Notes: generated by a model from the letters alone, not told the origin. DNA of 45,861 nucleotides from Eubacterium sp. (GCA_022769325.1 JALEKC010000157.1:1-45861); one strand, 5' to 3'. Positions 1-45,861 are shown, counted from the stretch's first letter. Made by a program: numbers and translations.

Positions 1-37
1 ATTTGCCATATATTTTTTATCTACAATGTAGTGCAGA

Positions 38-148
38 TTACACCGGTTCAATATCCTTTGCAAATTTTTCAGCAAGATCTACTGCTATTTCATATGTACG
101 TGTATAAAGATCAATGGTTTCAATTCTACAAACTTGAATTGGTAAATA
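38..148 (-). pseudogene. Unidentified start-less C-terminal ORF remnant
   Basis: Directly after the TGA at 149-151 and in the same frame: YLPIQVCRIETIDLYTRTYEIAVDLAEKFAKDIEPV*. No start codon. Confidence 0.35.
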
Positions 149-383
149 TCATTTTACATTTTTATATGAAATCACAATATGACTTGGTGCAAATAATGCT
201 GATGCACTAATCAATAGCACTGACCTACTCATAGTTCCACTAAACAGGAATAAAATAGAAGGAATAATAGAGAGGATTGTTCCATTTATTCTCAAAACCA
301 TCTTTGCACTTAATTGCAAATACAATATTGGGTATCATAATAACTACAATATAAATGAGCCCAAAAGTATTAAACCATTCCAT
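149..383 (-). pseudogene. Remnant of a small integral membrane protein with an internal deletion and frameshift
   Basis: Minus strand has an RBS-like GGAG and ATG at 383, reading MEWFNTFGLIYIVVIMIPNIVFAIKCKDGFENKWNNPL, then a frame shift into ...LSIIPSILFLFSGTMSRSVLLISASALFAPSHIVISYKNVK* (stop at 149-151). Both halves are hydrophobic and protein-like but in different frames. Confidence 0.6.
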
Positions 384-406
384 ATTATCCTTCTCCACAA
401 ATTTTT

Positions 407-901
407 CTATTTCTCCCCCTCTATTACCGTTTTAACAAGTTGCCAGGCAATACTTCCTTCCCTTAACAAAGGTAACGCATCCTCACATCTCACCCATTCT
501 ACAGAATCGACCTCACCGGATAATTTAAATTCTTTCTTCCTTACAGTTGCCTTATATCCCAGCATTAACATTTCTTTTTTTTCATAAGGATAGCTGCCAA
601 TAAATTCCAAACTTTCCACATCTTGATCAATTTCTTCTTTCACTTCCCGAATTACGGTGTCCTCAGCAGCTTCTCCCATTTTCATAATTCCAGCAACACA
701 AACATGTTTTGTTGTGGAAACATAGTTTTGTCTTAACAAAGCCACTTCTCCATATTCATTTACAACAGCAGCAATAATACTGGTTGTAAACATATCCCAT
801 AATGGGATACTACAATTATCGCAATATGGAATCATTCCCTCATCACCAATTTCTTTATCGATAAGTTTTGTCCCACAGTGTGGACAATATGTAAAATGCA
901 T
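407..901 (-). CDS. NUDIX hydrolase with N-terminal zinc ribbon
   Basis: CPHCGTKL...CDNC zinc ribbon; Nudix box-like GIMKMGEAAEDTVIREVKEEIDQDV. Confidence 0.85.
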   Translation of the reverse strand: MHFTYCPHCGTKLIDKEIGDEGMIPYCDNCSIPLWDMFTTSIIAAVVNEYGEVALLRQNYVSTTKHVCVAGIMKMGEAAEDTVIREVKEEIDQDVESLEFIGSYPYEKKEMLMLGYKATVRKKEFKLSGEVDSVEWVRCEDALPLLREGSIAWQLVKTVIEGEK

Positions 902-912
902 CTGTTTTCCTC

Positions 913-2037
913 CTATAAACTTGTCTGGATATCCACCACCACATATTCCGACTTACATCCGGTTTTAAATTGAATTACCCAATCTGAAATACCCGATGTA
1001 ACGATAAAATTCGTCTGTTCTCTTGTTCTAAGGCCATATGTCATATCATTTTCTCCCGACCATTCTCCCACATAATTTATGGGGAAAAATTGTCCGCCAT
1101 GTGTATGTCCGGAGAGAACTAAATCCACTTTTGCAGCCTTCTGATTTTCATAATCGTGTGGCTGATGATCTAATACAATACTGTATTTGGAAGGATCCAG
1201 ATTTTTTGTCAACTCTTCCATGCTTTTTCTTTGACCGCCCTTTTGTTCTTCCGAACGATCTTTTCGCCCAATTAGATAAAATCGATTATCGATTAACTCC
1301 ACTTCATCTTCCATCACGTGTACACCATTTTTTTCCAATTCAGCCACTAAATCCTCGCCATCGTAACCACGATATTCCTTTCCATAATATCCCTTATCAT
1401 GATTACCAAACACATAATAAACTCCATATTTCGGTTTGAGTTTCCCCAGGGCACGACATGCATCTACCATATCTTGTTTTGATGTGTCATCATCCACATA
1501 ATCTCCAGTAATAACCACAATATCCGGATTTGTTTTCTGCATTTGCTCTACATATTTTTCCAGATCTTTTCCGTGAAATGTAGAACCAATATGAGAATCT
1601 GCAAACTGAACCACTCGAAAACTCCCCACATTTTTCTGTGTCTCAAGGACATATGGAACTTCCCAGACATGGTGTGCCAGAATCCAACCATAGGACAGTA
1701 ATCCCAGGGTTACAAGAATAGCAAAAAAGCCGACAACACTGTGTCTGCTTTTTCCCAAAGACGTCTTTCTTACTTTTTGTATCAGCCATAAGATACCATC
1801 GCCTAAAAGCCAGATGATGACAAGATGAATCATACATATGCAGGCATTTATTGTTCCCAGCCATAATAGAAGAATACCAAGAACAACTGCCACTGGAAGG
1901 ATACTTTCTATTCTACGAAGCCATTTATTTCCTTTGGAACATTTTTCCAAAATCGGGAAATCATAGATTCGTTTTGTCACGTAAAGTATAGAACCAATTG
2001 CCACAAGTTCCATGGCAAGCATAATAAAAATCCACAT
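913..2037 (-). CDS. Membrane-anchored metallophosphoesterase (YkuE/YaeI-like)
   Basis: N-terminal TM segments; motifs FADSHIGS, ITGDYVDDD, VFGNHD, LSGHTHGGQ. Confidence 0.85.
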   Translation of the reverse strand: MWIFIMLAMELVAIGSILYVTKRIYDFPILEKCSKGNKWLRRIESILPVAVVLGILLLWLGTINACICMIHLVIIWLLGDGILWLIQKVRKTSLGKSRHSVVGFFAILVTLGLLSYGWILAHHVWEVPYVLETQKNVGSFRVVQFADSHIGSTFHGKDLEKYVEQMQKTNPDIVVITGDYVDDDTSKQDMVDACRALGKLKPKYGVYYVFGNHDKGYYGKEYRGYDGEDLVAELEKNGVHVMEDEVELIDNRFYLIGRKDRSEEQKGGQRKSMEELTKNLDPSKYSIVLDHQPHDYENQKAAKVDLVLSGHTHGGQFFPINYVGEWSGENDMTYGLRTREQTNFIVTSGISDWVIQFKTGCKSEYVVVDIQTSL

Positions 2038-2065
2038 CTTTTGTCATCACCTCTGCTTAAAAACA

Positions 2066-2704
2066 TTAGGCACGAACTCGTTTTACAAGCTCCGCTGCAT
2101 CTTTCGTCATTTTTTCGATTTCATCAAATTTACCGGCACTTACCAAATCTCCTTTTACCATCCAGCTTCCGCCACAAGCCAGAATCCGATCGTATTTAAG
2201 ATATTCTTCCACATTTTCAAGATTGATTCCACCGGTTGGCATAAATTTAAGAGTGGTATAAGGTGCTGCCACTGCTTTAATCATCTTAAGACCTCCTGCC
2301 GGTTCTGCAGGGAAGAACTTAACCACATCCAGACCCATCTCCAAGGCTTGTTCCATTTCACTAGGTGTCTGGGTTCCCGGTGTAACCGGAATATTTTTAT
2401 CAAGGCAGTACTGAACCACTTTAGGATTCAATCCCGGACTTACGATAAATTTGGCTCCTGCGGCAACCGCACGATCTACCTGTTCTGTGGTCAAAACTGT
2501 TCCGGCTCCTACTAACATCTCCGGATATTTTTCAGACATAATACGGATGGACTCCTCTGCTGCAGCAGTACGGAATGTCACTTCAGCACATGGAAGACCT
2601 CCATTGCACAATGCCTTTGCCAAAGGCTCTGCATCCTTTGCATCATTCAATACAACGACTGGCACAATACCAATCTTTTCAATTTTTTCTAATACTGCGT
2701 TCAT
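2066..2704 (-). CDS. eda: 2-dehydro-3-deoxyphosphogluconate / 4-hydroxy-2-oxoglutarate aldolase
   Basis: MNAVLEKIEKIGIVPVVVLND..., EVTFRT, VGAGTVL, KFFPAE, FMPTGGI motifs of the KDPG/KHG aldolase family. Start trimmed to 2704 because a sigma-A promoter lies upstream inside the ORF-track extension. Confidence 0.9.
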   Translation of the reverse strand: MNAVLEKIEKIGIVPVVVLNDAKDAEPLAKALCNGGLPCAEVTFRTAAAEESIRIMSEKYPEMLVGAGTVLTTEQVDRAVAAGAKFIVSPGLNPKVVQYCLDKNIPVTPGTQTPSEMEQALEMGLDVVKFFPAEPAGGLKMIKAVAAPYTTLKFMPTGGINLENVEEYLKYDRILACGGSWMVKGDLVSAGKFDEIEKMTKDAAELVKRVRA

Positions 2705-2786
2705 ATGTATTCTTCCTTTCTTCCGGTTGATTCCGGCTATACAAATTCTAGATTTATCCACATTAATAACATGTGATTCCATTCTT

Positions 2787-2814
2787 ATTATACCGTGTTC
2801 CAAAGGATTGTCAA
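2787..2814 (-). promoter_or_regulatory. Sigma-A type promoter for the aldolase gene
   Basis: Minus strand TTGACA (2809-2814), 16-nt spacer, TATAAT (2787-2792): consensus match at both elements. Confidence 0.75.
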
Positions 2815-2904
2815 CCATTTAAGCAAACAATTTACATCGTATTTTGTATATTTTTTCTCTTTAAGGAAATGCTAATAAAAAAGCAAAAAAGGAGCAAAAA
2901 TATT

Positions 2905-3363
2905 ATGCAATTAACAGAAAAAGAACAAAGTGTAATCAAAGACCTCCAAACCCAGGAAAAAACCTGTGTGGAAAAGTACCAGTTTTATGAATCTTCTGCC
3001 AATGACCCGGAATTAAAAAAATTGTTTCACCAAATTGGGCAAGAAGAACAAGAACATTTTGACTCCCTTACCGATGTCCTCAAAGGAAATGTTCCAAATG
3101 TAGAAGCTGTACAAACCGGTTCTCCCGGGTACACGCCAAACGCAACCTATGATAAAGGATGCAATTCCGAAGAAAAAAAACATGACCAATTTTTATGTAC
3201 GGATTCGATTGCAACAGAAAAACTGGTTTCCACTACCTACAACAGCGATTTATTTCAATTTGCTGCCACCAACATTCGAAAATTATTAAATCACATACAG
3301 ACCGAAGAACAAAATCATGCAGAAATGATTTACAAATACAAAACCGCCAACAACATGGTGTAA
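2905..3363 (+). CDS. Ferritin-like / CotF-family spore coat-like protein
   Basis: MQLTEKEQSVIKDLQTQEKTCVEKYQFYE...HQIGQEEQEHFDSL...HIQTEEQNHAEMIYKY: four-helix ExxH-type pattern. AGGAG-like RBS upstream of 2905. Confidence 0.7.
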   Translation: MQLTEKEQSVIKDLQTQEKTCVEKYQFYESSANDPELKKLFHQIGQEEQEHFDSLTDVLKGNVPNVEAVQTGSPGYTPNATYDKGCNSEEKKHDQFLCTDSIATEKLVSTTYNSDLFQFAATNIRKLLNHIQTEEQNHAEMIYKYKTANNMV

Positions 3364-3370
3364 AAAATCA

Positions 3371-3406
3371 GGCAACATGACCTGCATGTCATGTTGCCGT
3401 TTTTTT
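3371..3406. terminator. Bidirectional intrinsic terminator between convergent genes
   Basis: Perfect 11-bp stem GGCAACATGAC / GTCATGTTGCC (3371-3381 / 3388-3398) followed by T7; A-run on the other side. Confidence 0.85.
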
Positions 3407-5945
3407 ATAAAACCTCTTCTTTTAATGTATCTATAATGGAATCTCCACGCAATTTATAGATGGAATAATACATGGAAAAACCAATGATCAAAAATACTAC
3501 AACAATCACTGCCAGATACATTTTCCACGGAATAGAAAATGGAACAATGGCCGCATTCAAACGTTCATTCATGAAATAACACAATACAATGCTCACCGGA
3601 ATTGACACAATCAATGCACGTTCGCCATAAAAGAAACTTTCCAGGCAAATCATTTTTCGAAAACCTTTGGGGGTAATTCCCACCGATTTTAACATAGCAA
3701 ATTCTTTTCTGCGAAGCATAATTCCGGTTGAAATTGTATTGATAATATTGGCAATGGTAATCAAGGTAATCAATACGATAAATCCATAGATAAATACCTG
3801 CATAATAAAAATAACCGTATTCATAGTTTGATACATCGCTATATAATCATGGACGCTTCCCTGAGTAAAGTTGCCCTCTTCCAATACTTTTTCAATCTCC
3901 TCCGAAACTTTTTCATGCTGGTCTGTAATAACCCCCAGTACAGAACTTTCCATATGATACATCTGCTCATAGGCACTTTCCGGCATAAAGGCCGAGACAC
4001 ATCCAACAGGATTCAAACGACAGGAAAGTAGATTAGGATTATAGGATGCGAAATCCATAACTTCAAATTCTTCCTGACCTTTTTCTCCTTCTGAGATGAA
4101 TTTCTGGTGTCTCATATTTTCGGTAAATACTTTTTTTCCGCCTTTCGTATGAGAAACATTATTCATAAGAATTACTTTCCCTTTTCCGTCATAATATGGC
4201 TTAGAATCAATGCTATTTTGGTTGCATAATTCACGAAAAGCATCATCCTCCAATAAATTGATATATACCCAGATTCCGTTTTTGAATACATCTGCATAGT
4301 CTGGAAAAATATTCTCTTTTACAAACAATTGTTTTGCCCCATTCTCCCCGCTTTCTACATCATAATATACACAAACATTCGTAACTCCAATTACATCCTT
4401 GACATCTTCGATTTTCTCAATTGCTTCTTTCGCTTTGTCTCTTTCTTTTTTCGATACATATACCGTGATTTGATGTGGCTGGCTATCCTGCATTCCATTG
4501 GCCTCAATCATGGATTGACAAAAGAAATTAACACATAAAAACAGTATCACAGAAAAACCAATGGACCGGGTAATAATTTTGGCTTTTCGACTATTTCTCT
4601 TTAAATTCTTATGAGCCAGTTCCCCTTCATATCCAAAAATATAACGGATATATACCGGAGTCCGCAATCTCTTTTTCCGAATTCGAATTTCCTTGGTCTG
4701 ACGAATTGCCTCCATAGGCGAAATCCGGGAAGCTTTTCTTGCCGGAATCCATGCAGAAATAAATACTGTCAGGACACTAATCAGGATTACTGCAATGATA
4801 ACCCATATAGGAATCACGGTGTTCATAGAAAATGTATCTTCTCCGATTCCTTCTATCATTCCCGTGGAAATAATTTTTCCTCCAATTATCTGCAGCGTAA
4901 TGTGAATGCCAAGAATCCCTACCAAAATCCCCAATACCAATCCGGCTAAGGTCTGTAATAAAACCTCAAAATAAACAGAATTTCTTTTTTGCTTTTTGGT
5001 TGCTCCCACGCTGGCAAGCATACCAAGATAGCGTACTCTCTCTGACAAAGACATGGCAAATGCGTTGTATATCAGTAAAATCGACGCCACCATTACAATT
5101 GCCAAGGCAATCCCCACTACCGGCAACATGGATTTAAACATTTCACTATTCTTATCAAAAGCAAACTTTGTTTCCAAAAACATAGTGTTGATATCATATT
5201 CACTTATTCTATATTTTTTCAATATTGCTTTCATCTCTTTGAGTGAATTATAATCCAGCTTTTTCAGCGTAATTGCCCCATCAAATAGCCCAGACTTTTC
5301 TTGCTGGCTCATCCCACGAATCATAGTGGTATTTTGTGTGGGAATATTTTGATGCAAAATGGCAGTTACTTTTACGACTCGTTTGTTGGTTTCTTCAAAT
5401 TGTTCTTCCGAATTATAGTTTCCATAATAGGGCTGTTTTTCACCCTCCTTCATCAGAAAACGGTTACCAAAAGAAAGTTCCATCGTATCCCCTGGTTTTA
5501 GGGACAATTGGTTTTTTTCAATTATTTTTTCTTCCAATGCCACCTCATTTTCATTCACAGGCAAGGTTCCTTCATATGGACAGGTCACTAATTGACGAAA
5601 TCCTGTTTCATCTGCCGCCATAATATTTCCGCCGCCATTGCGAAAATTTTGGGCTCCAGGAACTTGAAATCCATTTTCATCCGGCAGCATATAAGCTCCT
5701 GCCATAGTCACCCGCTCATCTTTTTGCAACTGTTGCTGCTGCTCTCGTGAAATCTGTGACACTCTTGCCTGACAATTACCATCCGAATAAAGACACAATT
5801 GACCTTCCATGTCAAAAAAAGATGCCAAACTGACAAAAATAGCCGTTATCAAGGCCACCGAAGCGGCGATACCGATGGTCGTTACGATGGTACGGCCTTT
5901 ATTCATTTTCATATGACGGAGTGTCAATTTATTCATAATATTCAT
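3405..5945 (-). CDS. ABC transporter permease with two FtsX domains
   Basis: 846 aa; two FtsX/MacB-like modules (VASILLIYNAFAMSLSERVRYLGMLASVGATKKQKRNSVYFE; TIANIINTISTGIMLRRKEFAMLKSVGITPKGFRKM). Confidence 0.88.
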   Translation of the reverse strand: MNIMNKLTLRHMKMNKGRTIVTTIGIAASVALITAIFVSLASFFDMEGQLCLYSDGNCQARVSQISREQQQQLQKDERVTMAGAYMLPDENGFQVPGAQNFRNGGGNIMAADETGFRQLVTCPYEGTLPVNENEVALEEKIIEKNQLSLKPGDTMELSFGNRFLMKEGEKQPYYGNYNSEEQFEETNKRVVKVTAILHQNIPTQNTTMIRGMSQQEKSGLFDGAITLKKLDYNSLKEMKAILKKYRISEYDINTMFLETKFAFDKNSEMFKSMLPVVGIALAIVMVASILLIYNAFAMSLSERVRYLGMLASVGATKKQKRNSVYFEVLLQTLAGLVLGILVGILGIHITLQIIGGKIISTGMIEGIGEDTFSMNTVIPIWVIIAVILISVLTVFISAWIPARKASRISPMEAIRQTKEIRIRKKRLRTPVYIRYIFGYEGELAHKNLKRNSRKAKIITRSIGFSVILFLCVNFFCQSMIEANGMQDSQPHQITVYVSKKERDKAKEAIEKIEDVKDVIGVTNVCVYYDVESGENGAKQLFVKENIFPDYADVFKNGIWVYINLLEDDAFRELCNQNSIDSKPYYDGKGKVILMNNVSHTKGGKKVFTENMRHQKFISEGEKGQEEFEVMDFASYNPNLLSCRLNPVGCVSAFMPESAYEQMYHMESSVLGVITDQHEKVSEEIEKVLEEGNFTQGSVHDYIAMYQTMNTVIFIMQVFIYGFIVLITLITIANIINTISTGIMLRRKEFAMLKSVGITPKGFRKMICLESFFYGERALIVSIPVSIVLCYFMNERLNAAIVPFSIPWKMYLAVIVVVFLIIGFSMYYSIYKLRGDSIIDTLKEEVL

Positions 5946-6634
5946 GACATACTCCCCCCATTCTTACAGTCCTTTACAATTTTTCCATCTTCTATTTCAA
6001 TGACACGATCCGCCGACAAAGCGATTTTTTCATCATGTGTAATAATAATGACAGTTTGATTGAATTCCTGATTAAAGGAACGAAGCAATGAAATAATCTC
6101 TGCGCTATTCTGGCTATCCAGATTGCCCGTGGGTTCATCTGCCAGCAAAAGAGCCGGATTATTCATCAATGCGCGTCCAATGGAAACCCGTTGCTGCTGA
6201 CCACCCGACAATTGGTTTGGCAGATGTCGGAGACGTTTCTCAAGTCCCAACCGCTCCACCAAATCCTTCAACTGTCTTTGATCCGGCTTATTCCCATCTA
6301 AAAGAAGGGGCAAGGTCAAATTTTCCTCTACTGTCAAAATCGGAATCAAATTATAGAACTGATAAATCAACCCGATCTGACGTCTCCTAAAAATTGCCAA
6401 TGCCGTCTCATCCAAGGTTGAGATATCCGTCTGGTCAACAATCACCTGACCCTCCGTTGGAACATCCACCCCTCCAAGAATATGAAGCAAAGTAGATTTT
6501 CCCGAACCGGATGGACCGACAATTGCTACAAATTCACCATGCTGCACTTCAAAAGAAATATCATCCAATGCCTTTACTAACGTATTCCCCTCTCCATAGG
6601 TTTTCGTCAAATGTTTTACTTCCAGAATATTCAT
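5942..6634 (-). CDS. ABC transporter ATP-binding protein (LolD/MacB-like)
   Basis: Walker A GPSGSGKST, signature LSGGQQQRVSIGRAL, Walker B LLLADEPTGNLD. 4-nt overlap with the permease. Confidence 0.93.
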   Translation of the reverse strand: MNILEVKHLTKTYGEGNTLVKALDDISFEVQHGEFVAIVGPSGSGKSTLLHILGGVDVPTEGQVIVDQTDISTLDETALAIFRRRQIGLIYQFYNLIPILTVEENLTLPLLLDGNKPDQRQLKDLVERLGLEKRLRHLPNQLSGGQQQRVSIGRALMNNPALLLADEPTGNLDSQNSAEIISLLRSFNQEFNQTVIIITHDEKIALSADRVIEIEDGKIVKDCKNGGSMS

Positions 6635-6760
6635 TCTATTCTCTCTCCTTCCATTTCATTTCTATATTTTCAGTGTAACATGGTCACCTTACATCTCCGT
6701 GAAAGAAAAATTACAATTTTGTAAGAATGATAAAGTAAAGTACTCGACGCTATGGAGGAT

Positions 6761-7753
6761 TTATACAATCATTTTATAAAATCGGATTTCAAACTCCGTT
6801 CCCTTTCCCAGTTCACTTTTTACCAGAATTTTCCCTTGCTCTCTCTCAATAATAGTCTGAGCAAGGGCTAGTCCTATACCGATACTATCTTTCTTCGCTT
6901 TTTTTCCATTATAAAACCGCTCAAATATGTGTGGCAATTCCTCTTTATCTATTCCACACCCATCATCCCGAATAAGTACAGACTGGAACAAATTACAATC
7001 TCTTGTCTGTATTTCCAGATTTCCTCCATTTTCCATATGTTCCAAACAATTCTTTATGATATTACCAAGAGCTTCTGTAGTCCAGTTGAAATCACCTTGT
7101 ATGCTACCGGAGGCCACATCGGTTTTTAAGGATATATTTCTTACATCCATCATTAATAAATAAGGTTCAACACTGGCATGAATCAACTCATCCAAAGGAA
7201 TTGAAACGTTATGAAATTCCACTGTCCCTGCATCTAATTTTGACAATTTCAACAAATTGGTTATCAGCCATTTCATCTTTTCCAATTGACGCTCCACCAC
7301 CTGAAGAAATTGCTTTCTTTTTTCTTCTTCCTTCTCTTTTTCCAACAACTCTGTCATTACCATCATGGACGTCAAAGGTGTTTTTAATTGATGGGAAATG
7401 TCTGCCAGAGAATCTGCAAGAAATCTTTTGTCTTTTTCTAACATGGTATTTTGCGAACGAAGTAAAACGATAACTTTGTACAAATTATTTTTTAAGATTG
7501 ATATTTCTCCCTCTTCATTGTCGGAAATATCAAGTTCATAATGCCCCGCGCAAACCAACGATAAATAGGAATTTAATTGTTTTAATTTTTCCTTTCTTTT
7601 GTTTATTTCCCATATAAATATTCCCAGCATCATACTCCCACCTATGACAAAAATCATAGCACACCATGGATTGATAAAAAGGCAGAAAACTGCCCCTGTA
7701 AGTATAATAAAACCTCCGAAAAAAATTATATTACGCAAACTAGTATCCTTCAT
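6761..7753 (-). CDS. Sensor histidine kinase
   Basis: Two N-terminal TM segments; H-box ADISHQLKTPLTSMMVM; N-box NIIKNCLEHM; G-boxes IRDDGCGID, IGIGLALAQTIIE. Start trimmed to MKDTSLRN. Confidence 0.88.
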   Translation of the reverse strand: MKDTSLRNIIFFGGFIILTGAVFCLFINPWCAMIFVIGGSMMLGIFIWEINKRKEKLKQLNSYLSLVCAGHYELDISDNEEGEISILKNNLYKVIVLLRSQNTMLEKDKRFLADSLADISHQLKTPLTSMMVMTELLEKEKEEEKRKQFLQVVERQLEKMKWLITNLLKLSKLDAGTVEFHNVSIPLDELIHASVEPYLLMMDVRNISLKTDVASGSIQGDFNWTTEALGNIIKNCLEHMENGGNLEIQTRDCNLFQSVLIRDDGCGIDKEELPHIFERFYNGKKAKKDSIGIGLALAQTIIEREQGKILVKSELGKGTEFEIRFYKMIV

Positions 7754-8423
7754 CTTCGATTCGGTACCCCCTTCCCCGTATGGTCTGAATATATTCCGGT
7801 TGGGACGGATTTTCTTCAATTTTATCACGCAATCGCTTGATATATACAGTCAACGTATTATCATTGACGAAATCTCCCTCAACATCCCATATATTTTCAA
7901 GCAACTGGTTTCGACTCAATATCATTCCCTTATTATTGAGAAGAATAAGTAACAGACGATATTCCATGGCCGTCAATTCAATCTCCTTCCCATCTTTTTC
8001 CACTCTTCCTTCATTGGTATAGATACATAGTTTTTTATAACGAAGCACACCATCTGCTGTTTCTTTTGTATAGCGACGAAGGACACTTTTCATCCGGGCC
8101 AGAAGTTCTCGTACTCGAAATGGTTTGGTTATATAATCATCGGCTCCAAGTTCTAATCCCATCACAACATTGACTTCTTCTTCCATTACCGTAAGAAAAA
8201 TAACAGGATAATCCCCTTGGGCTTTGATTTTACGACAAACATCATATCCGCTTCCATCCGGCAATGTAAGATCCAATATATAGAGAGAAAAAACATTTTG
8301 CACAATAATTTCTTCTGCTTCCCCAACTGTTGAAGCATGAGTCACCTGGTATCCTTCCTGCTCCAGAGAATATACAAGCCCCATGGCAATTGCTTCATCA
8401 TCCTCCAGCAAAAAAATGTCCAT
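7740..8423 (-). CDS. OmpR-family response regulator
   Basis: MDIFLLEDDEAIAMGL receiver; LDLTLPDGSGYDVC; C-terminal winged helix ending YIQTIRGRGYRI. Confidence 0.92.
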   Translation of the reverse strand: MDIFLLEDDEAIAMGLVYSLEQEGYQVTHASTVGEAEEIIVQNVFSLYILDLTLPDGSGYDVCRKIKAQGDYPVIFLTVMEEEVNVVMGLELGADDYITKPFRVRELLARMKSVLRRYTKETADGVLRYKKLCIYTNEGRVEKDGKEIELTAMEYRLLLILLNNKGMILSRNQLLENIWDVEGDFVNDNTLTVYIKRLRDKIEENPSQPEYIQTIRGRGYRIEDEGY

Positions 8424-8436
8424 CGTCCTCTCTCCT

Positions 8437-10731
8437 TTACCGAATAATAGCCTTTTTCCCAATTCCTCTCCCACGCAATATTTTCTTATATTGTTTCTTC
8501 TTTGTCTTAGAAAAACCACTCTTTGGCAAGGTCACTTTTACCTTTTTATAAATACCGGCAAAGGCCTTTTGCCCCACTCGTTTCATGGTTAATTTTTTGG
8601 ATTTTATCGTTATTTTCTTTAAGTTTTTACATTGGTAAAATGCCTTTGCACCAACTTTTCTAATATTTTTTCCAATTACAACTTTGGTTAGTTTTTTATT
8701 TCCGGCAAAGGCTTTTGCTGCTATGGATGTAACCGGATATTTTTTACTGCCAATGGTTACTTTGTCCGGAATTGTAATCTGGGAAGTATTTTTATTGTAA
8801 GAACAAAGTTCCACCCCTTCTACACCATCTATTTTACTCATACAAAATGCCATATCCGGAGCATCTTTAGCAATTAAAATCTTACCGGAAGGGCTTACTG
8901 CCTTTTCATTCAGCGATTCGGATTCTGGCAGTTGCATCTGAGTGTTTGCACTGGCACTTGGGGTTGGTTCTGTACTGCTTCCCGGCTGACTGCTGACACT
9001 TGGGGTTGCACTGGCACTTGGCATTGGTTCTGTACTGCTTCCCGGCTGACTGCTGGCACTTGGGGTTGCACTGGCACTTGGCGTTGGTTCTGTACTGCTT
9101 CCCGGCTGACTGCTGGCATTTGGGGTTGCACTTGCACTTGGCTTTGGTTCTGTACTGCTTCCCGGTCCTGCGCTGGCACTTGGGGTTGCGCTGGCACTTG
9201 GCTGTGGCTCTGTACTGCTTCCCGGTCCTGCACTGGCACTTGGGGTTGCGCTGGCCGTGGGCTGCTCCCCATTTTTTCCTCGATATGTATTAATCAGCCA
9301 TGCTCCGGTAGCACCTAAATCCTCATTGGTAAATCCATTTATTTTACTTGTTTTCGGCGAAAGCATCGACGCACTTTCATCTTTTTTACTTAAACTCCAA
9401 CAACAATAACTAATTCCTTTTTCTTCAAAAAAGTCAATCCAACTGTCGGCTTCCTCCAAATCAAATCCACCATTTCCTGAAGCATCACAAACACCAAATT
9501 CCGTACAAAATACTGGGGTTCCAGCATCCAATGCGGTTCGAACTTTTTCACGTAAACTGTCTCCATGGGTACCGGAATAAAAATGAATGGTATACATTAC
9601 ATTGGGATCATCTATTTTTCCTCCATCTGTTGCCACTGCATCCACATCCTGGGACCATGTATTGGTTCCCACAATAATAATAGCATCCGGATCGTTGGCG
9701 CGGATGGTATTTACCACCTCCACTGCATAGGGGCGTATCTGATTCCAAGGTGTATTCGTCGGTTCATTACATATTTCATAGATGATATTACTTTGATCCT
9801 TATATTTTTTCGAATACATATCAAAGAATTCTATGGCCTTGGTTTTCGTGGTATTGGGATCTTCATTATGAATATGCCAGTCTATGATAGCGTACATACC
9901 AAGGTCGGTCAGATCCGATACCCCTTGCTGAATATGGTTATCCAGTTTTTCCTTAGAACCTTCTGTATATCCACCCTGGGTAACGTAATTCACAAGACGT
10001 ACCATATTAACGCCCCACTCATCGCGAAGATTTTGAAAGGCCGTTTTATTGAGAAATGTTTCGCCAACATCCCAATGCATTCCGTGGGTACTGGCACCAC
10101 GTAAAGTAAAGGGCTTACCACCAGCATCTTTAATCTGCAATCCGTCTACATGAAGTGCTCCATGTTTTCCATAGGGTGTATCCTTATAAGCCAAATCCTG
10201 GGTCTGTCCGGTTAATGTATAGTGGCACTGATACCCATCCAGATAGGTATTTCCATAGCCCACACTACCTTCGTCATCTCCGCCATTGCTTTGGTCTCCA
10301 TACTCATAGGCTATATTTCCTTCGTTAAAAGAAACTTGTCCTGTAAATCCCAGTTTAAAATCTCCATCCACTTTGTATGTAGTTCCCGGTGCTACTACTT
10401 TTCCATTTCCCTGTCCTTTCACAACAAGTTTCCCATTCTCTTTGGAGACTTGACAACCAAAACATTTACTATATTTTGAAATATCGCTTACCGAGAGTTC
10501 AATTGACCAATCATGAATAGATTGGGAAGAATGGTTCGTTACAGCCAGTGAATACTCATACCAATATTCATTGTCACACCGCTCTGTCAGAGTAATGGTC
10601 ACTTCGTTGTTTGCCGAAGTAAAGTTTTTTACACTCTCCGCTTTTATCACATTGGGCTGCCATGAAAAAATCCCCAAAAAAAGCGCTACAACCAACATCC
10701 TTGCAATATTTCTTCTTTTCATTTCTTTCAT
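8437..10731 (-). CDS. Secreted GH5 endoglucanase/cellulase: CBM2-like N-terminus, GH5, 20-aa tandem repeat linker, BspA-like LRR C-terminus
   Basis: Signal peptide; CBM2-like NEVTITLTERCDNEYWYEYSLAVTNHSSQSIHDWSIEL...; GH5 acid/base IIYEICNEPTN and nucleophile PVFCTEFGV; (SASATPSAS.xPGSSTEP) repeats; C-terminal KAFAGNKKLTKVVIGKNIRKVGAKAFYQCKNLKKITIKSKK. Confidence 0.88.
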   Translation of the reverse strand: MKEMKRRNIARMLVVALFLGIFSWQPNVIKAESVKNFTSANNEVTITLTERCDNEYWYEYSLAVTNHSSQSIHDWSIELSVSDISKYSKCFGCQVSKENGKLVVKGQGNGKVVAPGTTYKVDGDFKLGFTGQVSFNEGNIAYEYGDQSNGGDDEGSVGYGNTYLDGYQCHYTLTGQTQDLAYKDTPYGKHGALHVDGLQIKDAGGKPFTLRGASTHGMHWDVGETFLNKTAFQNLRDEWGVNMVRLVNYVTQGGYTEGSKEKLDNHIQQGVSDLTDLGMYAIIDWHIHNEDPNTTKTKAIEFFDMYSKKYKDQSNIIYEICNEPTNTPWNQIRPYAVEVVNTIRANDPDAIIIVGTNTWSQDVDAVATDGGKIDDPNVMYTIHFYSGTHGDSLREKVRTALDAGTPVFCTEFGVCDASGNGGFDLEEADSWIDFFEEKGISYCCWSLSKKDESASMLSPKTSKINGFTNEDLGATGAWLINTYRGKNGEQPTASATPSASAGPGSSTEPQPSASATPSASAGPGSSTEPKPSASATPNASSQPGSSTEPTPSASATPSASSQPGSSTEPMPSASATPSVSSQPGSSTEPTPSASANTQMQLPESESLNEKAVSPSGKILIAKDAPDMAFCMSKIDGVEGVELCSYNKNTSQITIPDKVTIGSKKYPVTSIAAKAFAGNKKLTKVVIGKNIRKVGAKAFYQCKNLKKITIKSKKLTMKRVGQKAFAGIYKKVKVTLPKSGFSKTKKKQYKKILRGRGIGKKAIIR
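8945..9255 (-). repeat. 60-bp tandem repeat array, about 5 units, encoding the 20-aa linker
   Basis: Successive 60-nt printed lines (8941, 9001, 9061, 9121, 9181) stay in exact register: ...tgcactggcacttgg.nttggttctgtactgcttcccgg.... Confidence 0.92.
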
Positions 10732-10747
10732 AAGTTCTTCCTCTCTT

Positions 10748-11293
10748 TCATTTTTTTAATTCTTCATATTCATTTCGTGTAAAACGATGATACGTCAGTC
10801 CAAAATCATCATCCTCCACGCAATACACATATCGTTCCGTGGTTTCTTTTCCAAAATATAACACAGTCCCCAATCCATCATGGACCATATTCTCCCGACA
10901 AAGAACATCCCCCTGCTCCTTTGCAAAAGTTTCAAAGCACTCCACCACCTCTTCCAACGTTGCTGTGGGCCTTTGAATCACCTCCAAAAAACGCTTTAAA
11001 AAAGTAGGGTCTGGAACCGTCTCTGCGATATGAATCACTCCCTCTTCCGGAATTTCGATTCCATAACGTTCCTTTTCTTTCCAAAAATGCAAATCTCCAA
11101 AAAGCTCTTTTGTTTCTGTCTGAAACTGCGTCAGGGATTTCTCAAGTGTTTCAATCGACGCCTCTCTTTTAAGTCCCAGCAAATCTTTTAAATCCTCCAG
11201 AGGATAAAATAAATCCATTTTCTCCCTCTGCACTCCAATTTTCAACTGCCATTCCTTTACGGTATCTACCATATGCTGCTGTAATTCTGACAT
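10748..11293 (-). CDS. Conserved hypothetical protein (possibly DUF3877-like)
   Basis: Complete 181-aa ORF with tight spacing to its neighbours; family recalled, not verified. Confidence 0.55.
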   Translation of the reverse strand: MSELQQHMVDTVKEWQLKIGVQREKMDLFYPLEDLKDLLGLKREASIETLEKSLTQFQTETKELFGDLHFWKEKERYGIEIPEEGVIHIAETVPDPTFLKRFLEVIQRPTATLEEVVECFETFAKEQGDVLCRENMVHDGLGTVLYFGKETTERYVYCVEDDDFGLTYHRFTRNEYEELKK

Positions 11294-11304
11294 GGTTCCC
11301 TCCT

Positions 11305-12528
11305 TTATTGTCCTTCGATTATTTGAAGTCCTCGCTGCAATTGCGTATCCTCTTTTTCAAGCTCCGCTGTATCTTTTTGAATAGATTCTTCTTTCGTATA
11401 TTCTATAACTTCATCCGGTTCAATCCCCTTTTTATGAATACTTTCTCCATTGGGCAGATAATATTTTGCAGTTGTCAATTTTAAACCTCCGCCACAACTG
11501 CCTTTCAGAGAAAACAAGGTTTGAACGATGCCTTTTCCAAAACTTTTGGTTCCAATCAATGTAGCTACCCCTCGAGTTTTTAAGGTTCCTGCAAATACTT
11601 CGGAAGCACTGGCACTATTTCCATTTATCAGTACCACCATTGGTTTCTTATAACTTTCTTTATCATCGGAATGATATACTTTATCTCCATCTTTTTTGCT
11701 TTTTTCCGTAATTAAATCCCCTTTTGGCAGAAGGCGGTTCAACATATGAATGGCCGATTCCAAGGACCCTCCACCATTGTCCCTTACATCTATTACCAGC
11801 CCTTTTATCTCCTCCTTTTCCAACGCAGTAACTGCTTTGGAAAACTGCTCATCCGTTTCATTGTCAAATTCTGTTATCCGTATATATCCGGCATTTCCTA
11901 TTTGTTTAGATTCCACGGAAATAACATTCACTTTTTCACAGGAAACTTGCAAAGAAAGCCGCTGTTCTTCTCCTTCCTTTGTCCGAAGAATATCTATGAC
12001 AAAGGTTTTTCCTTCATTTTTATCATTTTTGATCAAGGAAACAACCTCATTTAAACTTTTTCCTGTTAAATCGGTTCCAGCCACCGCTTTGAAAATGTCC
12101 CCAGCCTGCATTCCTGCCTTTTGCGCCGGTCCCCCCGCTGTAACCTTGGTTACAGCAATACTTCCATCCTCTTTTTGTTGAAGCGTAACACCAATTCCTA
12201 CATAGGAACCATTGATGTCCTTTAATTTCTCATCATATTCACTTTGAGTGTAGTAAGCAGAATACTTATCTCCCAGGGAAGAAACCATTCCCTTGGCCGC
12301 TCCATTGGCAAGATCTTCTTCCGTATAATCTCCCTGATAATATTTTTTAATGCATTTTTCAATGGTCTTTGTCTTATCATATGCTTGGGTTGCCGCATTC
12401 CCGGACACCGTGATGGAAATGCCAAAATATCGAAAAATATTAATTAGGCAAAGCATCAATATAGCACCACAAAATATCCCCATAATAAAGGTACTTTTTG
12501 TGGTCTTTTCTTTTCTTATCTGCAACAT
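11305..12528 (-). CDS. S41 family carboxyl-terminal processing peptidase (CtpA/CtpB-like)
   Basis: N-terminal TM; PDZ region GDIFKAVAGTDLTGKSLNEV; catalytic NGNSASASEVFAGTLK; FGKGIVQT. Confidence 0.92.
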   Translation of the reverse strand: MLQIRKEKTTKSTFIMGIFCGAILMLCLINIFRYFGISITVSGNAATQAYDKTKTIEKCIKKYYQGDYTEEDLANGAAKGMVSSLGDKYSAYYTQSEYDEKLKDINGSYVGIGVTLQQKEDGSIAVTKVTAGGPAQKAGMQAGDIFKAVAGTDLTGKSLNEVVSLIKNDKNEGKTFVIDILRTKEGEEQRLSLQVSCEKVNVISVESKQIGNAGYIRITEFDNETDEQFSKAVTALEKEEIKGLVIDVRDNGGGSLESAIHMLNRLLPKGDLITEKSKKDGDKVYHSDDKESYKKPMVVLINGNSASASEVFAGTLKTRGVATLIGTKSFGKGIVQTLFSLKGSCGGGLKLTTAKYYLPNGESIHKKGIEPDEVIEYTKEESIQKDTAELEKEDTQLQRGLQIIEGQ

Positions 12529-12561
12529 CTTTCACTCCTTCATTTGGATTGCTTTAAGAAA

Positions 12562-12595
12562 ACAGCCTGAATTCGAGAACTCCCCTTCAGGCTGT
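12562..12595 (-). terminator. Intrinsic terminator downstream of the M23 peptidase gene
   Basis: ACAGCCTGAA / TTCAGGCTGT stem (12562-12571 / 12586-12595) followed on the minus strand by TTTTCTT. Confidence 0.65.
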
Positions 12596-12607
12596 ATCAT
12601 TCAATAA

Positions 12608-13894
12608 TTAACTTTGACTCACATAATTTAACGGGTCTACATAACTACCATTTACGGTTACACCAAAATGAAGGTGCGGGCCGGTAGAAATCCCTGTAGA
12701 ACCTACGTTTCCAATGACATCCCCCTGTTGTACGGTATCTCCTACCTTAACAGACAATTTGGAGCAATGCATATATACGGTATACAAACTATTTCCATGA
12801 TATATCATAATATAATTTCCCGCACTGGAACTGTATGTGGCTGTCACCACAGTTCCCGCTCCCGATGCCACAATCGGCGTTCCGGAAGAGACTGCAATAT
12901 CTACCCCCTTATGGTACGTGCTGGCTCCTTCTGTAGGACTGGTCCGGGAACCAAATTTGGAAGAAATTCTTCCTGACACCTTAAGTGGCCAACGCAATTC
13001 ACCTGTATTGGCAGCATAGGAATCATTTCCTGTAGCCGGATCCGCACCAGAGGTATTTGTATTGGAACCAGTGGCCGCTTTACTGCTCTTCTGTGCTTTT
13101 TTGGCTGCTTCCTGTCTTGCAATTTCCTGTTGTTTTTTCAAAAGCAGAGATTCTACTATTTGCTCCTGCTTTGCCACCTGGGCATTGAAGGTCTGAACAC
13201 GTTTATCTGTCACATGAATCGCAGAATTCAATTTCTTTACTTCATCTTTTTTACTGCTCTTTAGTTTTTTCAATGAATTCTGATCTGCAACCGCTTCATC
13301 CTGCAGACTGCAGATTTCATCCACCTTTGCTTCCATCAGACTTTGTGAATGCTCAATCTCTGTCATCCGCTGTGCATATTCTTCAAACACTTTGGCATCG
13401 TATTCGGATATTTTCTCCACGTATTCGGAACGATTGAGAAAGTCCCCAAAGCTGGCTGCACTGAAAATGACATCCACATATCCATCATTTCCATTTTCAT
13501 ACATATATTTTATTCGTTTTTTCATGATTTCATACTGCTCTTTTTGCTTTTCCTGTAAATTGGAGCATTCTTCCTGAATCTTAGCCAATTCCTTACGGGA
13601 CTTTTCAATCTGCTTTTTTAACCCCGCAATGGTATCAGACATCTTTTCTATTTTTTTGTCCACTTTTTCAATATAATTTAAAATATTTCCCTTGCTTTTT
13701 TCCAATTCCTTCAAATCTTTTTCCAGATTTTCCAGATGGCTCTCTGCTTTCTTTTTCTCTTCTTCTGCTTTTTGAATCTGCTGATCAAAATCTGCCGTTC
13801 CTTCTTCCGCCTGAACCGGAAGATTCAGATTGGATAAGCAATACGCAAAAACCATAGATAATACCAAAGCCATTGCTACAATTTTCTTCTTCAT
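12608..13894 (-). CDS. Murein hydrolase activator / M23 peptidase with coiled-coil (EnvC/PcsB-like)
   Basis: Signal peptide; long coiled coil; LytM domain KFGSRTSPTEGASTYHKGVDIAV...HCSKLSVKVGD...GPHLHFGV. Confidence 0.92.
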   Translation of the reverse strand: MKKKIVAMALVLSMVFAYCLSNLNLPVQAEEGTADFDQQIQKAEEEKKKAESHLENLEKDLKELEKSKGNILNYIEKVDKKIEKMSDTIAGLKKQIEKSRKELAKIQEECSNLQEKQKEQYEIMKKRIKYMYENGNDGYVDVIFSAASFGDFLNRSEYVEKISEYDAKVFEEYAQRMTEIEHSQSLMEAKVDEICSLQDEAVADQNSLKKLKSSKKDEVKKLNSAIHVTDKRVQTFNAQVAKQEQIVESLLLKKQQEIARQEAAKKAQKSSKAATGSNTNTSGADPATGNDSYAANTGELRWPLKVSGRISSKFGSRTSPTEGASTYHKGVDIAVSSGTPIVASGAGTVVTATYSSSAGNYIMIYHGNSLYTVYMHCSKLSVKVGDTVQQGDVIGNVGSTGISTGPHLHFGVTVNGSYVDPLNYVSQS

Positions 13895-13914
13895 GCTACT
13901 ATCCCCCTTTTCTT

Positions 13915-14832
13915 TTAGATATCCAAATGCTTTCTTACCGTAAAGAAACTACCTAAAAAGCCTACGCCAATTCCGATTACAAGGCAAGTAGGAACCAGCA
14001 CACTAAATACAGTTCCCGCCGGTAAAAATGTCATCCAGCTTGAAATCATGTCGAATTTTGTCTTAATATACTGTACGATAGATGAATAACTGATCAATAA
14101 AATAATAAGCGGAATCAATGCTCCCACAAAACCAATTACCACACCTTCTACAATAAAGGGTGCCCGGATAAAAAAGTCAGAGGCTCCCATCAACCGCATA
14201 ATACCAATTTCTGCACGACGCACGGTAATTCCGGTTGAAATGGTGGACTGAATCAAAAATACAGAAACGGCCAATAAAATCACAATGATGGCAATGGAAA
14301 TATAACTTACCAAACGGCTGGCATTGGTAAGACTTTTTGCCGTATCCGCCGACTGTTTTACAAGGCGAACTCCCGCAATTTCCCGAATATAATTTGCCAA
14401 TTCATCCTGCTTGGATAAATCCTCGACATAAACCTGATACGAAGCGGAGTCTGCCAGAGGATTATCACCGGCAAAACTTTCTACCAAATCCGGATTGTCT
14501 TTAAAATTTTCTGCAGCAAACTGCTTCCAGGCTTCCTCTGCCGACACGAATTCAACATGATCTACTTCATCACGGGCTTTAATGGCTTCTCCAATGGAAT
14601 CCATCTGTTTCTGTGAGGCACCTTCCTCAAAAAAAACGGTAAGTCCTACCGAAGATTCTACTTCTTTTATCATATGCTGAAAATTACCTACGATAAAATA
14701 AAACATACCAAATAAAAACAAACATGCTGCCATGGTACTAATGGATGCAATGGTAAACATCTTATTTTTGCGCAAACTTTTCAACCCTTGACGCACGCTA
14801 TATAAAAATACACTAATCCCTCTCATATTCAT
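13915..14832 (-). CDS. ftsX: Cell division protein FtsX
   Basis: Four-TM topology with the extracellular loop QVYVEDLSKQDELANYIREI; next to FtsE. Exact start uncertain (14826, 14832 or 14871). Confidence 0.9.
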   Translation of the reverse strand: MNMRGISVFLYSVRQGLKSLRKNKMFTIASISTMAACLFLFGMFYFIVGNFQHMIKEVESSVGLTVFFEEGASQKQMDSIGEAIKARDEVDHVEFVSAEEAWKQFAAENFKDNPDLVESFAGDNPLADSASYQVYVEDLSKQDELANYIREIAGVRLVKQSADTAKSLTNASRLVSYISIAIIVILLAVSVFLIQSTISTGITVRRAEIGIMRLMGASDFFIRAPFIVEGVVIGFVGALIPLIILLISYSSIVQYIKTKFDMISSWMTFLPAGTVFSVLVPTCLVIGIGVGFLGSFFTVRKHLDI

Positions 14833-15523
14833 AGCCACCTTTTTTATCATCACGGACAACGGTTCCCTCATTCAGTGTTACCACGCGTTTTTGCATAATA
14901 TCTACAATGTCATTGTTGTGGGTCACTACAACAACCGTCGTTCCCATCTTATTCACTTCCTGCAAAAGCATCATAATTTCCCAGGCATTCTGCGGATCCA
15001 GATTTCCTGTTGGCTCATCCGCAAGAAGAATGGTTGGCTGATTTACCAAAGCTCTCGCAATGGCCACACGTTGCTGCTCACCACCGGACAATTCATTGGG
15101 ATAGGCATCTGCCTTATCGGTTAATCCCACAATGGTCAACATGGTCGTCACATTGCGAATCATTTCTCTCTTGCTTCTTCCAATGATTCTTTGTGCAAAG
15201 GCAATATTTTCAAAAACCGTGCGGTCTTTCAGCAAACGAAAATCCTGGAAAACTACACCAATGTTTCGTCGATACAACGGAATCTGTTTACGCTTTAATT
15301 TATTTACAAGTCTTCCTGCAATATACAGTTTTCCGGAGGTGGGGTCCAATTCTTTAAGCAACAATTTAATAAACGTAGACTTTCCGGAACCACTTTTCCC
15401 CACAACAAAGACAAACTCGCCATTTTTGATTTGCAAGGTAACATGTTTTAAAGCATCTACACCAGTTTGATATTGCTTACTTACATCATCCAGTGCGATA
15501 ATCGGCAATTGATTTGCTGTCAT
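14813..15523 (-). CDS. ftsE: Cell division ATP-binding protein FtsE
   Basis: Walker A GKSGSGKST, LSGGEQQRVAIARAL, LLADEPTGNLDP; linkage to FtsX. Confidence 0.93.
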   Translation of the reverse strand: MTANQLPIIALDDVSKQYQTGVDALKHVTLQIKNGEFVFVVGKSGSGKSTFIKLLLKELDPTSGKLYIAGRLVNKLKRKQIPLYRRNIGVVFQDFRLLKDRTVFENIAFAQRIIGRSKREMIRNVTTMLTIVGLTDKADAYPNELSGGEQQRVAIARALVNQPTILLADEPTGNLDPQNAWEIMMLLQEVNKMGTTVVVVTHNNDIVDIMQKRVVTLNEGTVVRDDKKGGYEYERD

Positions 15524-15566
15524 CTTTTTTCATCCTTTCCCTTTTTCCGATTTCATTTAATTTCCA

Positions 15567-16655
15567 TCAATAATCGATGGTTTCCAGATAGTTCATATAT
15601 TTAACAACCATAAGTGCAATCTTAAAGGTAATGGCATCATCAAAAACCCGCAAGTCAAGTCCGGTACTTTTTTGAAGTTTATCCAGGCGATATACCAGTG
15701 TATTTCTATGGATATATAATTGTCTGGAAGTCTCCGAAACATTCAAATTATTCTCAAAGAATTTATTAATCGTAGTCAATGTCTCTTCATCAAACTGATC
15801 CGGAGTTTTTTCTTCGAAAATTTCCTTGATGAACATCTTACAAAGAGGCATGGGAAGCTGGTAAATCAAACGCCCAATTCCAAGATTACTATAAGCAATT
15901 ACATTTTTATCGCTATAAAAAATCTTTCCCACATCCAGAGCCATCTTCGCTTCTTTGTGAGAGCGGGATACTTCTTTTAAATCCTTCACAATGGTTCCAA
16001 AAGCCACATGTACCCGCGACATAGCCTCTGTATTGAGCATATCTACGATGACATGTGCTGTCTTTTCCAAATCCTCTATCTGATCCCGTTCCCCAATCTC
16101 CTTGACAAGGATAATATTTTTTTCATCCACCGCAGTAATAAAATCTTTGGTTTGAGTGGCAAACATACTTCGAACCGTCTCAAGAGCCCCGGAATCTTTT
16201 TCTTTATTCGTCTCAATCAAAAATACCACACGTCTGGCATTCATCTCAATATGCAATTTTTTGGCACGGTTAAAGATATCAACCAAAAGAAGATTGTCCA
16301 ACAATAAATTCTTGATAAAATTATCTTTATCATATCTTTCTTTATAGGCAACCAGAAGTCCCTCTATCTGCAATACAATCATTTTCCCTATGGTATACGC
16401 TTCCTCCGAATCTCCTCGGATTATTACAACATATTCTAATTGACCTTCATCATATACCTTAAAATAATGACATCCTTTTACAACCTGACTGTCTGCCGGC
16501 GACTGGATAAAACTCAATTCATCCTCTTGACTCAGTCTAAAATCATCCGATGTTGTGGCCAATGTATTTCCTTCTGCATCCGTTACGCATAAATCATTTT
16601 TTATAATCCCCTTAATACCTTCAATTGTATTTTGTAAAATCTGATTTGATATCAT
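15567..16655 (-). CDS. CdaR/PucR-family transcriptional regulator
   Basis: N-terminal sugar-diacid-recognition-like domain; C-terminal PucR HTH NVSETSRQLYIHRNTLVYRLDKLQKSTGLDLR. Confidence 0.85.
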   Translation of the reverse strand: MISNQILQNTIEGIKGIIKNDLCVTDAEGNTLATTSDDFRLSQEDELSFIQSPADSQVVKGCHYFKVYDEGQLEYVVIIRGDSEEAYTIGKMIVLQIEGLLVAYKERYDKDNFIKNLLLDNLLLVDIFNRAKKLHIEMNARRVVFLIETNKEKDSGALETVRSMFATQTKDFITAVDEKNIILVKEIGERDQIEDLEKTAHVIVDMLNTEAMSRVHVAFGTIVKDLKEVSRSHKEAKMALDVGKIFYSDKNVIAYSNLGIGRLIYQLPMPLCKMFIKEIFEEKTPDQFDEETLTTINKFFENNLNVSETSRQLYIHRNTLVYRLDKLQKSTGLDLRVFDDAITFKIALMVVKYMNYLETIDY

Positions 16656-16732
16656 TACTACACCTCCAAAAAAAGTCTACTCTTGTCGCATTATATTATA
16701 TTGTATCATTTTTTCAAAAAAAAGGCAAGCAA

Positions 16733-16758
16733 AAAGGGATGCCATTTGGCATCCCTTT
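16733..16758 (-). terminator. Intrinsic terminator downstream of the msmK/ugpC-like gene
   Basis: AAAGGGATGCC-attt-GGCATCCCTTT with a T-run on the minus strand. Confidence 0.8.
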
Positions 16759-16786
16759 AGTATCACTTACCTATGTAAGAGAAATT

Positions 16787-17899
16787 CTAGTTTGTAATGG
16801 TAACCTCAGTTTCTTTATCGAAGAGGTGAATCTTCTCAGCATCCAGAGCAATCTTAATGGTATCACCAGGACGAGCAGTTGTACGAGGATTAACACGTAC
16901 TGTAATATCAGTATCTTCGATTGTGAAATACAAGAATACTTCTGCACCAAGCATTTCATAAACTTTAACTGTAGCTTCCAATGTAGTATCTGGAGAATTA
17001 CTGATAAACATTTCTTCATCTTTAATATCTTCTGGACGAATACCAAAGATGATATCTTTATCTTCATATCCATTTTCAATCAATTTCTTAGCTTTGCTCT
17101 CTGTAAGTTTGATGGAATTGTTTCCAAATACAAGAAGAACATCGGAACCGGAAACGGTTACTCTTGCTTTGATGAAGTTCATCTGAGGTGAACCGATGAA
17201 TCCAGCAACGAAAAGGTTGTTTGGACGCATATACAAATCCAATGGGCTGTCAACCTGCTGTACGATACCGTCTTTCATAACAACGATACGAGTACCAAGT
17301 GTCAAAGCCTCTGTCTGGTCATGTGTTACGTAGATAATTGTTGTTTCCAGTCTCTGATGAAGTTTGGAAATCTCAATACGCATCTGTACACGAAGTTTTG
17401 CATCCAAGTTGGAAAGAGGCTCATCCATAAGGAATACTTTAGGATCACGAACGATAGCACGACCCATAGCAACACGCTGTCTCTGTCCACCGGACAAAGC
17501 CTTTGGTTTACGGTCAAGCAAATGCTCGATATCAAGAATCTTAGCTGCCTCATGTACGAGACGGTTAATCTGATCCTTTGGAACTTTTCTTAATTTCAAA
17601 CCGAATGCCATATTATCAAATACGGACATATGTGGATACAAAGCATAGTTCTGGAATACCATGGCGATATCACGGTCTTTTGGCTCTACGTCATTTACTA
17701 ATTTGTCTCCAATCCAAAGCTCACCGCTTGAAATCTCTTCCAAACCAGCAATCATACGAAGAGTAGTTGATTTACCACATCCAGATGGACCTACGAAAAT
17801 GATAAATTCTTTATCTTCAATTTCAAGATTAAAGTCCTTAACAGCGTGAAAGCCGTTTGGATATACTTTGTTAATGTTTTTTAATGATAAACTTGCCAT
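16787..17899 (-). CDS. Carbohydrate ABC importer ATPase (MsmK/UgpC type), no permease nearby
   Basis: [55 protein letters not shown]-terminal TOBE region. Confidence 0.93.
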
Positions 17900-18029
17900 T
17901 GCATGTTCCTCCTGAAAATATTTTTTTCATAACATCTGTATTTAATACTATACACTATTTTCAAGAAAAACTCTATATCTAAAATTCATAAATAATAAAA
18001 AAATCTTTGTATAATTTGCATAAGATTTT

Positions 18030-18905
18030 TTATGACATTTCATGCCAAAACCCCTCTCCCAGTACCTCTTTTGCATCAGAAACAATAAAAAAAGCATTTT
18101 TATCGGCACATTTCACAATTTCCTTTAATATAACCGCTTCTTTTTTAGACACAACGCACATAAGAACTGTTTTGTTGGTTTTCGAATACATTCCCCTCCC
18201 TTCTAAACCCGTAATTCCTCTTCCTAATTGCCGGAACACTTCTTCTGCAATGCTTTCCGAATCGTCGGATATGATATAAGCAACTTTGGCAAATTTCAAC
18301 CCCTCCACAATGGCATCTGACACCTTTCCTGTAACAAAAACTGCCACTACGGCATACAATCCTATCTCCAAGCCAAATACAAACACGCCGGCAGCCACAA
18401 TTACCGTATCAATGAGAATCAATCTTTCTGGAGCTCGTAATCCCAGCATAAATCTACCTGTTAATGTACTTAAAAGATCACTCCCTCCTGTAGACGCCCC
18501 CTGGGAAAATACAAGACCGATTCCGACACCATTTAATGTCCCCCCAACCAATGTTGCCATCAAATAGTCCTGTTTTACAATATCATAAGTGGGAACCACC
18601 ATTAAAAAGAAAGAAAAACAAATTGCCGCATAAATGGTTTTCCGTATAAACATTCTTCCTTTTTGATAATACCCCCAGATAAAAAGAGGAATATTCAGTA
18701 CCAGCGTGGTGAATCCTACGGAAATTCCTGGTGAGTTCTCTGTCTGTGTCATTTTTTTTACTAGAATTCCAATACCGGAAAAACCACCTGTGACCATGGA
18801 AAGAGGTTCATAAATCACATTGATTCCCACTGCCATAAAAAATGTACCTGCTGTTAAAAGCAGGTACGTCTTCCAAAGGTTTCTCTTATTGTTCTTGATT
18901 TTCAT
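18030..18905 (-). CDS. YitT family membrane protein
   Basis: MKIKNNKRNLWKTYLLLTAGTFFMAVGINVIYEPLSMVTGGFSGIGILV...; C-terminal DUF2179-like region. Start trimmed. Confidence 0.88.
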   Translation of the reverse strand: MKIKNNKRNLWKTYLLLTAGTFFMAVGINVIYEPLSMVTGGFSGIGILVKKMTQTENSPGISVGFTTLVLNIPLFIWGYYQKGRMFIRKTIYAAICFSFFLMVVPTYDIVKQDYLMATLVGGTLNGVGIGLVFSQGASTGGSDLLSTLTGRFMLGLRAPERLILIDTVIVAAGVFVFGLEIGLYAVVAVFVTGKVSDAIVEGLKFAKVAYIISDDSESIAEEVFRQLGRGITGLEGRGMYSKTNKTVLMCVVSKKEAVILKEIVKCADKNAFFIVSDAKEVLGEGFWHEMS

Positions 18906-18942
18906 CTCCAGACAACTCCTTTTGAGCATCGGACTGCTCCAA

Positions 18943-19668
18943 CTACTTTTTGATATTATAGTTGTCCATTTTCTTTTGAAATATTCGTTTTCTCCAGTTG
19001 ACAGAGTAAGGAACACGAGCAATGCTGGCATATAATTTTCCGAGATGAAGCCGTTTGATGATATTGGGTACATGAATATTTTCTCTTAATATCATATCCA
19101 TAACTCCACTTAATACTACACCCAATTTTGCATTTATCATATGACGATTATGTTCCAAAAAAACCTCCGCCTGCTCTCCTTGCATAGCCATCAAAATCAA
19201 GTCCGGCACCTTGGTATTGATTTCATTAACCAGCGCCTCTTCAGTAATGTTGGAATCCATGGAATACACTCCCGTTATTTCCATATCAACATAACTTTTT
19301 TTGATATAACGGTAAACAATTTTTGCTTCTTTTTTGTTTCTTAAAATCAAGAAACATTTTTTATTTTTCAGTAAGTCCTTTGCCATCAAGCGATGAGCAA
19401 TTCGATAATCAACCACCATTCCACCTGATTCAAGGACATCCACATGATACATACTCAAAATTGCCTTTTCTCCGGGCAAAACCAAATCTGCCTGCTGCAA
19501 TACCCGTTGAACCACCGGCTCCTCTTCATATTTATCAATATAGTCTAAAGAGATTAAATGCACCACCCGAAATAAATCACCGGAAAGATATTCTGCCATT
19601 TTCTCACAAAAAGTTTCTTCGGTCAAAAGATCCAGTTCCAAGTCCATAATTTTCAAACTTGTTCCCAT
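18943..19668 (-). CDS. WecG/TagA/CpsF-like glycosyltransferase homolog lacking the usual PDG motif
   Basis: MGTSLKIMDLELDLLTEETFCEKM...VVHLISLDYIDKYEEEPVVQRVLQQADLVLPGEKAIL...KVPDLILMAMQGEQAEVFL...; overall WecG/TagA layout. Confidence 0.65.
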   Translation of the reverse strand: MGTSLKIMDLELDLLTEETFCEKMAEYLSGDLFRVVHLISLDYIDKYEEEPVVQRVLQQADLVLPGEKAILSMYHVDVLESGGMVVDYRIAHRLMAKDLLKNKKCFLILRNKKEAKIVYRYIKKSYVDMEITGVYSMDSNITEEALVNEINTKVPDLILMAMQGEQAEVFLEHNRHMINAKLGVVLSGVMDMILRENIHVPNIIKRLHLGKLYASIARVPYSVNWRKRIFQKKMDNYNIKK

Positions 19669-19703
19669 GACTACTCCTTTCTTTGTTGCACAAGTCCATC
19701 CAA

Positions 19704-20810
19704 CTATTTTAAAGCATCCTCTGTTCCCAATACAATCTCTACATCCGCTCCATTGGTCAAAGAATCGGCTTCCTGAATAATCGGATTTTTGAAATAATCT
19801 TTCAAATAGTGGCCCCACCTTTTTCTGCGAGCATAAATCGTTGTCTGTTTCTGAACGGCACCGGTATAGTCCCCAACTCCCATAACATATAAACCATCTT
19901 TTTCCAGTTTTTCTTTGTAAGCAGCAGCCAGTCCATTAATCTTGCTTCCATTGGTAATTTGAATACTGCGGGATTTCAACTTGTCAAATCCTGTCGTTGC
20001 AGTTGTTCCATCCACAGATTTTTGAGGAGTGGTACGTGCTTCCGTTTCCCAAATCTGATCAATCATTTTTTTTGTCTTTTTGCCATCCAGGGTTGCACTT
20101 CCTTTTATTTCTTCCGCATAGGCCCGGTGTGCATAGATACAATCTCTTTTTACTTTTATAAGCCCCGATGCATATTGCTGTTTCTGGCTCAACGTAATAT
20201 CCGATATCAAACTGTCCCATTCGTCTTCAATAAAATCTTTCATGGATTCTTCACTGCCATCTGTCGGCACCGTTTCCAGATATTCCTGGTTGGGACGAAA
20301 AGCACCATCTTTCTTTTCAAATCGCTTTTCGAATTCCACCGAATCCAATGCCGTAAAATAACCAATTTCCACATCTAATTCTTTCTGTAGCAACAAAATG
20401 CCGTATTCATAAGCGACATCTCCCTTAAAATACTGGTTGATATCCCGAAGGGTGACAATCTGTGGCATCGTAGGACTAATCTTCTGATATTCCTCAAAAG
20501 CCTTTGCATCCAGTGAAATCTGTGTTTTATTAGGAATCGTGATATAATCCAGATTTCCCGTTTCTTTATCAAATAATTCAAGTACGATTGCCCGCACAAG
20601 ATTGGTATCCTTTTCGACGCTATAGATCAAATTGCTGGACTCCGAACCGGTATCCACGGTAATCACATGCTCATACCGGGTACTTCTCTCCTCTTTTGTT
20701 GTGACTTTAAACCATAATGAAGTCAAAAAATAGCTTGCCACACCAACACCTACCAGCAAAGCCATGATTCCAATTGTTTTTCCAAATACTTTTAAAAATA
20801 TTTTCGCCAT
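19704..20810 (-). CDS. LCP-like membrane protein with LytR_C-like C-terminal domain
   Basis: N-terminal TM; LCP-like AIVLELFDKETGNLDYITIPNKTQISL (PRD absent); C-terminal ITNGSKINGLAAAYKEKLEKDGLYVMGVGDYTGAVQKQTTIYARR. Confidence 0.65.
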   Translation of the reverse strand: MAKIFLKVFGKTIGIMALLVGVGVASYFLTSLWFKVTTKEERSTRYEHVITVDTGSESSNLIYSVEKDTNLVRAIVLELFDKETGNLDYITIPNKTQISLDAKAFEEYQKISPTMPQIVTLRDINQYFKGDVAYEYGILLLQKELDVEIGYFTALDSVEFEKRFEKKDGAFRPNQEYLETVPTDGSEESMKDFIEDEWDSLISDITLSQKQQYASGLIKVKRDCIYAHRAYAEEIKGSATLDGKKTKKMIDQIWETEARTTPQKSVDGTTATTGFDKLKSRSIQITNGSKINGLAAAYKEKLEKDGLYVMGVGDYTGAVQKQTTIYARRKRWGHYLKDYFKNPIIQEADSLTNGADVEIVLGTEDALK

Positions 20811-21005
20811 ATTTTATCCCGTCCTTAAAATCTTTTTCCTAAGATTTGTTATCTTTTTTGCATGACATAAATAACAGACCTATTATATCAAAAAACTTCA
20901 TCGTATACAAGTTTTTTTGCATTTTTTGTTTTTCATCTTTCTTTTCCTTGCATTTCATGATACACTGAAACTAATTTTAACAAGTCAAAAGAAAGGAAAA
21001 TAATC

Positions 21006-21737
21006 ATGTCGATAACTGCAATTATAACCGGTGCATCCCGGGGAATCGGTGCTGCCACTGCACAAGTTCTTGCCAGAGAGGGCTATCAATTATTTTTATG
21101 TGCCAGCCATTCCGGTAAGGAATTGATGGCTGTGAAAGAACAATGCGAAGCTCTGGGAGCTTCCTGCACTACATTTCTTGGCGATTTGTGCCAGCCGGAA
21201 ACAGCCATGCAATTGGTGAATACTGCTTTGGATGCGTATCCCACTATCGATGTTCTTATTAACAATGCCGGCATCTCTCATGTGGGCCTGGTAACTGATG
21301 CATCCAAAGAAGACTGGAATCGTGTCCTTTCTGCCAATTTATCTGCCGCATTTTTTCTCTGTCAGGCAATCCTTCCCCACATGATTCACCGCAAACAAGG
21401 AAAGATAGTAAACATCTCCTCCATCTGGGGTGTTCATGGTGCCTCCTGTGAAGTGGCCTATTCTGCCTCCAAAGGCGGGCTCAATACATTGACGAAGGCG
21501 TTGGCAAAAGAGGTGGCTCCCAGTGGAATCTCTGTAAATGCCATTGCCTGTGGTATGATTGATACCCGAATGAATGCCTGCTTTTCCCGGGAAGAAATCA
21601 ACGATATCTGCGAAGAAATCCCCATCGGTCGTATGGCTTCCCCGGAAGAAACCGGAGAATTCATCTCACTTTTGTTAAAAGCTTCCCCTTATATGACCGG
21701 ACAGATTATTGGTTTCGATGGTGGTTGGGGAGTCTAA
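21006..21737 (+). CDS. SDR family oxidoreductase (FabG-like)
   Basis: TGASRGIGAATAQ, NNAG, VNISSIWG, YSASKGGL, C-terminal GQIIGFDGGWGV. Confidence 0.92.
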   Translation: MSITAIITGASRGIGAATAQVLAREGYQLFLCASHSGKELMAVKEQCEALGASCTTFLGDLCQPETAMQLVNTALDAYPTIDVLINNAGISHVGLVTDASKEDWNRVLSANLSAAFFLCQAILPHMIHRKQGKIVNISSIWGVHGASCEVAYSASKGGLNTLTKALAKEVAPSGISVNAIACGMIDTRMNACFSREEINDICEEIPIGRMASPEETGEFISLLLKASPYMTGQIIGFDGGWGV

Positions 21738-21808
21738 ATCCATTTTCTCGCTTCTGAAATGCTAGAAACTCTCGATTGCCCCTATCATACTATCTTGCTA
21801 TAAAAAAA

Positions 21809-21843
21809 GGAAAATTGCTCCTTTTCATCAGGAACAATTTTCC
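21809..21843. terminator. Bidirectional intrinsic terminator between the SDR and hydA genes
   Basis: GGAAAATTGCTCC / GGAACAATTTTCC stem (one mismatch), flanked by A-run and T-run. Confidence 0.8.
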
Positions 21844-21854
21844 TTTTTTATAAT

Positions 21855-23579
21855 TTATTTGCCATAATGAACATGCAGCAATTCATGTGAACGTTCTTTC
21901 AACATACCGGTTTCATACATGGAAACCAGTGTTGGATTTTCTTCTGATCTCTTTACAATAGCAGATTTATCCGCTTTGTACATACCATTTGCACGTTCTT
22001 CTTTCACACTGCGATAACCAAACGGCTGTCCGGCACCACCGATACATCCGTACGGACATGCCATAACCTCTACAAAGTCCAGCTTCTCTTCTCCTTTTTG
22101 CAACTTTTCAATTAATTTTTCTGCATTACCAAGGCCATTTACCACACCCACGCGTAATGTAGTTCCTGCAACTTCAACTTCTGCAACTTTTGTACCTTCC
22201 AGGCCTCGAATACCAGAGTACTGTATTTCACGCAGAGCTTCGTTGTTTTTGTCAGCAACATGTCGAAGAGCAGCCTCCATGACGCCTCCGGTTACTCCAA
22301 AAATAACACCGGCACCTGAACTAATAGAAAATGGCATATCCGGCGCACTTGGTTCAATTTCATCAAATTGAATTCCCAATTCTTTTATCATCAGAATCAA
22401 CTCTTTCGTTGTAATGACATAATCTACATCCGGTACCTCATTCCGTTTAAATTCATCTCTTGCCGCCTCATATTTTTTTGCAACACACGGCATAACAGCA
22501 ACAGAAACCGTCTCCAAACCTGCTTCTTCATCCGCTGGTTTGTAATACTCTTTTAACACTGCACCAAACATTTCCATCGGAGATTTACAAGTGGAAACAT
22601 AAGGCAGAAGCTCAGGATGCTTGGTTTCCACATAACGCACCCAAGCCGGACAACAAGAGGTAAACAACGGAAGACTGTTTCCCAATGGATACTTCTGCTC
22701 TCCATTTTTCAATTTATAGACCAATTCATTGGCTTCTTCCACCACAGTTAAATCTGCGCTGAAACTGGTGTCGAATACCGTATCAAATCCCAGCATGCGA
22801 AGAGCTGTAAATATCTTACCAATGGAATTTTTTCCAGGTGTCAGACCAAATTCTTCTCCAATGGCCACACGAACTGCCGGTGCAATCTGTGCAACTACAC
22901 GTTTTCCAGGTGCATACAAAGCCTGCCACACTTCGCGCAGATCATTTTTAATCGTAATGGCTGCCGTCGGACAAACCGCTGCACACTGACCACAATTCAC
23001 ACAATCCGTCTCCGCAATCTTCTTACCAAATGCCGGGCTGACAATCATATCTGCCCCACGGAAAGCAAAATCAATAGCACCTACATTCTGTACTTCATTA
23101 CACATACGAACACAGTCACCGCAAAGAATACATTTACTTGGATCCCTCACAATGGAAAGGGAGGAATCGTCGATGCAGCGCTCTGGATGTGTATTTGGAA
23201 AACGTACTTTGGAAAGACGAAAACGAGTTGCCAACATCTGAAGACGGCAATTTCCGTCTTTATCACAAACTGTACAATCTCGACAATGAGATGCCAGAAG
23301 CAGTTCCAAAATCATTTTACGGTGCTGATGCAATTTTGATGTGTTGGTCTTGATAACCATCTTATCTCTTGGTGGTGTAGAACAGGATGCAATTACATTT
23401 CCTCTCTCATCTTCTACCACACACATACGACAGGCTCCATAAATGGACATGTCCGAATAATAACAAAAGGTCGGTACATGGATTCCTGCTTTACGAATCA
23501 CCTGCAATATATTTTTTTCATCCGTAAACTCCGTACGAATTCCGTCAATTATCATATATTTTTTAGACATTCTTTTCAC
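21855..23579 (-). CDS. hydA: [FeFe]-hydrogenase catalytic subunit (HydA/HndD type)
   Basis: N-terminal 2Fe-2S and His-ligated cluster region (HCRDCTVCDKDGNC), two 4Fe-4S motifs, H-cluster motifs FTSCCPAWVRYVE, VMPCVAKKYEA, VMACPYGCIGGAGQP. Confidence 0.95.
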   Translation of the reverse strand: MKRMSKKYMIIDGIRTEFTDEKNILQVIRKAGIHVPTFCYYSDMSIYGACRMCVVEDERGNVIASCSTPPRDKMVIKTNTSKLHQHRKMILELLLASHCRDCTVCDKDGNCRLQMLATRFRLSKVRFPNTHPERCIDDSSLSIVRDPSKCILCGDCVRMCNEVQNVGAIDFAFRGADMIVSPAFGKKIAETDCVNCGQCAAVCPTAAITIKNDLREVWQALYAPGKRVVAQIAPAVRVAIGEEFGLTPGKNSIGKIFTALRMLGFDTVFDTSFSADLTVVEEANELVYKLKNGEQKYPLGNSLPLFTSCCPAWVRYVETKHPELLPYVSTCKSPMEMFGAVLKEYYKPADEEAGLETVSVAVMPCVAKKYEAARDEFKRNEVPDVDYVITTKELILMIKELGIQFDEIEPSAPDMPFSISSGAGVIFGVTGGVMEAALRHVADKNNEALREIQYSGIRGLEGTKVAEVEVAGTTLRVGVVNGLGNAEKLIEKLQKGEEKLDFVEVMACPYGCIGGAGQPFGYRSVKEERANGMYKADKSAIVKRSEENPTLVSMYETGMLKERSHELLHVHYGK

Positions 23580-23588
23580 CTGACCTTT

Positions 23589-25490
23589 CTATCCTTCCTT
23601 TACTGCACCAAAGTTGCAGCCCTCTTTACAAGCACCACATTTGATGCACTTTGTCGTATCAATAACATGTGGTTCTTTTACCGTTCCGGTGATAGCTCCT
23701 ACCGGACACATTCTTGCACACTTGGTACATCCTCGACAAAGATCAGGATCAATCTGTAATGTCATCAATGCCTTACACTGGCCAGCGGGACATTTTTTAT
23801 CTACTACATGAGCAACATATTCATCCCGGAAATATTTGAGTGTACTAATAACCGGTGATGCCGCTGTTTTGCCCAGTCCGCACAATGCCGTCGCCGAAAT
23901 CGTATCTGCCAATTTTTCCAAAAGTTCGATATGCTCCATGGTTCCTCGGCCTTCGGTAATATCTGTCAAAAGTTCCAGCATACGCTTGGTCCCCTCACGA
24001 CAAGGAACACATTTTCCACAGGACTCATTTTGGGTAAAGTTCATGAAAAAGCGTGCCACTTCGACCATACAACTCTTGTCATTCATAACAACAAGACCTC
24101 CGGAACCAATCATAGCTCCAACTTTTTTCAATGAATCGAAGTCCAGTTTCATATCCAGATGGTCTTCCGTTGCACTGATGCAGAGACATCCACCGGATGG
24201 TCCACCAATTTGAACTGCCTTGAAGTCGCCACCTTTGACACCTCCTCCGATGTCAAAAATAACTTCTCTAAGAGTAGTTCCCATCGGCACCTCAATCAAT
24301 CCGGTATTATTAACATTTCCAGTCAGTGCAAATGCCTTGGTTCCATGATTATTTTCCGGTCCATATCCCTGATACCATTTAGCTCCGTTCAGAATAATCG
24401 GCGGCACATTACAAAACGTCTCTACGTTATTTAATACCGTCGGTTTATCAAACAAGCCATGTTCCACAGTTCTCGGTGGTTTGACACGAGGCATACCACG
24501 ATTTCCTTCAATGGAAGTTGTCAATGCACTTCCTTCTCCACATACAAAGGCTCCCGCTCCCTGACTGATATGAAGATCAAAGTCAAATCCGGAACCCAAA
24601 ATATTTTTACCAAGAAGTCCTTTATCCAATGCTTTATCAATGGCTGTCTGCAAGCGCTCAACTGCAAGAGGATATTCGGCACGCACATAGATATATCCAT
24701 GGTGCGCTCCTGTTGCGATGGCTGCAATCAGCATACCTTCAATGACACGATGTGGTTCTCCTTCCATCATGGAACGGTCCATAAATGCTCCTGGATCCCC
24801 CTCGTCTCCATTGCAGACAACGTATTTTTCTTCTTCTTTCTGGTCCAGAACCTGTTGCCATTTTCTTCCTGCCGGGAAGCCTCCGCCTCCACGTCCGCGA
24901 AGAGCCGATTCACTAATCTCATCCACAATTTGCTGTGGTGTCATATCAAATAAGGCTTTTGCTACTGCACTATAACCTCCAAGTGCTATGTACTCTGCGA
25001 TACTCTCCGCATTGATACGACCGCAATACTCTAGTGCAATACGGGTCTGCTGTTTATAAAATGGGATATCTTCCTGCTTTACATAGGATTTCAAAGTCTG
25101 ATCCGTATAAACCAGTCGCTCTACCACTTCATCCCCGACAATACTTTTTTCAATAATCTCTTCACAGTCTTCCACTTTAACTTTTAAATACAACCATCCC
25201 ATCGGTTCGATGCGAAGCAATGGTCCCATTTCGCAGAAACCATGACATCCGCTCTTTTTCAATCCGATGCTCTCATCATGTGGTTCTTTTTCCAAAGAAA
25301 GTGCACAACGTAGTCCCTTTTCCTCTATGATTTCTTTCATTTTGGCATAAATTTCCAAAGAACCCCCAGCCACACAACCGGTTCCTGCACATATCAATAT
25401 CTGCTTTCTTTGACTATTGAGAGAAGCCTGATACTCCTTTTGCTTTTCAATCAATTGCTCTCTGGTCTCAATTCTCATCGTCCGCACCAC
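23589..25490 (-). CDS. hydB: NADH-binding hydrogenase subunit (HydB/HndC/NuoF-like)
   Basis: Thioredoxin-like Fd N-terminus (ICAGTGCVAGG), FMN/NADH region (GRGGGGFPAGRKW, CNGDEGDPGAFMDRS), NuoF cluster ESCGKCVPCREG, C-terminal 2x[4Fe-4S]. Confidence 0.94.
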   Translation of the reverse strand: MVRTMRIETREQLIEKQKEYQASLNSQRKQILICAGTGCVAGGSLEIYAKMKEIIEEKGLRCALSLEKEPHDESIGLKKSGCHGFCEMGPLLRIEPMGWLYLKVKVEDCEEIIEKSIVGDEVVERLVYTDQTLKSYVKQEDIPFYKQQTRIALEYCGRINAESIAEYIALGGYSAVAKALFDMTPQQIVDEISESALRGRGGGGFPAGRKWQQVLDQKEEEKYVVCNGDEGDPGAFMDRSMMEGEPHRVIEGMLIAAIATGAHHGYIYVRAEYPLAVERLQTAIDKALDKGLLGKNILGSGFDFDLHISQGAGAFVCGEGSALTTSIEGNRGMPRVKPPRTVEHGLFDKPTVLNNVETFCNVPPIILNGAKWYQGYGPENNHGTKAFALTGNVNNTGLIEVPMGTTLREVIFDIGGGVKGGDFKAVQIGGPSGGCLCISATEDHLDMKLDFDSLKKVGAMIGSGGLVVMNDKSCMVEVARFFMNFTQNESCGKCVPCREGTKRMLELLTDITEGRGTMEHIELLEKLADTISATALCGLGKTAASPVISTLKYFRDEYVAHVVDKKCPAGQCKALMTLQIDPDLCRGCTKCARMCPVGAITGTVKEPHVIDTTKCIKCGACKEGCNFGAVKEG

Positions 25491-25983
25491 CTTTCGCTTC
25501 TTCTTGAAGAGTCTGAATCAATTCCCTTGCTTTTTCCGGAGTCATAGCCGGATGCACATGATCATTCACCGTACATACCGGTGCCAGACCACAAGCGCCA
25601 AGACAGGATACTGTCTCCACTGTAAAAAGCATATCATCTGTTGTAGGCTTTGCCTCAGTCACTCCAAGGATTTTACGAAATTCTTCGAGAATTGGGACAG
25701 ATTTACGCACATGACAAGCTGTCCCATCACATATTTTAATTACATATTTTCCCTTTGGTTCCAATGAAAAATTCTCATAAAATGTGGCAACACCATAAAT
25801 CTTTGCTTCGCTCAATTTCAATTTTTTAGCAATGTAGCACAATGCCTCTTCCGGCAAATAATGATACTCCTTTTGAATGTCCTGCATAATCGCAATCAAA
25901 AGTGTAGGATCATAGTCGTGTTTTTGCAAAATTTCATCTAACTTTGCAATTTCTTGGTTTGTCAATTGTCCTTCTCCTTTCAA
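25468..25983 (-). CDS. hydC: NuoE/HydC-like [2Fe-2S] hydrogenase subunit
   Basis: LPEEALCYIAKKL, GVATFYENFSLEPKGKYVIKICDGTACHVR, VSCLGACGLAPV. 23-nt overlap with hydB. Confidence 0.93.
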   Translation of the reverse strand: MKGEGQLTNQEIAKLDEILQKHDYDPTLLIAIMQDIQKEYHYLPEEALCYIAKKLKLSEAKIYGVATFYENFSLEPKGKYVIKICDGTACHVRKSVPILEEFRKILGVTEAKPTTDDMLFTVETVSCLGACGLAPVCTVNDHVHPAMTPEKARELIQTLQEEAKGGADDEN

Positions 25984-26023
25984 ATAACATCTTTCGCTGT
26001 AAAAAACAACGTCCTATTGATAA

Positions 26024-26052
26024 ATTATATCATTATTTTGCTATTTGCACAA
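26024..26052 (-). promoter_or_regulatory. Sigma-A type promoter for the hydCBA operon
   Basis: Minus strand TTGTGC (26047-26052), 17-nt spacer, TGA-TATAAT (26024-26029); overlaps the stop of the YfhO gene. Confidence 0.6.
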
Positions 26053-28734
26053 TGACTTTTTGTTAATAATCACCAAAAAAATCGCAAAAACAAACCCGAT
26101 TACCGTCAAAATCACTCCCAATTTCAATCCCGGAGTCTCATAAACCAATTCGACACGCTGATTCTCCCCTTTTTTCAGATACGCTCCCACATACATTTTA
26201 TTGACTTTTTCAATCTCTGTCTCCACTCCATTGACATAAAGACGATAGCCCGCTCTATAAGGAACTGCCAGACATAGTATACCATCTTCCCGGGTTGAGA
26301 TGATACCGGAAAGCCGATTGTTTTCTTTTTTTATCTGGGTCATGGAATCTTGCATCAAATTTTGAACCTTCTCCTCGTATTGGTCCATCTTTACTTCCAC
26401 TATTTCAATATTTTCCAGTTTGTATCTGGCGGGTCCATTGATGCGAACATGCAATTCTTTGGTTTCCCTCTGGGCAACAGAACCTAATGTCACAAGATAA
26501 TTTTCCCGGTCCAAATGAAAATCATAGGTTTCATCGGAAATCACAAACTCCCTTACCAGATCATCCATGGTAACATTGACCCATCTTGTATTTTTTTCGG
26601 ATTCCAACAATTGAAGTCCCTGAAATCTCAAATAATACTCATAGCCCGGTCGCATGATAATCTCTGTAGAAAATGTCCCATTTTTTTTCTTAATCTTTAA
26701 CTTGCCATTCTTCCAGATAAAACTATTTCGTTCTGATATCGTAAAAGCAAGGGAAGATTTATCGGCCCTCTCTACCAGCTCCTGCATCCCGGATTGCTCT
26801 GCCTTCTTTTGCAATGGAGATTCATCTTCTACCATAACAGCACTTAACAATTCATTTTGCAAATCCAACGCATCTTCTTTTCCTGCCGTAGACTCTTTTA
26901 TATAGGCGTGATACACATATCCGATTGACACCGGATTGGGATTTTCATACAATGTCTTGCTGCGCTTTTCATATCCATAAGGAACCATGGAAGGTTCTTC
27001 GCATACCACATATTTTACTGCCGCCAATTGTTCCAAAACACTTCTTCCATCCATACCAATTAGCCGATGACCATACATTAAACCGGAAGAATTTTCCAAA
27101 GCAAGCATGCATTGGGAAAAGCCACTGCTGACAACACTATAATACACACTGCATCCCAGATAAGAATGAGAAGATGCTTTCATGGTTACTGCCCGATTGG
27201 GATTGAGCCCATGGTCTGTCATCACATCGACTCGTTCCATCTTTTCTGAATCAGCAGCCTCCGAAGCTTCCCGAACCGGCTTATTATCATATTGTTTTTG
27301 CACCGTCCCGGCTTCCAGATAAGTTTTCTGGATATTGGCACCAAAAGGCTGATACATCATATTTCCATTGGCAATCAAGTTCCCCAACAAAAGGAGCAAT
27401 AAGATTCTCTTCCTCTTCCTTTCCTCCATGGAGATGGTAAGGCAAATACAGGTTCCAAAGAGGAAAAGCATCATAGAAATATTCTGAGGAACACTGTCCT
27501 TTCCGGCTAATATAAAAGTTAAAATACAATAGATCCCTCCACACAGCCAAAGCCATTTTTCCCCAAATGAAGGAAAATGCAAAATTTCCGGCATCATTTT
27601 CACTGTCAGGCAGGCCAAAAAGAATGACGAAATAAACATAAAACGATTAGTAATATATCCCATTCCATTCATGAAATACCCGATTCCCGGGGAGCAAACC
27701 GCAACTGCCATCAAAACAAGGCCTGCTTTCCACCATTTCAACTCTTTCTTTTTTCCCACAAATAACAGAAACACTGCCACAAAAACCAAAGTCCCCATGC
27801 TAAAATACCAAACTGCACTGGCATCCTCTTTGGGCGTCACTGCCAAAAACTGTGTAAATAATTGTTCGTAATATTCTCCTTCATACAAAAGTAAAGAAGA
27901 AAAAGATACCTTTGCAGTGCCCCGACTACTTGAGAGAAACCCAAATAGGGATGGAACCAGAAGAACACATGACATAAACAGACCGGATAATGCCGGCAAA
28001 AAAAGGTCAAGGAATTGTTTTCCCATTACTTTTAGGTTATGATTCTTTTCTTTCACAATGTGAAAAATAAAATACAACACCGCAGCCATTACGATCATAT
28101 AAAAGAAATAATATCCACTCAGTGCACACAAACAGGTTCCAATGATAAGAATCATCGGTTTTCTGTATTTCCATATGCGCTCCATTCCCAGCAAAATGAT
28201 AGGAAGATAAATCATACCATTCAGAAAAAACGGATCTTTTATGGACCATAGTGAAAATCCACAAAAAACATATAAAAATGCTCCAAACAAGGCATAAAAA
28301 GAATTCCACTTCTTTTCACCTGCAAAGCACAAAAATGCAATGCCGGATGCATACAGACGCAACGCAATGAGAATTGCATACAACACTTCCATGCTGCTTT
28401 TTCCGGCAAAAAAGATGGCAAACAGAGAAAATGGATCCCCCAGACCATAATTACAAAAGGTGGTAATCACATCCTCTCCCTGTCCCACTGCATAGTCCAT
28501 CATCGGAAGAGAAAAATCCAAGTGAAGAATCCCGGAAAGCAAGGTCCGATAATATTTCCCAAGATATTGTAAGGCCGGATAGTATTGACGAAATCCATCT
28601 CCCTGCCAGACAAAGCTTTTCCCATTCATAATTAATCCACAAAAAGCTCCCGCAAATACAAGAACAAATAGGACGGAATAGATTAAAATCTGCTTTCTTT
28701 TCTTCACCTTATTCTCCTTTCTTTCATCCTCCAA
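26041..28734 (-). CDS. YfhO-family polytopic membrane glycosyltransferase-like protein
   Basis: Many TM segments; GDGFRQYYPALQYLGKYYRTL near the N-terminus; ITNRFMF motif; C-terminal extracellular domain. Confidence 0.8.
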   Translation of the reverse strand: MEDERKENKVKKRKQILIYSVLFVLVFAGAFCGLIMNGKSFVWQGDGFRQYYPALQYLGKYYRTLLSGILHLDFSLPMMDYAVGQGEDVITTFCNYGLGDPFSLFAIFFAGKSSMEVLYAILIALRLYASGIAFLCFAGEKKWNSFYALFGAFLYVFCGFSLWSIKDPFFLNGMIYLPIILLGMERIWKYRKPMILIIGTCLCALSGYYFFYMIVMAAVLYFIFHIVKEKNHNLKVMGKQFLDLFLPALSGLFMSCVLLVPSLFGFLSSSRGTAKVSFSSLLLYEGEYYEQLFTQFLAVTPKEDASAVWYFSMGTLVFVAVFLLFVGKKKELKWWKAGLVLMAVAVCSPGIGYFMNGMGYITNRFMFISSFFLACLTVKMMPEILHFPSFGEKWLWLCGGIYCILTFILAGKDSVPQNISMMLFLFGTCICLTISMEERKRKRILLLLLLGNLIANGNMMYQPFGANIQKTYLEAGTVQKQYDNKPVREASEAADSEKMERVDVMTDHGLNPNRAVTMKASSHSYLGCSVYYSVVSSGFSQCMLALENSSGLMYGHRLIGMDGRSVLEQLAAVKYVVCEEPSMVPYGYEKRSKTLYENPNPVSIGYVYHAYIKESTAGKEDALDLQNELLSAVMVEDESPLQKKAEQSGMQELVERADKSSLAFTISERNSFIWKNGKLKIKKKNGTFSTEIIMRPGYEYYLRFQGLQLLESEKNTRWVNVTMDDLVREFVISDETYDFHLDRENYLVTLGSVAQRETKELHVRINGPARYKLENIEIVEVKMDQYEEKVQNLMQDSMTQIKKENNRLSGIISTREDGILCLAVPYRAGYRLYVNGVETEIEKVNKMYVGAYLKKGENQRVELVYETPGLKLGVILTVIGFVFAIFLVIINKKSLCK

Positions 28735-31132
28735 GATATCTTTCTTTATCTCTTTTTATGCGAAGTTTGTCCTTGGTTGTGATTTTCCATTTTATCATCC
28801 GGCTTTCTTTTTTGCCAATGACAAGGCTCCGAATCACAACCAGAAACTGGATTTGGGGGCAATATTTCCGCATCCAGCTTGTAACACCTTCACACATCGA
28901 ATCTTTTTCAAATACAAAAATCGATTGTTCTCCTTTTTCCCGAATCTCCGGAAGTATCTTCTGAAAATCGGAAAAATTCAGGATTGCCGGAACATATACC
29001 ATTTTTCGTCGGCAATGTCCACCCTTTTTCGAAGACACATTATCGATAAAGGCAGACACCTGCTCTAACCAATCCTCCCAAACCACCTCTGGCTCGCTTC
29101 TTTCTTTCTTTTCCCTGGCTTTTTCATGAATCCATTGGAGTATGCCATCCAGAGAATCCCTTTCTTCCATGGAATTTTCTAAAAACTCACCCATGGGTCC
29201 CTGAGTCCACTGACGCTCACAATCGTTATAATTCCAACGACATACCGGTTTTCCCCAGGCTTTCATAACAAACAGTTCTCGCTCTGCTTCTCCTACCATG
29301 GCATCACAGCCCGCAAGCACCTGATAGGTTTCAGTCTGCTCCGGGAAAAAGCGTATATGTTTCCATCCCTCGTCCACCAGACGCCGGCGTATGGTTCTTG
29401 GATAATGGACCATCACCACTTCATTTTCCTGCAGATGTTCATCCAGATAAAGAAGTTGTCGCTTTAATTCACTTAAGAATAAAAAGTTTTTACTATCCTT
29501 CAATTCTGGAAACACTTTGGGAGATGGGGAATATGCCACCACAAAAGGTTCCTTCTTTTCCTTTTTCTTTCCGGGAAAACCAAGTTTCTTTAACGAGACA
29601 AACAGCCCTTTCTTTTCGCAGATTTCTCCCATGCAATAGGTGTCCAGACATTGTCGGAACCATTCTTTTCCTTCTTCCGGAAAAAGAATCCAATCTGCTT
29701 GAGCCAGACTAAATTGGATTCCCTGCATATTTTTTGCCTGATAGGTTGCATTTCGCCCCTCACCACGATAAAAGGGAAGAAAATCCATAAAAATAAATTT
29801 CTGCCCTTTCCTTTTGCGATAGTACCCCGGAAATGCCTGATTATTCATGACAATCTCCGCAGTGGAAAGTTTTTCCACATACTCTAGGGAAGAACTCAAA
29901 AGAACCTCCACTTCCCCTCCAAGGAGTTGTTGAAATTTCTCTTTTTTGGCTTCCTCGGCTGCCACAACACATACCTGATATTTTTTTTCTTTACTCAATG
30001 CACGGGCAAAATAATATCCGGTCTCGATGCAATCATTGCCATGATAAGATTCAATCAAAACCAATCCTTTCTCAAGAGGTCTGGTTTCTAAATAATCTTC
30101 AAACAGCTGTGCTTTTCGCACTTTTTTCTCTTTGGGTTTCAGGGATATGGATTTTTCTTCAAGTTCTATTTCTTCCAGCGTTTCTTTACTTTCTTCTGCT
30201 TTGCCTTCTTCCACTTTGTCTTGCTTAAAATGCCGATAACATTCCGATTCCTTCCACCCTGGAAAATATCGATTCATCAATTCATCTGCCCGCTGACGAA
30301 ATTCTTCTTCAAACGAAGTATCCTGAAATTCCTGCATTTCATCAAAACGTGCCTGAATATGGCGCAGATGGAAAAAAAGTAAAATATCCCGAAAGGTCTC
30401 AAAGGCACCCTTGTCCTTAAATTTCTCATCCACAATTTGCAGCGCATCCAAAATCTGCATATGTTTTCGATTGAATGTGCTCATGGTGCCGCCTTTTCTT
30501 CTCTTGATATAATAATACAATTTTTCATGAACACGCCCTACTTTCTTCGCTTCCAGAAAAAGGGGGAAAATGGCAGCGAGGTCCTCAAAAATAATGCCCT
30601 CAGGAAAGGCAAAACCTGTTTCTTTCAACAATTCTTTGCGATATAATTTATTCCATGGATAAGGGGCATTCAAGCGCAAAATGTCCGGATTTTCATACAC
30701 GCTTTGATCAAATGATCCACGACAGCCTGCCTGATATACTTGAATTTCCCCTGTCATATCATCACAGCCATAATATCCACAGGTTACTAAGTCACAGTCT
30801 TTTTCCTCTGCTTCTTTTTGCAGTTTCTCATACATTCTGGGATGTACAAAATCATCTGCATCTACAAATCCGATATAATCCCCTGTGGCATATTGGATTC
30901 CGTTGTTTCTTGCCACTGCTTGTCCCGCATTTTCCTGTGAAAACAAAAACACCTTTCCCTCATATCTCTCCACATATTCTTGTATAATCTCTCCGGTACC
31001 ATCTGTACTCCCATCATCAACCACGATAATTTCCATCTGGGAATATGTCTGATTGACAAGAGAATCCAAACATCTACGAATATATTTTTCAACATTATAG
31101 GCTGGTACAATGACACTGATTTTTTGTTCCAT
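28724..31132 (-). CDS. GT2 glycosyltransferase fused to a degenerate CDP-glycerol glycerophosphotransferase (TagF)-like domain
   Basis: MEQKISVIVPAYNVEKYIRRCLDSLVNQTYSQMEIIVVDDGSTDGT...DYIGFVDADD; C-terminal half follows TagF layout (VLIESYHGND..., MNNQAFPGYYRKRKGQKFIFMDFLPFYRG, AGCDAMVGEAERELFVMKAWGKPV). Confidence 0.75.
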   Translation of the reverse strand: MEQKISVIVPAYNVEKYIRRCLDSLVNQTYSQMEIIVVDDGSTDGTGEIIQEYVERYEGKVFLFSQENAGQAVARNNGIQYATGDYIGFVDADDFVHPRMYEKLQKEAEEKDCDLVTCGYYGCDDMTGEIQVYQAGCRGSFDQSVYENPDILRLNAPYPWNKLYRKELLKETGFAFPEGIIFEDLAAIFPLFLEAKKVGRVHEKLYYYIKRRKGGTMSTFNRKHMQILDALQIVDEKFKDKGAFETFRDILLFFHLRHIQARFDEMQEFQDTSFEEEFRQRADELMNRYFPGWKESECYRHFKQDKVEEGKAEESKETLEEIELEEKSISLKPKEKKVRKAQLFEDYLETRPLEKGLVLIESYHGNDCIETGYYFARALSKEKKYQVCVVAAEEAKKEKFQQLLGGEVEVLLSSSLEYVEKLSTAEIVMNNQAFPGYYRKRKGQKFIFMDFLPFYRGEGRNATYQAKNMQGIQFSLAQADWILFPEEGKEWFRQCLDTYCMGEICEKKGLFVSLKKLGFPGKKKEKKEPFVVAYSPSPKVFPELKDSKNFLFLSELKRQLLYLDEHLQENEVVMVHYPRTIRRRLVDEGWKHIRFFPEQTETYQVLAGCDAMVGEAERELFVMKAWGKPVCRWNYNDCERQWTQGPMGEFLENSMEERDSLDGILQWIHEKAREKKERSEPEVVWEDWLEQVSAFIDNVSSKKGGHCRRKMVYVPAILNFSDFQKILPEIREKGEQSIFVFEKDSMCEGVTSWMRKYCPQIQFLVVIRSLVIGKKESRMIKWKITTKDKLRIKRDKERYLGG

Positions 31133-31146
31133 ACGAACCTCCCTTA

Positions 31147-32589
31147 TTATTCCACAATTTCTGCCAAAGAATCATCAAACAAATCCCCAAATGCAAACCA
31201 ATACATAAATGCCGGAAATATTTCAAATGGCAAAAACAGGCATTCTGTCATGGTCGCAATAACAAATCCAACGCAGATTGCCGGAATTAAAAATGCATAA
31301 GTGGCATTTCTTCGCCGATTGGTCAGATAAAACCGAATGGAACGAATGACACTTAAAATTGTAATTACCAAATACAAAAGCATGGCAGGAACACCATAGG
31401 TATAGGCAAACTGAAGCCAGTTATTGTGGGCATGGGACACTTTTTTCCCATTTACGGTCAACGTGATACGACGATGGCCTTTCCAATTCAATTTTTTCAT
31501 ATAGGCCTTATAAATGGTGATACGACCATTGGATATTTTATTCAAGGTAGAATTTCCATCTAAACTTGCCATCAATCTTCCGATAATACTATTTTCCTTT
31601 AGTTCCTTTTTTTCAGACCTTTCCGGAATTTGAACGCTTTCAATATTATCCGATTCTGCCAGCATTTTTTCGCCTATTCCCTCTATTTTTTCGCCATTGG
31701 ACATATAAAGAACGTCTTCTTCAAAAATAATAGGATGTCCAATCACTTTCGGAAGATGACGGACTCCTGCAAAAAAAACCGGATAACAGCAAATAGAAAT
31801 CCCAGTCAAAACCAGGAAACCTTTTATCGTCTCTTTCCATTTGTGACTCTTCTGACAGAGAACGATACGCAAAACAATCCAGAGCAGAAGGATTCCACTG
31901 ACGGTCAACATCGCGGTACGGGCCTGGGAAATGGAAATATAAAATATTACCAAAGCCAGTTGTAGATATGTAGGCCAGGCCTTACGCAGTTTTTTCCCGG
32001 TTTCCACATTCCAATCCAAATCTGACATGTAAATGGCAAAGATGACATATAAATATAACCCAAAGGTATTGGGATTGGTAAATATACCGGCGTAACGTCC
32101 CCCCTCAAAAAACGGACGAAACAAAAAAGAAATCAATGCCATCAATAAAAAAGACAACTTAACCGCATCTTTTAAACTTTTCCAAAGCAAATCCTTCCGG
32201 CTGTTATTTTGCCATACAAAAAACACCCCGGTAAAAACAAAAGCCAAAATAATCCCCAAACCACAGGCTTTTTTACTTACGAGAAAATCGGAAATGGTAA
32301 AGAGAATACACATTCCAAACCAGGCAACACTCAACCCCTTATGCCAGGTTCGTCTTTCCAACTTTCGATCCAGCGAAAATATGGCAATCAAAATCATAAT
32401 AAAAATTCCACATATTGTATTATAAAAATAACTCTCTTTCATAAGGACATATCGTACAATACAAAAGAGCACCAGGTCAGCCATAAAACAAGCCGTCAAT
32501 ACCCGATATCTCACTTTCGGCTGGATTTTCCGAACAAAAGGAATCCAGGGTGACAACAATCGGATAAATAAATCCTGTAGCCATTTCAT
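31147..32589 (-). CDS. O-antigen ligase / Wzy polymerase-like membrane protein
   Basis: Polytopic; GRYAGIFTNPNTFGLYL and VSHAHNNWLQFAYTYGVPAMLLYL typical of the Wzy_C/WaaL class. Confidence 0.82.
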   Translation of the reverse strand: MKWLQDLFIRLLSPWIPFVRKIQPKVRYRVLTACFMADLVLFCIVRYVLMKESYFYNTICGIFIMILIAIFSLDRKLERRTWHKGLSVAWFGMCILFTISDFLVSKKACGLGIILAFVFTGVFFVWQNNSRKDLLWKSLKDAVKLSFLLMALISFLFRPFFEGGRYAGIFTNPNTFGLYLYVIFAIYMSDLDWNVETGKKLRKAWPTYLQLALVIFYISISQARTAMLTVSGILLLWIVLRIVLCQKSHKWKETIKGFLVLTGISICCYPVFFAGVRHLPKVIGHPIIFEEDVLYMSNGEKIEGIGEKMLAESDNIESVQIPERSEKKELKENSIIGRLMASLDGNSTLNKISNGRITIYKAYMKKLNWKGHRRITLTVNGKKVSHAHNNWLQFAYTYGVPAMLLYLVITILSVIRSIRFYLTNRRRNATYAFLIPAICVGFVIATMTECLFLPFEIFPAFMYWFAFGDLFDDSLAEIVE

Positions 32590-32608
32590 TTTTTACTCAC
32601 CATTCCTC

Positions 32609-33286
32609 TCAATGCAAAATTGCAATCACCGTCTGAAATAGGATAACAATATCTTTCCAAAATGAAAATTCCCGGATGTATTCCAGATTATATTTCATTT
32701 TTTCCGGTAAAATCTGATTGCAATAAATTTCATCCGGATTTCCTTCCCCACTAAGCAGACGCTCCTCATCTTTATACCGGATACTTGCAGGAGACGTAAC
32801 CCCCGCCGGCATTAACAAGGTAGCATACATCTGGGGCGTATAGGCTTCCACATATTTTTCCACTTCCGGTCTGGTTCCCACAAAAGACATTTCTCCCTTC
32901 AGAATATTAAGGAGCTGTGGAAGTTCATCCAAACGTACTTTTCGCAAAAAATGTCCTACTCCTGTAACCCGGCTGTCCCCCTTGACTGTTACCTGACTTC
33001 CTTTTTGGGGAGCATCCGACACCATGGTACGAAATTTATATATTTGAAATCGTTTGCCATATGTAGTCACGCGGGTTTGCCGGAAAATTATCTCCCCCGG
33101 CGATGTACATTTCACGGCAATGGCGATGATAAGCATAAATGGACTCAGAAACACCAGCAAAAGAACAGAAAAAATAAGATCAAAAATCCGTTTTGCTACT
33201 AAACTGCCACGCTTTTTTTGAAGGATATCATAAAACTCTTTCACTTCTTCCCTCTGCATCTGCGCCGGCAACTTCTCCCATTTCAT
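32609..33286 (-). CDS. Sugar transferase (monotopic phosphoglycosyl transferase)
   Basis: KRIFDLIFSVLLLVFLSPFMLIIAIAVK, GEIIFRQTRVTTYGKRFQIYKFRTM, RKVRLDELPQLLNILKGEMSFVGTRPE. Confidence 0.93.
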   Translation of the reverse strand: MKWEKLPAQMQREEVKEFYDILQKKRGSLVAKRIFDLIFSVLLLVFLSPFMLIIAIAVKCTSPGEIIFRQTRVTTYGKRFQIYKFRTMVSDAPQKGSQVTVKGDSRVTGVGHFLRKVRLDELPQLLNILKGEMSFVGTRPEVEKYVEAYTPQMYATLLMPAGVTSPASIRYKDEERLLSGEGNPDEIYCNQILPEKMKYNLEYIREFSFWKDIVILFQTVIAILH

Positions 33287-33290
33287 GATA

Positions 33291-34523
33291 TTATCTCCGT
33301 CCTTTCACTTCTAATAAAGCTTCTTCAAAAACTGCTATTACAAAGTCAACCTGTTCATCGGTTAACTGGGTATGCAACGGCAACGAAATCTCATTGACAA
33401 ATTGCTGATAAGCATGAGGATAATCTTCTATATCAAATCCCATATTTCTATATGCGGTAAGCAAAGGAAGCGGCTTGTAATGCACATTTGCAGCCACACC
33501 TTTTTCCCCCATGGATTGAATGATGGCGTTCCTTATCTCTCCATCGATTCCCTCTACCCTCAGCAGATACAAATGTCCGCTAGAAATAGCATATTCTGAA
33601 TGATGAGGTAGATATATCAACTTCACTCCTGTTTTTTTAGAAATGTCATCCATTGCGTCATTGTATTTTTGAATTATTTCCTGACGTCGCTGCAACAATC
33701 CCTCGTATCTTTCCAGTTGAGCCAGCCCGATGGCTGCCTGAATATCTGTCATATTACATTTATATGCCGGAAATAAAATATCATACTCCCAGGCACCGGC
33801 TTTTGTCTTAGATAAGGCATCTTTTGTCTGTCCATGCAAAGACAATAGCATATATTCCCGGTATATCTCTGCGGAGTCAATGCCGGAAAGCGGTTTCCAA
33901 ACCACTGCTCCCCCTTCTGCCGTAGTAAGATTTTTTACCGCATGAAAGGAAAAGGAAGTAAAATCTGCCCACTGACCACTTCGTTTCCCCTCTTTCCAGG
34001 CGCCAAATCCATGAGCACTGTCTGCCAATACCAAAATTCTTCCTAACGCTTTCTGATAACGGTTTTCGGATGGTTGAAATTCAGATTGTTTCTTTTCCAC
34101 TATATCAAAAATTCTTTTATAATCACACAACACCCCGGCTACATCCACAGGAAGAATGGCTTTTGTAGCAGGAGTAATTGCCTTTTCCAACTGCTCATAA
34201 TCCATCTCCAGGGAATCTTTCTGTGTATCCACCATTACTAAACTAGCACCGGTATGGCAAATGGAACTTGCCGTAGCTGTATAGGTATAAGCCGTTGTAA
34301 TCACTTCATCTCCCGGACCAATACCAAATAACCGCAACGTCATCTCCATGCATGCCGTAGCTGAATTCAAGCAAACCGCTCCATCGGTATGGCAGTATTT
34401 AGCAATCTTTTTTTCAAATTCTTTTGTTTTCGGTCCCGTGGTAATCCAACCGGAACGAAGGGTATCCACTACCCCCTCTATCTCCTGTTGGGTAATATCC
34501 GGTGGGGAAAATAGTACTTTCAT
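33291..34523 (-). CDS. DegT/DnrJ/EryC1/StrS aminotransferase
   Basis: ITTGPKTKEFEKKIAKYCH, GDEVITTAYTYTATASSICH, LADSAHGFGAWKEGK, FTSFSFHAVKNLTTAEGGAVV (PLP lysine). Confidence 0.93.
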   Translation of the reverse strand: MKVLFSPPDITQQEIEGVVDTLRSGWITTGPKTKEFEKKIAKYCHTDGAVCLNSATACMEMTLRLFGIGPGDEVITTAYTYTATASSICHTGASLVMVDTQKDSLEMDYEQLEKAITPATKAILPVDVAGVLCDYKRIFDIVEKKQSEFQPSENRYQKALGRILVLADSAHGFGAWKEGKRSGQWADFTSFSFHAVKNLTTAEGGAVVWKPLSGIDSAEIYREYMLLSLHGQTKDALSKTKAGAWEYDILFPAYKCNMTDIQAAIGLAQLERYEGLLQRRQEIIQKYNDAMDDISKKTGVKLIYLPHHSEYAISSGHLYLLRVEGIDGEIRNAIIQSMGEKGVAANVHYKPLPLLTAYRNMGFDIEDYPHAYQQFVNEISLPLHTQLTDEQVDFVIAVFEEALLEVKGRR

Positions 34524-34560
34524 GATTGTTACATCCTTTCTTTATTTCTCCAAAATGCAA

Positions 34561-34595
34561 CAAAAGATTCCTGCATAATACAGAGGAATCTTTTG
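34561..34595 (-). terminator. Hairpin terminator or attenuator between the LCP gene and the DegT gene
   Basis: 12-bp perfect stem CAAAAGATTCCT / AGGAATCTTTTG; weak U-tract on the minus strand (TTTTGTTGCATTTT). Confidence 0.6.
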
Positions 34596-34609
34596 TTTTA
34601 TCTCATTTA

Positions 34610-36100
34610 TTAATCTTCATCACCTGGCATAGCAGTACTCTCATCCGCATCGTCGTCTTTTTCATTTTCTACAGACTCCGGTGTTGCTTCCAAAACTTTA
34701 TTGATTCGTTTTGTTATCTTGGCAACGGAATTATAGTCTGGTACACAAACATACAATTTTCTTGACTGATAAGAGTATGTCGTCTTACTTGCGCCGCTTC
34801 CTGCTGCATTTGCATATTTAATTGTCCATTGAGACATATCATCCAATTGCATTTTAGCAAGTGCCGTAATTTCTTTTGTCGACATATTGGTCTGGAAATT
34901 CTTGGACGCTGTCTTCAACAACTTCGCATAATTCGGAAGAATGTCCGGCGACATTGCTTTATTCAAAATTGCCTCAATCATATGCTGGTGATCTCTTCCT
35001 CGCTGATAATCACCATTGGAAAAATGATGTCTCTCTCGGCAAAATGCCAATGCCTGCTTTCCATTTACATGATTGTAACCCTTTTTGAAACTTGGTCCCC
35101 AATCCGAAGTAAAATCATAATCCGAATATACATTTACACCACCAAGCAAATCTACGATTTTCTTCACGCTTGTAAAATTAACGCGGACATAATAATCAAT
35201 CTTGATGTCATACAGATTTTCCAACGTACCAACGGAACAATCCACACCATGAATTCCTGCATGTGTCAGTTTATCCGGTATTCCATTGGATACGGTCAAT
35301 GGTACATAATAATCTCGTGGTGTCGATGTCAGCAAAATCTGTTTGGTATTTGGATTCACTGTCACAATCACATTTACATCGCTTCGACTAGTAGTCTTAA
35401 TGCTTCCATATACATCAATACCACTTAAATAAACATTAAATGGTGTCTTGGTAATATCATCTAGTTTTTCTTCTTCCTCCATCACGGTCTCTACCTTGTG
35501 GGTATTTAACACACGCGTATCATCGGAAAAGGTTTTATAATACTCTTCAATCGGACTACGGTTTGCTTCATTGATGATGATAGCATTTACCTCTTTGGCA
35601 TACAAGGCATCAATCAGGGTATCATTATCCTGATATTCCATAGTCGCCGGCTGCTTTCCTACAGCTGCCTGAACCTCTGCAAGTGCCTTGTCCGTATTGG
35701 CACGGTCGTTGGTAGCAAGGATTCCAAAGGTATAGTCCTTGGTGTCATAAATACTTTGCGCCGGATCGTCCTTCAAAACGATGCAAGAAATCTCATCCAC
35801 TTTCACCTGATGCCCTGCCATCTCATCAATGGCTGAATAAGTATCCACACAATAATATCCGCCACCGATGTAGAAAAGACAAATCAACGCACAAAATACA
35901 CGGCCTACGATATAAGTCTTATCCGTCATCTGGCTAAATATCCCATATGCCAATAAAAATAAGCAACCAACGATGAGAAGTACAATAAATTTCAATGGAA
36001 TAAAACCAACGTAAAATGCAACTCCAATCAATGCTGCACTAATCAAAAACTGAACGATTAAAAAAACAAGGCTCAGTTTTCTGCTAAGTAAAGTTTTCAC
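34610..36100 (-). CDS. LytR-CpsA-Psr (LCP) family cell-wall polymer ligase
   Basis: LTSTPRDYYVPL, KLTHAGIHG, IDYYVRVNFTSVKKIVDLLGGVNV, ALAFCRERHHFSNGDYQRGRDHQHMIEAIL. Confidence 0.93.
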   Translation of the reverse strand: MKTLLSRKLSLVFLIVQFLISAALIGVAFYVGFIPLKFIVLLIVGCLFLLAYGIFSQMTDKTYIVGRVFCALICLFYIGGGYYCVDTYSAIDEMAGHQVKVDEISCIVLKDDPAQSIYDTKDYTFGILATNDRANTDKALAEVQAAVGKQPATMEYQDNDTLIDALYAKEVNAIIINEANRSPIEEYYKTFSDDTRVLNTHKVETVMEEEEKLDDITKTPFNVYLSGIDVYGSIKTTSRSDVNVIVTVNPNTKQILLTSTPRDYYVPLTVSNGIPDKLTHAGIHGVDCSVGTLENLYDIKIDYYVRVNFTSVKKIVDLLGGVNVYSDYDFTSDWGPSFKKGYNHVNGKQALAFCRERHHFSNGDYQRGRDHQHMIEAILNKAMSPDILPNYAKLLKTASKNFQTNMSTKEITALAKMQLDDMSQWTIKYANAAGSGASKTTYSYQSRKLYVCVPDYNSVAKITKRINKVLEATPESVENEKDDDADESTAMPGDED

Positions 36101-36153
36101 GATATACCTCCAGTTTATCTCTCATTTCGTAGTATTTTGTCTAAAACATAACT

Positions 36154-36182
36154 ATTATATACTATCCCTTTGAAAAAATCAA
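36154..36182 (-). promoter_or_regulatory. Sigma-A type promoter for the LCP gene
   Basis: Minus strand TTGATT (36177-36182), 17-nt spacer, TATAAT (36154-36159). Confidence 0.6.
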
Positions 36183-37274
36183 TGCAAAAAGTCGAGAAGT
36201 TGCATTTCCATCTAACAAAGGAAAATTTTTTGCAACAAAGGATTCATCCACATGATAATCCTTTGCTTTGAGACAATTCAATAACGCTTCTTCGCTTTCC
36301 AACACCGGACCTGGGACAAAATTCCGATAATCCCGGTAAAAGTTTCTGCCCCTCTGCTCAAATTCTTTTAAATCATAGGCATAAAAGAGCATCGGTCTTT
36401 CCAACAAACAATATTCAAATACGATAGAAGAATAATCCGTAATCAAAACCTCTGAAACTGCCAGAAGTGCCGCAATCTCCGAATAGTCAGAAACGTGATA
36501 TATCTTTCCTGCATAGGGTTCAAAAAAACTTTCCCGAATATTTTGAGCAACATGGGGATGAAGACGAATCAACAAAACTTCATCCTCTGCCAAACTCTCC
36601 TCCACTGCTTTCAGATTCAGATGCAGCGTGGGATTGGAAACTTCACTGTCACGAAATGTAGGGGCATACAAAATGCATCTCTTTCCCTGCAATTCCGGAT
36701 AGTCCCGGTAAAACTTCTTTTCCTTATCCTGCATATATTGTTTGTTTAGCATCAAATCCGTGCGGGGATTTCCAATTACAAAGATATGCTCTTTGTCAAT
36801 TCCAAATGCACTGGCATATTCTTTTGCAACATTTTCTGAATTCACAATCAAATGGGTAATCCTTTGATTGGCAAGGTATTCCAGTCTTTTCAAACTACCT
36901 ATGTTGACATCCTGACCAAACCGTTTGATGGTTCCGGTTCCGTGCCACAATTGAACCACTTTGGTATGCTTTGAAAAATTCAAATAGGCCATTGGCAAAA
37001 ACTCATTATCTAAAAAAACATAAGAGGACGTGGCCAAATGGTATGCCTTTTTTATAAAAAAATCAACGGGGTTCCGAATGGTATTTTTCCTGGTAAACCA
37101 AATCTGTTCATAGTCCGGTTTTTCCTGCCACAATCTTCGGGACACGATTCCAATATTTCCATCTTCTCCGGCATCATGGGTGGCAATCAGAAATACTTTC
37201 TTTTCTTTTTGTGGACAGAGGCGGAACATATAAAAAAATACTGCAAATAACAGATATCCTGCCTTCTTTATCAT
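36162..37274 (-). CDS. CDP-glycerol glycerophosphotransferase family protein (TagB/TagF-like)
   Basis: KVVQLWHGTGTIKRFG, LYAPTFRDSE, LLIRLHPHV, VLITDYSSIVFEYCLLERPMLFYAYD: full motif set. Confidence 0.92.
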   Translation of the reverse strand: MIKKAGYLLFAVFFYMFRLCPQKEKKVFLIATHDAGEDGNIGIVSRRLWQEKPDYEQIWFTRKNTIRNPVDFFIKKAYHLATSSYVFLDNEFLPMAYLNFSKHTKVVQLWHGTGTIKRFGQDVNIGSLKRLEYLANQRITHLIVNSENVAKEYASAFGIDKEHIFVIGNPRTDLMLNKQYMQDKEKKFYRDYPELQGKRCILYAPTFRDSEVSNPTLHLNLKAVEESLAEDEVLLIRLHPHVAQNIRESFFEPYAGKIYHVSDYSEIAALLAVSEVLITDYSSIVFEYCLLERPMLFYAYDLKEFEQRGRNFYRDYRNFVPGPVLESEEALLNCLKAKDYHVDESFVAKNFPLLDGNATSRLFALIFSKG

Positions 37275-37672
37275 GTTTCACTCTTCCCCAGTCCCAAATC
37301 TTCTTTGATTTTCGATGTAGAAATTCCTTCGGTTCTTGGAAGATATACAACCTCACAATACTCTTTCAAAAAGTCAAATTTTCCGGTCCAGTCATCTCCC
37401 ATGACAAACACATCTACTTGATTATTCACAACATCATCAATTTTTTGCTCCCATGTGTACTCCGGAAGCACTTCATCCACATATTTGATTGCCTCTAAAA
37501 TAATCTTGCGATCTTCAAAGGAATGATATGCCTTTTTCCCTTTAATCGCATTAAATTCATCGCTGGATAATACAACAATCAAATAGTCTCCAAGTTCCTT
37601 TGCACGTCGAAGCAGATTGATATGTCCCACATGCAACAAATCATAAGTTCCATACGTAATTACTTTTTTCAT
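37271..37672 (-). CDS. tagD: Glycerol-3-phosphate cytidylyltransferase
   Basis: MKKVITYGTYDLLHVGHINLLRRAKELGDYLIV...; RTEGISTSKIKEDL. ATGA overlap with the TagF-like gene. Confidence 0.94.
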   Translation of the reverse strand: MKKVITYGTYDLLHVGHINLLRRAKELGDYLIVVLSSDEFNAIKGKKAYHSFEDRKIILEAIKYVDEVLPEYTWEQKIDDVVNNQVDVFVMGDDWTGKFDFLKEYCEVVYLPRTEGISTSKIKEDLGLGKSET

Positions 37673-37700
37673 CTTCTTACCCTCCGTAATCTTTTCATTT

Positions 37701-38462
37701 TCACGAATTATCCCGCTCCATACCAAGCTTTTCATCATACAAATCCACGATGTCTTCCACATCCCCCTGGGCAATCAAGCGGCCCTGCTCAAGTAAAATA
37801 CCTTTGTTGCACATGCGCAACACCTGATCTGTAGAATGGGATACGAATAAAACCGTAACACCCTTATCAAACATACTTTGAATTCGTGCCTCACATTTTT
37901 TTCGGAAGCGCTTGTCTCCCACACTCAATACCTCATCCAGAATAAGGATTTCCGGTTCTACCACCGTAGCAATAGAAAAGCCCAATCTGGCTTTCATACC
38001 TGACGAATAGTTCTTCACCGGCACATCTATAAACTTTCCCAGTTCAGAAAATGCCACGATATCATCATATTTTTTATCGATAAATTCTTTGGAATAGCCG
38101 AGAACAGCTCCGTAAAGATATATATTTTCCGCTCCGGTATATTGTTTATCAAATCCAGCTCCCAGTTCCAAAAGAGGAGCAATTTTCCCAAAGCATTCCA
38201 CTTTTCCTTCCGTAGGTTTCAGAACGCCGGCGATTACTTTAAGCAAGGTACTTTTTCCGGCACCATTGAGACCCATGATTCCTACACGATCCCCCCTACT
38301 TATCTCAAAATCTACATCTTTCAATGCCCAGAACTCTTGATACATCAATTCCTTTTTCAGCATTTTTATCACATATTCTTTGATATTGTCCACTTTTTGC
38401 GAACTCAAATTAAATTTCATGCTTACGTGATTCACACGCAAAGCGATTTTTTTCTTTGCCAT
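37701..38462 (-). CDS. tagH: Teichoic acid/polysaccharide ABC exporter ATPase (TagH-like)
   Basis: GLNGAGKSTLLKVIAGVLKPTEGKV, VKNYSSGMKARLGFSIATVVEPEILILDEVLSVGD. Confidence 0.92.
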   Translation of the reverse strand: MAKKKIALRVNHVSMKFNLSSQKVDNIKEYVIKMLKKELMYQEFWALKDVDFEISRGDRVGIMGLNGAGKSTLLKVIAGVLKPTEGKVECFGKIAPLLELGAGFDKQYTGAENIYLYGAVLGYSKEFIDKKYDDIVAFSELGKFIDVPVKNYSSGMKARLGFSIATVVEPEILILDEVLSVGDKRFRKKCEARIQSMFDKGVTVLFVSHSTDQVLRMCNKGILLEQGRLIAQGDVEDIVDLYDEKLGMERDNS

Positions 38463-38502
38463 AAAATCTCCGTCCTCCATCCGGTGGTCTTCTATTCTTC
38501 TC

Positions 38503-39324
38503 TTATATGTTCAAAATAAAGGTATCCTGCTTCTTATAGAACAAGATCATACCAAGTGCCAGTGCAGCAAAACTTACTCCAAAAGTATAACCTAGCATAA
38601 CCATATCAAAGGGTTGGCCAAACAAGGCACGTCGAAAATTATCAATAATTCCAAACAAAGGATTGAGCTTAATCAACATTCCCTTATAGCCTTTCAATCT
38701 ACTTGCAAAATAGAAAATCGCACTGCAATACATGATTAACATCAGCATAACACTCCATAAGTACTCAATGTCACGGAAAAAGACACAGAGTGTCGCCAAA
38801 ATCAGTCCCACTCCCACACAGAGTATCAGAAGGTTAATCAAAGGAACGATGGACAAAAACATATATCCATTCATAGGGGCCTTGTATGACCCTGTGAAGC
38901 AGAAAAATACCATAACCCCCACCAGAACCACAAGGGAAATCAGGAATATGACGAAATTCGACAAAATTCCGGACAATGGGTACATATATTTAGGTACATA
39001 TACTTTTTTTATCATCGCTCCATTGGCACGAATGGACTTCATCGCACTATTGGTGGATGATGAAAAGAACGAATATAGTAAACGTCCTGTCAGTACATAA
39101 ACTGGAAACGGCACTCCTATAAAAGCTTTATCCTGTCCTGTCCTGCCAAGCATTTCTTCAAATACAAAACTAAGTACCATCATGGTAAGAAGTGGTTCAA
39201 TCAGTGTCCACAATATTCCAAGATAGGATCTTCGATATTTTAATTTAATATTTTTCTTAGCCAGTTCTCCCAATAAATATCGATATCTGTTGAAGTTTTT
39301 TAAAACCTGCGACATAGTATCCAT
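38503..39324 (-). CDS. tagG: Teichoic acid/polysaccharide ABC exporter permease (TagG-like)
   Basis: ABC-2 type; LAKKNIKLKYRRSYLGILWTLIEPLLTMMVLSFVF; adjacent to tagH. Confidence 0.92.
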   Translation of the reverse strand: MDTMSQVLKNFNRYRYLLGELAKKNIKLKYRRSYLGILWTLIEPLLTMMVLSFVFEEMLGRTGQDKAFIGVPFPVYVLTGRLLYSFFSSSTNSAMKSIRANGAMIKKVYVPKYMYPLSGILSNFVIFLISLVVLVGVMVFFCFTGSYKAPMNGYMFLSIVPLINLLILCVGVGLILATLCVFFRDIEYLWSVMLMLIMYCSAIFYFASRLKGYKGMLIKLNPLFGIIDNFRRALFGQPFDMVMLGYTFGVSFAALALGMILFYKKQDTFILNI

Positions 39325-39380
39325 ACCATCCTTTTAATCTTTTATCATTTTTGGTTGCAAATTGCATTTTCAATCATTTG

Positions 39381-39410
39381 ATTATATCACTAATAATCAT
39401 ATTTCGTCAA
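39381..39410 (-). promoter_or_regulatory. Sigma-A type promoter for the tagGH operon
   Basis: Minus strand TTGACG (39405-39410), 18-nt spacer, TGA-TATAAT (39381-39386). Confidence 0.7.
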
Positions 39411-39437
39411 CTATATTATTTTTTCACTAACAAAAGA

Positions 39438-39465
39438 TTGACATATTTGACTCGTATGGTATTAT
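39438..39465 (+). promoter_or_regulatory. Sigma-A type promoter for the carboxyltransferase-MBOAT operon
   Basis: TTGACA (39438-39443), 16-nt spacer, extended -10 TGG-TATTAT (39460-39465). Confidence 0.65.
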
Positions 39466-39520
39466 TATATTTGTGATTTTATGTACATCTAACAACGAAT
39501 TTATGATTTAGAATGGAGAA

Positions 39521-41038
39521 ATGAACATGTATAACATGGAAAAACAACACAAATTAGGTAAATTACATGCATTAGAGCGAATTTGTCTTCTTCTTGATGA
39601 AGATTCTTTTCGTGAAATCGGCTCGAATATTACAAACTTAGAAGATGCTTTCAATATCAAAAAGGGCCAGTTTCCTTACGATGGTGTAATTACCGGCTAC
39701 GGAACCATTGGTGGCAAAAAAGTTGTCATCTATTCGGAAGACTTTACTGTAATCGGCGGTACACTGGGAAAACAGCACGGATACAAAATTGCCAATGCCA
39801 TTAAGATGGCCATTGAAAATCGTTGTCCGGTTATCGGAATCAACGATTCCGGCGGTGCACGTATTCAGGAAGGTGTCAATGCTCTTGCCGGGTATGGTGA
39901 AATTTTCTACTATAATACCATGGCATCCGGATATATCCCACAAATTTCAATCATTGCGGGAAACTGTGCCGGTGGTGCTGTATACAGCCCGGGAATCACA
40001 GATTTTATCTTTGTTATTGATGATATCAGCCAGATGTTTGTCACCGGTCCAAAAGTAATCAAGAGTGTGACCAATGAAGATATTACTGCATCCAGTCTCG
40101 GCGGTGCAAATGTTCATGCCCAACGCAGTGGTGTGGCTCATTTCCACAGCACTTCCGAAAAAGAATGTTTCAAAAAGGTACATCAGCTTTTGGATGTCAT
40201 TCCTCATTGTTATGAAGATGGATGCATCCATACAAAACCAGATACTTCTCTTCTTCCTTACAACAAGAATATGCAGTTTAATGAGGCATTATCCAATATT
40301 ATTCCGGAGAAGAGCAATCAAGCCTATGATATTCACAGTGTCATTGACGGCATTGTAGATGAAGACTCTTTTATAGAAGTTCAAGAGGAATTTGCCAAAA
40401 ATGTAGTGGTAGGTTTTGGACGATTGAAGGGAATTACCATTGGTATTGTATCTAACCAGCCAAACTTTATGGCCGGCGTCTTAGATTGTGATGCCAGCGA
40501 TAAAGCTGCTCGCTTTATTCGTTACTGCGACGCTTACAATATTCCGATTATTACCTTGACAGATGTTCCCGGCTTCCTTCCGGGCAAAGATCAGGAATAC
40601 AAAGGAATTATCCGTCATGGTGCCAAATTACTGTATGCTTATTCCGAAGCTACTACCATTAAGATTAATGTTATTTTGCGTAAAGCTTATGGAGGAGCTT
40701 ATATTGCCATGAGCAGTAAACATTTGCGTTCGGATTTTGTATATGCATGGCCTACCGCTGAAATTGCTGTTATGGGTGCCGATGGTGCTGCTGACATTTT
40801 ATATGGTAAGCAGATGAAAGCCATGAATCCGGCTGAAAAAGCAGCTTTCCGTCAGGAAAAGATTGATGAATACAATGAAAAATTCATGAATCCGGGAATT
40901 GCTGCCATGCACGGATATGTGGATGAAATCATCAAACCGGAAGCCACCAGAGAACGCTTATATGGCGACATTCTCATGCTGTCGGACAAGCGCTCTTTGG
41001 ATGCCATTCACAAAAAACACGGCAATATTCCGTTGTAA
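39521..41038 (+). CDS. Acyl-CoA carboxyltransferase subunit (propionyl/methylmalonyl-CoA type)
   Basis: KLHALERICLLLDEDSF, GINDSGGARIQEGVNALAGYGEIF, GNCAGGAVYSP, GGANVHAQRSGVAHF, VPGFLPGKDQEYKGIIRHGAKLLYAYSEATTIKINVILRKAYGGAYIAM. Confidence 0.93.
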   Translation: MNMYNMEKQHKLGKLHALERICLLLDEDSFREIGSNITNLEDAFNIKKGQFPYDGVITGYGTIGGKKVVIYSEDFTVIGGTLGKQHGYKIANAIKMAIENRCPVIGINDSGGARIQEGVNALAGYGEIFYYNTMASGYIPQISIIAGNCAGGAVYSPGITDFIFVIDDISQMFVTGPKVIKSVTNEDITASSLGGANVHAQRSGVAHFHSTSEKECFKKVHQLLDVIPHCYEDGCIHTKPDTSLLPYNKNMQFNEALSNIIPEKSNQAYDIHSVIDGIVDEDSFIEVQEEFAKNVVVGFGRLKGITIGIVSNQPNFMAGVLDCDASDKAARFIRYCDAYNIPIITLTDVPGFLPGKDQEYKGIIRHGAKLLYAYSEATTIKINVILRKAYGGAYIAMSSKHLRSDFVYAWPTAEIAVMGADGAADILYGKQMKAMNPAEKAAFRQEKIDEYNEKFMNPGIAAMHGYVDEIIKPEATRERLYGDILMLSDKRSLDAIHKKHGNIPL

Positions 41039-41072
41039 TATTTATTAACCATGTTGATTTAAGGAGTTTATC

Positions 41073-42485
41073 ATGATTTTTTCAACTTATCAATTTGTAC
41101 TTATCTTTTTACCAATTACCTTTGCCGGTTATTTTCTTTTGCAACATTTCAAATATGAAACACTGGCAAAATTATGGCTTGTCTTGGCTTCCTTTTTCTT
41201 CTATGCACAGGGAAGTCCGGATTTCTTCCCGTTCTTTCTGGGAAGTGTCGTGGGAAACTACGTAGTGGGAAATTGTCTTAGCAAATTACAGGGAGCCGAG
41301 CACCGAATTGAACGAGGTCTCCTTTTTACCGCCGGCATTCTGGGGAATGTAGGATTACTGGGTTATTACAAATATACCGACTTCTTTATTAAGAATGTGA
41401 ATTTCATCGCCGGAACCCATATTCCTTTGCAGCATATCATTCTTCCCATTGGTATCTCCTTCTTTACCTTCCAGCTGATTGCTTTTTTGGTGGATTCTTT
41501 CCGGGGGGAAACAAAGAATTATGATATCATTGACTATTTGTTATTTATCACTTTCTTCCCGCAGTTGATTGTAGGACCTATTATCCATCATGCGGAAGTG
41601 GTTCCCCAGTTTGAGGACAAAAAGAACCATCGATTGAATTTTGATAATGTGGCTCTTGGTATTTTTATTTTTTCCATCGGCTGTTTCAAAAAAATGATGC
41701 TGGCAGACCCACTTACAACAGATGCTCAGGGATTTTTCAACAATGTTAATGACCATCTGCCATTTATCCAATCCTGGTTCCATTCCATTGAATATACCGT
41801 ATCCTACTATTTCGACTTATCCGGATATGCGGACATGGCAATTGGACTTGGATGGATGTTCAATATCAATATCCCTCAAAACTTTAATTCACCCTATAAA
41901 GCAAAAGATTTTCAGGAATATTGGCAGAGATGGCATATGACCCTTTCCCGTTTCCTGAGTTCTTATATCTTTCGAAATGTTTACCGTCGAGGTGTCAAAT
42001 ATCGTAACTATTATGTCGCTTCTATGTGTACCTTTCTCGTTTCCGGTTTTTGGCACGGCGCCGGCTGGACGTTTGTTGTTTGGGGACTTGTAAACGGTAT
42101 TTTGGTATGTATTGCTTCTTATCGAAACAAACATGATATGAAAACACCATTGTGGCTTGGTGTTCCACTTACCTTTATTCTCGCTGTTTTGGTGCGTGTT
42201 TTGTTTGTTTCCAATACCTTTACCGACGCTTGGTATGTCCTTCGTGGAATGTTCAACTTCTCTTCCCTTCATCTGTCTTCTATCAAGGATGCTTTGATGG
42301 GCAATTGGGAAATGTGGCTTTTAAACTTGTTTGGACTTGCTATTTGTTGGTTTGCTCCAACAACCAAGAAAATGACCGAACATTTCAAACCAAACTGGAA
42401 ATACCTTCTTTATGCAGCCACCCTGCTGATTATTTGTCTTCTCAACATGGATAAGGTTGTACAATTCCTTTACTTCCAGTTCTAA
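41073..42485 (+). CDS. MBOAT-family membrane O-acyltransferase (AlgI/DltB-like)
   Basis: FQEYWQRWHMTLSRFLSSYIFRNVYRRG...SGFWHGAGWTFVVWGLVNGI, including the invariant His. Confidence 0.93.
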   Translation: MIFSTYQFVLIFLPITFAGYFLLQHFKYETLAKLWLVLASFFFYAQGSPDFFPFFLGSVVGNYVVGNCLSKLQGAEHRIERGLLFTAGILGNVGLLGYYKYTDFFIKNVNFIAGTHIPLQHIILPIGISFFTFQLIAFLVDSFRGETKNYDIIDYLLFITFFPQLIVGPIIHHAEVVPQFEDKKNHRLNFDNVALGIFIFSIGCFKKMMLADPLTTDAQGFFNNVNDHLPFIQSWFHSIEYTVSYYFDLSGYADMAIGLGWMFNINIPQNFNSPYKAKDFQEYWQRWHMTLSRFLSSYIFRNVYRRGVKYRNYYVASMCTFLVSGFWHGAGWTFVVWGLVNGILVCIASYRNKHDMKTPLWLGVPLTFILAVLVRVLFVSNTFTDAWYVLRGMFNFSSLHLSSIKDALMGNWEMWLLNLFGLAICWFAPTTKKMTEHFKPNWKYLLYAATLLIICLLNMDKVVQFLYFQF

Positions 42486-42499
42486 ATTTATAGAAAGGT

Positions 42500-43660
42500 A
42501 TGACGGAAATGAATGCAAAAAAATGGACAATAAGTTTTGTCATTATTATCCTTATATGTCTTCTCTTTATCATGGGAACCAATTTTTTTGTAGACCCTTA
42601 TGGCTATTTTGGTTCTTGTAAAGGGGAAAATTATACCATGGATGAGGAAGATTACCTGCGGGAACAAAAAGCAGAGCATATAAAATACCATGGCAATGAA
42701 TACGATGCCTTTTTAGTCGGTGGGTCCAAAGCCGGAGCCATTCATAGTGATAAATTATCTGAAATTGACGGATACAAGTACTATAATTGCTGGCTTTTGT
42801 CCGGAAATTTTGAAGACTATTACACCTATTGCAAATATATTATCAATACGGCTCATCCCAAAAAGATTCTCCTGCACATCTCGACTTCCGAGATTGCCCA
42901 ATTTGACCGGGAAGCTAAGGGAGATATCTACGAAGTTCCCGCCGTCATCAGCGGGAAATCCAAAGTGGCAGAAGTTACAAAATTCTTATTTAAAAATCTT
43001 TCTGTCAGTTGGGATACCATCACTTCCAAAGAAGAATCTTATCCGGTGCAAAAAACCGGAGAAAGAAATCTTTCGAAATATTATGCTTTTTATCAAACCC
43101 ATAAAGACAAAAATGCCTATTATGACTACCTGATGAAGGCACAAGTTGACCCCTATCTTCCCCGTTTAATCAATGGCACAAAAGATAAGGCGGATTTGGT
43201 CAATTCCAACATCACGTATTTAAAGAAAATCAAACAACTCTGTGATAAAAACCAGGTTGAGTTGAATGTTTTTCTTGGCTCCCTATTTATCGGTGAGATG
43301 GTGGGCTACGAGGGCAATAGTTTTTACAATTGGTTGACGCAAATGGTTGAAATCACCGGTGGACTATGGTGTTTTAATAATTATAATGATTTGGTCTACA
43401 ATCCATTTAACTATTATAATGCCAGACATTATTATTATGAAATGGGAGACCTTATGATTGAACGCATGAGTGGAAAATCCACGGCATATGATGATTTTGG
43501 TATCTATCTGACACCGGATAATATTGCTTCTGAAATTGCCACTCGACGTGCAAAAACAGAGGAAATTCGCCAATATTACAAAAAAACAGGCACCATTCCT
43601 CTCAGTGATTATGAGGATGCTTCCAATATCACAAGAAACAGCCCATATTTGAACCAATAA
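42500..43660 (+). CDS. Membrane-anchored SGNH/DltD-like MBOAT partner, paralog A
   Basis: N-terminal TM, NFFVDPYGYF, LVGGSKAGAI, NARHYYYEMGDLMI; next to MBOAT; full-length similarity to the next ORF. Confidence 0.7.
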   Translation: MTEMNAKKWTISFVIIILICLLFIMGTNFFVDPYGYFGSCKGENYTMDEEDYLREQKAEHIKYHGNEYDAFLVGGSKAGAIHSDKLSEIDGYKYYNCWLLSGNFEDYYTYCKYIINTAHPKKILLHISTSEIAQFDREAKGDIYEVPAVISGKSKVAEVTKFLFKNLSVSWDTITSKEESYPVQKTGERNLSKYYAFYQTHKDKNAYYDYLMKAQVDPYLPRLINGTKDKADLVNSNITYLKKIKQLCDKNQVELNVFLGSLFIGEMVGYEGNSFYNWLTQMVEITGGLWCFNNYNDLVYNPFNYYNARHYYYEMGDLMIERMSGKSTAYDDFGIYLTPDNIASEIATRRAKTEEIRQYYKKTGTIPLSDYEDASNITRNSPYLNQ

Positions 43661-43703
43661 AGATGAATTTCGAAAACATCGCAACAGAAAGGTTGGATTT
43701 TAT

Positions 43704-44846
43704 ATGACAACAAAAAAATGGTGTATTCGTTTTCTCTGCATCATAATTGCTGCTCTTCTATTCATTATGGGTGTGAACTATTTTTACGATCCCTATGGAT
43801 ATTTTCGCAGCCAAAGCGGCGATTGCTATGTTTTAGATGAAAATGACTACCTGCGAGAACAAAAAGCGCAACATATTAAACATTTCTCCGATCAATACGA
43901 CGCGTATCTGATTGGTGGGTCAAAAGCAGGTGCTCTTCGTACGGATAAATTAAAAGAACTAGATGGCTATAATTATTATAACTGCTGGGTTCTTTCGGGA
44001 AATTTCCAGGATTATGAAGCTTATACCAAATATATTGTAGAGCATACCAATGCCAAAAAGGTACTATTGCAAATCTCTACTTCGGAGATCAAACAATTTG
44101 ACCGCGAATCTCGTGGAGCTATTTACGAGACACCGGCCATTCTCAGTGGTTCTTCCAAAACCGAAGAAGTTTTTCAATTTTTATTTAAAAATTTAAAGGT
44201 TTCTTTCGAGGAAATGTTTGACTCTTCGCCATCGTACCCTTGCATGAAAACCGGCGAAAGAAATTTGACCAAATATTATAACTACTTTAATGAGCACAAA
44301 GGTTCCGAAGAATATTATAACTTCCTTTTGAAAAAGAAAGTGGATGAATTTTATAAATATTTGGAAAAAGGCACACCGGACCGCTCTTCTGTCGTCAGCC
44401 AGTGTATCGCCTCCCTCAAACGCATGAAAAAAATGTGTGAGAAAAAAGGTGTGGAATTTCAGATTTTCATTGGTTCCGTTTTTGCCGGACAGATGATTGG
44501 TTACGAAGGCAGCAGTTTTTATGAATTTTTACGGGAAGTTGTACAGGTTGGTGAGAATGTATGGTGTTTCAACACCTTCAATGACGTTGCCATGAATGTC
44601 TATAACTACTATGACATCTCTCACTATTACTATGAAATCGGTGATTTGATGATCGATACCATGGCAGGAAAAACGACTTCTCACGATGGATTTGGTATTT
44701 TACTGACTCCGGATAATGTGGAAGAAGAAATTACTCACAGACAGCGTGAATTGGCAAACTGGAAATCCTACTATGAAACCCATGGTACTCTTCCCTTTCA
44801 GGGAATGGAGAATGAACAAAGTCTGATTCCGAAAATATATGGGTAA
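43704..44846 (+). CDS. Membrane-anchored SGNH/DltD-like MBOAT partner, paralog B
   Basis: N-terminal TM, NYFYDPYGYF, LIGGSKAGAL, DISHYYYEIGDLMI; tandem paralog of the upstream ORF. Confidence 0.7.
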   Translation: MTTKKWCIRFLCIIIAALLFIMGVNYFYDPYGYFRSQSGDCYVLDENDYLREQKAQHIKHFSDQYDAYLIGGSKAGALRTDKLKELDGYNYYNCWVLSGNFQDYEAYTKYIVEHTNAKKVLLQISTSEIKQFDRESRGAIYETPAILSGSSKTEEVFQFLFKNLKVSFEEMFDSSPSYPCMKTGERNLTKYYNYFNEHKGSEEYYNFLLKKKVDEFYKYLEKGTPDRSSVVSQCIASLKRMKKMCEKKGVEFQIFIGSVFAGQMIGYEGSSFYEFLREVVQVGENVWCFNTFNDVAMNVYNYYDISHYYYEIGDLMIDTMAGKTTSHDGFGILLTPDNVEEEITHRQRELANWKSYYETHGTLPFQGMENEQSLIPKIYG

Positions 44847-44884
44847 AAACTAAGTAGGCTGACTTCTACTACTCCATTACACGT

Positions 44885-44920
44885 AAAAAAAGAATTGCAA
44901 AACCTGCAATTCTTTTTTTT
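44885..44920. terminator. Bidirectional intrinsic terminator
   Basis: AGAATTGCA-aaacc-TGCAATTCT stem flanked by A7 and T8, between convergent genes. Confidence 0.85.
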
Positions 44921-44925
44921 GGCAA

Positions 44926-45249
44926 CTATTTTGTGATATCGTCTACTGCATCTTCTACACCATCTACCGTATCTTTTACTCCTTCTCCAACACCATCTAC
45001 CACATCATTCACTGCATTACCGCCTTTATCACCGTCTTCTGTAGCTTCTGCAGAAGCAGATGGTGTCTGACTTGCCTCTGTATCATCTGTTGCTTGTGGA
45101 GTATTATTTGGAGTTTCTGTGGCATTGTCTGTGGATGCCGCCGGTGCCGGTGATGTGGTGGTATTTTTATTATCATTACCACCACATCCTGTCAGCATAG
45201 CGGCCGTAAGACACATTGTAATTGCAAACATACTAAATTTACGTTTCAT
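44926..45249 (-). CDS. Small lipoprotein with Ser/Thr/Pro-rich linker
   Basis: MKRKFSMFAITMCLTAAMLTGCGGN lipobox; low-complexity linker; C-terminal VVDGVGEGVKDTVDGVEDAVDDITK. Confidence 0.75.
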   Translation of the reverse strand: MKRKFSMFAITMCLTAAMLTGCGGNDNKNTTTSPAPAASTDNATETPNNTPQATDDTEASQTPSASAEATEDGDKGGNAVNDVVDGVGEGVKDTVDGVEDAVDDITK

Positions 45250-45296
45250 GAGATTTCTCCTTTCCATTGCAAAATACTCATTTCATCTTTAGTATG

Positions 45297-45389
45297 TCAC
45301 TCTTTTTCTTCTTTATTCAAAATTTCATAAATTTCACAAACGATTTCCCGAATGGACTTATTGTCACAATCAATGGTTTGGTCTGCATA
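45297..45389 (-). pseudogene. Start-less C-terminal ORF fragment (possibly shikimate kinase-like)
   Basis: Frame reads YADQTIDCDNKSIREIVCEIYEILNKEEKE* and is closed upstream by TAA one codon before; no start codon. Identity is a by-eye guess. Confidence 0.45.
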
Positions 45390-45396
45390 GGATTAA

Positions 45397-45861
45397 TTAC
45401 AAAGTAACTTTTTCCAATTTCCAAATTTCTTTTGCATATTCTTCAATAGTACGATCGGAAGAGAATTTTCCACTCTTTGCCACATTCAAAAGTGCCATTT
45501 TAGCCCACGCTTCACGGTCACGATAAGCGGCATCAACTTTCTTTTGTGCTTCCGCATAGGAGCGAAAATCTTTCAAAATAAAGTATTGATCTGGTCTATC
45601 ATATCCGTTGGAATCTAAAAGAGAAGAATATATTTCATGGAACAATTCCGCCTCTCCATAGGTTCCATCGATTAATTGATCTACCACTTTTCGAATGTCT
45701 GCATCGGAATTGTAAATCTCACGTGGTTGATATTGATTATTATGCTCAAAATCAATAACTTCCTGAGAAGAAAGCCCGAAAATAAATGCATTCTCTTCTC
45801 CTACTTCTTCCACAATTTCCACATTAGCTCCGTCCATCGTGCCGAGAGTAGGTGCTCCATT
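45397..45861 (-). CDS. Glycogen/maltodextrin phosphorylase, C-terminal part (runs off the window edge)
   Basis: Frame continues to the edge as NGAPTLGTMDGANVEIVEEVGEENAFIFGL...; PLP-region NGAPTLGTMDGANVEI is characteristic of glycogen phosphorylase. Confidence 0.93.
   Translation of the reverse strand, partial: NGAPTLGTMDGANVEIVEEVGEENAFIFGLSSQEVIDFEHNNQYQPREIYNSDADIRKVVDQLIDGTYGEAELFHEIYSSLLDSNGYDRPDQYFILKDFRSYAEAQKKVDAAYRDREAWAKMALLNVAKSGKFSSDRTIEEYAKEIWKLEKVTL

Follow-up and report, generated by a model that had tools for sequence, protein, structure and literature searches.

The DltB–DltD pair carries out the d-alanylation of teichoic acids and, like PatA–PatB and AlgI–AlgJ/X, consists of an MBOAT protein with a catalytic histidine and a membrane-anchored SGNH partner. 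We analysed a 45 861-nucleotide stretch of DNA (the window) from a member of the Eubacterium xylanophilum genus (Lachnospirales) whose draft genome measures 2.28 Mb and is 87% complete. It encodes a comparable pair beside a polymer export cluster, and the predicted fold of one of its SGNH proteins, S2, matches DltD. The locus differs from DltB–DltD in that DltA and DltC are missing, the MBOAT falls below the DltB equivalog cut-off, the SGNH aspartate is mostly asparagine, and the MBOAT–SGNH genes are preceded by a carboxyltransferase (CT1) or, elsewhere, by an acyl-CoA ligase.

The product we propose for CT1, malonyl-CoA for FabD, is also that of acetyl-CoA carboxylase (AccABCD), a textbook-essential enzyme and antibiotic target; unlike organisms with that enzyme, the genus yielded no AccC, AccA or AccB of its own. 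The Propionibacterium transcarboxylase (12S-1.3S-5S) offers a second parallel, because the genus has a 12S-type carboxyltransferase, a 1.3S-like carrier and a 5S-type oxaloacetate carboxyltransferase. It differs in that CT1 is encoded apart, the genes for the carrier and 5S accompany those of Na+-decarboxylase subunits, and the proposed acceptor is acetyl-CoA. The closest solved relative of CT1 is the PCC beta subunit of Thermotoga maritima (1vrg), and the Thermotogales share the same gap, having neither biotin carboxylase nor the carboxyltransferase subunits of acetyl-CoA carboxylase (PMC3199775); T. maritima, used as a control genome, has FabD. Beyond that paper, we found no literature precedent for fatty acid synthesis lacking biotin carboxylase or for malonylated bacterial polymers.

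Organization of the operon

Four open reading frames occupy positions 39521–44846 with intergenic gaps of 34, 14 and 43 nt (Table 1), the layout given in an earlier note on this DNA, whose promoter, terminator and divergent teichoic-acid-like cluster we also recovered. The promoter reads TTGACA-16-TATTAT with an upstream TG. About 24 promoter-like matches of at least 9/12 arise by chance in the region; TTGACA-16-TATNAT with the TG is kept 5′ of CT1 in nearly all congeners, with MBOAT present or absent, so the operon promoter is real. The terminator, GAATTGCA...TGCAATTC followed by a T-run, was missed by a consensus scan and seen by folding. CT1 probably starts at 39527 rather than 39521, since most relatives align from residue 2–4, and S1 probably at 42509 rather than 42500, because of the spacing to the RBS and because the alignment of relatives begins at MNAKKW.

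Table 1. Positions of the operon and its divergent neighbour in the window
Feature	Position	Strand	Evidence
Extended -10 promoter of operon	39438–39465	+	11/12 consensus with TG; kept in genus
CT1 (PccB/MmdA/12S-type carboxyltransferase), 505 aa	39521–41038	+	PF01039 1e-170; closest PDB 1vrg
MBOAT, DltB/AlgI class, 470 aa	41073–42485	+	PF03062 6e-28; WHG motif, His328
S1, DltD-like SGNH paralog, 386 aa	42500–43660	+	53% identity to S2; motif alignment
S2, DltD-like SGNH protein, 380 aa	43704–44846	+	AlphaFold model; best Foldseek matches are DltD
Intrinsic terminator	about 44886–44918	+	Stem-loop -14.1 kcal/mol and T-run
TagG-like ABC-2 permease, divergent neighbour	38503–39324	-	PF01061

The cluster on the other side of CT1 comprises TagG-, TagH-, TagD-, TagB-like and LCP genes, and a TagG-like gene adjoins CT1 in most congeners. 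A distant CT1 (62–64%) in genome G041 (L051:6165-11860) lies beside TagA-, YitT-, MalK- and PucR-like genes; the same genes are found ∼ 20 kb from CT1 in the window (15567–19818), which points to a shared ancestral neighbourhood. The window also holds a three-gene NuoE/NuoF/iron-hydrogenase-like operon (21855–25983), recognized from translations only.

The MBOAT and SGNH proteins

The MBOAT matches the DltB structures 6bug and 8jem at 4e-21, in agreement with its earlier assignment to the AlgI/DltB class, and scores 145.6 bits against the DltB equivalog TIGR04091, under the cut-off of 375. The catalytic histidine of its WHG motif is invariant in 12 cassette MBOATs. Neither DltA nor DltC was found in the window cassette. 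No Pfam or NCBIfam model matched S1 or S2. The AlphaFold model of S2 (pLDDT 76) has DltD as its top Foldseek matches (7dxm, 3bma and 6o93; E 3e-4, probability 1.0, moderate TM 0.4), so that the modelled fold is of the DltD type. The description of S1 and S2 as SGNH-like paralogs stands. S2 has an N-terminal membrane helix and the SGNH residues Ser73, Asn100, Asp304 and His307. S1 keeps the serine of GGSK and the histidine, and the aspartate of DxxH is replaced by asparagine. Serine and histidine are invariant in S1/S2 homologs, and asparagine takes the place of the aspartate in most of them, including those of other genera.

CT1 in a genus without acetyl-CoA carboxylase

CT1 is a full-length Carboxyl_trans protein, as expected from its earlier identification as an acyl-CoA carboxyltransferase, with intact oxyanion motifs (CAGGAVYS and KAYGGAY). 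At the specificity site (D422 in PccB, I420 in AccB) CT1 has Ile395, and all congeners examined have isoleucine. D-to-I changes at this site raise the use of acetyl-CoA in two characterised enzymes (PMC7835884), and the residue favours acetyl-CoA as the likely substrate of CT1; the same isoleucine is also present in decarboxylase-type carboxyltransferases, which counts against this reading. The nearest non-cassette kin of CT1 are located in inositol operons or stand alone, another point against the explanation proposed below.

CT1, FabD and a biotin carrier, essentially one per genome, were each found in 35 of 37 congeners. A search for biotin carboxylase with TIGR00514 gave no match in any of the 37, isolates included (13 of 14 control genomes were positive), and PF02785 was absent from the three genomes G000, G034 and G036. 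The only PF03255 matches in the 37 congeners were CT1 and CT2, a second carboxyltransferase, and TIGR00513 gave no AccA in the same three genomes. The same pattern in two isolates, E. xylanophilum (G028) and P6B14 (G011), shows that the absence of biotin carboxylase and AccA is not an artefact of metagenome binning. The genus appears to have lost the ATP-dependent acetyl-CoA carboxylase, and with no biotin carboxylase in the genome, CT1 is ruled out as part of a complete carboxylase. The earlier note had found no carboxylase or decarboxylase partners of CT1 in the window; for biotin carboxylase this extends to the whole genome, whereas a biotin carrier and a membrane decarboxylase are encoded elsewhere in it.

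The sole carrier of the genus sits in a decarboxylase operon, CT2-OadG-BCCP-OadB-5S. A contig end cuts this operon before 5S in G000; in relatives 5S continues it, and CT1, carrier and 5S co-occur in single genomes. Two genomes count against a general scheme: G023 (98% complete) has CT1 and no biotin carrier, possibly a binning gap, and G136 has CT1 with FabD not found at threshold.

Distribution across the order

The order survey covered 197 genomes, each at least 95% complete except G000, with FabD in 176, biotin carboxylase in 136 and AccA in 166. CT1-type genes (E below 1e-150) were present in 9 of 11 genomes with FabD and no AccA compared with 5 of 165 with both (Fisher p 3e-10, or 3e-8 with the genus counted once, other related genomes not being independent). 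In two of these five (G049 and G143) the gene lies in an inositol operon, and at least one absence of AccA, that in G078, may be a contig-edge gap. Biotin carboxylase is missing from 43 FabD-positive genomes, of which 37 retain AccA; 42 of the 43 have a carboxyltransferase match compared with 92 of the 133 that have biotin carboxylase (p 3e-5). The four fab loci that we read (L152, L153, L158 and L160), from other Lachnospirales genomes without a biotin carboxylase match, contain AccD/AccA or a 644-aa AccD–AccA fusion and no AccB or AccC. G222 has a CT1 homolog immediately 3′ of FabG-FabZ-FabD (L144:8892-11370). These order-wide patterns, G222 and the fab loci suggest that the decarboxylase operon is the source of carboxybiotin for the carboxyltransferases of these genomes, and that in the E. 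xylanophilum genus AccA/AccD is replaced by CT1.

Two candidates for a missing biotin carboxylase were rejected. A 347-aa gene in the fab operons of family f11 encodes a secreted protein without a Pfam match, and the biotin carboxylase of G222 adjoins a 5-oxoprolinase-type gene (CT_C_D) and was not accepted as part of an acetyl-CoA carboxylase. The secreted protein, of no recognised family, is located between FabZ and AccD (L152:11145-12188 and L153:11296-12276). The CT1 homolog of G222 is also near a double ketosynthase, an AMP ligase and an acyltransferase.

Could CT1 instead serve propionate metabolism, as the alpha subunit of a methylmalonyl-CoA decarboxylase or transcarboxylase whose partners come from the OadB/OadG/BCCP operon? 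Its best NCBIfam model is MmdA (TIGR01117, 659.9 bits, under the cut-off of 998.8), and CT1-like genes neighbour a biotin carrier gene in G054, G047 and G078, the last with OadB as well. However, the decarboxylase operon has its own CT2, CT1 lies beside that operon and beside MmdB/C/D in no congener examined, isoleucine takes the place of the aspartate of propionyl-type enzymes, and CT1 is tightly anticorrelated with AccA. We consider this role improbable.

CT2 could itself be, or share the role of, the acetyl-CoA enzyme, which is a point against our proposal. If it were, CT1 would serve only surface chemistry or another substrate. CT2-type genes do occur in nearly all FabD-positive genomes without biotin carboxylase (42 of 43 with a carboxyltransferase match), but they also accompany a full AccA/biotin carboxylase set in most of the family. 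Moreover, the CT2 motif is altered to GEAFGSAY where CT1-type proteins have RKAYGGAY (L072:8534-9910 and L002:1290-2771), and CT1 is retained where MBOAT is lost. This alternative, with CT2 as the acetyl-CoA enzyme and CT1 confined to surface chemistry or another substrate, is very improbable on these data.

Linkage of CT1 to the MBOAT–SGNH genes

Among 37 related loci with a CT1 identity of at least 74% and enough downstream sequence, MBOAT is next to CT1 in 11 and missing in 26. The order CT1-MBOAT-S2 is present in the isolate E. xylanophilum ATCC 35991. The view that the linkage is confined to close relatives was overturned by a search for S2 in 396 genomes of the family: S2 was found in ten, and the order CT1-MBOAT-S in six of the ten, counting the window genome. 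Outside the genus the CT1-MBOAT-SGNH cassette occurs in G306, G433, G342, G540 and G400 (loci L121, L126 and L129), and that of G433 is also beside TagG/H/D genes. In G400 (L186:3-10245) the cassette lies 3′ of an AMP-ligase/nitroreductase fusion, a second MBOAT and a GDSL/Big_2 protein.

Cassette CT1s form two clades with strong support, and both clades also have unlinked members. The pairing of carboxyltransferase and MBOAT extends to other genera and to carboxyltransferases of both clades. Between the clades identity is about 50% for CT1 and about 65% for MBOAT, whereas in the window's group CT1 is the slower-evolving gene. The greater divergence of the CT1s suggests that two carboxyltransferases became linked to one MBOAT family on separate occasions, or that one of them was replaced. 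Four genomes (G271, G508, G482 and G368) have MBOAT-S2 without CT1; in G482 and G368 its place upstream of MBOAT-SGNH is taken by an AMP-forming acyl-CoA ligase with an SsuA-like importer. Among solved structures these ligases are closest to oxalate-CoA ligases, and malonyl-CoA synthetases rank lower. We did not accept them as oxalate-CoA ligases because the motifs of the active site (substrate site) differ.

The repeated coupling of MBOAT to enzymes that produce acyl-CoA, CT1 or a ligase, supports use of the CT1 product by MBOAT. Most congeners have no MBOAT genes and yet keep CT1, which argues for a role of its own, as does the conservation of CT1 in a genus with FAS II and without AccA/AccC. 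We conclude that CT1 has a role independent of MBOAT, probably a housekeeping one. The earlier idea that CT1 sets the acyl-CoA pool for MBOAT is supported by the recurrent cassettes and the ligase substitution, but not as the whole story, in view of the 26 loci lacking MBOAT. A dual role agrees with the many congeners that have lost MBOAT-S and retained CT1.

A simpler account has CT1 make malonyl-CoA for fatty acids only, with the MBOAT–DltD-like pair transferring ordinary O-acetyl or other groups and co-transcribed by chance from the CT1 promoter. Retention of CT1 behind the same promoter in most congeners without MBOAT is what it predicts, and the MBOAT-S2 pairs without CT1 agree with it. 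It does not explain why same-order cassettes occur in several other genera with carboxyltransferases from two clades, nor why an acyl-CoA ligase stands in the place of CT1 elsewhere, and we regard it as somewhat unlikely.

Proposed mechanism

From the gene set, the promoter, the absence of biotin carboxylase and AccA, the phyletic pattern, the linkage and the DltD-like fold, all read from sequence, we infer the following reactions. Oxaloacetate would carboxylate the BCCP of the separate decarboxylase operon via the 5S subunit, and CT1 would share this carrier and move the carboxyl group to acetyl-CoA, yielding malonyl-CoA with no biotin carboxylase involved. In all members of the genus this malonyl-CoA would feed FabD and fatty acid synthesis. 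Members with the downstream genes, that of the window among them, may also offer it to MBOAT, of which it is the likely acyl donor. On the far side of the membrane the DltD-like SGNH proteins would receive the acyl group from MBOAT and O-acylate a surface polymer with it; this polymer is possibly the cargo of the adjacent TagGH-type transporter. That CT1 forms malonyl-CoA by transcarboxylation, for FabD and, where present, for surface O-acylation by MBOAT, we put forward tentatively, with a chance just short of even. The stricter version, in which CT1 makes malonyl-CoA in a step that needs neither biotin carboxylase nor ATP, acetyl-CoA carboxylase is replaced and the MBOAT–DltD-like pair specifically O-malonylates the polymer, we rate as unlikely.

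If the proposal is true, common gut and rumen bacteria would rely on oxaloacetate as carboxyl donor, and not on acetyl-CoA carboxylase, to make the key precursor of their fatty acids, and transcarboxylation would explain the acetyl-CoA carboxylase gap in many Lachnospirales genomes and in the Thermotogales. The CT1 cassette would be a new donor-supply module for surface acylation of the DltB/DltD class. A carboxylated surface ester is then predicted, and O-malonylation would give the cell-surface polymer a negative charge.
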